In this document: positions 1 to 64,000 of the stretch, in pieces
Numbering within the stretch: the stretch's first letter is position 1
Layout of the letters: each line of letters starts with the position of its first letter
From: an uncultured Pelagibacteraceae bacterium
Lineage (GTDB): Bacteria; Pseudomonadota; Alphaproteobacteria; Pelagibacterales; Pelagibacteraceae
Direction: 5' to 3'
Assembly (NCBI GenBank): GCA_902555655.1
Contig: CACDSX010000003.1
Coordinates: forward strand, 1 to 64,000
Length of the DNA stretch: 64,000 bases
Notes under the pieces: generated by a model
Seen by the model: the letters and a program-made list of their open reading frames with translations, nothing else
Told to the model about the DNA's origin: nothing
Databases searched by the model: none
Program-made: the position numbers and the translations under genes

Positions 1-1
1 T

Positions 2-712
2 CATCAACTTCTAATTTTAAAAAAAGAATGGAATTTTATAAATCCAAATGATTTTTACAAAATTGCTTCAGGAAAGAAGAAAATAGATAAAAGATATATT
101 TTACTTACATTTGATGATGGCTTTAAAAGCAATTTGACTGTTGCAGAGAAATATTTAAAAAAATTTGGTACAAATGCATTTTTTTTTATTCCTTTAAAGT
201 TTTTATTATTAAAAATTGATAAAGAAAAAAAAGACTTTATTAAAAAAAATTTAGAATTGAAAAAGATCAGCCCCAATATGAATAACTTAAATATGGTTGA
301 TATTAAAAAAATAATTAATTTAAATAACGTTATTGGTGCACATACATATTCACACATTAATCTTAAAAAAATAAAAAATAAAAAGAAGATTCACTTTGAA
401 ATAATAGGAAGTGCTAACAAATTAGAAAAAATTTTAAAAACTAAAATTTTTAATTTTTCTTTTAATTTTGGAAGGTTGAAGCACATATCTCCAATAATGT
501 TAAGATTATCAAAAAAACGCTTTAAATATATTTTTACTGGTATTAGAGGAGATAATATCAATTCAAAGAAAATTTTTTTTAGAGACAATATATCACCTGA
601 GGACAATATTTTTGATATATATTCCTATATAGGAGGTTTTTTTGATTTTCTTTATAGGAAAGAAAGAGTGCTAATTAAAAATAATTTTAAAAAAAAAATT
701 AGCCTTAGATAG
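2..712 (+). CDS. Polysaccharide deacetylase (NodB/CE4-like), 5'-truncated by window edge
   Basis: Frame open from nt 2; LLTFDDGFKSN motif typical of polysaccharide deacetylases lies upstream of the ORF-track start at 134. Confidence 0.75.
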   Translation, partial: HQLLILKKEWNFINPNDFYKIASGKKKIDKRYILLTFDDGFKSNLTVAEKYLKKFGTNAFFFIPLKFLLLKIDKEKKDFIKKNLELKKISPNMNNLNMVDIKKIINLNNVIGAHTYSHINLKKIKNKKKIHFEIIGSANKLEKILKTKIFNFSFNFGRLKHISPIMLRLSKKRFKYIFTGIRGDNINSKKIFFRDNISPEDNIFDIYSYIGGFFDFLYRKERVLIKNNFKKKISLR

Positions 713-1331
713 TTATTTTAAAAAACCTATAAAGGTATGGATTAATCTTATATCTAAACATACATGAATAATAATTTTTTTTTTCAATTTCGCAGACTGC
801 TCTGATATTCTTAGTCATTAAATTATAAACTAATGCAAGACGATTTGAGACTAAATCTCCTTCATATGAATGCCAAGTTTTCTTCTCAACTCTTGAAAAA
901 AAAACAGCTCTATTTTGTTTCCATTCTATAATTTTTGATGGTTTTTCATTTTTATCTTTATAAAAAAAAGTTCCATTATTACTTTTTGGATTTAGATAAA
1001 TAACTCCACTTAAAAGTTTGTTTGGAGTATCATCGTGTATTGGAAATTTGTAATGAGATCCAGTATTTATTAAAGTAAAATCAGAATATTCATAAAGATT
1101 TAATTTTTCAGGACATAATTTAGCAAGAATATTCAATGCTTTTTCATGATACTTTTGATTTAATTCAATCAATATCTTTTCACTAATTCCATTATTTACA
1201 ATAATTTGATTATCTTTGATTTCATTATGAAAAACTTTTATTTCATCTTTTTCTATTTTTTGTGAATATATTTCATTTAATTTTTGAAAATCTTTATTTT
1301 CTAAAAAATCATCAATAATCTCAATATTCAT
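705..1331 (-). CDS. 2OG-Fe(II) oxygenase superfamily protein (prolyl 4-hydroxylase-like)
   Basis: HDD...GVIYLNP...GTFFY...NRAVFFS...WHSYEG...RLALVYNL pattern with HxD and distal H. Confidence 0.65.
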   Translation of the reverse strand: MNIEIIDDFLENKDFQKLNEIYSQKIEKDEIKVFHNEIKDNQIIVNNGISEKILIELNQKYHEKALNILAKLCPEKLNLYEYSDFTLINTGSHYKFPIHDDTPNKLLSGVIYLNPKSNNGTFFYKDKNEKPSKIIEWKQNRAVFFSRVEKKTWHSYEGDLVSNRLALVYNLMTKNIRAVCEIEKKNYYSCMFRYKINPYLYRFFKITI

Positions 1332-1337
1332 ATAAAG

Positions 1338-2255
1338 TTAAAATAGTTTTTTTGTACTAACAATTTCTAAATTTTTATTAAATTTATCTAATTTGTTATG
1401 TCTGTATTCTTTACGTTTTCTAAAATAATTAATTAATTTTTTTATTAATGGCATTTTTTTTGCAACTTTGATCAAGAAAATCCTTAAGTAATTTATTCGT
1501 TTTTTAACAAGTCTTTCAGAAATATTCATTTTTCTTTGTTTATCATAAAAGTCTTCACTATAATCACTTTGTTGAAAAAGCCTTTGTTTTATTGAATCAG
1601 ATTTGATTGTTGAACAAAACACAAAAGTTTCTTCATCAGTAATAATATCAATTCTTCTGTTGTTGTTAAAATTTTCTCTTTTTACTTTATACCAATGATC
1701 AGAGTCAAAAACTTTACATAGTATAATTTCAGTTTTATTAAATCCATTTTCTTCATTATAAATTGAATGAAATAAATTTGGTGAAAATTGATAAAAGCCA
1801 TGCCCACAAAAATTATTAGTTGGAGATATGTGAATTATAATACCATTAATTTTACACATTTTTTTCAGATTATTTAAAGCAGTTTTAACGTCAAATACAT
1901 GCTCAAGAGATCCACCGTCTATTATTGTATCAAATTTTCCCTCAAGATTAGTTGGTATATCCTTATTTAAATCTTGAATTATGTTTGCATTTTCATAGTT
2001 ATTTATATCCAAAACATCCACACTATTTGAACCAAAATGTTTAGTTAAATATTCATCAATATATTTGGAATCAATCGTATCATCTTTGATTATTTGGTTA
2101 ACCAAAAATTTGTCTGCACTTATTTTTTGCTTTCCAATTGTAAGAGTATTTTTGAATTTTATTTCTTGTGAAATCTTTTTTAAATATCTGAATGCATGAA
2201 GATTTATACCCATAAATATAGGTATAATAGATACATTCTTAATTTTAAATTTCAA
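1338..2255 (-). CDS. Class I SAM-dependent methyltransferase-like protein
   Basis: FDTIIDGGSLEHVFDVKTALNNLKKMCKINGIIIHISP motif. Confidence 0.5.
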   Translation of the reverse strand: MKFKIKNVSIIPIFMGINLHAFRYLKKISQEIKFKNTLTIGKQKISADKFLVNQIIKDDTIDSKYIDEYLTKHFGSNSVDVLDINNYENANIIQDLNKDIPTNLEGKFDTIIDGGSLEHVFDVKTALNNLKKMCKINGIIIHISPTNNFCGHGFYQFSPNLFHSIYNEENGFNKTEIILCKVFDSDHWYKVKRENFNNNRRIDIITDEETFVFCSTIKSDSIKQRLFQQSDYSEDFYDKQRKMNISERLVKKRINYLRIFLIKVAKKMPLIKKLINYFRKRKEYRHNKLDKFNKNLEIVSTKKLF

Positions 2256-2353
2256 TAAAAATTATTTATTTTATCTATCATTTTTAAATAGAATTTAACC
2301 ATTATATTATTTAAATTAAATTATTAATCTTTAAAGTATAATGAACGAAAGAA

Positions 2354-3070
2354 ATGAATATAACAAAATTAAAAAATAACTTGTCAGTCATAATTTTGTG
2401 TGGTGGAAAAGGTTTAAGATTAAGACCTATTACAAAAGATTTGCCGAAGCCCTTGATTACTATAAACAATAAAACCATACTAGAAAACATAATTCAGTAT
2501 TTTTTAAAATATAATGTAAAAAATTTCATAATTCCAACTGGTTACAAAAGCAAACTTATAAAGAATTTTATTAAAAAGAAATTTAAAAATGAAAACATTA
2601 AAGTTGTCTATACAGGTTTGAATTCAGATATCATTTCTAGATTGAATAAATCATTAAAATTTTCAAAAGAACATTTTATAATTTGTTATGGAGATACCTT
2701 AGTTAATATTAATTTAAATAAGTATTTAAATTTTTTTTTAAAAAAAAAAAATAAAATCACAATCGCCTCATATCAATTAAAATCAAATTTCGGTATTTTA
2801 GATATTAAAAAAAACCAAAAAGTAACAAGTTTCAGAGAAAAGCCAAAACTAGATATTTGGTTTAATGTTGGATATTTTATATTTTCGCTAAAAAATTTTC
2901 TTAATTTTAAAAAATTTAAAAAATTTGAATATTTGATTAAATTTTTAGCTAGAAAAAAACTTATGAGGGCTTATAAGCATAGAGGTAGTCACATTACTGT
3001 TAATACTATCGAAGAACTGGTAAAAGCAAAAAAACAAATAAAAAAATTTAATTTAAATGGTAAAAAATAA
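2354..3070 (+). CDS. Sugar-1-phosphate nucleotidyltransferase (glucose-1-phosphate cytidylyltransferase-like)
   Basis: VIILCGGKGLRLRPITKDLPKPLI nucleotidyltransferase signature; followed by a CDP-glucose dehydratase-like gene. Confidence 0.8.
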   Translation: MNITKLKNNLSVIILCGGKGLRLRPITKDLPKPLITINNKTILENIIQYFLKYNVKNFIIPTGYKSKLIKNFIKKKFKNENIKVVYTGLNSDIISRLNKSLKFSKEHFIICYGDTLVNINLNKYLNFFLKKKNKITIASYQLKSNFGILDIKKNQKVTSFREKPKLDIWFNVGYFIFSLKNFLNFKKFKKFEYLIKFLARKKLMRAYKHRGSHITVNTIEELVKAKKQIKKFNLNGKK

Positions 3071-4073
3071 TTTTTGGAGAGATAAGAAAGTTTTTATTAC
3101 AGGTGTAGCAGGATTTGTTGGGTCAAATTTAGCAAAAAATTTAATAAAAAATGGAGCACAAGTTATTGGTTTAACTAAGAATAAAAAAATTAAAAGTCTT
3201 TTGTATTTAGATAAAATAGATAGAAAAATAGATTTAATTTTTGGGGATATATCCGATAAAGAACTACTTAAAAATATATTTTTAAAAAATAAAATAGATA
3301 TTTGTTTTCATCTAGCTGCTCAGGTTGAAGTTGGTGCTGCAAGACAATATCCTTATTTAACATGGGAAACAAATATTAGAGGGACTTACACACTGCTCGA
3401 AGTCATTAGAGAAAATAAAAGAAAAATAAAATCAATAATAGTCGCTTCTTCTGATAAAGCTTATGGCGACTATCCATTAAAAAAACTACCTTATAAAGAA
3501 AGTTATGAACTTAAAGCAACATATCCATATGATACATCAAAAGCTTGTGCAGACATGATAGCAAAATCTTATTCATCAAAATTGTTTAAATTACCAATTT
3601 TAATAACAAGATTTTCAAATATTTATGGTCCGGGTCAGTTAAATTTTACAGCGTTAATTCCAGATGCTATTAGATCTTGTTTACATAATAAAAAATTTAT
3701 TGTTAGAAGTGATGGTCAATCAATTAGAGATTTTGTTTACATAGACGATATTATAGAATTGTATAAATTATTATCTAAGAATTTATATTTAAATCCACAA
3801 AAATTTTCAGGACAAGTTTTTAATGCTGGGACTAACACCAAAAATAAAATAATTGATATAATTGAAAAAATATTCATTTTTGCAAAAAAAAAAAAGGAAT
3901 TAAAGATTATTCATAGAGAAATAAAAAAAAATAAGACTAAAGGAGAACTACCAGCACAATTTATGGATTATGAAAAAATATTCAAATATGTTGGCTGGAA
4001 ACCAAAACACCAATTTTCAAAAACTATACCTGTAATTTTTAAATGGTATAAAAAGCATCTCAAACATTTATAA
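3057..4073 (+). CDS. NAD-dependent epimerase/dehydratase, CDP-glucose 4,6-dehydratase-like
   Basis: VFITGVAGFVGSNL Rossmann motif; YxxxK as YPYDTSKACAD; SSDKAYGDY. Confidence 0.75.
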   Translation: MVKNNFWRDKKVFITGVAGFVGSNLAKNLIKNGAQVIGLTKNKKIKSLLYLDKIDRKIDLIFGDISDKELLKNIFLKNKIDICFHLAAQVEVGAARQYPYLTWETNIRGTYTLLEVIRENKRKIKSIIVASSDKAYGDYPLKKLPYKESYELKATYPYDTSKACADMIAKSYSSKLFKLPILITRFSNIYGPGQLNFTALIPDAIRSCLHNKKFIVRSDGQSIRDFVYIDDIIELYKLLSKNLYLNPQKFSGQVFNAGTNTKNKIIDIIEKIFIFAKKKKELKIIHREIKKNKTKGELPAQFMDYEKIFKYVGWKPKHQFSKTIPVIFKWYKKHLKHL

Positions 4074-4076
4074 AGT

Positions 4077-5204
4077 ATGACGCTAGCAATTGATATGATA
4101 GGTACACATTTAGGAAGTGGTACTAGAACCTATAATTTAAATTTTTGTGAATATTTAAGTAAAAATAATATAAATGAAAACATTTACGTATTTATTACTA
4201 AAGATTATCTCAAAGATATTAATTTTGATAAAAATTCGAATATAAAATTAAAAATAAAATCATCAATTTATACAAATATTTTTTTTAGAATTTTTTGGAT
4301 GCAATTTTTTTTTCCTTTTGAACTAAAAAAACTTAAGGTGGATCAATTATTTTCTCCAATGAATATGAGTCCACTAATTTTAAAATTATTTAAAATAAAG
4401 CTTACATTAGCATTGCATTCAAATTTACCTTGGGTCTATTTTACTATGATGCCAGGAAGTTTGATAAGAAATATTTTTACAAAATATTTAATGCAATTAT
4501 CAATTTATTTATGTGATAAATTAATTGTTGATTCAGAGTTTGCAAAAAATGAAATTTTAGAAATACTTAATTTAAAACAAAAAAAAGTTTATGTTGTATA
4601 TCTTGGGATTGATAAAAAATATTTACTTCCTAATGATAATCTAAAATTTGTTAAAAACTTTGATTATAACAATTATGTTATATCTGTTTTGTCGTGTGTA
4701 AAATATCATAATATAATTAATCTTTTAAAAGCTTTTAAGTTATATAAAGATGAAACAAAATCAGAAATAAAACTAATATTTGTAATGCAAATTTTAGATA
4801 AAGATTATTTTAAAGAAATTAATTTATTTATTACACAAAATTCACTAAACAATGATATAATTTTTTTTCATAATCTAGATAGTGACTATCTTGTTAATCT
4901 TTATAAAAAAGCAAATCTCTATGTCTTTACTTCCTATTGTGAAGTTTTTGGTTTGACTTCACTAGAAGCTATGTCTCAAGGATGTCCAGTCTTAATATCA
5001 AATAAATCAGCCTTACCAGAAGTTAATGGACCGGCCGCTCATTATTTCGATCCTGATGATTCTCAAAAAATCTATGAAAGTATGAAAATGATTTTACAAG
5101 ATAACGATTATAAAGAAAAACTAGTTATTGAAGGTGATATTCATTTTAGAAAATTTAATTGGAACACTACTATTAAACAAACATTAGAAGTATTAAACAC
5201 CTAA
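4077..5204 (+). CDS. Glycosyltransferase, GT4-like
   Basis: YVFTSYCEVFGLTSLEAMSQGCPVLISNKSALPEVNG motif typical of GT4. Confidence 0.85.
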   Translation: MTLAIDMIGTHLGSGTRTYNLNFCEYLSKNNINENIYVFITKDYLKDINFDKNSNIKLKIKSSIYTNIFFRIFWMQFFFPFELKKLKVDQLFSPMNMSPLILKLFKIKLTLALHSNLPWVYFTMMPGSLIRNIFTKYLMQLSIYLCDKLIVDSEFAKNEILEILNLKQKKVYVVYLGIDKKYLLPNDNLKFVKNFDYNNYVISVLSCVKYHNIINLLKAFKLYKDETKSEIKLIFVMQILDKDYFKEINLFITQNSLNNDIIFFHNLDSDYLVNLYKKANLYVFTSYCEVFGLTSLEAMSQGCPVLISNKSALPEVNGPAAHYFDPDDSQKIYESMKMILQDNDYKEKLVIEGDIHFRKFNWNTTIKQTLEVLNT

Positions 5205-6928
5205 TTTTTTTTTTTTATAAAAAAATTGTTTATAACAATTAAATCCATATCAGTTCTTAAAATACACTCCAAAGCTTCTTCAGGTTTTGTTACAATTGGC
5301 TCATTTTCATTAAATGATGTATTTAGTAAAATTGGCACATCAGTAATTTTGAAAAAATCATAAATTAAATTTGAAAATTTTAAGTTATTCTTTTTATTAA
5401 CTGTCTGTAGTCTAGCTGTACTATCAAAGTGAGTAACCGCAGGAATTAAAATTCTTTTTTCTTTTTTAACAATTGCCAATGAAGACATATAAGGACTATA
5501 AAAATCACTTTCGAACCACTGAGATTGAAATTCTTGTAAAACAGAGGGAGCAAAAGGTCTAAACGACTCTCTTCTTTTAATTTTTTTGTTTATAATATCT
5601 TTCATTTTTGGATTTCTGGGATCTGCTAAAATAGATCTGTTTCCTAATGCACGTGGACCAAATTCCATTTTGTCTTGAAACCAACCAATAACTTTTCCCT
5701 CAGAAATATTTTTTGCTGTAATTTGAGAAAGCCTTCTTTCATCTGGCTCAAAATTATAACTTAATTTATCTTTATAAAAATCATTATCCAAAATTGATTT
5801 TATATAATCGTCACTATAATTTGGACCAAGATAAGGGTTTTGAGAATTTTCAATCTTGAAATTAGACTTTGCAGCTACAATAAAAGCAGCACCTAAGGCT
5901 CCTCCATTATCACCTGGAGCACAATTGATAAAAATTTTTTTGAAGTAATCATGGTTATTTGTAATTAATCTATTAGCACTAGAATTAAGTGCACAACCAC
6001 CTGAAAAAACCAAATTTTTTGAAAAATTATCTTTTTTTATATCATTAATAATGATTTTAAAAAAATATTCATAAATTTTTTGTATAGAACTAGCAAAATT
6101 TTCTCTAAAATTTTCATTATTCATTTCCTCTTCAAATAATTCTGTTAGTTTAAAACTATAGATTTGGTCAATTAAAAGATTATTATCAGCAATATATTTA
6201 AAATTTTTTTTATGATGATTAAAATAATCTAAATTTAATTGAATTTTTTTTCTTTTATCTCTTATGAATAGGTTACTTAAAATTTTATCAAAATAAATAG
6301 GATTTCCATAAGCAGCAAGACCCATTATTTTATATTCATCACCATAATTTTTGAATCCCAGAAATTGGGTCATAGCATGATAAAAAATTCCTAACGAGTC
6401 AGGAAAAAAAATTTTTTCTTTAATTGATATCTTGTTATTTTCGCATTCGGCAAAAGCTGCAGTAACAAAATCTCCAGACCCATCAATTGATAATCCAACA
6501 GCTTTATCAAATTTAGATGGAAAAAAAGCTGAGCTTATGTGAGCCAGGTGATGTTCAATATAATGAAATTTAATTTTAGTATTCAGTTTGAATTTTTTTA
6601 AAAAAATACTTCCTAACTTTTTTTTTTTTTCAAATCTTGATTTATGTGAAGTATCTTTAAATGAGAAATTTTTTAAAAAAAAAACTCCCTTTTTGAATAT
6701 ATTGCTATAGGGCTTTGTATTAAAAGCTACATCAGTAATTTCTTTTTCAGATAAATTTGCAATATTTAAACATTCTTTTATTGCTTCAAACGGATACCCA
6801 GAATAATGTTTTTTTCTATTAATTCTCTCTTCCTCTATAGCAGCAATAAGTTTTCCATTAATTATCAAACATGCTGAGGAGTCAGCATGGTATGCGTTGA
6901 TACCAAGTATAATTTGACGATCTTTCAT
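5201..6928 (-). CDS. Carbamoyltransferase, NodU/CmcH family
   Basis: ILGINAYHADSSACLI; EFGPRALGNRSILADPR; LNTSFNENEPIV motifs. Confidence 0.93.
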   Translation of the reverse strand: MKDRQIILGINAYHADSSACLIINGKLIAAIEEERINRKKHYSGYPFEAIKECLNIANLSEKEITDVAFNTKPYSNIFKKGVFFLKNFSFKDTSHKSRFEKKKKLGSIFLKKFKLNTKIKFHYIEHHLAHISSAFFPSKFDKAVGLSIDGSGDFVTAAFAECENNKISIKEKIFFPDSLGIFYHAMTQFLGFKNYGDEYKIMGLAAYGNPIYFDKILSNLFIRDKRKKIQLNLDYFNHHKKNFKYIADNNLLIDQIYSFKLTELFEEEMNNENFRENFASSIQKIYEYFFKIIINDIKKDNFSKNLVFSGGCALNSSANRLITNNHDYFKKIFINCAPGDNGGALGAAFIVAAKSNFKIENSQNPYLGPNYSDDYIKSILDNDFYKDKLSYNFEPDERRLSQITAKNISEGKVIGWFQDKMEFGPRALGNRSILADPRNPKMKDIINKKIKRRESFRPFAPSVLQEFQSQWFESDFYSPYMSSLAIVKKEKRILIPAVTHFDSTARLQTVNKKNNLKFSNLIYDFFKITDVPILLNTSFNENEPIVTKPEEALECILRTDMDLIVINNFFIKKKN

Positions 6929-6946
6929 AAATTTATAGAAATATAA

Positions 6947-7828
6947 TTATATTTTTTTAATCTTTTTAAAATCCTTTTTATTATTAAAATTTAATTTGAT
7001 AAATTTTTGTTTATGAACTTGAATAATTAACTTATCTTTTTTTTCAACTATTACCTTCATATTATTCGACAAACATTCAATTATAAAAAAACTATATAAA
7101 TTTTCTCCTGAAACAACTGTATATTTTGCCAAAGATTGTAACTTTGAAACTTTTTTACTTGATATAAAACCATGGTTTTTTAAATTTGGTAAATTAAGCC
7201 TATCGCCAATTATATGTATTTTGAATTTATTTTTGATTAATTTTTTAATAAAATCCAAGGGAAAAAAAGTCTCTTTATTTTTATGTTTTCTGTAATAAAT
7301 TAAAAAATCAATTTTTTTTAAAATTTTCTTCCTATAAAAAAAATTTTCATAAACAAAATTAAATTGACTTTTTTTAATAGTTTTTTTAAATAATTTTTTT
7401 TTTAATAGATCTGTCGAAAATATAATTTTTGAAGTTCTATGATTAAGAAAAAACTCACTTATTTTATATAATAGGGGAAAAATCATACTTCTAACATAGT
7501 ATTGAAAATTGTTAGATTTTTTATAATTTGCTCCACCAGTGATAGGTCCCAATATAGTTTTTGGGGGTAAAAAAATAAATAAAAAAAAGTTCCATAGAGG
7601 TAAATAATTGAGATAGCAAACTTTTTGATTATTAAGATATTTTTTCCAACAATACAAAATACCTAAAAAAGTAGAAATATATTTATAAAGCATTTTTTTT
7701 TCCTGGTTAAAAATGATTTTATAATTATTATTTATATTTAATTTCTTGATAAAAAGCCTTGCTAACTTGCCTTCACCAGAATTTTCTGAATAGTCACATA
7801 CCCAAATATATAATTTTTCCTTAATCAA
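6947..7828 (-). CDS. Glycosyltransferase-like protein, island-specific
   Basis: ILGPITGGANY and C-terminal VVSGENLYSFFIIECLSNN resemble GT4-type enzymes; weak. Confidence 0.45.
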   Translation of the reverse strand: MIKEKLYIWVCDYSENSGEGKLARLFIKKLNINNNYKIIFNQEKKMLYKYISTFLGILYCWKKYLNNQKVCYLNYLPLWNFFLFIFLPPKTILGPITGGANYKKSNNFQYYVRSMIFPLLYKISEFFLNHRTSKIIFSTDLLKKKLFKKTIKKSQFNFVYENFFYRKKILKKIDFLIYYRKHKNKETFFPLDFIKKLIKNKFKIHIIGDRLNLPNLKNHGFISSKKVSKLQSLAKYTVVSGENLYSFFIIECLSNNMKVIVEKKDKLIIQVHKQKFIKLNFNNKKDFKKIKKI

Positions 7829-9296
7829 TTTTTAAAAATCTCGTTTTGTCAAAAACCTTATTAATTATTTTACCTTTATTATAATAATAAAAGGTTTCAA
7901 ATATTCTTTTTGATCTTCTAAAAAAATCGTTCTTTAATCTCCATAAAAATTCATAATTTTTTAAAAAATCAGGCACTTTTTTTTCTTCACCTGAGGCAAT
8001 AGCTATAGAAGCACCAATACAAATTATTTTATAATTTTTATTTTTTTTGGCCAGATAGAACGCTAGCTTCTCTTGTTTTGGAGTTGGAAGAGTTATAAAG
8101 ATAAGCGTTTTTTTTTGTAGTTTAATTTTTGTTTTTACAATTTTATCAATTTCTCCAAATGGAAGTTTTGTATGTTCAATTTTCAATTTGAATTTTTTTT
8201 GTAAAAAATTTTTCGATTTTTCAGTTAAGTTACCTAATATCAAGATTTTATTTATTGTCTTTGGAATATTTAAGTTTTGTAACAGATCTCTACCAGGAAT
8301 TTTATTGATATTTATATGTTTTCTTAACCAAACTCCATCTGGCCAATGAAATAGAGTATCCCTTTGATAAAGTTCACCATTAGCGTAATAACCAAGAAAA
8401 GCCAAATTCATTCCTGATAAAATAAAGTTTTTTTCAAATGGAATTTTGTTTATTTGATTTAGAATTTTAAAACTATTTTTATTATAAAAATCTTTAAAAA
8501 ATTTTATTTTAAATAATTGGAAATTACGATTTATAAACAAATTACTAAAAAAAAATAATTGATTTATTTTTGCAGGAATACGCATTATGATGAACAATAA
8601 ATTAGATTTTAAGTTATTTATTTGAAAAGATTTTAAAATTTCTAAAGTAGATATCCAATAACTCTGTAAATTTTTCCCTGAAATTCCTCCAGATCTCATT
8701 CTTATCAAAGTATTATCAATTATTTTGAAATTAACTTTTGATATATAAAAAAGTCTTAAAAATAATTCAAAGTCTCCAGCAATTTTAAAATTTTCGTTAT
8801 ATAATCCATATTTTTCATAAATTTCTCTTTTAATAATTGAAGCGGGATGAGGTGGCATTAATCCAAATTTCATTTTCCATCTTTTAAAATTATAAGAAGA
8901 ATAAAATCGAGTAACTTTATAATAGTCTAAATTGTCAAAATAAGCCACATTACCTAATAGTATTTTACTTGATTTGTTTTTAGAAATTATTTTAGATATT
9001 TTTTCAATTGATTGATTTGAATGAAATAAATCATCTGAATTAAGTACACAAATATAATCACCCTTACTTTTTTTAATCCCGTAATTAATTGATTTATAAA
9101 TTCCATAATTTTTTTTTATAAAAAACTTTTTCCCTTTTTTTTTGTATTTTCTAATTATAGAATGAGTCATGTCAGTTGATCCACCATCAATTATGATATG
9201 TTCGATGTTTTTATAAGTTTGAGAACTAACAGAGTTTAAAGTATCTCTTATAGTATTTTCACTATTTAGTGTGACTGTTATTATTGAAAATTTCAT
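7821..9296 (-). CDS. Bifunctional glycosyltransferase: N-terminal GT2 plus C-terminal WecG/TagA/CpsF (GT26-like)
   Basis: N-term FSIITVTLNSENTIRDTLNSVSSQTYKNIEHIIIDGGSTD (GT2); C-term WPDGVWLRK...IPGRDLL...FITLPTPKQEKL...IGASIAIASGEEKKVPDFLKNYEFLWRL (WecG/TagA). Confidence 0.85.
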   Translation of the reverse strand: MKFSIITVTLNSENTIRDTLNSVSSQTYKNIEHIIIDGGSTDMTHSIIRKYKKKGKKFFIKKNYGIYKSINYGIKKSKGDYICVLNSDDLFHSNQSIEKISKIISKNKSSKILLGNVAYFDNLDYYKVTRFYSSYNFKRWKMKFGLMPPHPASIIKREIYEKYGLYNENFKIAGDFELFLRLFYISKVNFKIIDNTLIRMRSGGISGKNLQSYWISTLEILKSFQINNLKSNLLFIIMRIPAKINQLFFFSNLFINRNFQLFKIKFFKDFYNKNSFKILNQINKIPFEKNFILSGMNLAFLGYYANGELYQRDTLFHWPDGVWLRKHININKIPGRDLLQNLNIPKTINKILILGNLTEKSKNFLQKKFKLKIEHTKLPFGEIDKIVKTKIKLQKKTLIFITLPTPKQEKLAFYLAKKNKNYKIICIGASIAIASGEEKKVPDFLKNYEFLWRLKNDFFRRSKRIFETFYYYNKGKIINKVFDKTRFLKID

Positions 9297-9354
9297 GTTT
9301 TATAAAATCATTGCATAATAAAACTTTTAATATAATAGTGATATCATTTATTTT

Positions 9355-10437
9355 ATGAAATTTAAAAAAGCTATTATAACAGGTATTACTGGGCAAGACG
9401 GATCCTATTTGGCAGAATTTTTACTAAAAAAAAAATATATTGTCCATGGAATAAAAAGAAAATCTTCGTCTTTTAATTCTTCAAGAATTGATCATATTTA
9501 TGAAAACAAATCTTACAAAAACAAATTTTTTTTACACTATGGAGATTTATTAGATTCAAATTCATTAACAAAAATAATTAGAAAAGTTTCTCCTGATGAA
9601 ATCTATAATTTTGCTGCTCAAAGTCATGTTGGAGTAAGCTTTGAATTGCCAAATTATACTTCACAAGTAAACTCAATAGGTACTTTAAATTTGCTTCAAG
9701 CTATAAATGATTGTGGACTTTCTCAAAAAACAAAATTTTATCAAGCATCTACTTCAGAGCTTTATGGTGAAATTCAAGAAAAACGACAGTCAGAAAAAAC
9801 TCCATTTTATCCAAAAAGTCCATATGCTACTTCAAAATTGTTTGCTTATTGGATTACAAAAAATTATCGAGAATCGTATAAAATTTTTGCCTCTAATGGA
9901 ATTCTTTTTAATCATGAATCACCTAGAAGAGGTGAAACGTTTGTTACAAGAAAAATTACTATAGGGCTTAGCAGAATTATTCATGGTTTAGAAAAATGTT
10001 TAAATTTAGGTAATATATATTCTTTAAGAGACTGGGGTCATGCAAGAGATTACGTAGAAATGTGTTGGAAGGTTTTGCAATTTCAAAAACCAGATGATTT
10101 TGTTATAGCAACAGAAAAACAATATTCAGTTAAATTTTTTGTTGACCAATGTTTTAAATATCTAAAAATCAAAATTAGATGGTCTGGTAAAGGGTTGAAT
10201 GAGTACGCAAAAATAATTGATTTTGACAAAAAAAAATATCCTAATTTAAAAATAAATATGGTTGTGATTAAAATAAGTAAGAAATACTTTAGACCCAATG
10301 AAGTAAATAACTTAATTGGTAATGCTAATAAAGCTAAAAAATTATTAAAATGGAAGCCCAAAATAAATATCCATCAATTAATAAAAGAAATGATGGATGC
10401 TGATTTAGAAAATTCTAGAAAACTAATTTTAAGATAA
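9355..10437 (+). CDS. gmd: GDP-mannose 4,6-dehydratase
   Basis: ITGITGQDGSYLAEFLL; NFAAQSHVGVSFE; LFNHESPRRGETFVTRKIT motifs. Confidence 0.95.
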   Translation: MKFKKAIITGITGQDGSYLAEFLLKKKYIVHGIKRKSSSFNSSRIDHIYENKSYKNKFFLHYGDLLDSNSLTKIIRKVSPDEIYNFAAQSHVGVSFELPNYTSQVNSIGTLNLLQAINDCGLSQKTKFYQASTSELYGEIQEKRQSEKTPFYPKSPYATSKLFAYWITKNYRESYKIFASNGILFNHESPRRGETFVTRKITIGLSRIIHGLEKCLNLGNIYSLRDWGHARDYVEMCWKVLQFQKPDDFVIATEKQYSVKFFVDQCFKYLKIKIRWSGKGLNEYAKIIDFDKKKYPNLKINMVVIKISKKYFRPNEVNNLIGNANKAKKLLKWKPKINIHQLIKEMMDADLENSRKLILR

Positions 10438-10441
10438 AAAA

Positions 10442-11377
10442 TTGACTTCAAAAGTTTTAATTGCCGGTCAAGAAGGAATGGTTGGAAGTTCCATTCATAG
10501 GCTTTTAAAAAAAAAAAATTTTAATATTATTAATTGCAAAAGAAAAGATTTGGATTTTACTAATCAATCTTCTGTAGAAAAATGGTTTAAAAAACACAAA
10601 CCTAATATAGTTATTAATGCAGCTGGAAAAGTTGGTGGTATTTTAGATAACAAATCATTTCAATCAGATTATATTTATATAAATTCTATGATTGGTTTAA
10701 ATATAATTAATTCCTCAATAAAATTTAATGTTAAAAAATTGATTAATTTGGGTTCTGCATGTATATATCCAAAAAAAACAAATCAACCAATAAAAGAAAA
10801 TGCCTTACTTTCGTCCCCTTTAGAAGAAACGAATGAAGGTTATGCTTTAGCAAAAATTTTATCATTAAAATACTCTCAACACCTTAAAAAAAAATATAAA
10901 AAAGAATTTATTTCTCTTATGCCAGCAAATCTTTATGGAGAGGGAGATAATTTTGATTTAAAATCAAGTCATGTGTTACCAGCACTAGTAAAGAAATTTA
11001 CTATGGCTAAAATTAAAAATAGTCCTTTTGTTGAGGTATGGGGATCTGGAAAAGTAAAAAGAGAGTTTTTAAATGTTGAAGACTTATCATCTGCAATATA
11101 TTTTTTGATAATGAAGAGAACAGATCATGATTTTATTAATATTGGAGGTGGAGAACATTACTCTATAAAAAATATTGCAAATTTAATAAAAAAGATAACT
11201 AAATATAATGGCAAAATCATTTTTAACAGAAAATATCCTGATGGTGTAAAAAGGCGTCAGCTAGACTCAAAAATAATAAAAAGTATGGGTTGGAAACCAA
11301 AAATAAAACTTGAAATTGGACTTCAAAAATATTGTCAATATTATTTGAATGAAGTTTTTCCTAAAGAAACCCGTTAA
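10442..11377 (+). CDS. fcl: GDP-L-fucose synthase
   Basis: VLIAGQEGMVGSSIHRLL; NLGSACIYPK; EGYALAK; directly after gmd; TTG start. Confidence 0.9.
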   Translation: MTSKVLIAGQEGMVGSSIHRLLKKKNFNIINCKRKDLDFTNQSSVEKWFKKHKPNIVINAAGKVGGILDNKSFQSDYIYINSMIGLNIINSSIKFNVKKLINLGSACIYPKKTNQPIKENALLSSPLEETNEGYALAKILSLKYSQHLKKKYKKEFISLMPANLYGEGDNFDLKSSHVLPALVKKFTMAKIKNSPFVEVWGSGKVKREFLNVEDLSSAIYFLIMKRTDHDFINIGGGEHYSIKNIANLIKKITKYNGKIIFNRKYPDGVKRRQLDSKIIKSMGWKPKIKLEIGLQKYCQYYLNEVFPKETR

Positions 11378-12384
11378 TATTTTTTTGACGTATAAATTAT
11401 TAATAAAGAATAGGCAATTATAGTAATTAAAATATTAAAAATATTATTAATAAGAAGAAGGTCTAATAAAATTGGAAAACTAGCTAATAGAATAATTAAA
11501 AACAAAGTTTTTTTGAAAAAAAATTTTTTAAGGAGTAAATGGTGTAAATGATTTCTATCAGAACTTAATGGATTTTTTTTATTTAAAATTCTGATAATGA
11601 ATAGTCTAATTAGATCTAATCCAGGGATTAACATATATATAACAATTTTATCTGTATATTCGATTACGTTAGAATTATAAAATTTAATAAATATATAACC
11701 AATTATAAATGATAATAATAGAGAACCGCTGTCTCCCAAAAATGTTTTATTTTTAAAATTTAAGTATGAAAATCCAATTAAAGAAATAATTAATATTTTT
11801 ATAAATAAAGAATTTGAATAAAAGAACAGAATAGAAAAAAAAATAATAAGTGAATATGAACTTGATTGAAGATTAATACCATCGAACATATTAAATGCAT
11901 TTATAAAAACAAGTAAGCAAAAAATTGAAAAAATAATTGCAAATCTATCTAAAAAAAAATTTTTCTCGTGAAATGAGAATTTGATATTATTTATAATAAG
12001 ATTTTCATCTATCAAAAGTAAAAAAAATATTATTAAAAATAAAATTAAAAATTTTAAATTAGCTTTTAAATTTAATCTATCATCAATAAAACCAAGAAAA
12101 AAAATACTTGTAGATGCTATCATAAAATAATTGAATGATCTTATATTTTCAAAAAAAATTTCTTGATTATCAAAAAAATTAGTTGTGTTATTTATTATCC
12201 AATAAATACAAATATTAAAAAAAATTATCTGTCCACCTGCTAATGGAGTTGGTCTAGAGTGAAACTTTCTTTTTTTGTCAGGTTTATCTATATTGTAATG
12301 AAATAAATTTATTTTTGAAAATAAAATTACTAAAGTTAAATTTACAAGAATAAATAAAATTAGAATAAAGTTAGAAATAATCAT
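11374..12384 (-). CDS. Polyprenyl-phosphate sugar-1-phosphate transferase, MraY/WecA family
   Basis: RPTPLAGG, FLGDSGSLLLSFIIGY, SSDRNHLHHLLL motifs; multiple TM segments. Confidence 0.85.
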   Translation of the reverse strand: MIISNFILILFILVNLTLVILFSKINLFHYNIDKPDKKRKFHSRPTPLAGGQIIFFNICIYWIINNTTNFFDNQEIFFENIRSFNYFMIASTSIFFLGFIDDRLNLKANLKFLILFLIIFFLLLIDENLIINNIKFSFHEKNFFLDRFAIIFSIFCLLVFINAFNMFDGINLQSSSYSLIIFFSILFFYSNSLFIKILIISLIGFSYLNFKNKTFLGDSGSLLLSFIIGYIFIKFYNSNVIEYTDKIVIYMLIPGLDLIRLFIIRILNKKNPLSSDRNHLHHLLLKKFFFKKTLFLIILLASFPILLDLLLINNIFNILITIIAYSLLIIYTSKKY

Positions 12385-13736
12385 TTAATATACTTAGTTC
12401 TTATATCTTTAAAATTAATCTTGAAATGATTAATAAAACTTAAAGCTATTAAAAATAGGATTAAATCAATACTAAAAACAGCATACGATGTTTCTAAGAT
12501 AGATCTTAAAGCCAAAACCATTAAAATTAAACAGTATAGAAAATTTTCATTATCATTTTTATAAGAGTATAAAAGTAGTTTAATAGATTTAATACCTACT
12601 AGTATTGAAAAAGTTGCATAAAGAATTAAACCCAATATTCCTGAACTCACTAGAGCATAAATTAATCCATTTGAAGCTGATTGATTAATTAAAAATCTAT
12701 CTCCTTGAGACCCATAGCCAAAATATAAATATTTAATCTCAGCATTTATCATTCCAGAGTGATAGTTATAAATTTTTTTCCAATCTTTAAATCTTCCCGA
12801 GGACACATCATTTTTTGGAATTGATCTAAAAATTTTAAGGTCTTCTGAACTTATGTGGTTTAAATAAGAATTATTTTCGTTTAAAAACTCTTTTTTTTTT
12901 TTGAGATGTGAATTGATGGTCGATAAAAAGATAAATAAAAGCATAGGTAAAATAAAATAAACTAAAATGTATCTTAAAATATTTTTTATTGAAATTGTGT
13001 TTTTATGAAAAAAAAGCATTAATAAAACTATTAGGGTAAGAAAAATAATAGTTCTACTTTGAAAAAGTAATATAAAAGATAAAAAAATTATTTTTATAAA
13101 GATTAATTTATTAGAATATTTTTTAAGATTAATTTCAAAAATTTCAATAAATAATAAAAGAATAAGTGCAGTTCTAGCTAAACCAGAAGATCTTGGAGAA
13201 TATTTATCTAAAAAAACAATTGAGTTTGTATGCACTCCATAAAAAATACTACCACCATTTAAAAATTTCCAAAAAAGTGGAATAAAAGTTATTAAAAATA
13301 CTATGATTAATATAACAAAAGATATTATCAAAATAATTTTTTTTTCTTTAAAATCAAAGAAATTATTGATGAGAAAGAGAGTAAGAATGATAGTTAGGGC
13401 ACTTACAATGAAAGAAATATTTTCAAAAGAATTATCTGAAAAAAATAATCCTGGTATTTGTATTAAGAAATACGCAGCAAAAAAATTAAAAATTTGATAG
13501 TTTTTAAAGGCAATTTTTTCATACATTATAATAGAGCATATCGTTAAAAAAAATAAACAAAAGTAAACTAGGCCATGTCTAAAAAAGTTTATTAATGTTT
13601 TTAAATTTAGGTTTGATTTATCATTGAAAATTAAAAGATCATTATAAGAAGTAGAAATAGATAGCCAAGAAATAGTGAAAGAAAATAATAAAAAAAATTT
13701 AATAAATTTTGAATTCTTTATAATTTTAGATAACAT
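12381..13736 (-). CDS. O-antigen ligase/polymerase-like membrane protein (WaaL/Wzy)
   Basis: Multi-TM protein with a large loop and SSGILGLILYATF pattern; island context. Confidence 0.6.
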   Translation of the reverse strand: MLSKIIKNSKFIKFFLLFSFTISWLSISTSYNDLLIFNDKSNLNLKTLINFFRHGLVYFCLFFLTICSIIMYEKIAFKNYQIFNFFAAYFLIQIPGLFFSDNSFENISFIVSALTIILTLFLINNFFDFKEKKIILIISFVILIIVFLITFIPLFWKFLNGGSIFYGVHTNSIVFLDKYSPRSSGLARTALILLLFIEIFEINLKKYSNKLIFIKIIFLSFILLFQSRTIIFLTLIVLLMLFFHKNTISIKNILRYILVYFILPMLLFIFLSTINSHLKKKKEFLNENNSYLNHISSEDLKIFRSIPKNDVSSGRFKDWKKIYNYHSGMINAEIKYLYFGYGSQGDRFLINQSASNGLIYALVSSGILGLILYATFSILVGIKSIKLLLYSYKNDNENFLYCLILMVLALRSILETSYAVFSIDLILFLIALSFINHFKINFKDIRTKYIK

Positions 13737-15052
13737 TATTTAGTAATTTTATCCTTAACATATAGCCAAAAACCTATTGGAAAAAATATTATTAAACAAA
13801 TCCAATTATTAAAAAAACTACCAGAAGGAATTAGTGGCATCAAATTTATTATAATAGATAAATTTAAAAAGAAATAAGATTTAATAATATTATCTTTATT
13901 TCTAGTTAATAAAATCTTTAAGTTAACCAACATAATCTTTAAAAATAAGAAAAATATCATGCAAAAACCAAAAATTCCTATTTCAGATAAAATTTGAACA
14001 TACGTATTATGTGGATGAGTAGAACAAACTAATCTGTTATTTCTATATCCATCTACAAATTGAAATTTTTGAATTTTATCATTACAATAAGAATAAAAAG
14101 ATTTTACACCAGTCCCAAACATGAAATTTTTTTTAAAAGCTACTAACCCTGTATAAGATAAATTCTCATGTTCATAAGAATAATATCTAATAATATCTTT
14201 ATCAATTGGATGTTGTTTAGTTTGCAGTAAAAGATCAAGACCTGTTTGCTCTAGTGTGAAATTAACATATTTATACAAAAGTGATTTCTCAAAGCTAAAA
14301 AATAATGAAAAAACAATTATTACAAAAGAAACAAAAATTATTTTTTTTGTACTTATCAAAAAGTAAAAAAAATAAATTATTAACAATAAAAATAATGCAG
14401 TTCTTTCAGAAGATAGAAGAATGAATAATGATATAGTAATTAAAATTATAAATTCTATTTTAGTAGAAATTTTAGGTTTTAAAAAATAAATAATACCCAG
14501 TATTAATGGAAAAAATCTAACTAGATAACTACCAAGTTTTTTTTCTTCATTAAAAAAACCACTTATGAAATTTATATCACCTGATTCATAAATTACTACT
14601 TTATAGCCGAGTAAATTAAAACCAAATGCATATTGAAATAAAGCATCAATAATTACTAACCCAATAGATAAAAAAAATGTTTTATAAAAAAATTCAAAAA
14701 ATAAATCGTATTTTTTTAAAAGGTAAAATATTGATACAGATAAAAAGAAATATCTAAAATAGAAAAAGGATGCTAAGAAAGATTTTTCTTTATAATTAGT
14801 TAGAATCAAACTGATTATAATTATTAGATATAATAATATAAAATAAATTGCCTCTCTTTTAATAGAATAAAAAATATTTCTACTCTTTTTTTCAAAAAAT
14901 TTTGCTATTAAAATTAAACCAGATAATGATGTAAGCAAATCTGCAGCAAATATACTTATTGCAAGTGATAAAGGAATTAAGGATATAAAAACAATTAAAA
15001 TTTTGTCCAGAAAATCGGTGCTTTTATTCAGTAAACGAAAAGACTGTATCAT
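13736..15052 (-). CDS. O-antigen ligase family protein (WaaL/Wzy-like)
   Basis: Multi-TM; GTGVKSF...THPHNTYVQILSEIGIFGFCMI typical of O-antigen ligase proteins. Confidence 0.8.
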   Translation of the reverse strand: MIQSFRLLNKSTDFLDKILIVFISLIPLSLAISIFAADLLTSLSGLILIAKFFEKKSRNIFYSIKREAIYFILLYLIIIISLILTNYKEKSFLASFFYFRYFFLSVSIFYLLKKYDLFFEFFYKTFFLSIGLVIIDALFQYAFGFNLLGYKVVIYESGDINFISGFFNEEKKLGSYLVRFFPLILGIIYFLKPKISTKIEFIILITISLFILLSSERTALFLLLIIYFFYFLISTKKIIFVSFVIIVFSLFFSFEKSLLYKYVNFTLEQTGLDLLLQTKQHPIDKDIIRYYSYEHENLSYTGLVAFKKNFMFGTGVKSFYSYCNDKIQKFQFVDGYRNNRLVCSTHPHNTYVQILSEIGIFGFCMIFFLFLKIMLVNLKILLTRNKDNIIKSYFFLNLSIIINLMPLIPSGSFFNNWICLIIFFPIGFWLYVKDKITK

Positions 15053-15153
15053 ATTGTTATATTACGATTAATTATAGAATTATTTCTGAATGACAATAAA
15101 AAAATAATTTTTAAGATTAAATAGATTTTTATCTATATCTAAATTTTTTACTT

Positions 15154-16539
15154 TTAAAAAACTCTTTTAAAACTAAATGATATGGTGTTTTGATTGATAG
15201 TAATATTAAAAAAAACCAGACTTAATATTGCCGATATGTTATTTTGCCCAAAAATTGAAAAAACAAAAGCAAGTATGAAAACAATTATATAAAGATTAAA
15301 GTACTTAAAATTTACAATGTAATTTTTAACACTAAAAATTCTTACAAAGATCAGAATAAACTCCTTTAAAAATAACAGTATTGCAAATAAGAAAATATTT
15401 TTAAAATAAACACATATTATCAGTCCAATGATAAAAGGAATTATAGATATTGTTTCATATTTTGTATTTTTTTTTGCTATTAATGTTGCTTCATAAAAAG
15501 AGATGATGATACTAGATAGACATGATAAAAAAGTGAGAGGTATAAAAATTTTAAATAGATTTAACAAATCCTCACTGTAAGATTTTTTAAGCCACCAATT
15601 TAAAACTTCATCATAAAATGGTAAAGTAGCTAATAGGAATAGACTCATTAAAATGAAAAAAAAATAAATATTAGAAGTCAAAACATTTCTTTTCCCAAGT
15701 TTATTTTTCTGTGTTGAAAGTCTAGGCAACAACACAACAATAATTGACTGAGAAAAAATTGTCAGTTTACCCGCCAATTGTTGAGGGACTGAATAAGTAA
15801 TCAACATCAAGGAGCTTAAATTGATTTTAATAAGATGTTTATCTATATAATCATAAATTTGATTATAGATTCCTGTAATCGTCATCCATTTAGAGTGATT
15901 TCTGAAATCTTTAATTAAACTGAAATCTATTTTTGTGAATATAAATTTTCTTTTAATTACCAATATTAAAAAAAGAAAAAAAAATGAGAAGTATTTTATA
16001 TAAAGAGAAATTAAAAACATATTCTCAATAAAAATTGAATTATTATTAACTAATAAAAAGAATGCTGGAGTTGATAATGATACTCCATAAAAAATAAAAT
16101 TTAAAAAACTACAAATTTTAAAGTAGCCAAGACCTTTATTTATAAATTCAACATTAATAAATAAAATTGTTACAACTAAACCAAAAAATAGTGAAATAGA
16201 TAAATCAATAAAATTAGTTTTTAATGATATTATATAGATTAAATAATAGATGAAAGACGAAATTATAATCCCCAAAATAAAGCTTATAGAAATTGTTGTG
16301 AATATTATTTTTTTTTTTAAAATTTCATTAATTTTTTGAATTTTAATAGATGCAAATTTTCCTAAATTAAGATTTAAAAACATACCCATAGATAAAATAA
16401 AATGTTGAATTAAAAAATTAGCGTACACATCTGCCGAAACTAAATTTAAATAAAGTGGTATCGAAAAAAAAGATAAAAAAATAGAAATTACTCCTGGTAA
16501 TCCTGAAACAATAATATTTTTTAAATAATTATTGTTCAA
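15154..16539 (-). CDS. Oligosaccharide flippase (Wzx/MATE-like)
   Basis: About 12 predicted TM segments; SGLPGVISIFLSFFSIPLYLNLVSADVYANF N-terminus. Confidence 0.75.
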   Translation of the reverse strand: MNNNYLKNIIVSGLPGVISIFLSFFSIPLYLNLVSADVYANFLIQHFILSMGMFLNLNLGKFASIKIQKINEILKKKIIFTTISISFILGIIISSFIYYLIYIISLKTNFIDLSISLFFGLVVTILFINVEFINKGLGYFKICSFLNFIFYGVSLSTPAFFLLVNNNSIFIENMFLISLYIKYFSFFFLFLILVIKRKFIFTKIDFSLIKDFRNHSKWMTITGIYNQIYDYIDKHLIKINLSSLMLITYSVPQQLAGKLTIFSQSIIVVLLPRLSTQKNKLGKRNVLTSNIYFFFILMSLFLLATLPFYDEVLNWWLKKSYSEDLLNLFKIFIPLTFLSCLSSIIISFYEATLIAKKNTKYETISIIPFIIGLIICVYFKNIFLFAILLFLKEFILIFVRIFSVKNYIVNFKYFNLYIIVFILAFVFSIFGQNNISAILSLVFFNITINQNTISFSFKRVF

Positions 16540-17668
16540 TCAATCCATCCTTAATTTTCCACTTTTCTTTAAAATCAGTATTAAATTTGTAATCAGAATT
16601 AAGATACAAATTTAACCAATCAGAATACTGCATTGACTGTTCAAAATCAGAAGTGTAATTTGTAGAAAATCTTTGTTCATATTTCCATTCATATTTATAC
16701 CAAAAAAAATCAATAGAATTAGCATCAACAACACAAAAAAGGTGTCTACATTTATTCCACCAATCATCAAGACTCCAATTAATTTCAAGATTATTCATTT
16801 TTAGATACCTAGCACATAAAAATATTTCGTTTATAACTGCAATATCATTTTTAAGACAAGGATAACTACCAAGCCCCATTTCAATTAAACTTGTTTTATA
16901 ATCTTTCTTGTCAAAGTATTTAATTAAATTTTTTGTTGTACTAAATAATAATATATCACTTAATCCGTAGACTCTATATTTCCTGGTGTCTATTGAGCTA
17001 CTTATTATTCTTTCATTGAATTCAATATAGTTCTTATCTACAGGAAAGTTTTTTAATAAATTTTTTAGAAAAAATATTGAATTTTTTTTATATACTCTAC
17101 AATCAGTTCTGGTTTTTAAACAATATTTTATATTTTTTTCTTTTGCAAAATTTAATGCTTCACTAGTAGATAATGTTTGTAAATCGACATTAAAAGCTGT
17201 TTTGGGTTTAATATTCTGAATTATTTTAATATTTTCATAATCTTTGAATTCATTCAAAATTTCTTTTTTACATTCATCTTCCCATGTACTTAAAATAATT
17301 AAAACATTTTCAAAAATTTTCGAATAAAATAATAATGTTTCTTTGACAAAATTTTCAAGCCCATAGAGTGGACCTTGTATTATAATCGCTGTTGATGAAT
17401 TATCATACACTTCACTTGAAAATTCTGAATTTATTGATTTTTTTGGTCTAAAAGTATATGAAACATAATTATCAATACTAAAGTCTAATAAAACCCCTTT
17501 TTCAGATTTAATAATTTTTTTCCCATGTACCTTTTTTGAGGCGGATAAAAAAAATGACTTTTTTAGTATTCTTAAAAAATTATTATTATCTCTTATTTTG
17601 ATTAAAAATCTAACAAGATTTGGGAAATTTGATTTAATTATAAATTTAAATTTTTTAAAAAATGACAT
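16529..17668 (-). CDS. WavE-like lipopolysaccharide synthesis protein
   Basis: TAIIIQGPLYGLENFVKETLLFYSKIFENVLIILSTWEDE resembles WavE family core. Confidence 0.65.
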   Translation of the reverse strand: MSFFKKFKFIIKSNFPNLVRFLIKIRDNNNFLRILKKSFFLSASKKVHGKKIIKSEKGVLLDFSIDNYVSYTFRPKKSINSEFSSEVYDNSSTAIIIQGPLYGLENFVKETLLFYSKIFENVLIILSTWEDECKKEILNEFKDYENIKIIQNIKPKTAFNVDLQTLSTSEALNFAKEKNIKYCLKTRTDCRVYKKNSIFFLKNLLKNFPVDKNYIEFNERIISSSIDTRKYRVYGLSDILLFSTTKNLIKYFDKKDYKTSLIEMGLGSYPCLKNDIAVINEIFLCARYLKMNNLEINWSLDDWWNKCRHLFCVVDANSIDFFWYKYEWKYEQRFSTNYTSDFEQSMQYSDWLNLYLNSDYKFNTDFKEKWKIKDGLIEQ

Positions 17669-17729
17669 GATTTGAATATTATAATATAAATAATTTTACA
17701 TATTTTATAACTAAATAAATTAATTAAAA

Positions 17730-18158
17730 ATGATTTATATTTCACATCGTGGAAATTTGAATGGAAAATCTGAAAAAGATGAAAATACGCCTCAATATTT
17801 AATGAATGCAGTTAAAAAAGGATTTGATGTAGAAATTGATGTGTGGTTTGAAAAAGGAAATTTTTATTTAGGTCATGATAATCCAAGTTTGCAAATAGAA
17901 AAAGATTTTTTAGAAAAAAAAGAGTTTTGGTGTCACGCTAAAAATACAGAGGCATTATATGAAATGTCAAAAATTAATTGCCATTATTTTTGGCACCAAG
18001 AAGATGATTATACAATTACAAGCAAAGGTATAATTTGGGCTTATCCAGGAAAATTGTTAACTAAAAATAGTATTTGTGTGTTACCTGAATTACATAATAA
18101 ACAAATTTCTGATTGTTTAGGAATTTGTTCGGATTATATTTTAAAATATAAAAAATGA
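17730..18158 (+). CDS. Short glycerophosphodiester phosphodiesterase-like protein
   Basis: ISHRGN...ENTPQYLMNAVKKGFDVEIDVWF...LGHDNPS matches GDPD N-terminal motifs, but only 142 aa. Confidence 0.55.
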   Translation: MIYISHRGNLNGKSEKDENTPQYLMNAVKKGFDVEIDVWFEKGNFYLGHDNPSLQIEKDFLEKKEFWCHAKNTEALYEMSKINCHYFWHQEDDYTITSKGIIWAYPGKLLTKNSICVLPELHNKQISDCLGICSDYILKYKK

Positions 18159-19525
18159 TTAAAGCTATAATTTTTGATTTAGATGGTGTTTTGGTTGATA
18201 CAAAGCTTATTCATTTTAATGCATTAAATTTAGCTTTAAAGAAGCACAAGATTAAAGAAATTAATTATGAAGATCATGTTAAAATTTTTGATGGTTTACC
18301 AACTTTTGAAAAACTCAATATAATAGCAAAAAAAAATAAACTGAATAAAAAAAAAATAATTGATATACAAAAATTAAAACAAAAGTTTACAAAAAACTTA
18401 TTAAAAGAAAATGTTGTATATGATAAAAAAATCTACTTTCTTTTTAAAAAATTGTCAAAAAAATTTAAAATTGCAATCGCAACTAATGCTGTCCAAAAAA
18501 CATTGGACATATGTTTAAAAAATTTAAAGATAAATAATTTTGTGAACTATACTGTCTGCAATGAAGATTTGAATAATTCTAAACCAAATCCAGAAATATA
18601 TTTTAAAATTTTTATTAAATTTGGTATTTATCCAGATGAGTCAATAATTTTAGAAGATTCCCATTATGGCAGGAAAGCTGCCACTTACTCAGGTGGAAAC
18701 TTGGTTCCAATCCAGAATTTGAATGAAGTAAATTTAAAAAATGTTAACAATTATATTAAAATGAATAATAAAATAAAAATGATAAATAAAAATAATATAT
18801 GGGAAGATAAAAATTTAAATATATTAATTCCTATGGCTGGAGCAGGTAAAAGATTTGCTGATGCAGGATATATTTTTCCAAAACCTTTAATAGAAATTGA
18901 TAACAAGCCAATGATACAATGGGTTTTAGATAGCTTAAATCTAAAAGGTCGATACATATTTTTAATTCAATCTGAGCATCAAAAAAAATACAATATCAAA
19001 AGTGTATTAAAAATTTTACAACCTAATTGTGAAATAATTGAAATAGATGGATTAACTGAGGGGGCAGCATGCACTGTATTACTGGCAAAAAAATTTATAA
19101 ACAATGATAACCCATTAATAATTGCAAACTCAGATCAATATATTAAGTGGAATAGCTCAAAATCAATGTACGAAATAACCTCAAAAAAATACGATGGAGC
19201 TATTTTAACTTTTGAGTCAATTCATCCCAAATGGTCATACGCCAAAAGTGATAAAAATGGATTTGTGAAAGAAGTTGCAGAAAAAAAGGTCATATCAAGA
19301 GAAGCTACAGTTGGTGTTTATTATTGGAAGCATGGAGAAGATTTTGTCAGATACGCTGAGCAAATGATCAAGAAAAATAAAAGAATTAATAACGAATTTT
19401 ATGTTTGTCCAGTTTATAATGAGGCAATCTCAGAAAACAAAAAGATCAAATCTATTGAAGTTAAAAAAATGATTGGAATGGGAACTCCTGAAGACCTAAG
19501 AAATTTTGAAAAAAAAATACTTTAA
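18155..19525 (+). CDS. Bifunctional HAD-family phosphatase / sugar nucleotidyltransferase fusion
   Basis: N-term IIFDLDGVLVDT and KPNPEIYFK...ILEDSHYG (HAD); C-term LNILIPMAGAGKRFADAGYIFPKPLIEIDNKPMIQWVLDSL (NTP transferase). Confidence 0.85.
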   Translation: MIKAIIFDLDGVLVDTKLIHFNALNLALKKHKIKEINYEDHVKIFDGLPTFEKLNIIAKKNKLNKKKIIDIQKLKQKFTKNLLKENVVYDKKIYFLFKKLSKKFKIAIATNAVQKTLDICLKNLKINNFVNYTVCNEDLNNSKPNPEIYFKIFIKFGIYPDESIILEDSHYGRKAATYSGGNLVPIQNLNEVNLKNVNNYIKMNNKIKMINKNNIWEDKNLNILIPMAGAGKRFADAGYIFPKPLIEIDNKPMIQWVLDSLNLKGRYIFLIQSEHQKKYNIKSVLKILQPNCEIIEIDGLTEGAACTVLLAKKFINNDNPLIIANSDQYIKWNSSKSMYEITSKKYDGAILTFESIHPKWSYAKSDKNGFVKEVAEKKVISREATVGVYYWKHGEDFVRYAEQMIKKNKRINNEFYVCPVYNEAISENKKIKSIEVKKMIGMGTPEDLRNFEKKIL

Positions 19526-19581
19526 TTTAAAATTAAAATTTGAAAGTTAATAAATAATAGTATTTATAGATATCAAATTAT

Positions 19582-20589
19582 ATGAAAAAAAAAATTTTAG
19601 TATGTGGAGCTGGAGGCTTTATTGGTGGTCATTTAGTATCGAAATTTATTAAGGAAAATGAATTTGATATTATATGTGCGGATATTAAACCTAAAGAGTA
19701 TTGGTTTCAAATTTTTGATGAGGCTCAAAATTACTCTCTTGATCTAAAGGAATATGAAAATACCTCAAAAGTTACAAAAGGTGTAGATTATATATTTAAT
19801 TTTGCTTGCAACATGGGTGGAATGGGATTTATTGAAAACAATAAAGCGGAATGTATGTTGTCAGTCCTAGTAAATACCAATTTATTAAGATCAGCAGTTA
19901 AAAATAATTGTAAGAAATATTTTTTTTCATCAAGTGCCTGTGTATACAATGGGTCAAAACAAAATCAGACATTTATTGATGGCTTGAAAGAGACTGATGC
20001 GTACCCAGCAGAACCAGAGGATGGTTATGGTTGGGAAAAACTTTTTAGTGAAAGAATGTGTAGACATTTCTCAGAAGATTTTGGTTTAGAAACACGTGTT
20101 GTAAGATATCACAATATTTATGGACCCATTGGAACTTTTGATGGTGGTAGAGAAAAAGCTCCCGCAGCTCTTTGTAGAAAAATAATTAATGCAAAGAAAA
20201 ATAATGATAAAAATATTGATGTTTGGGGAGACGGTGAGCAAACTAGAAGTTTTTTGTATATTGATGATTGTATCAAAGGTACATTAGATGTTTTTAACAG
20301 TAATTCTTCAGAGGTGTATAATATTGGAAGTGAAGAACAGGTTTCAATAAATCAAATGATAAAAATGATAGAAGAAATTAGTGATTATCCAGTTAAAAAA
20401 AATTATCAACTCGACAAACCAAAGGGGGTTAGAGGAAGATCAAGTAATAACGATTTTGTAACAGACAAAATTGGATGGAAATCTGAAAATTCATTGAAGG
20501 AAGGTTTAACAAAAACCTATAAATGGATAGAGCAACAAATTAACAGTGGTTCCAATATTGACAAGTTTTGCAGAGGAAGTATTGACTAA
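19582..20589 (+). CDS. NAD-dependent epimerase, GDP-mannose 3,5-epimerase-like
   Basis: VCGAGGFIGGHLV; ACNMGGMGFIE; SSSACVYNGSKQ; YGWEKLFSER; GPIGTFDGGREKAPAA. Confidence 0.8.
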   Translation: MKKKILVCGAGGFIGGHLVSKFIKENEFDIICADIKPKEYWFQIFDEAQNYSLDLKEYENTSKVTKGVDYIFNFACNMGGMGFIENNKAECMLSVLVNTNLLRSAVKNNCKKYFFSSSACVYNGSKQNQTFIDGLKETDAYPAEPEDGYGWEKLFSERMCRHFSEDFGLETRVVRYHNIYGPIGTFDGGREKAPAALCRKIINAKKNNDKNIDVWGDGEQTRSFLYIDDCIKGTLDVFNSNSSEVYNIGSEEQVSINQMIKMIEEISDYPVKKNYQLDKPKGVRGRSSNNDFVTDKIGWKSENSLKEGLTKTYKWIEQQINSGSNIDKFCRGSID

Positions 20590-20606
20590 TAACTTAAGAC
20601 TTTAAT

Positions 20607-21476
20607 ATGAAAGCTTTATGGCTAGTTTCTTTTAGGCCTATTGGTAAATCGAAAGTAAACGATTTTTTCCAAAGTATTTTTGTAGACTCAATTAAAAGCT
20701 TAGATTTTGATATAACTTTCAGCCTGACACAATTTGAAGAACCTAATGTTAAAGAGTTTATCCAAAAAAAAGAAATTAAAAATTTCTATAATGATATTCC
20801 AAAAAAAAATTTACCCAGTGGAAAAAAATATTCTAATAAATTAATGCTTGATAATGCTCTCGATCAATTTATTAGTGGAGGAGATTTTCAATATTTGATT
20901 TATTCTACAGCAGATATAGTTGTTCCCAACAACTTATTTAAAACTTTAAACAAAATTGAATCTGAGAGATTTTGTGCTTTGATTTATCCAAATACCCATA
21001 TAACCAATGGAAAAATAAAAAATAACTTTTGGCCTCATTATGGCATAGATTTAATTATTTTTAAGATCTCAAGTGATGATGCTAGGAACTTTCAGAGGAT
21101 AATCAAAAATTATAATCAGTACGATTGGGGGATAAATGAAAATTTTTATGTTTCAGTTGCTGAAGCTCTTAATTTAAAAATATCAAATTTATATAAGCAT
21201 TCCAATGTGTTGAAGTTTGATAATGATTTTTCTGCTTTTGTTGAGGATAGATCTTGGCAAATTAATTCTTGGAAAGAAAATCAAAAATATTTTTTAGAAT
21301 TTTTAAGAGAAAATAATCTTAATAAATTATATGCTTTTGGATCATATTATTATTTATTATTTAAGATATTTCGATTTAAAGATTTAAATTTAAGTTTATT
21401 TTTATCATATTTGATTTTTTATCCATATAATTTGATAAAAAAGATATTCTATAAATTAACAAATTTATTTAAATAA
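20607..21476 (+). CDS. Conserved hypothetical, possible glycosyltransferase
   Basis: Island context; YLIYSTADIVVPNNL may be a GT-A-like metal-binding region. Confidence 0.35.
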   Translation: MKALWLVSFRPIGKSKVNDFFQSIFVDSIKSLDFDITFSLTQFEEPNVKEFIQKKEIKNFYNDIPKKNLPSGKKYSNKLMLDNALDQFISGGDFQYLIYSTADIVVPNNLFKTLNKIESERFCALIYPNTHITNGKIKNNFWPHYGIDLIIFKISSDDARNFQRIIKNYNQYDWGINENFYVSVAEALNLKISNLYKHSNVLKFDNDFSAFVEDRSWQINSWKENQKYFLEFLRENNLNKLYAFGSYYYLLFKIFRFKDLNLSLFLSYLIFYPYNLIKKIFYKLTNLFK

Positions 21477-21498
21477 ATTATTTTTTTAAAAACGTTTA

Positions 21499-22362
21499 AT
21501 GAAAAAAAAAAATATATTAATTCTTGGTTCTGAAGGTCAAATAGGAGGACATCTTTATGACTATTTAAAAAATAGCAGACAATATAATCCTATTAAATTT
21601 GACTTAACTTTAAGTAAAAAATTTGATTTAAGAAATCCAAAAAATATTCTTCTAGAAAAAGAAATTAAAAAAAGTGATTTTGTTTTTTTTTTAGCTTTTG
21701 ATGTAGGTGGTTCGAGATATTTAAAAAAATATCAAAATACTTATAACTTTTTAATAAACAATATTTTCATTATTGGTAACGTTTTTAAATTGCTAAGAAA
21801 GCATAATAAAAAATTTATTTTTGCTAGTAGTCAGATGTCAAATATGGATTTCTCTCCATATGGAACTTTGAAAAGGTTAGGTGAAAATTTAACAAATTCT
21901 ATAAATGGTATTTATGTAAAATTTTGGAATGTTTATGGTATTGAGAAAGAATTAAAAAAATCTCATGTAATTACCGATTTTGTTTTAATGGCAATCAAGA
22001 AAAGGAAAATAAAAATGTTAACTAGTGGTAATGAGAGTAGAGAATTTTTATACGCAGATGATTGTTCAGAAGGATTATGTAAGATTATGGATAAATATCA
22101 ATTTTTTTTGAAAATGAAAAAAGAATTACACATAACAACATCAAAAAAGATTAAAATTATTAAAATAGCAAAGATTATAAAAAAAATTTTTTTTAAAAAA
22201 GGAATCAAAATTTCAATTTATCCCTCAAAAAAAAAGGATGAACTTCAAAATAATATAAACAACTTGTCAAATAATTTTTTTTTAAAGTTTTGGAAACCAA
22301 AATATGAAATTGAGGATGGTATAAAAAAAGTCATTCAATATTATCAGATGAAAAAAAAATAA
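21499..22362 (+). CDS. NAD-dependent epimerase/dehydratase (divergent)
   Basis: ILILGSEGQIGGHLYDYL Rossmann motif; REFLYADDCSEGL. Confidence 0.7.
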   Translation: MKKKNILILGSEGQIGGHLYDYLKNSRQYNPIKFDLTLSKKFDLRNPKNILLEKEIKKSDFVFFLAFDVGGSRYLKKYQNTYNFLINNIFIIGNVFKLLRKHNKKFIFASSQMSNMDFSPYGTLKRLGENLTNSINGIYVKFWNVYGIEKELKKSHVITDFVLMAIKKRKIKMLTSGNESREFLYADDCSEGLCKIMDKYQFFLKMKKELHITTSKKIKIIKIAKIIKKIFFKKGIKISIYPSKKKDELQNNINNLSNNFFLKFWKPKYEIEDGIKKVIQYYQMKKK

Positions 22363-22370
22363 TTACCAAT

Positions 22371-23465
22371 TTATCTTATTTTATTTTCATCAATAAAGTT
22401 TCTTAGAATATTTTTCATTGAATAATTTTTTAAATAATAATCTTTTTCAGCAATTGATTTTTTTTTAATTCTTTTATAATTTTTGATAATTTCAATAATT
22501 TTTTTTATAAATTGTTTTTTATTTGAAATTATAAAGGGTGGATTTTTAGATTTTATTTGAATTCCTTCTATTCCTTTTTTTGTAGATATAACAATTGCAC
22601 CAAGCGTAAGTGCTTCAATTATTTTAATTCTTGTTCCATATCCAAACATTAGTGGAACACACATGCATTTTGAAAAAAAAATTAAATTATATAATTCATT
22701 TTTTGGAACTATTTCTTTATTTACCAACCAAGGAAATTTTTTATTAAAACCACCTCCAGTAATAACAAGCTTGATGTTTGGAAATATTTTTACTAGCTCT
22801 GGCATTATAGATTTATTTAATAAATCAATTGAATCTTTGTTAGGTTTATACAAATAGGAGCCAGTATAAATAATATAATCATTTTTGATTTTTTTATTTT
22901 TTTTGTACTTTTTTAATAAAATTCCATTTGGAAGAATTTTGGTTTCTTCATTATATAATTTTTTAATTTTTAGATTATCTATCTTTGACACAGATGTTTT
23001 AATATCTGAATATTTGAATACTAATTTTTCAAATATTTTTGTAATTATAAAAATGAAAATGTTTGAATATTTTTTTCTAATTTCAGACTCAATTCCGTGT
23101 GAAATATAAATAATTTTGACCTTAGATAAAAAAATTTTTGAAAAAAAAATTATAAAAAAACTATAAAATATCCAACTTGCACCTTCCAGAACTATATTCT
23201 TTTTTTCTGACTTTTTTAAATATTGAAAAATTTTAAATGTAATCTTTGGTAACGAAAATATTTTTCTTAGAGGTGTTTCTTTTTTAATAAAGATAGTTTC
23301 GATATTTTTATTATTTAATTTTTTAATATGTGAAATTTGAAAAAGTTTTTTTTTAGTTGGCCAATTTGTAAATCTACTATTGACAACAGCTGAAGAGCCC
23401 ATATTATCTGGTTTAATTGGAAAGAATGTTACAAAAGCAGTTCTAGATAGGTTCATTTTGCTCAA
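22371..23465 (-). CDS. Glycosyltransferase, GT4-like
   Basis: DYIIYTGSYLYKPNKDSI...LVITGGG...CVPLMFGYGTRIKIIEALTLGAIVISTKKGIEGI. Confidence 0.85.
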   Translation of the reverse strand: MSKMNLSRTAFVTFFPIKPDNMGSSAVVNSRFTNWPTKKKLFQISHIKKLNNKNIETIFIKKETPLRKIFSLPKITFKIFQYLKKSEKKNIVLEGASWIFYSFFIIFFSKIFLSKVKIIYISHGIESEIRKKYSNIFIFIITKIFEKLVFKYSDIKTSVSKIDNLKIKKLYNEETKILPNGILLKKYKKNKKIKNDYIIYTGSYLYKPNKDSIDLLNKSIMPELVKIFPNIKLVITGGGFNKKFPWLVNKEIVPKNELYNLIFFSKCMCVPLMFGYGTRIKIIEALTLGAIVISTKKGIEGIQIKSKNPPFIISNKKQFIKKIIEIIKNYKRIKKKSIAEKDYYLKNYSMKNILRNFIDENKIR

Positions 23466-23548
23466 ATTTAAATGATATGTAAACTAATAATGTTTAACAC
23501 AATAAATAATAGAATTACCATAGTTATTAGTTTTTTTTAAATATTTGA

Positions 23549-23576
23549 TTGCCTTTTTTTTTAAAATAAATATAAA
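23549..23576 (+). promoter_or_regulatory. Candidate dedicated 5S rRNA promoter (TTGCCT -16 nt- TATAAA)
   Basis: TTGCCT at 23549-23554 and TATAAA at 23571-23576; -10 ends about 6 nt before the 5S 5' end. Confidence 0.4.
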
Positions 23577-23581
23577 CACCA

Positions 23582-23699
23582 AGCCTGGTAATTATTGCGA
23601 AAGGGTCATACCCGATCCCATTCCGAACTCGGAAGTCAAGCCTTTCTGCGCCGATGGTACTTTATCTTAAGATACGGGAGAGTAGGACTTTGCCAGGCT
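23582..23699 (+). rRNA. rrf: 5S ribosomal RNA
   Basis: AGCCTGGTAATTATTGCG...ACCCGATCCCATTCCGAACTCGGAAGTCAAGCC...GCGCCGATGGTACT...GGGAGAGTAGG...CCAGGCT; conserved bacterial 5S blocks and complementary ends. Confidence 0.95.
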
Positions 23700-23709
23700 A
23701 AATTCTAAA

Positions 23710-24588
23710 ATGAGAAATCTAATAATTGTAACTGGTGGGTCAGGATTTGTTGGGTCGAACTTAATAAAACTTCTTTTAAAAAAAACAAGCAAAAACATAA
23801 TTAGTGTCGATAATTATTCATCTGGAACTAAGAAAAATAATGTAAAAAATTCAAGAGTGAAATATATATTTTCTAATACGTCCGAAATAGAAAAAAAACT
23901 AATCAGATATAAAGACAAAATTCATTCCTTATTTCATTTTGGAGAATTTGCTAGAATTTATCAAAGTTTTAACAAGTTTGATGAATGTTTAGAGTCTAAT
24001 TCAATAGGTACCAATGCTGTATTTAAATTTTGTTTAGAAAATAAAATTAAGTTAGTTTATTCAGCAACATCCGCAACTCTAGGAAATAGTGGTAAAGATA
24101 AAAATTTATCTCCATATGCCTTTACAAAATCTAAAAATTTAGAATTATTAGAAAATTTAAAAAAATGGTTTAATTTTAGATATGAAGTAATTTATTTTTA
24201 TAATGTGTATGGACCTGGGCAAATTAAAAGAGGGTCGATGGCAACTGTAATAGGAATTTTTGAGGATCAGTTTAAAAATAAAAAGGCGCTGACAGTCGTA
24301 AAACCAGGTAATCAAACTAGAAGATTTACTCATATATATGACACTGTAAATGTATGTTATGAAGCTTGGAAAAAAAACAAATGCTCTCATTATTCCATAA
24401 GTCATAGAAAATCCTATTCAATAATTGAGGTTGCTAAGATGTTTAAAAATAAGATAATTTATTTGAAAAAAAGGCCAGGGGAGCGATATGCTTCAGCTTT
24501 AACAAAGATTTCTTTAAATAATAAGGTATTTCGAAGATATGGAAAAATAAATTTGAAAGATTACGTATCTTCGTTTATTAAAGACTAA
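23710..24588 (+). CDS. NAD-dependent epimerase/dehydratase (UDP-glucose 4-epimerase-like)
   Basis: [45 protein letters not shown]. Confidence 0.8.
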
Positions 24589-24593
24589 ATTTT

Positions 24594-24719
24594 ATGAAAA
24601 TTAAAAGTTCACTTAAATCTATTAAAAAAAGAGACCTTAATTCTAAACTGGTTAGAAGAAGAGGAAGAGTATATATAATTAACAAAACTAATCCAAAATT
24701 TAAAGCAAGACAAAAATAA
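24594..24719 (+). CDS. rpmJ: 50S ribosomal protein L36
   Basis: My translation [41 protein letters not shown] matches bL36; shorter than the ORF-track cutoff. Confidence 0.95.
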
Positions 24720-24724
24720 TTTTT

Positions 24725-24835
24725 ATGGATAATGAAAACCATAAAGAAACATGGAATAATTTTACAAAGTTTGTCCTGTGGGGAACTGTCGCTGTTGTAT
24801 TGGTTTTAGTTTTTATGGCAATATTCTTATTGTAA
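24725..24835 (+). CDS. aa3-type cytochrome c oxidase subunit IV-like small membrane protein
   Basis: MDNENHKETWNNFTKFVLWGTVAVVLVLVFMAIFLL; single TM; the alphaproteobacterial family commonly lies upstream of pntAA. Confidence 0.7.
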   Translation: MDNENHKETWNNFTKFVLWGTVAVVLVLVFMAIFLL

Positions 24836-24844
24836 GGTTCTTAC

Positions 24845-25933
24845 ATGAGATTAGTATCTATTTTAGAAAACCGTGAGATTGAAAAAAGAATTGCAGTAAC
24901 ACCTGAAACTACAAAAAAATATAAATCTTTAGGTATTGAAGTTTCTCTTCAAGAAAATTATGGGGCCCATCTTGGTTTTGAAGATAGTGATTACAAAAAT
25001 TCAGGAGCAGAAATTATTAGGGAAGAAAAAGATATTCTCAATAATGCAGATATAATAATACAATTAGGATTACCATCTGATGAAAAGCTATCCTATCTGA
25101 GAGATAATCAATCTTTGATTGGAGTTTTAAATCCTTATTTAAACAAAAATAAAATAGATGATTTGATTAAAAAAAAAATCAATAGTTTTTCTCTTGAAAT
25201 GTTACCAAGAATTACAAGAGCTCAATCAATGGATATCTTATCTTCCCAAGCTAATTTAGCTGGTTACAAAGCTGTGGTGGAGTCATTTGCACATTTTGAA
25301 AAAGCTGTGCCCATGATGATGACTGCAGCGGGTACTATCCCAGCAGCAAAAGTTTTGGTGGTAGGAGCGGGAGTAGCTGGATTACAAGCAATAGCTACTG
25401 CAAAAAGAATGGGAGCTATTGTTTTTGCTACTGATGTGAGGATGGCTTCTAAAGAACAGGTTGAAAGTTTAGGAGGAAAATTTTTAACTGTTGACGGAGC
25501 AGAAAATCTTGAAACCGAAGGCGGTTATGCGAAAGAAGCATCAGATGAATTCAAGATAAAGCAAGAAGAGCTTTTGGCAGAAACTTTAAAAAAAATCGAT
25601 ATTGTAATTTGCACTGCTTTAATACCTGGAAAGAAAGCTCCAGTGATACTCAAAGAAAATATGATAAAAAATATGTGTCCAGGCTCAATAGTTTATGATT
25701 TAGCAGCAGTACAGGGTGGAAATACCGCTTTTACTCAAGTTGATAAAATTATAAATATAGAAGGAATAAAAATAATGGGTGAAACAAATATTTTGAATAA
25801 GTTGCCTGCATCAGCATCTAATCTTTATGCAAAAAATATATTTAATTTTGTTTCAAATCTTTATGATAAAGAAAATAAAAAGATTAACATTAATCTTGAA
25901 GATGAAATTATAGAAAATACATTGTTAAAATAA
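24845..25933 (+). CDS. pntAA: NAD(P) transhydrogenase subunit alpha part 1
   Basis: ENREIEKRIAVTPETTKKY; VLVVGAGVAGLQAIATAKRMGA; followed by pntAB and pntB. Confidence 0.95.
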   Translation: MRLVSILENREIEKRIAVTPETTKKYKSLGIEVSLQENYGAHLGFEDSDYKNSGAEIIREEKDILNNADIIIQLGLPSDEKLSYLRDNQSLIGVLNPYLNKNKIDDLIKKKINSFSLEMLPRITRAQSMDILSSQANLAGYKAVVESFAHFEKAVPMMMTAAGTIPAAKVLVVGAGVAGLQAIATAKRMGAIVFATDVRMASKEQVESLGGKFLTVDGAENLETEGGYAKEASDEFKIKQEELLAETLKKIDIVICTALIPGKKAPVILKENMIKNMCPGSIVYDLAAVQGGNTAFTQVDKIINIEGIKIMGETNILNKLPASASNLYAKNIFNFVSNLYDKENKKININLEDEIIENTLLK

Positions 25934-25935
25934 TT

Positions 25936-26247
25936 ATGGAAATTGACCCTTTTATATTTAGATTAAGTATATTTATTCTATCAATATTTGTTGGATATTA
26001 TGTTGTTTGGAGTGTAACTCCATCTTTACACACACCATTAATGTCAGTAACAAATGCAATTTCATCAGTTATTATTGTGGGTGCAATTATTGCTGCTTTA
26101 GCAAATAATGAGAGTAATTTTTTTTCTTTATCAAGTTCATTTGGTTATTTAGCAATTACGTTAGCAGCGGTTAATATTTTTGGTGGTTTTTTAGTAACAC
26201 AAAGAATGTTAGCTATGTATAAAAAAAAGAAGAAAGAAAAAAAATAA
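25936..26247 (+). CDS. pntAB: NAD(P) transhydrogenase subunit alpha part 2
   Basis: GYYVVWSVTPSLHTPLMSVTNAISSVIIVGA. Confidence 0.95.
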   Translation: MEIDPFIFRLSIFILSIFVGYYVVWSVTPSLHTPLMSVTNAISSVIIVGAIIAALANNESNFFSLSSSFGYLAITLAAVNIFGGFLVTQRMLAMYKKKKKEKK

Positions 26248-27641
26248 TGTCTGCAAATTTATCTGCAATTTTTTATTTAATTTCAGGAGTCCTTTTTATT
26301 TTAGCATTAAGAGGCTTATCTTCTCCTGAAACTTCAAGACAAGGTAATTTTTTCGGTATTATTGGAATGATTATTGCTATAACAGTCACATTCCTTTCTG
26401 TTGGAAATTTTTCAATTGGTTTTTTATATGTTTTTGTTTTCTTGTTAATAGGAGGTGCAATAGGTTCATTTATTGCTTTTAAAATTCCGATGACAGCTAT
26501 GCCGGAACTTGTGGCTGGGTTTCATAGCTTAGTTGGTTTGGCAGCAGTATTTGTTGCTATTTCAGCATTTATAAATCCGGAAGCATTTAATCTAGGAGTA
26601 CCCGGAAATATTAAGCTTGCTAGTTTAATTGAGATGTCAATAGGGGGTGCGGTTGGAGCTATTACTTTTTCTGGATCTATTATAGCTTTTTTAAAACTAC
26701 AGGGGATTATGTCAGGTGCACCTATTACTTTTAAAGGTCAGCATTTATTAAATGCTATAATTTTAATTTCAATTGTAGTTTTGACTTATTTGTTATGCGC
26801 ATCACAATCATCTAGTTTATTTTGGATTTTGATTGGTGTCTCTTTTTTAATTGGATTTTTATTAATTATTCCTATTGGTGGCGCTGATATGCCAGTGGTA
26901 ATATCTATGCTTAACTCATATTCAGGTTGGGCTGCAGCTGGAATAGGTTTTACATTAGAAAACACAGCTTTAATTATTACAGGGGCGTTAGTTGGTTCTT
27001 CTGGTGCAATTCTTTCTTACATAATGTGTAAAGGAATGAATAGATCTTTTTTCAATGTTATTTTAGGAGGGTTTGGTGCAACAGAACAAGCATCTTCTAA
27101 TCAAAATAAAGAAAAGAGACCAGTTAAAAGTGGTAATGCAGATGATGCTGCTTTCTTAATGAAAAATGCTTCTTCTGTAATAATTGTCCCTGGATATGGA
27201 ATGGCAGTTGCTCAAGCTCAACATGCCTTAAGAGAAATGGTTGATACATTAAAAAAAAACGATATTAAAGTTTCATATGCTATTCATCCTGTTGCAGGCA
27301 GAATGCCTGGGCATATGAATGTTTTATTAGCTGAAGCTAATGTTCCATACGATGAAGTTTTCGAATTAGAAGAAATAAATAATGATTTTGCAAATGCTGA
27401 TGTAGCTTTTGTAATTGGAGCTAATGATGTGACAAATCCTGTAGCAAAAACTGATCCTCAAAGCCCAATTTATGGTATGCCTGTTTTAGATGTAGAAAAA
27501 TGTAAATCAGTCTTATTTGTTAAAAGAAGCTTGTCCCCAGGCTATGCAGGCATTGACAATGATCTTTTTTATAAAGAAAATACCTTAATGTTATTTGCTG
27601 ATGCCAAAAAGATGACCGAGGATATTACAAAAAATCTATAA
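26247..27641 (+). CDS. pntB: NAD(P) transhydrogenase subunit beta
   Basis: IVPGYGMAVAQAQHALREM...HPVAGRMPGHMNVLLAEANVPYD. Confidence 0.97.
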   Translation: MSANLSAIFYLISGVLFILALRGLSSPETSRQGNFFGIIGMIIAITVTFLSVGNFSIGFLYVFVFLLIGGAIGSFIAFKIPMTAMPELVAGFHSLVGLAAVFVAISAFINPEAFNLGVPGNIKLASLIEMSIGGAVGAITFSGSIIAFLKLQGIMSGAPITFKGQHLLNAIILISIVVLTYLLCASQSSSLFWILIGVSFLIGFLLIIPIGGADMPVVISMLNSYSGWAAAGIGFTLENTALIITGALVGSSGAILSYIMCKGMNRSFFNVILGGFGATEQASSNQNKEKRPVKSGNADDAAFLMKNASSVIIVPGYGMAVAQAQHALREMVDTLKKNDIKVSYAIHPVAGRMPGHMNVLLAEANVPYDEVFELEEINNDFANADVAFVIGANDVTNPVAKTDPQSPIYGMPVLDVEKCKSVLFVKRSLSPGYAGIDNDLFYKENTLMLFADAKKMTEDITKNL

Positions 27642-27643
27642 TT

Positions 27644-29170
27644 TTATTTACACAAGTTAATTATTTGCTCCTTTTTAATCTTTTTAGAATAATATTCCCA
27701 TATGCCGTTAACAGAGTAAATTTGTTCTTTTGAACAATAAGTTTCTTTAGAATAAGAACCACCATTGATTTGCTGAAAATTTTTTGTATTAAAATTGTTA
27801 TATATATTTAAAATTAGTATTGTAGATAACATAGTGTAATTAAATATTTTTTTTATCTTAAAATTATTTAAAAAAATTACTAATCCTAACAATATAAACC
27901 AATCAAAGTAAATTTCATAATAAAATGCATTTGATCTGAATAAAGTAATAAATTTTATCGCTAAGTATAAAATTATAAATATGTTTAAGTGATAGTATTC
28001 TTTAAATTTTTTAGATGCAATTGTAAGAGCAAAAACTGCCAAAATGATAAGACTATTTTTTTTGATTTCAAAAATTGACAATAATAATTCTTTTAAATTG
28101 TGTATTCCAAATAGTATAAACTCTTTTATCCAAAGAATAGTGTCATATGATTGATCTAATTTGATATCTCCTAGGTACCCTCTAATTTTTGAAATTTTAA
28201 AAAATACCCAAAAAGTTCTTTCTCCACCATTGGTAAAATTTATAACTAAATTGTAAATCACTAAAAAAGAGAGCAATAAAGTTAAATTAAAAAAAATCGA
28301 TATGTTTTTATAGGAGTTTATTTCAATTAAACTAAAAAAACTTATTAGAAAAAAAAGATAAATAATTACAAGATAAGCAGTCGAGTGTAATTGTTCACTT
28401 CTTATAGAAATTAAAGAAATTATTAAAAAAGTAGAAATTAAGAAATAAAGCAGATCTCTCTTATTTTTTATTAAAAACTTAATATTTTTAATCAAACAAA
28501 AATTGAATTTTTTATAATGCAAAATAATAAGAAGCATCAGAGGTATGTAGAATATTATTTGAACTTTATTAATAATAGAAAGTATTATAAAAAAATTAAA
28601 AAAAAATATTTTCAAGTTTTGATACTTATTACTATCTACTAAACTCATTAAGATAAACATGGAGATTATCAACAGTAGCAAAGTTAATGGCTCAACTCTA
28701 TATTGAGAGATATGTGTTAAAAATCCGTTAGATGTAATAAGAATAAATGTAAATAATATTAAATTTTTTGCACCAAATTTTTTAAAAATTTTGATTATGA
28801 ATAAGGTAAGAACAGTATTTAAAAGTAAACCAAAAATCCTCGATTGAAAAATTAAAGATTGAGTTTTATTTTTAATATTATCTAAATTGTTAAAATCATT
28901 TATATCTGGTACTTGTAAAATATTTAATAGATCTATTACTTTTAAATAAAAAGAAAATAATAAGTAGGAAATATGACCTGGCTCATCATATTTTTCTTGT
29001 TCAATATTCGAGTAAATTAATAAAGAATTATATGTATTCCAAAATTCTTGATCATAATTTACATAAAAACTTTCGTAAGGATTTTGAATATTAAAAAAGA
29101 AAATTAAGCTAAAAAAAATTACTAAAAAATATGAAAGAAAAATCTCGTCTTTAAATAATTTATTAATCAT
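27644..29170 (-). CDS. Large multi-TM membrane protein, possibly GT39/PMT-like glycosyltransferase
   Basis: About 10 or more hydrophobic segments with a large extracytoplasmic N-terminal loop (YDQEFWNTYNSLLIY...EPGHISYLL). Confidence 0.5.
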   Translation of the reverse strand: MINKLFKDEIFLSYFLVIFFSLIFFFNIQNPYESFYVNYDQEFWNTYNSLLIYSNIEQEKYDEPGHISYLLFSFYLKVIDLLNILQVPDINDFNNLDNIKNKTQSLIFQSRIFGLLLNTVLTLFIIKIFKKFGAKNLILFTFILITSNGFLTHISQYRVEPLTLLLLIISMFILMSLVDSNKYQNLKIFFFNFFIILSIINKVQIIFYIPLMLLIILHYKKFNFCLIKNIKFLIKNKRDLLYFLISTFLIISLISIRSEQLHSTAYLVIIYLFFLISFFSLIEINSYKNISIFFNLTLLLSFLVIYNLVINFTNGGERTFWVFFKISKIRGYLGDIKLDQSYDTILWIKEFILFGIHNLKELLLSIFEIKKNSLIILAVFALTIASKKFKEYYHLNIFIILYLAIKFITLFRSNAFYYEIYFDWFILLGLVIFLNNFKIKKIFNYTMLSTILILNIYNNFNTKNFQQINGGSYSKETYCSKEQIYSVNGIWEYYSKKIKKEQIINLCK

Positions 29171-29176
29171 TATTTT

Positions 29177-29253
<77 letters not shown>

Positions 29254-29259
29254 ATATAA

Positions 29260-29454
29260 TTAAATTCTGTTCTTAAGTTTATTTAATTTTTTTACTCTTT
29301 TAATATTTTCTTGGAGTATTCTTTTTTTTTTTTCAGAAGGTTTTTCATATGTGTTCTTAAGTTTAATAACTTTAAAAAACCCGTCACGCTGGAGTTTTCT
29401 TTTTAAAACTCTTAACGCTTGTTCGACATTATTATCTTTTACTTCTATTTTAAT
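29260..29454 (-). CDS. rpsU: 30S ribosomal protein S21 (proposed ATT start; ORF track uses TTG at 29466)
   Basis: KIEVKDNNVEQALRVLKRKLQRDGFFKVIKLKNTYEKPSEKKKR matches bS21; GGAGGT at 29464-29459 precedes ATT at 29454-29452. Confidence 0.85.
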   Translation of the reverse strand: MKIEVKDNNVEQALRVLKRKLQRDGFFKVIKLKNTYEKPSEKKKRILQENIKRVKKLNKLKNRI

Positions 29455-29521
29455 AACTACCTCCAAAAAAAAGCTTAGTTAGCACTTTTATAATTTTATG
29501 TCTATTTATTTTATTCATTTT

Positions 29522-30088
29522 TTAAATTTGTTTTTGTTTTTCCTTCAGTTTTTTTTCTCTTTTTATTCTTCTTTCAGCTTTTTCGATAGCTTCGATTAAA
29601 TCTTTCTGAGTAAATAAATTGAGTGCAACAGGGTCTTTTGGTGACAAGTTGTTATAATTCCAATAACTTTTGTTTCTGATAGAAGTAACAGAGTTTTTTG
29701 TTATTCCAACCAATCTTGCAATTTGTGAATCTTTTAAAATATTATGTTGTTTTATAAGCCAAAGCGCAGAGTCAGGTTTATCTTGACGTTTTGAAAGAGG
29801 GATATATTTTTTTATTTTTTTTTCTGTATTTGAAATTTCAATATCAGAACCTTTTATCTCCAAAGGCCTATTTTTATCTTTTGAAGATAAGTCAATTTCT
29901 TCTCTAGAAAGCTGACCAGATATAATTGGGTTGTATGCTTTTATACCTTTTGCCACTTCTCCATCTGCAATACCTTGAATTTCGACTTCATGAAGCTTAC
30001 AAAAATCTGCAATTTGTTTAAATGTTAAAGTTGTATTTTCAACAAGCCATACAGCAGTTGCCATTGGCATTAAGGGTGCATTAGACAT
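29522..30088 (-). CDS. DUF1013 / TrcR-like cell-cycle transcriptional regulator
   Basis: MSNAPLMPMATAVWLVENTTLTFKQIADFCKLHEVEIQGIADGEVAKGIKAYNPI. Confidence 0.85.
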   Translation of the reverse strand: MSNAPLMPMATAVWLVENTTLTFKQIADFCKLHEVEIQGIADGEVAKGIKAYNPIISGQLSREEIDLSSKDKNRPLEIKGSDIEISNTEKKIKKYIPLSKRQDKPDSALWLIKQHNILKDSQIARLVGITKNSVTSIRNKSYWNYNNLSPKDPVALNLFTQKDLIEAIEKAERRIKREKKLKEKQKQI

Positions 30089-30319
30089 TTAACTTTTTTT
30101 TTCTGATTTGAAATTTTGAAATTTTTTATTAAATTTACTTATTCTTCCTTTATCCATTAATTTTTGTTTACCACCTGTCCAAGCAGAATGAGATTTAGGA
30201 TCGATTTCTAATTTAAGTAGATCACCTTCAGCTCCCCATGTTGACTTTGTTTCAAATTGAGTGCCATCAGTCATTTCAACTTTGATAGTATGATAGTTAG
30301 GATGTATTTTTTTTTTCAT
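30089..30319 (-). CDS. rpmE: 50S ribosomal protein L31
   Basis: [29 protein letters not shown]...[20 protein letters not shown]. Confidence 0.95.
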
Positions 30320-30354
30320 TCCGAGACTTATAGCAAAAGATTTTTTTAAAACAA

Positions 30355-31095
30355 TTAAAAGTTAAGTAATTTTTCTTGAAATTTTGTATTTATATTTGGA
30401 TTAGAGGCAATAACATTTATATTTTCAATATTATTAAGGTTTATATCATTGATTATTCCTCCAGCTTCTTTTACTAAAACAATGCCAGCAGCAATATCCC
30501 ATATATTTATCTCTTTTTGAAAATATCCATCATACCTTCCTGCTGCAACGTAAGCTAAATCTAAAGCAGCACAGCCAGTTTTTCTATTTGGAAAATTAGG
30601 CTCAATTTTTAACTTGCCTCCAACTGCAAATAAACAATCTTGAAAGTTGTTCTTATTAGAAACTCTTATTCTTTGGTTATTGAAAAAGGCACCATTATCC
30701 TTTTCAGCAAAAAACATTTCATCTTTTATAGGATCATAAATTAAACCTGAAACAATTTCATTTTTCGATTTCAGAGCAATTGATATTGCAAAATGAGGAA
30801 CGCCATGTAAAAAGTTTATGGTCCCATCTATTGGATCAATAATCCAAGTATTATCATTATCTTTATTATCTTCAACTCCTTTTTCTTCAGATATAAAAGA
30901 ATAATTTGGTCTAGCTTTTTTTAATTCATCCATAATTATTTTTTCTACTTTAATATCGGCATTACTTACAAAATCTGCAGGACCTTTTTTAGAGACTTGT
31001 AATTTTTCAATTTCTCCAAAGTCTCTTATAAGAACTTTTGAAGCTTTATCACTAGCTTTAATCATTATATTTAAGTTTGCAGAAATTGAATTCAT
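30355..31095 (-). CDS. suhB: Inositol monophosphatase family protein
   Basis: [52 protein letters not shown]. Confidence 0.9.
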
Positions 31096-31098
31096 AAA

Positions 31099-31659
31099 TT
31101 AAATTTTTTTTATATACTCGAGGTTTCGAGTATCAACTATCACTTCATCACCCGCTTCAATAAAAGGAGGTACTTGAATATTTAAGCCGTTACTCAAAAC
31201 CGCTGGTTTGTATGATGATGAAACCGTTTGCCCTTTCAAAGCTGCATCAGTAGTTTCTATACTACATGTTACTTGATTTGGTAAATTAACTAAAATCGGT
31301 GACTCATTATAAAAACTTACTGATACTTCTAAGTTTTCAGTTAGCAATTTCCCTTTTTCACCTATAATTTCTTTTTTTATTTCAATTTGTTCAAATGATT
31401 TAGGATTCATAAAAAAATAGTTATTTTCATCTTTGTACAAAAAATTGTAATTTATTTCCTCTAACGAGGCTTTTTCAACAGTTTCACTTGATCTAAATCT
31501 TTCATTCAATTTCGTATTTTTATTTACACTTTTCATTTCAATTTGAGCAAATGCTCCACCCTTGCCAGGTTTTACATGTTGAGTTTTAAGAACTTGCCAT
31601 AAATCATTTTTATGTTCCAAAAGCATTCCTACTCTAATTTCACTAGCATTAATTTTCAT
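31099..31659 (-). CDS. efp: Elongation factor P
   Basis: KINASEIRVGMLLEHKNDLWQVLKTQHVKPGKGGAFAQIEMK. Confidence 0.97.
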   Translation of the reverse strand: MKINASEIRVGMLLEHKNDLWQVLKTQHVKPGKGGAFAQIEMKSVNKNTKLNERFRSSETVEKASLEEINYNFLYKDENNYFFMNPKSFEQIEIKKEIIGEKGKLLTENLEVSVSFYNESPILVNLPNQVTCSIETTDAALKGQTVSSSYKPAVLSNGLNIQVPPFIEAGDEVIVDTRNLEYIKKI

Positions 31660-32270
31660 TTTAAAATTTTTATTGCATCTATTGGTTTTAATTTTTTATT
31701 ATTCCAAATGTAGCCTGAAATAGCCAAAAAGTTTGCTTTATTCAATAAAAGTTTTTTATAATTGATTGAATTTATACCCCCTATAGCAACAATAGGAGTT
31801 TTTGTTAATTTTGATATCTTTTTTAATAAATTTAAATTTGCTTTGAATTTAGTTTTTTTTGTTTTCGAAGCATAGAATGCCCCAAAAGCCAAATAGTCAG
31901 CTTTATTTTTAATTGCTAATTTTGCAAGTTTAATTGAATTATGGCAAGTAATTCCAATTGTTTTTTTTTTGATAATTTCTCTTGCTTTGATGATATTCAT
32001 ATCTTTTTGACCTAAGTGGCACCCATCTGCATTAAGTTTTTTTGCAAGTAACACATCATCATTTATTAAAAATTTTGTCTGATATTTTTTGCAAATCTTT
32101 TTAATTCTTTTTCCAATTACTAATTTTTTTTTAAAAGATAGTTTTTTAAGTCTTAGTTGAAAGAAACTCACTTTTTTCGATTTTAAGATTTCAATTAAAT
32201 CATTATAAAAAGATATTGTTATTTTATTTGGTGAAATAAGGTAAATAAATTTTTTTTTATTAATTATCAA
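31656..32270 (-). CDS. thiE: Thiamine phosphate synthase
   Basis: FLINDDVLLAKKLNADGCHLGQKDM...GITCHN...YLAFGAFY...PIVAIGGI. Confidence 0.9.
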   Translation of the reverse strand: MIINKKKFIYLISPNKITISFYNDLIEILKSKKVSFFQLRLKKLSFKKKLVIGKRIKKICKKYQTKFLINDDVLLAKKLNADGCHLGQKDMNIIKAREIIKKKTIGITCHNSIKLAKLAIKNKADYLAFGAFYASKTKKTKFKANLNLLKKISKLTKTPIVAIGGINSINYKKLLLNKANFLAISGYIWNNKKLKPIDAIKILK

Positions 32271-33267
32271 TTTCTCTTGACCATTTGCCTTGTGCTGCTA
32301 ACGTGTTCATTTTTGCTCGATGATCAAATATTTTTTGAGTACCCTCAATATCTTTAATATTTTTTGACCAAAATTTAAGGGCACTTTGTTGAAGTGCTCG
32401 TCCATAAGAATAACTCATAATAAAATTCGTATTATTAATTTTATTAATTAAATTTAGATTTTCAGTTGCTTCTATTTCAGATTGCCCACCAGACAAAAAA
32501 GCAATCCCTGGTACTTCTGATGGAACAGAACTTTTTAGACATTTTAAGGTCAATTCTGCAACCTCTTTGCTTGTAATTTTATCTTTAGATTTATTTCCAG
32601 CCAAAATCATATTAGGCTTCAATATTATTCCTTTTAAATCAACTTTGTGCAGGATAAGCTCTTCAAAACATTTTTGTATTACTTCAGAAGTTTTTTGATA
32701 ACAATCATTAGCTGAATGATCTCCATCCATTAATATCTCTGGTTCAACAATGGGAACCATATTGCACTCTTGAACTAATGCTGAATATCTAGCTAGAGCA
32801 TGTGCGTTTGAATGTATTGACAACTTGCTTGGGTAATCTTTTGATATAGTATAAACACCTCTCCATTTTGTAAACTTTGCCCCAAGATTATAGTATTCTT
32901 TTAATCTCTCTCTAAGCCCATCTAGACCTTCAGTAATTTTTTCTTCAGGTGAACCTGCTAAAACTTTTGCACCAGTATCAACTTTTATACCTGGGTGGGA
33001 TCCTAAACTTGAAATTAATTCTGGAATTTTATTTTTCTTTGAAGAAATCTGTTTAATTGTTTCATCGTATAAAATAACACCACCTATACAATTAGTCATG
33101 CTTGAGGAACTAAAAAGAGTTTCTCTAAACAATAACCTGTTTTCTGCTGTTGATGGAACATTGACACTATCTAATCTTTTTGTCATTGTTCCCGTGCTCT
33201 CATCTGCAGCTAAAATACCTTTTCCATTTCCTAAAATTTCAAGAGCTATATTATTTAATTTGGTCAT
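32260..33267 (-). CDS. Class I fructose-bisphosphate aldolase
   Basis: LGNGKGILAADESTGTMTKRL; VPIVEPEILMDGDHS; KGIILKPNMILAG. Confidence 0.95.
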   Translation of the reverse strand: MTKLNNIALEILGNGKGILAADESTGTMTKRLDSVNVPSTAENRLLFRETLFSSSSMTNCIGGVILYDETIKQISSKKNKIPELISSLGSHPGIKVDTGAKVLAGSPEEKITEGLDGLRERLKEYYNLGAKFTKWRGVYTISKDYPSKLSIHSNAHALARYSALVQECNMVPIVEPEILMDGDHSANDCYQKTSEVIQKCFEELILHKVDLKGIILKPNMILAGNKSKDKITSKEVAELTLKCLKSSVPSEVPGIAFLSGGQSEIEATENLNLINKINNTNFIMSYSYGRALQQSALKFWSKNIKDIEGTQKIFDHRAKMNTLAAQGKWSREIDN

Positions 33268-33268
33268 A

Positions 33269-34447
33269 TTAATTTAAAGCTTTTATACCAGGAAGTTCTT
33301 TTCCTTCAAGATATTCTAAAAATGCTCCACCTGCAGTAGAAACAAAATTAAAACTATCAACTGCTTTAATTTGGTTTAAAACTGCAATCGTATCTCCACC
33401 TCCTGCAATAGAATAAATTAATTTAGCTTTATTCATTTTAACAATTTTTTTTGCAATCTCAAAACTTCCGTAAGCAAATTCTGGATTTTCAAAATAACCT
33501 GCAGGGCCATTCCATAAAATTGTTGCACTATTTTCAATAATCTTTTTAATTTTGTCTATAGTTTTTGGTCCAATATCTAGAATTAAATCATCATTTGTAA
33601 TTTCATTAAGTTCTTTTATCTGAGGTTTATCTGATGTACTTTTTCCTACAACAACATCTACAGGATAAATAATTGAGCATGAGTGTGTTTTTATAATTCT
33701 AAAAATTTCAGCAATTATAGACTCGCAATTATTTTCTTTTATAGATTTTCCAATAGGACTACCCATATAATTTAGAATATTGTTAGCCATCCCACCTACA
33801 ATAATTATATTATTAAATTTAGGTATCAAATTTTTAATTATACCTATTTTTGTAGAAATTTTAGATCCCCCAATAATACAAGTGATTGGTTTTTTGATTT
33901 CACTCGTAACTTTTTTTAATGCATTTATTTCTGTTTCTAATTGAATCCCTGCATAAGATGGTAAAAATTTCGTTATCTCACTTACAGAAGCATGGGCTCT
34001 ATGTGAGCACGAAAATGCATCATTAACGAATATGTCAGCAAGTTTTGCTAGATGTTTAGAAAAATTCGTGTCATTTTTTTCCTCTTCATCATAGAATCTA
34101 ATATTTTCCAAAATTACCACACGGTCTGTTGTGTCTTTAAACAACTCCTCTTTTTTAAGATTAAAAATATTTTCTTGAATAAGTCTTACTTTTTGAGTTA
34201 TTTTTTTTTCTAAACTTTCACAGATTGGTTTTAATGAAAGTTCTTTATTTACTTTTCCTTTTGGTCTCCCTACATGTGAAATAATTAAAATTTTAGATTT
34301 TTTTTCAATTAAGAAGTTAATTATTGGTAGTATTTTAACAATTCTTGTTTGGTCTGTAATTATTCCGTTTCTAAGGGGGACATTTAAATCCAATCTTAAC
34401 AAAATTATTTTTTCATTCAGATTTTCATGATCTTTAATATATTTCAT
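33269..34447 (-). CDS. pgk: Phosphoglycerate kinase
   Basis: ILLRLDLNVPLRNGIITDQTRI; LISHVGRPKG; LWNGPAGYFE; IAGGGDTIAV. Confidence 0.97.
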   Translation of the reverse strand: MKYIKDHENLNEKIILLRLDLNVPLRNGIITDQTRIVKILPIINFLIEKKSKILIISHVGRPKGKVNKELSLKPICESLEKKITQKVRLIQENIFNLKKEELFKDTTDRVVILENIRFYDEEEKNDTNFSKHLAKLADIFVNDAFSCSHRAHASVSEITKFLPSYAGIQLETEINALKKVTSEIKKPITCIIGGSKISTKIGIIKNLIPKFNNIIIVGGMANNILNYMGSPIGKSIKENNCESIIAEIFRIIKTHSCSIIYPVDVVVGKSTSDKPQIKELNEITNDDLILDIGPKTIDKIKKIIENSATILWNGPAGYFENPEFAYGSFEIAKKIVKMNKAKLIYSIAGGGDTIAVLNQIKAVDSFNFVSTAGGAFLEYLEGKELPGIKALN

Positions 34448-35454
34448 TAAGAAATTTTATGAAGATATTCAGCTATGTCACACATCCTATTGGAAAAGCC
34501 CCATTCGTTATCATACCACGCAGAAATTTTACCCATATTTTTTCCAACTACATTAGTTAAAGTTGTATCAACTATTGATGAAGCAGGATTATGATTAAAA
34601 TCGATAGATACCAGTTTTTCTTGAGTTACCTCAAGAACATTTATTTTTTGTTTTTTACTAAAATTTTGAAATGCTAAATTAATACTTTCAATACTCAAAT
34701 CTTTTTTTGTACAAAAAACCAGTTCAACCAAAGAAACATTTGGAGTTGGAACTCTCATAGCAACACCTTCTAATTTCCCCTTTAGAGATGGTATGATTTC
34801 ACCAATAGCTTTTGATGCTCCTGTTGAAGTTGGAACTATAGATTGGCTAGCAGATCTCGCCCTTCTTGGATCTTTATGAGAATTGTCTAAAATTCTTTGA
34901 TCGCTTGTAAAAGCATGAATTGTTGTCATAAAGCCTTTTTCAATTTCAAAATTTTCATTTAAAACGTTAGCAATAGGTGCAAGACAATTGGTTGTACAAG
35001 ATGCTGCAGAAATAATTCTGTCATTTTTTTTTAGAACATTTTCATTGACACCAAACACAATTGTTTGGTCAGCATTTTTACATGGTGCCGAAACAATAAC
35101 CTTTTTTGCGCCGTTATTTAAATGCGGTAACAACTTATCTTTAGAGTTAAATTTTCCAGTGCATTCAAAAACATAATCGACATCAAATTTTTTCCAGTTA
35201 ATGTTATTTAAATTTGTTTCTTGACTAAAGGAAATTTTGTTTTTGTTAATGATCAAATGATTTTCATCAAAGTTAACTTCAGCATTAAATTTTCCATGAA
35301 TAGAATCATATTTTAAAAGTGACGAACATGCTTGAGCACTTGTTCTATTGTTAATATGTTTTATCTCCAAATTTTTATTATTATTCTCAATGATAGCACG
35401 AACTATCATTCGTCCTATTCTACCCATCCCATTGATACCAACTTTTATCTTCAT
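34447..35454 (-). CDS. gap: Glyceraldehyde-3-phosphate dehydrogenase
   Basis: [45 protein letters not shown]. Confidence 0.97.
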
Positions 35455-37394
35455 AATTTATCTTTAATCTTTTTAATTATGCTTTCCTCATTCAAATTGA
35501 AGTGGTTATATATTTCTTTATAGGGAGCACTTTTACCAAAATTATCAATTCCAAAATTTAGTCCATACATACCAGTATATTTTTTCCAATAATTTGTCTC
35601 TGATGCTTCTATAGACACCACTAGTTCTGTCTCGGTTAAAATATTGTTTCTATATTCTTTACTTTGTTTATCAAATAATTCCTGACAAGGCATTGAAACA
35701 ACTTTAGAATAAATACCTTCTGTGGCTAATTTATGACTAATTTCACAAGACAAACTGGTTTCAGATCCAGATGAAATAATCGTAACTTTTATATCTTCTC
35801 CTGTTCTCAAAACTTCATATGCTCCAGCTAATGATTCATTTTTTGAAGAATTTTTAACTCTTATAGGGTTTAGACTTTGTCTCGTTAAAGAAAGTACACT
35901 TGGAGAATCTTTACTTTCTAACGCTATTTGCCAGCATTCAAAAGTTTCTATTAAGTCTGCTGGTCTAAATACATTTAAGTTTGGAATTGATCTCAGACTC
36001 GTTAATTGTTCAATCGGTTGATGCGTAGGACCATCTTCTCCTAAACCGATGGAGTCATGAGTAAAAACATAAATTACCCTTTGCTTCATCATAGCAGCTA
36101 GTCTAATTGATGGTTTGCAATAATCACTAAATATTAAAAAAGTCCCACCATAAGGAATTAAATCACTATGTAATGCTATACCGTTCATTATTCCACACAT
36201 AGCATGCTCTCTTACTCCATAATGAATATAGTTTCCTGAAAAATTATCGGGTTTTATTATTTTGTGATTTTTTGTTTTGGTATTATTTGAACCTGCTAAG
36301 TCAGCCGAACCTCCAATAAGATTTGGTAATTTAGAAGCAATATCCAAAAACATTTCAGACGATTTTCTAGTTGCAATTGGTTTTGAATTTTCGAGGTAAT
36401 TAGCTTTTATTTTTTCAATTGAATTATTCAGTGATTTGAATGTTTTACTATTAGTAATAATTTTTTTATATTTATTTTCATGTTTTTTAGCTTTTTTGTA
36501 AGCTTCGTCTCCAATTTCTCTCCACTCTTTGAGTAAATCCTTTGGAATTTGAAAAGCCTCATAACCCCATTTCAGTTTTCTTCTTACTAATTTTATTTCA
36601 TCTTCACCCAAAGGACTTCCATGAGATGATGCTTTTCCACTTTTATTTGGTGACCCATAACCAATTACTGTTTTGCAAGAAATAGCAATAGGTTTTTTTG
36701 ATTTTTGAGCTTTTTTAAGAGCTTTAGATATTTCTTTAAAGTTATGACCATTAATTTTTAAATAATCCCACCCATAACTCTTAAATCTATTTTCATGATT
36801 ATCTGAAACTGCCAAATTTGTAGGACCATCAATGGATATAGAATTATTATCAAATAGTAAAATAAGATTTTTGAGTTTTAAATGACCCGCAAGACTTAAA
36901 GCTTCGTGACTTATTCCTTCCATCAAACATCCATCACCAGCTAACACATAAGTTTTATGATTAATTTTATTTTTTCCAATTTTTTTTTTTAAAATTTCTT
37001 CTGATATTGCAAAGCCGACTGCATTTGATATTCCCTGACCTAAAGGACCAGTGGTAGTTTCTATTCCAGTATTAGGATGATATTCTGGATGTCCAGCACA
37101 AATAGAGTTAAGTTGTCTAAAATTTTTAATGTCATCTAAAGAAACACTTTTATATCCTGTTAAATACAGAAGTGAATAAAGCAACATTGATCCATGACCT
37201 GCAGAAAGAACAAATCTATCTCTGTTTATCCAACTAGGATTTTTCGGATTAAAATTTAAGAAATCTTTAAAAAGAACGGTTGCTACATCAGCCATTCCCA
37301 TAGGCATCCCAGGGTGCCCTGAATTAGCTTTTTGAACCGCATCTATGGACAAAAATCTAATGCAATTAGCTAATTCTTTATATTGTTTGCTCAA
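35451..37394 (-). CDS. tkt: Transketolase
   Basis: [56 protein letters not shown]. Confidence 0.97.
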
Positions 37395-37449
37395 AAAATT
37401 ATCCTGTCTAGACTAAGAAGATTCTATTTAATAATATAATCATATATAT

Positions 37450-37773
37450 ATGAATTCTGTGATCGAAAAAGAAAAAAGATTGAATTTTGCGTTAACAAAA
37501 TTAAAAAATTTAAATCTTAAAAACCCAGATATAAAAAAAAACATTGAAAATTTAAATATTCAGAAAAATCAATTAGAAATTGAAAAACAAGAATTAGAAG
37601 AAAAATATAAAAGTTTAGTGGATGATTACAATAATTTAAGTAAAAAATTAGATGAATTTCAAAATCAAGAAAAAATTGAGCAAAAAAAACAATTAGAATT
37701 TTCAGAAAAAATTGATGAATTAAATCAAGAAACAGATACTTTACTAGATGAGATAGATAAATGGCAAACGTGA
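37450..37773 (+). CDS. Coiled-coil protein upstream of zapA (DUF4164 / ZauP-like candidate)
   Basis: 107 aa, heptad-rich K/E/Q/L coiled coil; overlaps zapA start; between divergent tkt and zapA. Confidence 0.55.
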   Translation: MNSVIEKEKRLNFALTKLKNLNLKNPDIKKNIENLNIQKNQLEIEKQELEEKYKSLVDDYNNLSKKLDEFQNQEKIEQKKQLEFSEKIDELNQETDTLLDEIDKWQT

Positions 37774-38204
37774 GCATTAAATTTAATGGTAAAGAATTCT
37801 TGTTGTCTTGCGAAGATGGACAAGAGGAACACTTAGAGGAGTTGTTAATTCAAATTAATAAAAAATTTAACCATTTAAAAAATGATTTAGGAAATTTAGG
37901 AGAAAATAAATTACTATTAATTACAGCAGTTAAAGTTATGGATGAATACTATGAAACTAAAAAAAAGGTTGAGCATAAAAAAGATGAATTAAAGAATCTT
38001 TCTAAGAAATTTAGAGAATTAAAGTCTTTGGTTTATGAATATCGAGATAAAAAAGAACAAGAAATTAGTCAGTTAAATGAAGGCCAACATAAACTAAAAG
38101 ACGAAATAGAAAAGAATCAAAAAACTTACGAAAAATTAATTGATGAAGCAGCTGATGAAATTTCAAATTTTGTTGAAAAGGCAAATTTAGAAAATTTATC
38201 TTAA
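37761..38204 (+). CDS. zapA: Cell division protein ZapA
   Basis: MANVSIKFNGKEFLLSCEDGQEEHLEELLIQINKK...LITAVKVMDE. Confidence 0.85.
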   Translation: MANVSIKFNGKEFLLSCEDGQEEHLEELLIQINKKFNHLKNDLGNLGENKLLLITAVKVMDEYYETKKKVEHKKDELKNLSKKFRELKSLVYEYRDKKEQEISQLNEGQHKLKDEIEKNQKTYEKLIDEAADEISNFVEKANLENLS

Positions 38205-38213
38205 AAAATCATT

Positions 38214-38753
38214 GTGATTAAATCCCAAATTAGAAAAAAAATATTACAAATTAGAAAACAAAATAATTCAAGAAATTTAGAAATTAATTTTAAAAACATC
38301 TTAAAAATATTAAAAAAAGAAAAAATAACTGAAAAAATTGTTGGTGGATATTATCCTTATAATTATGAGGCAAATGGAATTAAAATTTTAGAGAAATTAG
38401 AAAAACAAAATTTTCTTATAACATTACCCAAGATAAGAAAAAATTCTCAAATGGACTTTTTTCATTGGTCTACAAATGATCCTCTATCGATAAATCAATA
38501 TGGAATTCCTGAACCAATCTCAAATAAAATAAGATATCCTAATATTTTATTGGTTCCCCTAGTTGCTTTTGATGAACATTTAAATAGAGTTGGATATGGA
38601 GGAGGATTTTACGATAGATATATAAAAAAAAATAAGAAAAATAAAAAGATAATAACTATTGGATTAGCTTATTCTTTTCAAAAAGTTAATAAAATACCAA
38701 TTAATAAGTATGACATTAAATTAGATTTTATAGTTACAGAAAAAAAAAATTAA
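38214..38753 (+). CDS. 5-formyltetrahydrofolate cyclo-ligase
   Basis: LLVPLVAFDEHLNRVGYGGGFYDRYI motif; follows zapA; GTG start. Confidence 0.9.
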   Translation: MIKSQIRKKILQIRKQNNSRNLEINFKNILKILKKEKITEKIVGGYYPYNYEANGIKILEKLEKQNFLITLPKIRKNSQMDFFHWSTNDPLSINQYGIPEPISNKIRYPNILLVPLVAFDEHLNRVGYGGGFYDRYIKKNKKNKKIITIGLAYSFQKVNKIPINKYDIKLDFIVTEKKN

Positions 38754-38754
38754 A

Positions 38755-39558
38755 ATGAAAATATTATTTTTGGGAGATGTTGTTGGAATTTCGGGTTGTT
38801 CAAAGATAATGAACAACCTTCTTAATCAAATAAAACTTAATAAAATCAATTTTGTGATTGTGAATGCTGAAAATGCTGATGAGACAGGAGTAGGGTTGAC
38901 TAAAGAAATTTGCGAAGATTTTTATAGATGTGGAGTTGATGTGATTACCACAGGTAATCATGTTTGGGATCAAAAAGATATAATGAATTTTATTGATAAT
39001 GAAAATCGATTGCTAAGACCGAAAAATTTATTTGAACCAGCACCTGGTAGAGGTTTTGAAATTTATACTACTTCTGACAATACAAAAATTGGTGTACTTA
39101 ATTTAATGGGTAATGTTTTTATGAAAAAATGTGATGATGTTTTTGAGACTTCAAAAAAATTTATGGAAAAATATAAATTAAAAGAAGACTATGATTTTTT
39201 AATAGTTGATTTTCATGGAGAAATCACAAGTGAAAAAAATGCTATAGGACATTATTTTGATGGTAAGGCCACGTTGGTAGTTGGTACTCATACACATGTA
39301 CCAACTAATGACGCGAGAATTTTAAGTAATGGAACAGCTTACCAGACAGATGCTGGTATGTGCGGTGATTATGATTCAGTTATTGGGATGAATAAAAATA
39401 ATTCATTAAATAGATTTATGAAAAAAGACTCTGTAAAACATTTTCCAGCGAAAGGAGAAGCTACTTTAAGCGGTGTAATTGTTGATTGTGATATAAAAAC
39501 TGGATTAGCAAACAAAATAGACAGCTATATTTTTGGAGGTCAGTTAAGCAAAACTTAG
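38755..39558 (+). CDS. YmdB family metallophosphoesterase
   Basis: KILFLGDVVGISGCSKI; VNAENADETGVGLT; TTGNHVWDQKDI; VVGTHTHVPTND. Confidence 0.92.
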   Translation: MKILFLGDVVGISGCSKIMNNLLNQIKLNKINFVIVNAENADETGVGLTKEICEDFYRCGVDVITTGNHVWDQKDIMNFIDNENRLLRPKNLFEPAPGRGFEIYTTSDNTKIGVLNLMGNVFMKKCDDVFETSKKFMEKYKLKEDYDFLIVDFHGEITSEKNAIGHYFDGKATLVVGTHTHVPTNDARILSNGTAYQTDAGMCGDYDSVIGMNKNNSLNRFMKKDSVKHFPAKGEATLSGVIVDCDIKTGLANKIDSYIFGGQLSKT

Positions 39559-39565
39559 CAAACTT

Positions 39566-40288
39566 ATGGCAGGACATTCTCATTGGGCAGGTATAAAACA
39601 TAAAAAAGGTAAAGCTGATAAACAGAGATCAAAAATTTTTTCAAAATTATCTAAAGAAATAACTGTAGCAGCAAAGCTGGGCGATAGAGAGCCAGATATG
39701 AACCCAAGACTAAGATCTGCAATTCAAGCTGCAAGGTCTGCAAATATGCCTAAAGAGAATATTGAAAGAGCAATAGATAAATCCTCTATTAGCACTGAAT
39801 CAAATTTTGAAAATTTGAGATATGAAGGCTTTGGTCCTGATAAAGTTGCGGTCATTGTAGAAGCATTAACAGATAATAAAAATAGAACCGCCTCTAACAT
39901 TAGAACTATCTTTCAAAAAGCAGGTGGTAGTCTTGGCACTCAGGGATCTGCTGCACATAATTTTAATCAATTAGGTATTATTAAAATTGACAAAAAAGAG
40001 ATTTCTGATGAAAATATTTTTGAATTAGCTATTGAAGCTGGTGCCGATGAATGTGTATCAAATAATGATTTTCATGAGATACAGTGTCCAATGAATGATA
40101 TTTATAATGTTAAAAAACAATTAGAAAAAAAAATTAGTAATTTTATATCAACAGATATTGAGTGGCGTCCATTTAATAGTATAAAAATTTCTAAAGAAAA
40201 ACGTGATATCTTAATTAATTTTTTTGAAACTTTAGAGGAAGATGACGATGTACAAAATATTTATTCGAATGTTGAATTTGCAAAGTAA
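39566..40288 (+). CDS. yebC: YebC/PmpR family transcriptional regulator
   Basis: MAGHSHWAGIKHKKGKADKQRSKIFSKLSKEI. Confidence 0.97.
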   Translation: MAGHSHWAGIKHKKGKADKQRSKIFSKLSKEITVAAKLGDREPDMNPRLRSAIQAARSANMPKENIERAIDKSSISTESNFENLRYEGFGPDKVAVIVEALTDNKNRTASNIRTIFQKAGGSLGTQGSAAHNFNQLGIIKIDKKEISDENIFELAIEAGADECVSNNDFHEIQCPMNDIYNVKKQLEKKISNFISTDIEWRPFNSIKISKEKRDILINFFETLEEDDDVQNIYSNVEFAK

Positions 40289-40291
40289 AAT

Positions 40292-40786
40292 ATGTTAATT
40301 ATTGGTATAGACCCTGGCATATCTGGATCAATTTGTTTTTTTGAAAATGGTAAGATTCTTGATGTTATTGAAATGCCAACTATGACAGACGGGAAAAAAA
40401 ATAAAAGACAGGCTAATGGTTCTCAAATTTATAATGAAATAATAAAAAGAATTAATAAAACTGAAGAACAAAATGTTAGGGTAATTATTGAACAAGTGTC
40501 TGCAATGCCTGGTCAAGGAGTTACAAGCATGTTTAACTTTGGACAATCTTTTGGAATTTTAAAAGGCATATGTTCTGCAATGCAATTACCTATGTATTTT
40601 GTTAGGCCAGCTAAATGGAAAAAATATTTTGGTCTAATAAATTCAGAAAAGGATGCTAGTAGGACAAAGGCAATAGAAATGTTTCCATATTTTTCGTCTC
40701 AACTTTCAAAAAAAAAAGACTCAAACAAAGCAGATGCAATATTAATTGCTAGTTTTTATCATGAAACTTATAAATTTGAGGATTAA
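40292..40786 (+). CDS. RuvC-like Holliday junction endonuclease, phage-type
   Basis: IIGIDPGISGSICFFENG; VIIEQVSAMPGQGVTSMFNFGQSFGIL; SNKADAILIA (RNase H fold acidic residues). Confidence 0.8.
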   Translation: MLIIGIDPGISGSICFFENGKILDVIEMPTMTDGKKNKRQANGSQIYNEIIKRINKTEEQNVRVIIEQVSAMPGQGVTSMFNFGQSFGILKGICSAMQLPMYFVRPAKWKKYFGLINSEKDASRTKAIEMFPYFSSQLSKKKDSNKADAILIASFYHETYKFED

Positions 40787-40837
40787 TTTAATAAACTTAA
40801 GACAAATTCATGACACAATTAAGTGTGAGAAGGCCAT

Positions 40838-41512
40838 ATGGAAGCTGATATTTCATCTCAAGCAGTAGGTTTAGCATCAAGTGCTGATTTTTCTTTATTA
40901 AATTTATTCATTCGTGCAGACATTATAGTTAAATCAGTAATCATTTTATTGATTGCTTGTTCAATTTATTCATGGGCAGTAATTATAGAAAAATTGAGAC
41001 TATTTAAAAAAATAAATTTATCTACAGAAGAGTTTGAAACAAAGTTTTGGAACTCAAAATCTGCAGAGTCATTTTATAATAATCTTCCCGCAAATACAGA
41101 AGATCCGATGGCTTTAGTTTTTAAAGATGCAATGCAAAATTTATTGAAAAGAAAATCAAAAACCGATTTACATGATAGAATGACAACAATGCTGGAGACA
41201 GGAATTGAAAAACAAATGTCCAAAATAAGTAAAGGCTATACTTTTTTAGCAACAGTTGGTTCAACCGCTCCCTTTATTGGTTTATTTGGAACGGTTTGGG
41301 GAATAATGAATTCATTTCAATCTATTGCAATTTCAAGAAATACTAGTTTAGCAATAGTAGCTCCAGGTATTGCTGAAGCTCTTTTCGCAACAGCATTGGG
41401 ATTGTTGGCTGCAATACCAGCAGTTATTGCTTATAATAAATTTAATAATGACTCAATTTTGTATTCAAGAAAATTAGAAAATTTCTCAAAAAGATTTTTA
41501 ACAATAATTTAA
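40838..41512 (+). CDS. tolQ: Tol-Pal system protein TolQ
   Basis: FLATVGSTAPFIGLFGTVWGIMNSFQSIA...IAPGIAEALFATALGLLAAIPAV-type motif. Confidence 0.95.
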   Translation: MEADISSQAVGLASSADFSLLNLFIRADIIVKSVIILLIACSIYSWAVIIEKLRLFKKINLSTEEFETKFWNSKSAESFYNNLPANTEDPMALVFKDAMQNLLKRKSKTDLHDRMTTMLETGIEKQMSKISKGYTFLATVGSTAPFIGLFGTVWGIMNSFQSIAISRNTSLAIVAPGIAEALFATALGLLAAIPAVIAYNKFNNDSILYSRKLENFSKRFLTII

Positions 41513-41513
41513 A

Positions 41514-41930
41514 ATGGCTTTTAAATTAAATCGTTCATCAAAAGAACCAATGAGCGAAATAAATGTTACACCGTTTGTTGATGTAATGTTAGTTCTTTTA
41601 ATAATCTTTATGGTTACTGCTCCCTTATTAACTGTCGGAGTACAAGTAGATTTACCAGAAAGTTCTGCAGACTCTCTTCCCGAAGAAGCTGAACCTCTTA
41701 CTTTATCAATTAACTCTAAAGGAGAAATCTTTATACAAGAATCAAAAGTAGAATATGAAAAAATTATTGCAAAAGTTTTAGCTGTTTCAAAAAATAGAAC
41801 AGATACAAGAATTTATGTACGTGGTGATAAAACAATTAATTATGGAAGAGTACTAGAAATCATGGGTCTATTATCGGGCTCAGGTTTTACCAAAGTAGCT
41901 CTCATATCAGAGCCGTACAAAGAAAGGTAA
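41514..41930 (+). CDS. tolR: Tol-Pal system protein TolR
   Basis: MSEINVTPFVDVMLVLLIIFMVTAPLL. Confidence 0.95.
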   Translation: MAFKLNRSSKEPMSEINVTPFVDVMLVLLIIFMVTAPLLTVGVQVDLPESSADSLPEEAEPLTLSINSKGEIFIQESKVEYEKIIAKVLAVSKNRTDTRIYVRGDKTINYGRVLEIMGLLSGSGFTKVALISEPYKER

Positions 41931-41936
41931 GTAGAA

Positions 41937-42746
41937 GTGAATAGAAGTATAATAATCTCTTCTGTTTTACACTTAGTATTAATTATGATTACAGCAATGA
42001 GCTTACCATTTCTTGCAAAAAAACCGATTGATCTTCCCCCGATTGTATCAGTTGAGTTAATACAAATTACAGATAAGACAAATATTCCATTTGCTCCAAA
42101 AGCAAAAAAAACTTTAGAAAAAATTAAAGAAAAAGAGAAAAAACTAGTTTCTGAGCAAGCACCACCAAAAAAAGTTAAAAAAATTAAACCAGACTCCATA
42201 CCAATGCCAGATGATAAGGTAAAAAAAATTGAAAAAATTAAAGAGGATAAACAGAATCCAGAAAAAGTTGATAATGAAATTAAGCAAGTATCTGAATTTG
42301 AGAAAGAAGAGTTATTTGACCCTAATAATATTGCAGCCCTAATTGATAAATCCAAAGTTGAATCTTCAGAAACAAATAATAAAACTAATAAAGTGACTCA
42401 AGATCAGCAAAAAAATATACAAAATGCTGGTTTATCTTTAAGCGAAGAGGATGCTTTAAAAGCTCAAATATTTGGATGTTGGAGTATCCCTTTAGGTTTA
42501 CCATATAATGAAAACTTATTAGTCAGAATCAAACTTGAATTAAATCCTGATGGTACTGTTTTGCAGTCAGAAATATTAGATCACGCCAGAATGAATAAGC
42601 CTGGTCAGGGATTTTATAAAGTTTTGGCAGAGAGTGCCTTAAGAGCTATTAAATTGTGTCAGCCACTTAGGGTGCCTACTACAGGTTATGAAAGATGGAG
42701 AGAATTACAGCTAAATTTTGATGCAAGAGAGATGCTAGAAGGGTAG
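41937..42746 (+). CDS. tolA: Tol-Pal system protein TolA
   Basis: N-terminal TM, K/E/P-rich middle region, C-term GCWSIPLGLPYNENLLVRIKLELNPDGTV; between tolR and tolB; GTG start. Confidence 0.85.
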   Translation: MNRSIIISSVLHLVLIMITAMSLPFLAKKPIDLPPIVSVELIQITDKTNIPFAPKAKKTLEKIKEKEKKLVSEQAPPKKVKKIKPDSIPMPDDKVKKIEKIKEDKQNPEKVDNEIKQVSEFEKEELFDPNNIAALIDKSKVESSETNNKTNKVTQDQQKNIQNAGLSLSEEDALKAQIFGCWSIPLGLPYNENLLVRIKLELNPDGTVLQSEILDHARMNKPGQGFYKVLAESALRAIKLCQPLRVPTTGYERWRELQLNFDAREMLEG

Positions 42747-42755
42747 TATACTATA

Positions 42756-44096
42756 ATGATAAGAATTTTTTTAATTATTTTATTTATTATTACACCAATC
42801 AGAGCTTTTGCTTTGATTGAAGTTGATATTACGAGGGGAAATTTAAATCCACTTCCAATAGCAGTATCCCCTTTATCAATAGATGAAAACTCAAGAAAGA
42901 ATTTTGAAAAAATTCTTAAAAAAAAAAATATAGGTTCAGAAATTTCTATAGTTGTCGAAAGAAATTTAAAAACTTCAGGTCTTTTTAATCCTCTTAGTAA
43001 AGATGCTTTTCTTCAAGAGCCAGATATTGCAAATCTTAAACCAAGATTTGAAGACTGGAATTTAATAAAAGCTCAAGCTTTAATTACAGGAAAAGTTAAT
43101 TTTGTTGACGATAAGTTAAGAGTTGAATTTAGGTTATGGGATGTTCTTGCTGGAAAAGAAATGATGGCTTTAGCTTTCACTACAGTCCCAAACAATTGGA
43201 GGAGAGTGGGCCACATTATAACAGATAAAGTTTATGAACGCTTAACTGGTGAAAAAGGTTATTTTGACACTAGAGTAATTTATGTAGCTGAAGAGGGTCC
43301 AAAAACTAGAAGAATAAAAAAATTAGCAATAATGGATCAAGATGGTGAAAATAATAAATTTTTAACTTTAGGTAATGAACTCGTTTTAACACCAAGGTTT
43401 AATCCAACAAGTCAAATGGTTACTTATTTATCTTACTTTAGAAACCTTCCTAGAGTTTATTTATTAGATATTGAAACTGGAGTGCAAGAGGTTGTTGGAG
43501 ACTTTCCTGGAATGACATTTGCACCAAGATTTTCTCCAGATGGAAAAAAAATTATAATGAGTTTTGCAAAAGATGGAAATTCAGATATATATACCATGGA
43601 TTTAGAAAACAGAATTGTTGAAAAAATTACAAATCACCCTTCAATAGACACTTCACCATCATATTCACCTGATGGAAAATACATTTGTTTTAATTCTGAT
43701 AGAAGCGGTTATCAACAAATTTATATTATGAAAAAAGATGGCAGTAATGTAAAAAGAATTTCTTTTGGTAGAGGATTGTATGGAACACCAGTTTGGTCTC
43801 CTAGAGGAGATTTAATTGCATTTACTAAACTCCATAAAGGAAAATTTTATATTGGAGTTATGAGAACAGATGGAAGTGGCGAAAGATTATTAACTGAAAA
43901 TTTTTATCAAGAAGCACCCTCATGGTCTCCTAACGGAAGGGTTTTAATTTTTTATAGAGAAACTAAAACTAACGATAAGGGAGAAGGTTTTTCAGCTAAA
44001 TTATGGTCAATTGATTTAACAGGGTATAATGAGAGGCTTGTAAATACCCCAACAGATGCATCAGACCCATCATGGTCATCTTTATTAAGTAATTAA
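42756..44096 (+). CDS. tolB: Tol-Pal system beta propeller protein TolB
   Basis: Repeated [24 protein letters not shown] beta-propeller motifs; ARFSPDG...SDIYTMDLE. Confidence 0.95.
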
Positions 44097-44181
44097 ACAC
44101 TATTATCTTGATTTTTTAACTTGAAACATCTAATTAGTTGTGAAAAAGTTAAGAATAAGAAATATTGATCAAGGAGCAATA

Positions 44182-44661
44182 ATGAAATTAAACAAAATTC
44201 TAAAAAACGCTTTTTTAATAACAGTTGCGTGTTTAGCACTATCTGCTTGTGCAACATCAAAGAAATCAACAGGACAAATGCAAGGTGATGTTTATACTGG
44301 AACAGATACAGTAGAATACTTAGCATCAGGAGTTCCTGATCGAGTTTTCTTTGCAACAAATGAGTCAGTTTTAACTACAGCTTCAAGAGAGACGCTAAGA
44401 AAGCAAGCAGCTTGGTTAAGAAAGAATTCTAAAATTAATATAGTTCTTGAAGGACACGCTGATGAAAGAGGCACAAGAGAATATAACTTGGCCTTAGGTG
44501 AAAGAAGAGCGAACGCTGCAAAAGACTATTTAATGACTTACGGAATTTCTTCAGACAGAATATCAGTTTTGAGTTATGGTAAAGAAAGACCTGTGGACTC
44601 AGGATCAAATCCTTTAGCTTGGTCAAAAAATAGAAGATCAGTTTCAGTTAAAGCAAATTAA
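44182..44661 (+). CDS. pal: Peptidoglycan-associated lipoprotein (start refined from 44140)
   Basis: AAGGAG before ATG at 44182; lipobox LSAC; OmpA-like LEGHADERGTREYNLALGERRANAAKDYL. Confidence 0.95.
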   Translation: MKLNKILKNAFLITVACLALSACATSKKSTGQMQGDVYTGTDTVEYLASGVPDRVFFATNESVLTTASRETLRKQAAWLRKNSKINIVLEGHADERGTREYNLALGERRANAAKDYLMTYGISSDRISVLSYGKERPVDSGSNPLAWSKNRRSVSVKAN

Positions 44662-44673
44662 TTATTATATTTT

Positions 44674-44713
44674 AAAGACCCTTATTTATTAAATGAATAA
44701 GGGTCTTTTTTTT
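44674..44713 (+). terminator. Intrinsic (Rho-independent) terminator after pal
   Basis: AAAGACCCTTATTTA-TTAAA-TGAATAAGGGTCTTTTTTTT: long inverted repeat followed by T run. Confidence 0.85.
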
Positions 44714-44740
44714 GCCATTATTTTAATCATAACCTGAGTT

Positions 44741-45736
44741 ATGACTTTTCATTTAAAGAAGTTAATTGTTAAAATTGTTTTAATAATAAATTTTTTTTTA
44801 TTAATTTGCTCATTTTCATTTGCTGATAATCATAATATTTATGAAACCTTGGAACAAATTCAAAAAGATATTAAAACTTTAGAAAAAGCAGTTTATTCTA
44901 GTTCTGTTCAACTAAATGAAGTAAACAATAATAACTTATCTTCAAGTTCTAATGGCAATTCAGAAGATGTTTTAACAAGACATTTATTAAAACTTTCTGA
45001 AATAGAAAATCAGTTTCAACAACTTACCAATAAGTTTGAGGAAATAAATTTTAAATTAGACAAACTATCAAATAGAATGTCGAAAGTTCAAGCTGATAAT
45101 CAAATAAGATTTCAAGATTTAGAAAACGCACTATCATCAGGTGAAGTAAATAAGAAAATTGTTAAAAAAGAAAAAGATGATGAAGTTTTACCAGGTAGCT
45201 CTCAACCTCAGGATTTGGGATCTGTATCTTATAAGGATACTTCTTCAAATGAAACTTCACAACAAACTCAATCTATTGATACTACTGGTACAGTTGTAAC
45301 TGAAACTTTCCAATCAGAGGAAAAAATACTTCCAAATGATTCTCCAGATAAACAATATGAATTTGCGACAAGCTTTTTAAAAGTTGGAGATTATGCTACC
45401 GCAGAAAGAGCATTTAGAGAATTTGTGTTGACCAATCCTGAACATAGTTTAGCTGGAAACGCTCAATATTGGTATGCAGAAACATTTAGAATTAGACAAC
45501 TTTATACTGATGCAGCATCAGCATATTTAGAGGGTTATCAAAAATATCCAAAAGGTGAAAAAGCTCCTATAAATTTATTAAAGCTTGGTGTATCTATGAT
45601 TCAGATTGGAGAAAAAGATCAAGGTTGTAAAATGATTAATGGTGTTGAAAAACAATATCCAAAAGCAAAACAATCTGTAATTCAAAAAGCTAAATATGAA
45701 TCTCAAAAATTTGAGTGTAAAAAACAAAATTCCTAA
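44741..45736 (+). CDS. cpoB: Cell division coordinator CpoB / YbgF
   Basis: C-term TPR: DKQYEFATSFLKVGDYATAERAFREFVLTNPEHSLAGNAQYWYAETF; coiled-coil N-terminus; after pal. Confidence 0.9.
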   Translation: MTFHLKKLIVKIVLIINFFLLICSFSFADNHNIYETLEQIQKDIKTLEKAVYSSSVQLNEVNNNNLSSSSNGNSEDVLTRHLLKLSEIENQFQQLTNKFEEINFKLDKLSNRMSKVQADNQIRFQDLENALSSGEVNKKIVKKEKDDEVLPGSSQPQDLGSVSYKDTSSNETSQQTQSIDTTGTVVTETFQSEEKILPNDSPDKQYEFATSFLKVGDYATAERAFREFVLTNPEHSLAGNAQYWYAETFRIRQLYTDAASAYLEGYQKYPKGEKAPINLLKLGVSMIQIGEKDQGCKMINGVEKQYPKAKQSVIQKAKYESQKFECKKQNS

Positions 45737-46724
45737 ACTTTTAAAAAATAAGTTAAATAATAAAAAGATACAGCAAATTTACAAAAAGTTTGAAAATTCT
45801 CTTAACATAAAACAAAATTTTATTGTTGCAGTTTCCGGAGGACCTGACAGTCTAGCTTTAGCTTTTTTAGCTAAGATTTATGCATTTAAGAGAAAACTTC
45901 AGCCTAAATTTTTTATAGTTGACCATAAGCTGAGACCAGAATCTACAAAAGAGGCAAAATTAGTTAAAAAAGTATTAAATTTTTTTTTTATTGATATTGA
46001 GATATTAACTTGGAAAGGGAAAAAACCTCAAAATAATGTTCAGTCTGTTGCTAGACAAAAAAGATACGAATTATTGTTTGCTCAATGTGAAAAATTTAAA
46101 ATAAATAATATTTTACTTGGACATCATAGAGATGATTTATTTGAAAATTTTTTCATCAGAATGCTTAGAGGAAGTGGATTAAGAGGGTTAGTATCATTAG
46201 ATAAAAAAAGTGAAATTTATGATAAGAATTTACTCAGACCCTTATTAGATCAAAAAAAAGAAGATCTATTATTTTTATCAAAGAAAGTATTTAACTTTTA
46301 TATAGAAGATCCGACAAACAAAGATCAAAAATATTTAAGAATTAAAGTTAGAAAATTAATTGAAGATCTTCAAGAAAATGGATTGGATAAAAGAAAATTT
46401 CTTAAAACAATTCAAAATTTGAAGTACTCAAACAATGTCGTAAAATTTTATATAAGTCAAAACTTAAAAAAGAATACCTTTTTTTCGAAAAATGAGAATA
46501 AGTTCTTATTAAATATGAATTTTTTTAAACAACCTTATGAAATTGTTTTTAGATCATTATCAGAATTGCTAAAATTTATTGGCCAAAAATATTACTCTGC
46601 TAGAGGTAAAAAATTAGATAGAATTATAGAAAATATTCAAAATGATAAATTTTCTAAAGTAACTTTAGGTGGATGTATCATTAAAAGGGTTGATCAAACG
46701 GTAATTATTTCAAAAGAACAATAA
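45696..46724 (+). CDS. tilS: tRNA(Ile)-lysidine synthase
   Basis: FIVAVSGGPDSLALAFLAK; DHKLRPESTKEA; LGHHRDDLFENFFIRMLRGSGLRGL; exact start uncertain. Confidence 0.93.
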   Translation: MNLKNLSVKNKIPKLLKNKLNNKKIQQIYKKFENSLNIKQNFIVAVSGGPDSLALAFLAKIYAFKRKLQPKFFIVDHKLRPESTKEAKLVKKVLNFFFIDIEILTWKGKKPQNNVQSVARQKRYELLFAQCEKFKINNILLGHHRDDLFENFFIRMLRGSGLRGLVSLDKKSEIYDKNLLRPLLDQKKEDLLFLSKKVFNFYIEDPTNKDQKYLRIKVRKLIEDLQENGLDKRKFLKTIQNLKYSNNVVKFYISQNLKKNTFFSKNENKFLLNMNFFKQPYEIVFRSLSELLKFIGQKYYSARGKKLDRIIENIQNDKFSKVTLGGCIIKRVDQTVIISKEQ

Positions 46725-46786
46725 TTACTGCGACATTTACCTAAATTGCCACTTGTTTAATTTATAATAATTCTTATTTTAGAGTC

Positions 46787-48676
46787 ATGAATATGAAAAA
46801 TATAGCTATGTGGGCAATAATAGTTTTTTTAACTATTGGTCTATACAATATGTTCAAGGGTCCTCAATCAAATACTAGAGGGGGAACCCAAGTTATATTT
46901 TCCGAATTTTTAAAATCAGTTGATAACGGAGAAGTGTTAAAAGTAGAAATTCAGGGAAACAATATAAAAGGAGTTTATTCAAATGGAAATAGTTTTACTA
47001 CTTATTCTCCAAACGATCCAAACTTAATTGAAAAACTTTCAAATAAAGGGGTGAGCATATCTGCAGCTCCAATTGAAGAAAAGATGCCATCTTTATTTGG
47101 GGTATTACTTTCATGGTTTCCTATGTTGTTGCTAATTGCAGTTTGGATTTTCTTTATGAGACAAATGCAAGGAGGCAAAGGTGGTGCCATGGGCTTTGGA
47201 AGATCAAAAGCTAAAATGATGAACGAGCTCAAAGGCAAAGTAACTTTTAATGATGTTGCTGGTGTGGAAGAGGCTAAAGAAGAAGTAGAGGAAATAGTCG
47301 AATTTTTAAAAGACCCAAAAAAATTTAGTAGACTTGGAGGAAAAATACCAAGAGGAGCTTTGTTAGTCGGGCCTCCAGGAACAGGTAAAACATTGTTAGC
47401 ACGAGCTATAGCCGGAGAGGCCGCAGTTCCATTTTTCACAATTTCTGGTTCTGACTTTGTTGAAATGTTTGTAGGAGTAGGTGCTTCAAGAGTTAGAGAT
47501 ATGTTTGAACAAGGTAAAAAAAATTCTCCCTGCATAATTTTTATTGATGAAATCGATGCAGTTGGAAGAAGTAGAGGTGCAGGTTTAGGTGGAGGAAATG
47601 ATGAAAGAGAGCAAACTCTTAATCAGTTACTTGTAGAGATGGATGGTTTCGATACAAATGAGGGTGTTATAATAATTGCAGCAACTAATAGACCTGACGT
47701 TTTAGATCCCGCTTTATTAAGACCAGGACGATTTGATAGACAGGTGGTCGTTTCAAATCCAGATATTATTGGTAGAGAAAAAATCCTAAAAGTTCATGTT
47801 AAAAAAATTAAAATGGCTCCAGATGTAAATTTAAGAACAGTTGCCAGAGGTACACCAGGATTTTCTGGCGCTGATCTAGCAAATTTAGTGAATGAAGCAG
47901 CATTGTTAGCTGCAAGAAAGAATAAAAGAATTGTTACTTTAATTGAATTTGAAGATGCTAAAGATAAAGTAATGATGGGATCTGAGAGAAGATCAATGGT
48001 AATGACAGAAGAAGAAAAAACATTAACTGCTTACCATGAGGCAGGGCATGCTATTGTAACTATTAACGAGGATGCTGCGTATCCGATACACAAGGCTACT
48101 ATCATACCAAGAGGTAGAGCGTTAGGAATGGTTATGCAATTACCTGAAAGAGATGAGCTTTCTCAGACAAGAGAGCAACTACACGCTCAATTAGCTATAG
48201 CTATGGGAGGTAGAGTAGCAGAAGAAATAATATTTGGTGATGAAAAAGTTACTACAGGAGCTGCTAGTGATATTGAACAAGCCACTAAAAGAGCTAGAGC
48301 AATGGTTATGAGGGCTGGATTAAGTAAAGAACTTGGACCTGTTGCGTACGGAGAAAATGAAGAAGAGGTTTTTTTAGGTAGATCAGTCGCTAGACAACAA
48401 AATATGTCTGAAGAAACAGCAAAAAAAGTAGATTCAGAAATAAGAAAAATCGTAGACAAAGGTTATGAAAGAGCAAGAAAAATATTAACAGATAAGATAG
48501 ATGATTTACATAAGTTGGCAAAAGCACTTTTGACTTATGAAACCTTATCAGGTGAAGAAATAGAAAACCTTATCAACAAAAACGTATATCCAGTAGACAA
48601 ACAAGATTTAAAAGTTGAAGACGATAAAGGTTCCGCTTTAAGTGCCATGGGGCTTAAACCAAAAATTGTTCATTAA
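46787..48676 (+). CDS. ftsH: ATP-dependent zinc metalloprotease FtsH
   Basis: [53 protein letters not shown]. Confidence 0.98.
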
Positions 48677-48681
48677 TATTA

Positions 48682-49734
48682 ATGTCCAGATATTACACAA
48701 GAGCGTGTAATTTCTTTTATGGAAGTGTATCAAAAAGTTTAGTAAAAAAAAAAAAATCCCTTCCTTTAAATGGTAATCAGCAAATTTCTTTTGATCATAT
48801 TGAATTAATTTCAAGAAAATCAAAAAAAAAAATACCTATTAATAAACTAAACAAGTTATCACAATCATTAAAAAAACAGATAAATCTTGATATTAAAAAA
48901 ATCACATCAAAAAAAAAAAATTTTGCCAACCTTAATTTTCTTAAGTTGCCTAACATTATGGGTGTACTAAATCTTACACCAGATAGTTTTTCTGACGGTG
49001 GAATATTTAATAAAAAAAGTAAAGGAATTAAACATGCTAATCAAATGTTTATATCTGGAGCGAATATTGTAGATGTTGGAGGTGAGTCGACAAGACCGGG
49101 CTCTAAGGGAGTAAACACAAAGTTGGAATGGGAAAGAATAAATAAAACTTTAAAGTCTTTATGTAAAAAAATTCCTGTTTCTTTAGATACAAGAAAATCA
49201 GAAATTATGGAAAAAGGTATTAAATATGGTGTCAAAATTATAAATGATATCTCAGGACTTAATTATGACCCTTTAACTATAAATATTTTAAATAAATATA
49301 AAATACCATTTATTATTCAGCATTCCCAGGGAGCTCCAGAAAATATGCAAAATAACCCGAAGTATGAGAATGTGCTGTTAGATGTTTATGATTTTTTTTA
49401 TGAAAAAATTCAGTTTTTGAGATCAATTGGTATTAATCATAATAATATAATAATAGATCCAGGTATAGGTTTTGGAAAAAATTTGAAACATAATATGAAT
49501 TTGATTAACAATATTTCTATTTTTCATTCACTTGGTTTTCCTATACTTGTTGGCAACTCAAAAAAAAAATTTATAAAAGAAATATCTAAAAAAAATGATA
49601 CAAAAACTAGAACAGGTGGAACTGTTGCCTCATCCATATATTTGATGATGCAAGGAGTACAAATTTTAAGAATTCATGATGTTAATGAAATACTACAAGG
49701 AATAAAAGTTTTTAAAGAATTAATTAAAGATTAA
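48682..49734 (+). CDS. folP: Dihydropteroate synthase with about 95-residue basic N-terminal extension
   Basis: PNIMGVLNLTPDSFSDGG; VDVGGESTRPGSKGV; DPGIGFGKN. Confidence 0.95.
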   Translation: MSRYYTRACNFFYGSVSKSLVKKKKSLPLNGNQQISFDHIELISRKSKKKIPINKLNKLSQSLKKQINLDIKKITSKKKNFANLNFLKLPNIMGVLNLTPDSFSDGGIFNKKSKGIKHANQMFISGANIVDVGGESTRPGSKGVNTKLEWERINKTLKSLCKKIPVSLDTRKSEIMEKGIKYGVKIINDISGLNYDPLTINILNKYKIPFIIQHSQGAPENMQNNPKYENVLLDVYDFFYEKIQFLRSIGINHNNIIIDPGIGFGKNLKHNMNLINNISIFHSLGFPILVGNSKKKFIKEISKKNDTKTRTGGTVASSIYLMMQGVQILRIHDVNEILQGIKVFKELIKD

Positions 49735-51065
49735 TGGCAAAAAAATATTTTGGTACAGATGGAATAAGAGGAGCTGTTAGTAGTAAATACATTAATGGTG
49801 ATATGTTTTTTAAATTTGGCTTAGCTTCGGGAACATATTTTAAAACACAAAAAAAAAAGAAACAAACAGCAATTATCGCTAAAGATACAAGATTGTCTGG
49901 TTATACATTAGAGCCAGCACTAGTCTCGGGATTAACATCGGCTGGAATGCATGTTTACACATTAGGACCTTTGCCAACTAATGGTTTAGCAATGCTTACA
50001 AAATCTATGAAAGCTAATATGGGTATTATGATCACTGCATCCCATAATTCTCACTATGATAATGGGTTAAAACTATTTGGTCCTGATGGAATGAAATTGT
50101 CAGATAAAATAGAAAAAAAAATTGAAAAATTAATAGATAAAAAAATTTATAAAAATCTATCAAAACCTGAAAACTTGGGAAGAGTAAAAAGACTAGAAAG
50201 TGGTACTAAAAATTATGTAAAAATTTTAAAAAAAAATTTTACAAAAGATTTTAATCTTCGAGGTTTAAGAATTGTAATTGATTGTGCGAATGGAGCAGGA
50301 TACAAAGCAGGTCCAGAATTATTAAGATCTTTGGGAGCAAAAGTATTTTCAATCGGGGTAGATCCTAATGGTTTGAATATCAATAAATATTGTGGTTCAA
50401 CTTTTCCTAACAACATTAGAAATGCAGTAAAGAAGCATAAGGCAAATTTAGGTATCTCCCTTGATGGTGATGCTGATAGAATTATTATGTGTGATGAGAT
50501 GAGCAATATAATTGATGGTGATCAAATAATTGCTGCTTTAGCCAAAAGGTGGAAAAATAAAAAAATGTTAAGAGGTGGTGTGGTTGGCACTTTAATGTCA
50601 AATTATGGTTTGGAAAATTTTTTTAAAAATGAAAAAATTAAATTTATTCGATCAAATGTAGGTGATAGGTACGTGAAAGAAAAAATGCAAAAATATAATT
50701 TTAATTTAGGGGGAGAGCAATCTGGACATATTATCCTTGGTAAATTTGCTACTACAGGAGATGGGTTATTAGTTGCTTTAGAAGTGTTGTTTGCCATTCG
50801 AAAAGGGAGAAAAGCTAGTGAATTTTTTAATACCTTTAAAAAAACTCCACAGATTTTAAAAAATATTAATGTAAAGGAAAGATCTATCATTAATAAACCT
50901 GTGGTAAAAAAATCAATAAAAATTGCAGAAAAATTAATGAAAGGATCAGGAAGAATATTAGTTAGAAAATCTGGCACAGAGTCAAAGATAAGAGTTATGG
51001 GTGAGAGTGAAAATAAAAATCTTCTCAACAAATGTATCAACATTATCTTAAAAAAAATTAAATAA
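49734..51065 (+). CDS. glmM: Phosphoglucosamine mutase
   Basis: KYFGTDGIRGAVSS; GIMITASHNSHYDNGLKLFGPDG; SLDGDADRIIMCDE. Confidence 0.97.
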   Translation: MAKKYFGTDGIRGAVSSKYINGDMFFKFGLASGTYFKTQKKKKQTAIIAKDTRLSGYTLEPALVSGLTSAGMHVYTLGPLPTNGLAMLTKSMKANMGIMITASHNSHYDNGLKLFGPDGMKLSDKIEKKIEKLIDKKIYKNLSKPENLGRVKRLESGTKNYVKILKKNFTKDFNLRGLRIVIDCANGAGYKAGPELLRSLGAKVFSIGVDPNGLNINKYCGSTFPNNIRNAVKKHKANLGISLDGDADRIIMCDEMSNIIDGDQIIAALAKRWKNKKMLRGGVVGTLMSNYGLENFFKNEKIKFIRSNVGDRYVKEKMQKYNFNLGGEQSGHIILGKFATTGDGLLVALEVLFAIRKGRKASEFFNTFKKTPQILKNINVKERSIINKPVVKKSIKIAEKLMKGSGRILVRKSGTESKIRVMGESENKNLLNKCINIILKKIK

Positions 51066-51066
51066 A

Positions 51067-51879
51067 TTGAAAATAAAATCAAAAATTTTAATAATTGCCG
51101 GATCAGATTCATCTGGTGGAGCAGGGATTCAAGCAGATATTAAAACTGTTACAGCATTAGGTTCGTATGCCATGACAGCAATAACTGCAGTAACATCTCA
51201 AAATACGAAAGGAGTAAAATCAATAATCTCTATAGCTCCTAAAGAGATTTCAAATCAAATTATTTATACTTCAAAAGATATAAAACCAAATGCAATTAAA
51301 ATTGGAATGTTGCATTCTGTGAGGGTAATAGATTCCGTTGTCAGATCTTTAGATAAAATTAATGTTAAAAAAATAGTGCTCGATCCAGTAATGGTTGCAA
51401 AAGGTGGAACTAAATTAATTGATGATAAGGCAGTAAAATTACTAAAATCTAAATTGATGAAAAAAGTTACTTTAATTACTCCAAATATTCCTGAGGCTGA
51501 AATTTTAACTCAAACTAAAATTACAACTAAGGAAGATATGATTTTTGCAGCAAACAAATTATTAGAATTTGGAGCAAAAAATGTTTTGATAAAAGGTGGT
51601 CATTTAAAATTTAAATTTGTTCAAGATATATTTGTTAATAAATCTGAAATAAAAATATTCAATAACAAAAGATATGAAACAAAAAATACTCACGGTACAG
51701 GTTGTACATTGTCTAGTGCTATAACTACTTTTTTATCATGTGGAAAACCTATTAAGAAAGCTTGTGAGCTTGGAATTAAGTATGTAAATTCTGCAATAAA
51801 GACAAACCCAAAATATGGAAAAGGTCACGGTCCTATAAATCATCTCAACTCAATGAAACTAGATAGAAAATTTAATTAA
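51067..51879 (+). CDS. thiD: Hydroxymethylpyrimidine/phosphomethylpyrimidine kinase
   Basis: [56 protein letters not shown] start. Confidence 0.95.
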
Positions 51880-53171
51880 TGAAAAATATAGTTGTTGTGG
51901 GCTCTCAATGGGGAGACGAAGGAAAAGGTAAAATTGTAGATTGGCTTTCTGAACAAGCTGATGTTGTTATTAGATTTCAAGGTGGTCACAATGCTGGTCA
52001 TACTTTAGTAATTGATGGAATAACATACAAACTCCGATTACTTCCATCTGGAATAGTGAGAAAAAATAAGATTTCTATAATTGGAAATGGAGTGGTTGTT
52101 GATCCCTGGGCATTACTTGAGGAAATCGAGGAAATAAAATCAAAAGGCGTACAAGTAGATATTGATAATTTTATTATTTCTGAGTCTGCAAATTTAATAC
52201 TCCCATTCCATAGAGAAATGGATGAATTAAGAGAAGACGCAGCTGGAAAAGGAAAAATTGGAACAACTAGAAGAGGTATAGGGCCAGCTTATGAGGATAA
52301 AGTAGGAAGAAGATCAATAAGAGTAATGGATTTAAGATCAGAAAACAATCTTGATAAAAGACTAGAGTCAGTTTTATCACACCATAATGCAATTAGAAAA
52401 GGTCTAGGAAAAAAGGTTTTTGAAAAAGATAAATTAAAAAAAGATTTATTGAAAATTGCTCCAGCAATTTTAAAATTCTCTCAACCTGTTTGGTTAAAGA
52501 TTGATCAATTTAAAAAACAAAAAAAGAAAATACTATTTGAAGGAGCCCAAGGTATTTTATTAGATGTAGATCATGGAACTTATCCGTTTGTTACTTCTTC
52601 TAATACAGTTGCTTCTAGTGCCGCAACTGGAACTGGCTGTGGATTAAATACTATAAATTATGTATTAGGAATTACTAAAGCATATACAACAAGAGTGGGT
52701 GAAGGACCTTTCCCCACTGAGCTAAATGACGACATTGGTCAACAGCTTGGAACCAGAGGTAAGGAATTTGGAACAGTTACAAGCCGTAAAAGAAGGTGTG
52801 GTTGGTTTGATGGAGTTTTAGTAAGACAAACTATTAAAATTTCAGGAATTGATGGAATTGCACTCACAAAACTTGATGTTCTAGATGAATTAGATGAAAT
52901 TAAAATGTGTGTTGAATACGATTTGAATGGGGAGAAAATTGACTATTTACCAGCTTCTGTAGAAGATCAGTTAAAGATTAAACCTATTTATAAAACTTTT
53001 CTTGGCTGGAAAACACCAACTAATGGAATTAAAAATATTGAAAATCTTCCTGAAAATGCAAAAAATTATATTTATGCAATTGAAAAGTTTATTGAAACTA
53101 AAATATCAAGCATATCCACTAGTCCTGAACGAGATGATACAATATTGATTGAAAATCCTTTTGAAGTTTAA
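51879..53171 (+). CDS. purA: Adenylosuccinate synthetase
   Basis: [39 protein letters not shown]. Confidence 0.98.
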
Positions 53172-54061
53172 TTTACAGGCAATAAATTTTTAGACTTAGC
53201 TAGAAGCAACATATGTTTTTGAAGTTTCTCGAAAGCTTTATTTTCAATTTGTCTTACTCTTTCACGACTGATTTTATATTTTTTACTTAAATCTTCGAGT
53301 GTTGTTGGGTTATCATTTAGCCTTCGTGAATATAAAATTTCTCTTTCTCTTTCATTTAAAACTTTAATTGAGTTTTTAAGTAAATCTTTTCTCTGTTCCA
53401 TTTCTTCTTGGTGTGAAAATTTCAGGTCATGATCTAATTCTTTGTCTACTAACCAGTCTTGCCATTCATCACCATCCTCACCAACTGGCGCATTGAGTGA
53501 AAATTCTTTTCCAGCCAATCTTCGATTCATTGAAACAACTTCATCTTTATTAACATCGAGTTTATTGGCTATTTCATTTACATGTTCATTTTTTAAATCA
53601 CCTTCTGATTGAGGTGCAATTTGGTTTTTTAATTTTTTTAAATTAAAAAATAATTTTTTTTGAGCACTAGTTGTCCCAATTTTTACTAAGCTCCATGATC
53701 TTAAAATATACTCTTGTATTGATGCCCTTATCCACCACATAGCATAAGTAGCTAATCTGAATCCTTTCTCTGGCTCAAATTTTTTAACTGCTTGCATTAA
53801 ACCTACGTTACCTTCAGATATCATTTCATTAACTGGCAAACCATAACCTTTATAACCCATTGCTATTTTTGCAACTAATCTTAGATGGCTAGTCACTAAT
53901 TTTTCAGCAGCCTTTACGTTTCCATTAGTTTTCCAATTTTTAGCAAGCATATACTCTTCCTCAGCATCTAGCATAGGAAATTTTTTTATTTGTTCTAGGT
54001 ACGTAGAAAGCCCACCCTCATTACCAAGGATTGGAAGATTGTTATTTAAAGTACTATTCAT
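53168..54061 (-). CDS. rpoH: RNA polymerase sigma-32 factor
   Basis: Sigma-70 regions 2 and 4; [57 protein letters not shown] (RpoH box). Confidence 0.95.
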
Positions 54062-54100
54062 AGGGATTTATCTAATTAATATTTTATTTTTTTCAATATT

Positions 54101-55081
54101 TTATTTACTCGAATTTCTTAGTATTTTTAAAATTATTTCAAGTTCATGTGGCAAAATTGAGTTAAAAATCATTTCTTCGTTTTTTTTAGGATGAATAAAA
54201 CCAATAGTTTTAGCATGTAGAAACTGCCTATTCAGATTAACAATATTTTTTTCTAAACAAGGATCAATATTTTTAATTTTTTTAAATTTTTTTTTATATT
54301 TATCATCACCTACAATACTGTTTCCCAAATAATTCATGTGCACTCTAATTTGATGAGTTCTTCCAGTTTCTAATCTGCACTCTAATAAACTTAAGGTTGG
54401 AATATTTTTATTCTCAAAAATTTCTATTGTTTTATAATTGGTAATTGCTTTTTTCCCTTTTGTATTACTCACCTCCATCATTTGTCTATTTTTAGAACTT
54501 CTTGTAATTAGAGTTTCAATTTTTCCTTTTGACGGTCTTAGCTTTCCCCAGATTAATAATTGATAAATCCTTGTAATAGAATGTTTACTAAACTGAGCTG
54601 AAAGATTTTCATGAGCTTGATTATTTTTTGCAATTACAACTAAACCAGATGTATTTTTATCTATCCTATGAACTATTCCTGGTCTTAACTCATCTCCGAT
54701 ATTTGATAAAGAATTTTTATCATAATTCATTAAAGCATTAACAATTGTGTTGTCAAAATTACCTGCACCAGGATGCATAACAATTCCCGCAGGTTTATTT
54801 AAAATAATTAAATCTTCATCTTCATAATTGATATCCAATTTATATTTGTAAGGTTTTAGAGAAGTTTTTTTTGGTTCAGGTATTGTTAATTCTAAAATGT
54901 CACCAATCAAGACTTTTTTTGAAGGGTCTTCTAAAATTTTTTCATTTAATTTTAATTTTTTACTCAAAATCAAATTTTTGATTCTAGTTCTACTGATTTC
55001 ATTTTCTTTTTTGTTGATAAAAACATCTACACGAAGGTTTTTATCTATATCTTTAACAATCAAATTTATTTTTTTTTCCAT
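54101..55081 (-). CDS. rluD: RluA/RluD family pseudouridine synthase
   Basis: S4 domain N-term; GIVHRIDKNTSGLVVIAKN; LLECRLETGRTHQIRVHM. Confidence 0.93.
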   Translation of the reverse strand: MEKKINLIVKDIDKNLRVDVFINKKENEISRTRIKNLILSKKLKLNEKILEDPSKKVLIGDILELTIPEPKKTSLKPYKYKLDINYEDEDLIILNKPAGIVMHPGAGNFDNTIVNALMNYDKNSLSNIGDELRPGIVHRIDKNTSGLVVIAKNNQAHENLSAQFSKHSITRIYQLLIWGKLRPSKGKIETLITRSSKNRQMMEVSNTKGKKAITNYKTIEIFENKNIPTLSLLECRLETGRTHQIRVHMNYLGNSIVGDDKYKKKFKKIKNIDPCLEKNIVNLNRQFLHAKTIGFIHPKKNEEMIFNSILPHELEIILKILRNSSK

Positions 55082-55104
55082 AAAATGTTATATTAATATC
55101 ATAT

Positions 55105-55181
55105 GCGCTTGTAGCTCAACTGGATAGAGCGCCTGACTTCGGATCAGGAGGTTCTGGGTTCGACTCCTAGCAGGCGCACCA
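55105..55181 (+). tRNA. tRNA-Arg (TCG), CCA encoded
   Basis: GCGCTTGTAGCTCAACTGGATAGAGCGCCTGACTTCGGATCAGGAGGTTCTGGGTTCGACTCCTAGCAGGCGCACCA; cloverleaf arms, anticodon TCG. Confidence 0.95.
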
Positions 55182-55973
55182 TTATTCACCCATATTTATT
55201 AAAGTCCCCTTAATACGAGCTTTTAAAAAAGAAAAATAAAATAAACAAATTCCAAAAGTTAAATAAACAAGGTTTAAAAAGTAAGCTTGTTTTAAATTCT
55301 CATAATCAACTAAACCATTTAATAAAATATTTCTTGTTTCATCAAAAATATAAACTAATGGCAAACCTTTAGCTACCATTTGAAAGAAATTTGGCAAAAT
55401 TTCTATTGGATAATATATGCAACCTAAAGGAGCCAATAAAAAGAGAGATGACCAAGCAATATTTTCAAATGAAGGACCAAATCTTATAAGTCCAGCACTT
55501 ACAAACAAACCTAATGTTATTCCGAAAATGTATAAACTTAAGAATAATAAAAGCAAAGGAAAACCCAAATTTAAGATTGAAACACCAAACAAGGGTGCTG
55601 TTAAAATAATTGCTGGCACTAGCCCAATCAATGTCCTTATTAAAGCTGTAAAAATTAAAGCAACAATTATTTCTTTGAGTTTTAAGGGAGCTATAAATAA
55701 ATTTGTAAAATTTCTACTCCATATTTCCTCTAAAAATAACATATTAAAACTTATACTCGATCTAAAAAGAATATCGTAAAGGATTGCACATGTGAGAATA
55801 ACTCCAAGAGTATTATTATAATAATCACTATAAATTGAAAAAAACTTTGAAATAAAACCCCAAAGAATTATTTGTATTGTAGGCCAATAAATAAGGTCTA
55901 AAATTCTTGGTAACGAACTTTTAATCAGAAAAAAGTGCCTTAAAAAAAGGCCATACATTTTATTTAGGTTCAT
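55182..55973 (-). CDS. ABC-2 type transporter permease
   Basis: Multi-TM; PTIQIILWGFISKF; FIAPLKLKEIIVALIFTALIRTLIG; paired with ATPase. Confidence 0.8.
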   Translation of the reverse strand: MNLNKMYGLFLRHFFLIKSSLPRILDLIYWPTIQIILWGFISKFFSIYSDYYNNTLGVILTCAILYDILFRSSISFNMLFLEEIWSRNFTNLFIAPLKLKEIIVALIFTALIRTLIGLVPAIILTAPLFGVSILNLGFPLLLLFLSLYIFGITLGLFVSAGLIRFGPSFENIAWSSLFLLAPLGCIYYPIEILPNFFQMVAKGLPLVYIFDETRNILLNGLVDYENLKQAYFLNLVYLTFGICLFYFSFLKARIKGTLINMGE

Positions 55974-56697
55974 GCTCTTCTCTTGTTAATTTTAAAAAAA
56001 CTTCTTCTAAGTTTTTTCTGCCATGTTTTTTAATCAATGCCTTAGGACTGTCTTGATCAATTATAGTTCCATTTTTCATCATTAGAACAGAAGAACACAA
56101 TCTTTCTACTTCAGTCATGTTGTGTGAAGCAAGCAAAATTGAAGATTTTTTTTCTTTTTGATAATTCTCTAAAAAACTTCTAACAAAATCCCCAGTTTCA
56201 GGATCTAAAGACGCAGTTGGTTCATCAAGCAGTAATACTGTTGGATCATTAATTATTGATTTAGCAAGACTCACCCTATTTTTTTGACCAGAAGAAAGCT
56301 CACCGGTAATTTTATAAATTATTTCCTCAAGTCTTAATTTATCAACAAGATATTCAATTTTCGAACTTAAATTCTTAACATCATAAAGTCTACCATATAC
56401 TTCTAGATTTTGTTTAACTGTTAGCTTTTTTGGTAACTCAATATATGGAGAGATAAAATTTAAAGTATTTAATAAATCAACTCTTTTAGTTTCTATTTCA
56501 TATCCGTTTATTAACACTTTTCCTTTTGTAGGCTTTAATAATCCTAAGATCATTCCTATAGTAGTAGTTTTTCCACAGCCATTTGGACCAAGAATTCCAA
56601 GTATTTCATTTTTGTAAATTTTAAAAGAAATATTTTTTACAGCCTCTTTTTTATTATAAAATTTAGACAACTCGATTACTTCAAGTGGAGTATTCAT
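55960..56697 (-). CDS. ABC transporter ATP-binding protein
   Basis: Walker A GPNGCGKTTTIG; GELSSGQKNRVSLAKSIINDPTVLLLDEPTASLDP. Confidence 0.95.
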   Translation of the reverse strand: MNTPLEVIELSKFYNKKEAVKNISFKIYKNEILGILGPNGCGKTTTIGMILGLLKPTKGKVLINGYEIETKRVDLLNTLNFISPYIELPKKLTVKQNLEVYGRLYDVKNLSSKIEYLVDKLRLEEIIYKITGELSSGQKNRVSLAKSIINDPTVLLLDEPTASLDPETGDFVRSFLENYQKEKKSSILLASHNMTEVERLCSSVLMMKNGTIIDQDSPKALIKKHGRKNLEEVFLKLTREEHEPK

Positions 56698-57629
56698 TAA
56701 AATTTCGAAGCTCTTTTTAATCTATCATTTATAGTTTTACCCAAACCTTTGTTTGGAATTTTACTAACAGCAATAGATTTATATTTTTTTTTTTTAATTT
56801 TTCTCAAAGTACTATATAAATTTTTTGCAGCTTCTTTAAGATCACCATTTTTAGATAAAAAATAAAAATTTGGTTTGTTTTGTTTAATTTTTTTAATTGA
56901 TAAATAAGCTTCTTTTTTATTAGTGTTTTTTACATTTAGCCTAATCGGTATTCCAGGTGAATAATGAATCTTTAATTGACCAGGAGAAGAAACTTTTGAA
57001 GAATTATTGCTTATAATAATTTTTTTTTTTAAAATTTTTTGAATAGCTGAAATTTCAAGTCCTCCTAATCTTAATATTTTTGGTTTATTTCTAATATCTA
57101 TTATAGTTGACTCAATACCTATTGATGACTTTCCACCATCAAGTACATATTTTACTTTTTTTCCAAAATCATCTTTTACATCATTAGAACTTACAGCACT
57201 TACTTTTGAAGATGGGTTAGCGCTTGGAGCTGCTAAAGGAAAATCAAGTTTTTTTAATAAATTTCTAGTAACAGAATGTTTTGGAAATCTTACAGCTAAT
57301 GTATTTTTCTTGTTAGTTACAATTTTAGAGATTTTTGAATTTTTTTTTAAATCCAGAATAAATGTGATAGGTCCTGGACAAAATACTCTATAGAGTTTAA
57401 GAAAATCGTTATTGAAGTTACAGTCCTTTTTTAAAATTTGATTGTTTAAATAGTGGACTATAAGAGGATTGTTCTTAGGTCTTTTTTTAATTTTGTATAT
57501 TTTTTTACAAGCTTCATCGGAGTAAGCATTTCCTGCAAGACCATAAACAGTTTCAGTAGGTATGGCCACACACTCGCTTTTTTTTAGGAGTTTTTGAGCT
57601 TTTTTAATATTTGCAAGATTAATTTTCAT
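56697..57629 (-). CDS. L-threonylcarbamoyladenylate synthase (Sua5/YrdC/YwlC family)
   Basis: VAIPTETVYGLAGNAYSDEACKKIYKIKKRPKNNPLIVH; C-terminal Sua5-like region LKIHYSPGIPIRL. Confidence 0.93.
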   Translation of the reverse strand: MKINLANIKKAQKLLKKSECVAIPTETVYGLAGNAYSDEACKKIYKIKKRPKNNPLIVHYLNNQILKKDCNFNNDFLKLYRVFCPGPITFILDLKKNSKISKIVTNKKNTLAVRFPKHSVTRNLLKKLDFPLAAPSANPSSKVSAVSSNDVKDDFGKKVKYVLDGGKSSIGIESTIIDIRNKPKILRLGGLEISAIQKILKKKIIISNNSSKVSSPGQLKIHYSPGIPIRLNVKNTNKKEAYLSIKKIKQNKPNFYFLSKNGDLKEAAKNLYSTLRKIKKKKYKSIAVSKIPNKGLGKTINDRLKRASKF

Positions 57630-57649
57630 GTATTATCTGAGAGTATTAT

Positions 57650-57904
57650 ATGAAAGATAAAAATTTACCAAATGATTATAATTCTTTATCTCTTGAAGAA
57701 TTAACCAAAGAGGCCAATAAGATGATTGAAGATTTAGAAAATCAAAAAAATTTAGAAAATTCTATAGAAAACTATCAAGGTTTAATAAAACTTAATAACA
57801 TCATTGAAAAAAAATTTCAAAAAGATGTTAAGAATATTAACGAAAAAACAAAAGAATATATCTTAAAAATTACCTCTAAAAGAAATGCAAAAAAAACTAA
57901 ATAA
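57650..57904 (+). CDS. xseB: Exodeoxyribonuclease VII small subunit
   Basis: LSLEELTKEANKMIEDLENQKNLENSIENYQGLIKL; precedes ispA/dxs. Confidence 0.8.
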   Translation: MKDKNLPNDYNSLSLEELTKEANKMIEDLENQKNLENSIENYQGLIKLNNIIEKKFQKDVKNINEKTKEYILKITSKRNAKKTK

Positions 57905-58757
57905 GATTGCCAAAGATACAAGTTTTTTTTTAAAAAGATTTATTAAAAAACAGAAAAAATCTGAATTAATTATACCGATGAAATATGGTTTATTCCCAGG
58001 AGGAAAAAAAATTAGATCAAAAATATTGATTGATATTGGGTCAATATTTAAAATTAATTATAAATCATTAATTATTTTAGGTGCAGCAGTTGAATGTATA
58101 CATGCTTATTCATTAATACATGATGATTTACCTTGTATGGATAATGACACAATTAGGAGAGGGAAGCCATCAACTCATATTAAATTTGGAGAGTCTACAG
58201 CGGTACTGGCTGGTAATTCACTCTTAACCATGGCTTTTGAAATTTTAAGTCATAAGGATTTAAATCTTTCTGAAAAAACAAAGATTAATCTGATTAACAA
58301 GATTTCTGAAAGCTCAGGACATCTTGGTATAGCTGGAGGACAATATTTAGACTTAAGCTTTGAACATAAAAAAATTTCCAAAAAAAGAATTGTTGAAATG
58401 GAAATTAAAAAAACAGGAAAACTTTTTAGTTTTTGTTGTGTAGCACCATTAATTATTAAAAAAAGATCTAAACAAGAAATTAATAAATTTGAAAATATTG
58501 GTGCAGATATTGGATTACTATTCCAAGTAGCAGATGATTTGATTGATAATAAAGGAAGTTTATTAGTTGCAGGAAAGAAAACTGGAAAAGACAAAATTAA
58601 AGGAAAAGCAACTCTAATTAGTTTACTAGGATACGAAAATACTATTAAGTATGGTAATAAGTTAATTTTAAAGATAAAAAATAAGATTAAAAAATATGGG
58701 TCAGGATCAAAAAACTTGTCTGAAACATTAGAATATATTTTAAATAGAAAGAAATGA
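57885..58757 (+). CDS. ispA: Polyprenyl synthetase (farnesyl diphosphate synthase)
   Basis: [34 protein letters not shown]. Confidence 0.93.
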
Positions 58758-60667
58758 TAAAAACATACGAATATCTGGATAAAATTAATTTTCCATCAGA
58801 TTTAAAAAAAATATCAGAATCAAAACTTCAAAAGGTAGCTGATGAATTAAGAGAAGAAATGATCGATGCAGTATCAGTAACTGGTGGTCATTTAGGTGCA
58901 AGTCTTGGTGTAGTTGAGCTTACTGTTGCCCTTCATTATATATTTAATACACCTAATGATAAATTAATTTGGGATGTGGGCCATCAATGTTATCCTCATA
59001 AAATTTTAACAGGAAGAAAGGATAAAATTAGAACTCTTAGACAAGGTGGAGGTCTTTCGGGTTTTACAAAAAGACAAGAAAGTGAATATGATCCTTTTGG
59101 TGCTGCACATAGTTCAACTTCAATTTCTTCAGCTTTAGGAATAGCTGAAGCTAATAAGCTTTCAAATAAATCAGATAATGTAATAGCGGTTATAGGAGAT
59201 GGAGCTATCAGTGCGGGCATGGCTTATGAAGCAATGAACAACGCAGGTGCTTCCAAAACTAAAATGATTGTAATTTTAAATGATAACGATATGTCAATTG
59301 CCAGACCTGTAGGTGCAATGGGGACATACTTAGCTAAAATTTTTTCAGGTAAAATTTATTTTAGTCTAAGAGAAACTATTAAACTAATTACATCTGCATT
59401 TTCAAAAAGATTTAGTGCAAAAGCTGGTAAAGCTGAAGATTTACTTAGGTCTGCTGTAACAGGTGGAACTTTGTTCAGTTCCCTGGGTTTTTACTATATT
59501 GGGCCTATAGATGGGCATGATTTAAGTTCTTTATTGCCAATTTTAAGAAATGCAAGAGACTCAAAACATGAGGGTCCAATTTTAATTCACATCAAAACGA
59601 AAAAAGGTAAGGGTTATTCATTTGCTGAAAAAGCTAAAGATAATTATCATGGAGTTACGAAATTTAATGTTGAGACTGGAGAGCAGTCTAAAAGCTTAAG
59701 TAAACTTCCATCATATACCAAAGTATTTGCTAATACTTTGGTTCAACATGCTAAAAAAGACAGTAAAATTGTTGCTATCACTGCAGCGATGCCAGATGGT
59801 ACTGGCCTTGATATTTTCCGTAAAGAATTTCCAAATAGAACTTTTGATGTTGGAATTGCTGAGCAACATGCTGTTACATTTGCAGCTGGTCTAGCTACCG
59901 AAAACTTTAAACCTTACGCAGCAATTTATTCAACATTTTTACAAAGAGCTTATGACCAAGTAGTTCATGATGTAGCGATTCAAAGTTTACCTGTAAGATT
60001 TGCAATCGATAGAGCTGGATTAGTTGGTGCTGATGGACCAACACATGCAGGAAGTTTTGATACAACATATTTGTCAACATTACCAAACTTTGTTGTAATG
60101 GCTGCTAGTGACGAAGCCGAACTAGTTAGAATGATTAATACTTCAACAGAAATAAATGATCAACCTTGCGCATTTAGATACCCAAGAGGCTCCGGACTGG
60201 GATCAGTTTTGCCAAATATAAATGAAAAGATTGAAATTGGTAAATCTAAAATAATCCAAGAGGGAAATAAATTGGCTATTTTAAATTTTGGGGCAAGGCT
60301 TAACGAAACATTAAAGGCAGCTGAAAACTTAAAAAAAAAAGGAATTAACATAACAATTGTAGATGCAAGATTTGCGAAGCCCTTAGATGAAAATTTAATT
60401 TGGCAATTAGCTACTACTCATGAAGCAATTATGACTATTGAGGAGGGTTCTATAGGAGGTTTTGGTTCGCATGTAGTAAATTTTTTATCCAAAAAAGGGT
60501 TGATGGATAATAATTTAAAGTTTAGATCTATGATACTTCCAGATTTTTTTATAGATCAAGACACTCCAGACAATATGTATAAAATTGCAAATTTAGATTC
60601 AGGCTCTATTGAAGAAAAAGTATTAGATGTTTTAAATTCAAATATTATTTTGCAAAAACAAAAATAG
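58754..60667 (+). CDS. dxs: 1-deoxy-D-xylulose-5-phosphate synthase
   Basis: [62 protein letters not shown]. Confidence 0.98.
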
Positions 60668-60672
60668 TTTAT

Positions 60673-61755
60673 TTAACCACACTGTGCTTTATTCATTAGG
60701 TAATGATCTAATAAAACACATGAAAGCATAGCTTCACCTACTGGAACTGCTCTAATACCTACACAAGGATCATGTCTACCAGTTACAGATATTGAGGTAT
60801 TTTTTCCAAATTTATTTATTGTTTTTCTGCTTTTTAAAATTGAAGATGTTGGTTTTACAGCAAAAGAAATAATTATTTCTTGCCCAGAAGAGATACCGCC
60901 AAGTATTCCACCTGCGTTGTTTGAACTAAATTTCGCTTTTTTATTTTTTTGTGAAATTTCATCTGAATTTTCTTCACCAGATAATTGAGCAGAATTCATA
61001 CCTGATCCGATATTTACTCCTTTAACTGCGTTTATACTCATCATTGCAGAAGCAATATCAGAGTCTAATTTTGAATAAATAGGCGCACCTAAACCTGCAG
61101 GAACTCCATTTGCTCTTACTTCAATTACTGCTCCACAGGAAGATCCTGATTTCCTAATACTTAATAAATATTTTTCCCATATTTTTAACATTGTTTTATC
61201 TGGGCAAAAAAACGGATTTTTATAAATTATCTTATCATTCCATTTAGTAGTATCACATCCAAGAATACCAAGCTGAGTAACTGCAGCAGAAATCTTAAAT
61301 TTTTTACCTAATTTTTTTTCTAAAACTTTTTTTGCGACAGCACCCGCAGCGACTCTTGCAGCTGTCTCTCTTGCGGAAGATCGCCCTCCACCTCTATAAT
61401 CTCTAATTCCATATTTTTTAAAATAAGTAAAGTCAGCATGTCCAGGTCTAAATTTATCTTTAATATTTTTGTAATCCTTTGACCTCATATCCTCATTGTA
61501 AATTATTAATGATATTGGTGTACCAGTCGTCTTACCTTCAAATACCCCAGATAAAATCTGAACCTTATCACTCTCTTTTCTTTGGGTTGTGAATTTCGAT
61601 TGACCTGGTTTTCTTTTATCTAATTCTTTTTGAATATCTTGTTCTTTTAGCTCAATTAATGGGGGACAACCATCAATTATACAACCAATAGCTGGCCCAT
61701 GAGACTCTCCCCATGTAGTGAAACGAAAAAACTTTCCAAAAGTATTAAATGACAT
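60673..61755 (-). CDS. aroC: Chorismate synthase (start refined to [20 protein letters not shown])
   Basis: [37 protein letters not shown]...[22 protein letters not shown] track upper bound 61797 overlaps pdxH. Confidence 0.97.
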
Positions 61756-61788
61756 TATCTTTATTGTATAGATTATTTTGTTTAAATT

Positions 61789-62415
61789 ATGAATCAAAAA
61801 AACTCATTAGGGCTGAATAAATGCTTTTTAGATCTTGATGATCCATTTAAATTATTTGAAAAATGGTTTGATGAGGCTAAAAAGAAAGAGATTAATGATC
61901 CCAACGCTTTAGCCTTAGGAACAGCTAGCAAGACTGGCGTCCCATCTGTAAGAATGGTTCTTCTAAAAGGTTTTGATAAAAATGGATTTGTTTTTTATAC
62001 GAATTTGAATAGCCAAAAAGGAAATGAATTAAAAGATAATCCAAATGCAACAATGTGTTTTCATTGGAAAAGTTTATTAAGGCAGATAAGAATTGTTGGC
62101 ACTTTAAAGTTAGTAGACGATAAAACAGCAGACGACTATTATAATACTAGAGCCTACGAAAGTAGAATAGGAGCATGGGCATCTAAACAAAGTAGTATTT
62201 TGAAAAGTAGAGATGAGCTTGTTAATTCTTTGGAAAGTTTTAAAAAGAAATACAATAACAAAGACAAAGTTCCAAGGCCTATCCACTGGTCTGGTTGGAA
62301 TTTAAAACCATCAAGTATTGAATTTTGGTTAGATGGAGATGACAGAATACATGAAAGACTAAAATATTCTTTGGATGAAAATGATAATTGGATTAAAAAT
62401 CTTTTAAGTCCTTAA
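61789..62415 (+). CDS. pdxH: Pyridoxamine 5'-phosphate oxidase
   Basis: [60 protein letters not shown]. Confidence 0.95.
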
Positions 62416-63437
62416 AAATTTCTTGATAAACTAAATGAGGTTAAATTTTCAAGAATATTTTTTTCCTCACAATCACTAAAAACAGATAATGAGTTTGAAG
62501 CTAAATTAATATAGTGTTGAGCTTTTTGATAACAAGCTTTGATTATGTTATATTTTTTAATTAAAATTAAAGTATAATCTAAATCTTTTTCATCTCTATC
62601 ATTTTTTAAAAAAGCATCTTTAAGTTTTTCTTTTTCTTGATTATTTGCATTTTGAAATAATAAAATAATGGGAAGTGTAACCTTACCTTCATAAAAGTCT
62701 TTACCAATTTTTTTTCCAAATAATTTTAAATCAGAATTATAATCTAGTGTATCGTCAGCAATTTGAAAAGTTAAGCCAAGATTTCTACCGTAAAACTCTA
62801 AAGCCTCTTTTTCTTTCATTTTCATATCTGATAAAATTGCTCCAACTTTTGTGGCAGCTGCAAATAATTCAGCAGTCTTAGAGGATATAATTTTAAGATA
62901 TGTTTCCTCCAACATGTCAACTTCACCTTGATGCTGAAGTTGTAATACTTCTCCTTGAGCTATTTTTGAGGATGTTGATGATAGTAACTTTAGTACTTCC
63001 AAATTTCCATCTTCAACCATCATTTCAAAACATCTGCTTAGTAAATAATCTCCAACCAACACAGATGAGTGATTATCCCAAATTTTGTTTATTGTTTTTT
63101 TTCCTCTTCTTATAGACCCATTATCTATAACATCATCGTGCATTAGAGTTGCAGAATGAATTAATTCAACACAGGCTGCTAAATTAATATCTCTGGTGCC
63201 TTTTGAATAACCACACATTTTTGCAGAACCTAAAGTTAGCAAAGCTCTTAATCTTTTACCACCGGTATCAAGATGATATTCAGTCATCTTTTGAACCAAA
63301 TCAACGTCACTTGATAATTTTAGTTTAATTTTTTCTTCAACTAATAACAATTTATTCTCAACTGAGTTTTTTAGTTGAAAATAAGAATTATTAATTTGGT
63401 TTTTGAGCTGTACTACAGTTCCCATATATGTGAACAA
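62412..63437 (-). CDS. ispB: Long-chain polyprenyl diphosphate synthase (octaprenyl-type)
   Basis: GGKRLRALLTLGSAKM; LIHSATLMHDDVIDNGSIRRGKKTIN; QIADDTLDYN. Confidence 0.93.
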   Translation of the reverse strand: MFTYMGTVVQLKNQINNSYFQLKNSVENKLLLVEEKIKLKLSSDVDLVQKMTEYHLDTGGKRLRALLTLGSAKMCGYSKGTRDINLAACVELIHSATLMHDDVIDNGSIRRGKKTINKIWDNHSSVLVGDYLLSRCFEMMVEDGNLEVLKLLSSTSSKIAQGEVLQLQHQGEVDMLEETYLKIISSKTAELFAAATKVGAILSDMKMKEKEALEFYGRNLGLTFQIADDTLDYNSDLKLFGKKIGKDFYEGKVTLPIILLFQNANNQEKEKLKDAFLKNDRDEKDLDYTLILIKKYNIIKACYQKAQHYINLASNSLSVFSDCEEKNILENLTSFSLSRNF

Positions 63438-63540
63438 ACTAGTATAATAAGTTTATATTTATTACTTATCAATTGACGCACCTAAATCTTCAATTATAAG
63501 GTGTCTTTATATTCAATTAAAAGTTCTATAAAGATTAAAA

Positions 63541-64000
63541 ATGTTCTCTTTTTTTAAAAAGAAAAAAATTATTCCACATATAAAATTAAGTGGGGTTATT
63601 GGAAACGTTGGAAAGTTTAAACAAGGAATAGATTTTTCAGGTCAAGAAGAGATCATCGCTAAAGCTTTTGCATTAAAAAAAGCACCATGTGTTGCAATTA
63701 CCATAAATTCTCCAGGTGGATCTCCGGTTCAATCTCATTTAATTTATAGCTTTATTAGACAACAGGCAAAAAAAAATAAAAAAAAGGTTATTGTTTTTGC
63801 TGAAGATGTTGCTGCATCAGGTGGATATTTAATTGCATGCTCCGGTGATGAAATTTATGCTAATTCCAGTTCAATCATTGGTTCTATTGGTGTTATATAT
63901 TCTTCTTTTGGCTTTACTGAATTAATAAAAAAGATTGGAGTTGAAAGAAGGGTTCATACAGCTGGTAAAAACAAAAGTACTTTAGATCCATTCCTTGATG
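63541..64000 (+). CDS. S49 family signal peptide peptidase (SppA/SohB-like), 3'-truncated by window edge
   Basis: Translation MFSFFKKKKIIPHIKLSGVIGNVGKFKQG...VAITINSPGGSPVQSHLIYSFIRQ...VIVFAEDVAASGGYLIACSGDEIYANSSSIIGSIGVI. Confidence 0.92.
   Translation, partial: MFSFFKKKKIIPHIKLSGVIGNVGKFKQGIDFSGQEEIIAKAFALKKAPCVAITINSPGGSPVQSHLIYSFIRQQAKKNKKKVIVFAEDVAASGGYLIACSGDEIYANSSSIIGSIGVIYSSFGFTELIKKIGVERRVHTAGKNKSTLDPFLD

Follow-up and report, generated by a model that had tools for sequence, protein, structure and literature searches.

A gene located between yebC and tolQ in the genome of an uncultured Pelagibacteraceae bacterium very probably encodes a phage-type resolvase of the RuvC/MOC1 fold, which has taken over the ancestral locus of the canonical ruvC in a lineage that has also lost RuvAB. 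We named this gene ruvCx. It was found in a window of 64,000 nucleotides, the whole stretch of DNA analysed here, which comes from Ca. Pelagibacter (SAR11) and belongs to a draft genome of 980 kb in 44 contigs. Few groups of organisms are as abundant as the SAR11 bacteria, for which high recombination rates are reported; the loss of ruvABC in SAR11 has reportedly been published already. The likely resolvase of SAR11 is identified despite the absence of RuvABC, and it points to a way in which recombination could be completed in bacteria that recombine so often. What is new is that a whole dominant marine family has ruvC displaced at its ancestral locus, and that related families fill this slot with phage-type nucleases of other kinds; a literature search of limited coverage found no report of a replacement in the ruvC slot. 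The sharing of ruvCx by the whole family, its likeness to the chloroplast resolvase MOC1 and the slot nucleases of other families go beyond the original prediction on this DNA, which had proposed a non-orthologous replacement of ruvC in the window.

Position and gene order

The ruvCx gene starts with ATG at position 40292 and its stop codon ends at 40786 (40292–40786), encoding a product of 164 aa. It is located 3 nt downstream of yebC (39566–40288) and 51 nt upstream of tolQ (40838–41512), which is followed by tolR (41514–41930), and a ymdB-type phosphodiesterase gene (38755–39558) precedes yebC. All five ORFs are on the forward strand. The order of tolQ and tolR is kept in the relatives, and that of the ymdB-type gene both in the relatives and at RuvC-bearing loci. 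The ORF between yebC and tolQ, described earlier as a 164-aa RuvC-like gene, is therefore real, and the core motifs quoted for it are found in its protein.

For the control of gene order we used 20 RuvC-bearing alphaproteobacterial loci. yebC adjoins the canonical ruvC in 20 of the 20, ruvA is nearby in 16, and tolQ follows in order further downstream in 14, in agreement with the expected alphaproteobacterial order. The 51-nt gap of the window (40787–40837) is the site of ruvA, ruvB and ybgC in other alphaproteobacteria. The reported lack of ybgC holds for the locus in the window but not for the family, because a YbgC-type thioesterase is encoded away from the ruvCx locus in the closed Pelagibacter genome G012 and ybgC stands beside ruvCx in early-branching genera.

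Family assignment and predicted fold

The ruvCx protein showed no match to the canonical RuvC family PF02075, and with the curated RuvC model NF000711 it scored 18.4 bits, below the cut-off of 163. Its full-length match was PHROG 1770, the phage Holliday junction resolvase family (E 2.1e-35, residues 1–159 on positions 4–150 of the 158-position profile). Through tblastn, relatives of about 40% identity were detected in cultured-phage genomes. A scan of viral contigs with the single ruvCx sequence gave no relatives, but the alignment-based scan recovered them, with identity up to about 46%. The phage resolvases of PHROG 1770, such as the proteins of epsilon15 and PaV-LD, have in common with ruvCx the sequence family, the length, an AMPGQG-type recognition loop and the catalytic D/E/D residues; unlike these phage genes, ruvCx is a fixed chromosomal core gene at the ruvC slot.

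A sequence search against solved structures ranked MOC1, the chloroplast resolvase of plants, first (E 7e-13), and a profile search matched NtMOC1 with E 8e-16. The AlphaFold2 model of the protein had a pLDDT of 79; its best match in the PDB was a MOC1–junction complex (TM 0.79), and solved bacterial and phage RuvC structures followed with TM of 0.55–0.68. The protein is predicted to have the RNase H/RuvC fold, nearest to MOC1 and then to RuvC.

Active site and junction loop

Residues were compared in an alignment of 81 rows, including 20 canonical RuvC, 16 Pelagibacteraceae and 40 phage rows. The equivalents of the canonical catalytic residues were D7 (codon 40310–40312), E67 (40490–40492) and D148, the last one included in the segment D143-S144-N145-K146-A147-D148 (40718–40735), all on the forward strand. 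D7 (RuvC D7, MOC1 D116) and E67 (RuvC E66, MOC1 E175) are invariant across all 81 rows, and position 148 (RuvC D141, MOC1 E258) is always D or E; all three are invariant among the Pelagibacteraceae rows.

E. coli RuvC has four catalytic carboxylates (D7, E66, D138 and D141) and an aromatic wedge, F69. Three of these carboxylates are kept in ruvCx, and the D138 position is N145. This column is D in 20 of 20 canonical RuvC and N in 16 of 16 Pelagibacteraceae, and mostly G or A in phages. The wedge is replaced by the residues M72-P73-G74-Q75-G76 (40505–40519, forward strand), a predicted junction-recognition loop with a phage-type signature: column 72 is F or Y in all 20 canonical rows, and M in all 16 Pelagibacteraceae rows and 37 of the 40 phage rows. 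Q75 is shared with 37 of the 40 phage rows and W109 with all 40, so that ruvCx carries the M-P-x-Q-G loop signature and the W109 of the PHROG 1770 family. With R124, the phage-type signature residues of ruvCx are M72, P73, Q75, G76, W109 and R124.

The catalytic tetrad of MOC1 is composed of D116, D118, E175 and E258, with D253 dispensable, and its loop contains the aromatic wedge Y180 and the cytosine-reading D183 (PMC7078210). The tetrad positions correspond to D7, G9, E67 and D148 in ruvCx, and the D253 position to D143. Three metal ligands of ruvCx are thus clear, while the fourth is uncertain, since G9 stands at the position of MOC1 D118 and N145 at that of the fourth carboxylate of canonical RuvC. 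In the loop, Y180 and D183 of MOC1 are replaced by M72 and Q75. The predicted junction-reading loop is therefore unlike that of both RuvC and MOC1, and the C-C site preference of MOC1 need not hold for ruvCx.

Phylogeny and direction of transfer

In the tree, the Pelagibacteraceae ruvCx sequences formed one clade (support 100/98) placed among phage sequences. Canonical RuvC formed a separate clade (100/100), and a branch of 100/100 support put ruvCx on the side of the phages and MOC1. Some rows of the tree were atypical in composition.

A vertically inherited RuvC, which diverged quickly in an AT-rich streamlined lineage and came to look phage-like through convergence or a long-branch effect, could account for the position of ruvCx at the ruvC locus and for the retention of D7, E67 and D148, and the atypical rows would suit it. 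Such an origin predicts grouping with alphaproteobacterial RuvC; this topology, which had been named in advance as the one that would speak against a replacement, was rejected by the AU test (p=9e-8, lnL 115 worse). A topology with Pelagibacteraceae as the first branch of the phage side, beside all canonical RuvC including that of E. coli, was not rejected (p=0.31), which counts in favour of vertical descent. The six phage-type residues are present while the fourth carboxylate and the wedge of canonical RuvC are missing, and the slot is known to be replaceable, as an unrelated nuclease occupies it in the sister family. We consider vertical descent very unlikely.

The PHROG match, the phage tblastn matches, the residue signatures and the tree agree in supporting the placement of ruvCx with phage-type RuvC, as its core motifs had first suggested, rather than with the housekeeping form. 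Compared with canonical RuvC, it shares the RNase H fold, the equivalents of D7, E66 and D141 and the genomic locus, but it falls under the family cut-offs, has neither the fourth carboxylate nor the aromatic wedge nor RuvAB partners, and belongs to a separate clade. Replacement of ruvC by a non-orthologous gene at the ancestral locus is supported by the AU test, the family match and the conserved locus.

The transfer was likely from phage to bacterium. This direction is short of proof, because the AU test also accepts Pelagibacteraceae as the first branch of the phage-type side (p=0.31), and the nearest viral relatives, only about 46% identical, are too distant to point to a donor.

Conservation across Pelagibacteraceae

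ruvCx was present in every Pelagibacteraceae genome with an intact locus, and at the loci read it had yebC upstream and tolQ–tolR downstream. Dozens of independent assemblies, from single cells as well as isolates and with closed genomes among them, had it at the same position. The dN/dS of ruvCx was 0.03–0.06 in unsaturated pairs, similar to that of yebC and tolQ, and the gene is under purifying selection. If ruvCx were the remnant of a recent prophage or an artefact of assembly, this would explain its phage-type sequence and nothing else; with such conservation, and with tol and housekeeping genes as neighbours, this explanation was ruled out, and its probability is close to nil.

We checked the apparent absences of ruvCx in near-complete genomes. 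Five assemblies lacked yebC too, two ended within the locus, and one (G574) was frameshifted. In G574, frameshifts break ruvCx, tolQ and tolB alike, and are probably sequencing errors rather than marks of pseudogenes.

The early-branching genera (loci L283, L284, L292 and L293) have the order yebC–ruvCx–ybgC–tolQ. This is the order expected from an in-place replacement of ruvC followed by a later loss of ybgC at the locus. The replacement would date from the common ancestor of Pelagibacteraceae or from an earlier time. The closed genome G488 is assigned to the same genus, and its ruvCx is just 61% identical and near the base of the family; G488 is possibly misassigned or an early lineage.

Loss of RuvABC and remaining recombination proteins

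We found no RuvC (PF02075) and no RuvA (PF01330) in 101 close relatives, 22 of which were at least 90% complete. Matches to RuvB_N in these genomes were weak (25–35 bits) and came from ORFs whose sizes are unlike RuvB, and they are probably other AAA+ proteins. The closed genome G012 was read nearly in full, with 5000 masked bases in a count made across pieces that overlap. Searched with E. coli proteins, it contained counterparts of RecA (1e-147), RecG (1e-110), PriA (4e-101) and YqgF (2e-8), and none of RuvA, RuvC or RusA; RuvB had only a match of 6e-4, and the match of RadA was partial and C-terminal. Judging by these weak AAA+ matches, no credible RuvB was found in the relatives or in G012. 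A possible loss of RuvAB near the locus had been proposed; the loss turned out to be stronger than that, genome-wide and not just local, and the search for ruvA, ruvB and a second resolvase gave neither RuvA (101 relatives and G012) nor a credible RuvB, nor RuvC or RusA in G012. In a survey of 385 alphaproteobacterial genomes, 32 had no RuvC, 40 had no RuvA, and 28 had neither when the two lists were compared.

A phage-derived gene might also be kept for another purpose, for example to defend the cell against phages or to interfere with their DNA, with junctions resolved in another way. The phage-type sequence agrees with this, the resolvase activity of ruvCx is a prediction from its sequence, and G012 also encodes YqgF (RuvX), which has an RNase H fold as well. 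Defence genes are patchy, whereas ruvCx is a single core copy in a housekeeping operon family-wide, selected as strongly as yebC and tolQ; it also occupies the ruvC slot in genomes where RuvC and RusA are absent. A role of this kind seems improbable to us.

As a resolvase, ruvCx would act as a homodimer that opens the four-way junction. The loop M72...Q75 would be inserted into the junction where canonical RuvC uses its aromatic wedge, and two opposing strands would be nicked with the help of metal ions bound by D7, E67 and D148. Loading by RuvAB would not take place, and we infer that ruvCx is self-sufficient; MOC1 is not known to need RuvAB either. Branch migration might be left to RecG, the one known enzyme of this function that is still encoded, whose presence suggests that it could substitute for RuvAB and be coupled to ruvCx.

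Other occupants of the ruvC slot

We inspected the sequence that follows yebC directly at loci of RuvC-less families. Six further families without RuvC (f2, f25, f142, f32, f51 and f119) contained a phage-type resolvase-like gene in this slot. The label of resolvase for these proteins comes from family names and should be taken as putative.

The sister family f2 (L035–L038) has a nuclease of 123–127 aa between yebC and tolQ, which matches PDDEXK_15 above the cut-off; the 43 genomes in which it was detected all belong to f2. The search for phage relatives gave a single one, a Roseobacter phage gene (51% identical) annotated as Holliday junction resolvase. PDB profile matches of this nuclease were designed repeat proteins and were discarded, and its structure model (pLDDT 43 from 4 sequences) was not used. 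In f51 (L261–L263), a 168-aa PDDEXK_15 protein follows yebC, with phage relatives at 45%, several of them recorded as resolvases. Downstream, f51 has tilS-like and ftsH-like genes where the tol genes would be expected. The families f25, f142 and f32 (L265–L272), the last of which we take to be the HIMB59 family, have in common a slot protein of about 100 aa belonging to the resolvase-like PHROG 2002; it is 59–72% identical between families and has two phage relatives (45–47%). The start codon of the gene at L269 is apparently GTG. The slot proteins of f2 and of f25, f142 and f32 show weak mutual similarity (about 30%), and a common origin is possible.

These PD-(D/E)XK phage resolvase-like nucleases (PDDEXK_15, PHROG 244 and PHROG 2002) are alternative occupants of the same slot after yebC in RuvC-less alphaproteobacterial families other than Pelagibacteraceae. 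By family assignment they belong to another fold class, and no homology to ruvCx was detected.

Family f119 (L276, G218) has the order yebC–phage-type RuvC–ybgC–tolQ and groups with RuvC-bearing lineages. Its RuvC-like protein is apparently a separate acquisition. A single acquisition in common with ruvCx was rejected by the AU test (p=9e-4), in which the G218 row was long-branched.

In a five-gene tree, Pelagibacteraceae (f1) and f2 were sisters (100/100), and the deeper branches were weak and composition-biased. The four slot states require at least five changes on this tree. A cautious count gives at least four likely displacements: one in f1, one in f119, one in f51, and one for f2, f25, f142 and f32.

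We tentatively propose, with slightly less than even confidence, that the slot between yebC and tolQ is a place where canonical RuvC and RuvAB were repeatedly swapped for one small phage-type resolvase during genome shrinkage, selected since it is independent of RuvAB, and that Pelagibacteraceae, their sister f2, the HIMB59 group and further families each went through this independently. A pathway of one enzyme plus RecG would then underlie the high recombination of SAR11. If true, this would be a clear case of a housekeeping enzyme giving way to viral enzymes again and again at one locus, and it would suggest that the resolvase is the part that must stay while the RuvAB motor is dispensable.

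Displacement is no automatic consequence of RuvC loss, since no slot nuclease was found in the RuvC-less genomes G234 (f135), G309 (f104), G298 (f150) and the closed 1.5-Mb genomes G312 and G402. In the latter two (f108; loci L279 and L278), RuvC and RuvA are absent, and the region between yebC and ybgC contains no sizeable ORF and has 27–29% GC. A 5.6-Mb genome of the same genus (G480) kept the genes, and the slot in G402 and G312 looks like decay without replacement.

Relatives of the phage-type RuvC also occur in other alphaproteobacteria that keep the canonical RuvC (L288 in G294 and L287 in G412). The recombinase- and integrase-like neighbours of these copies suggest that they are on mobile elements.
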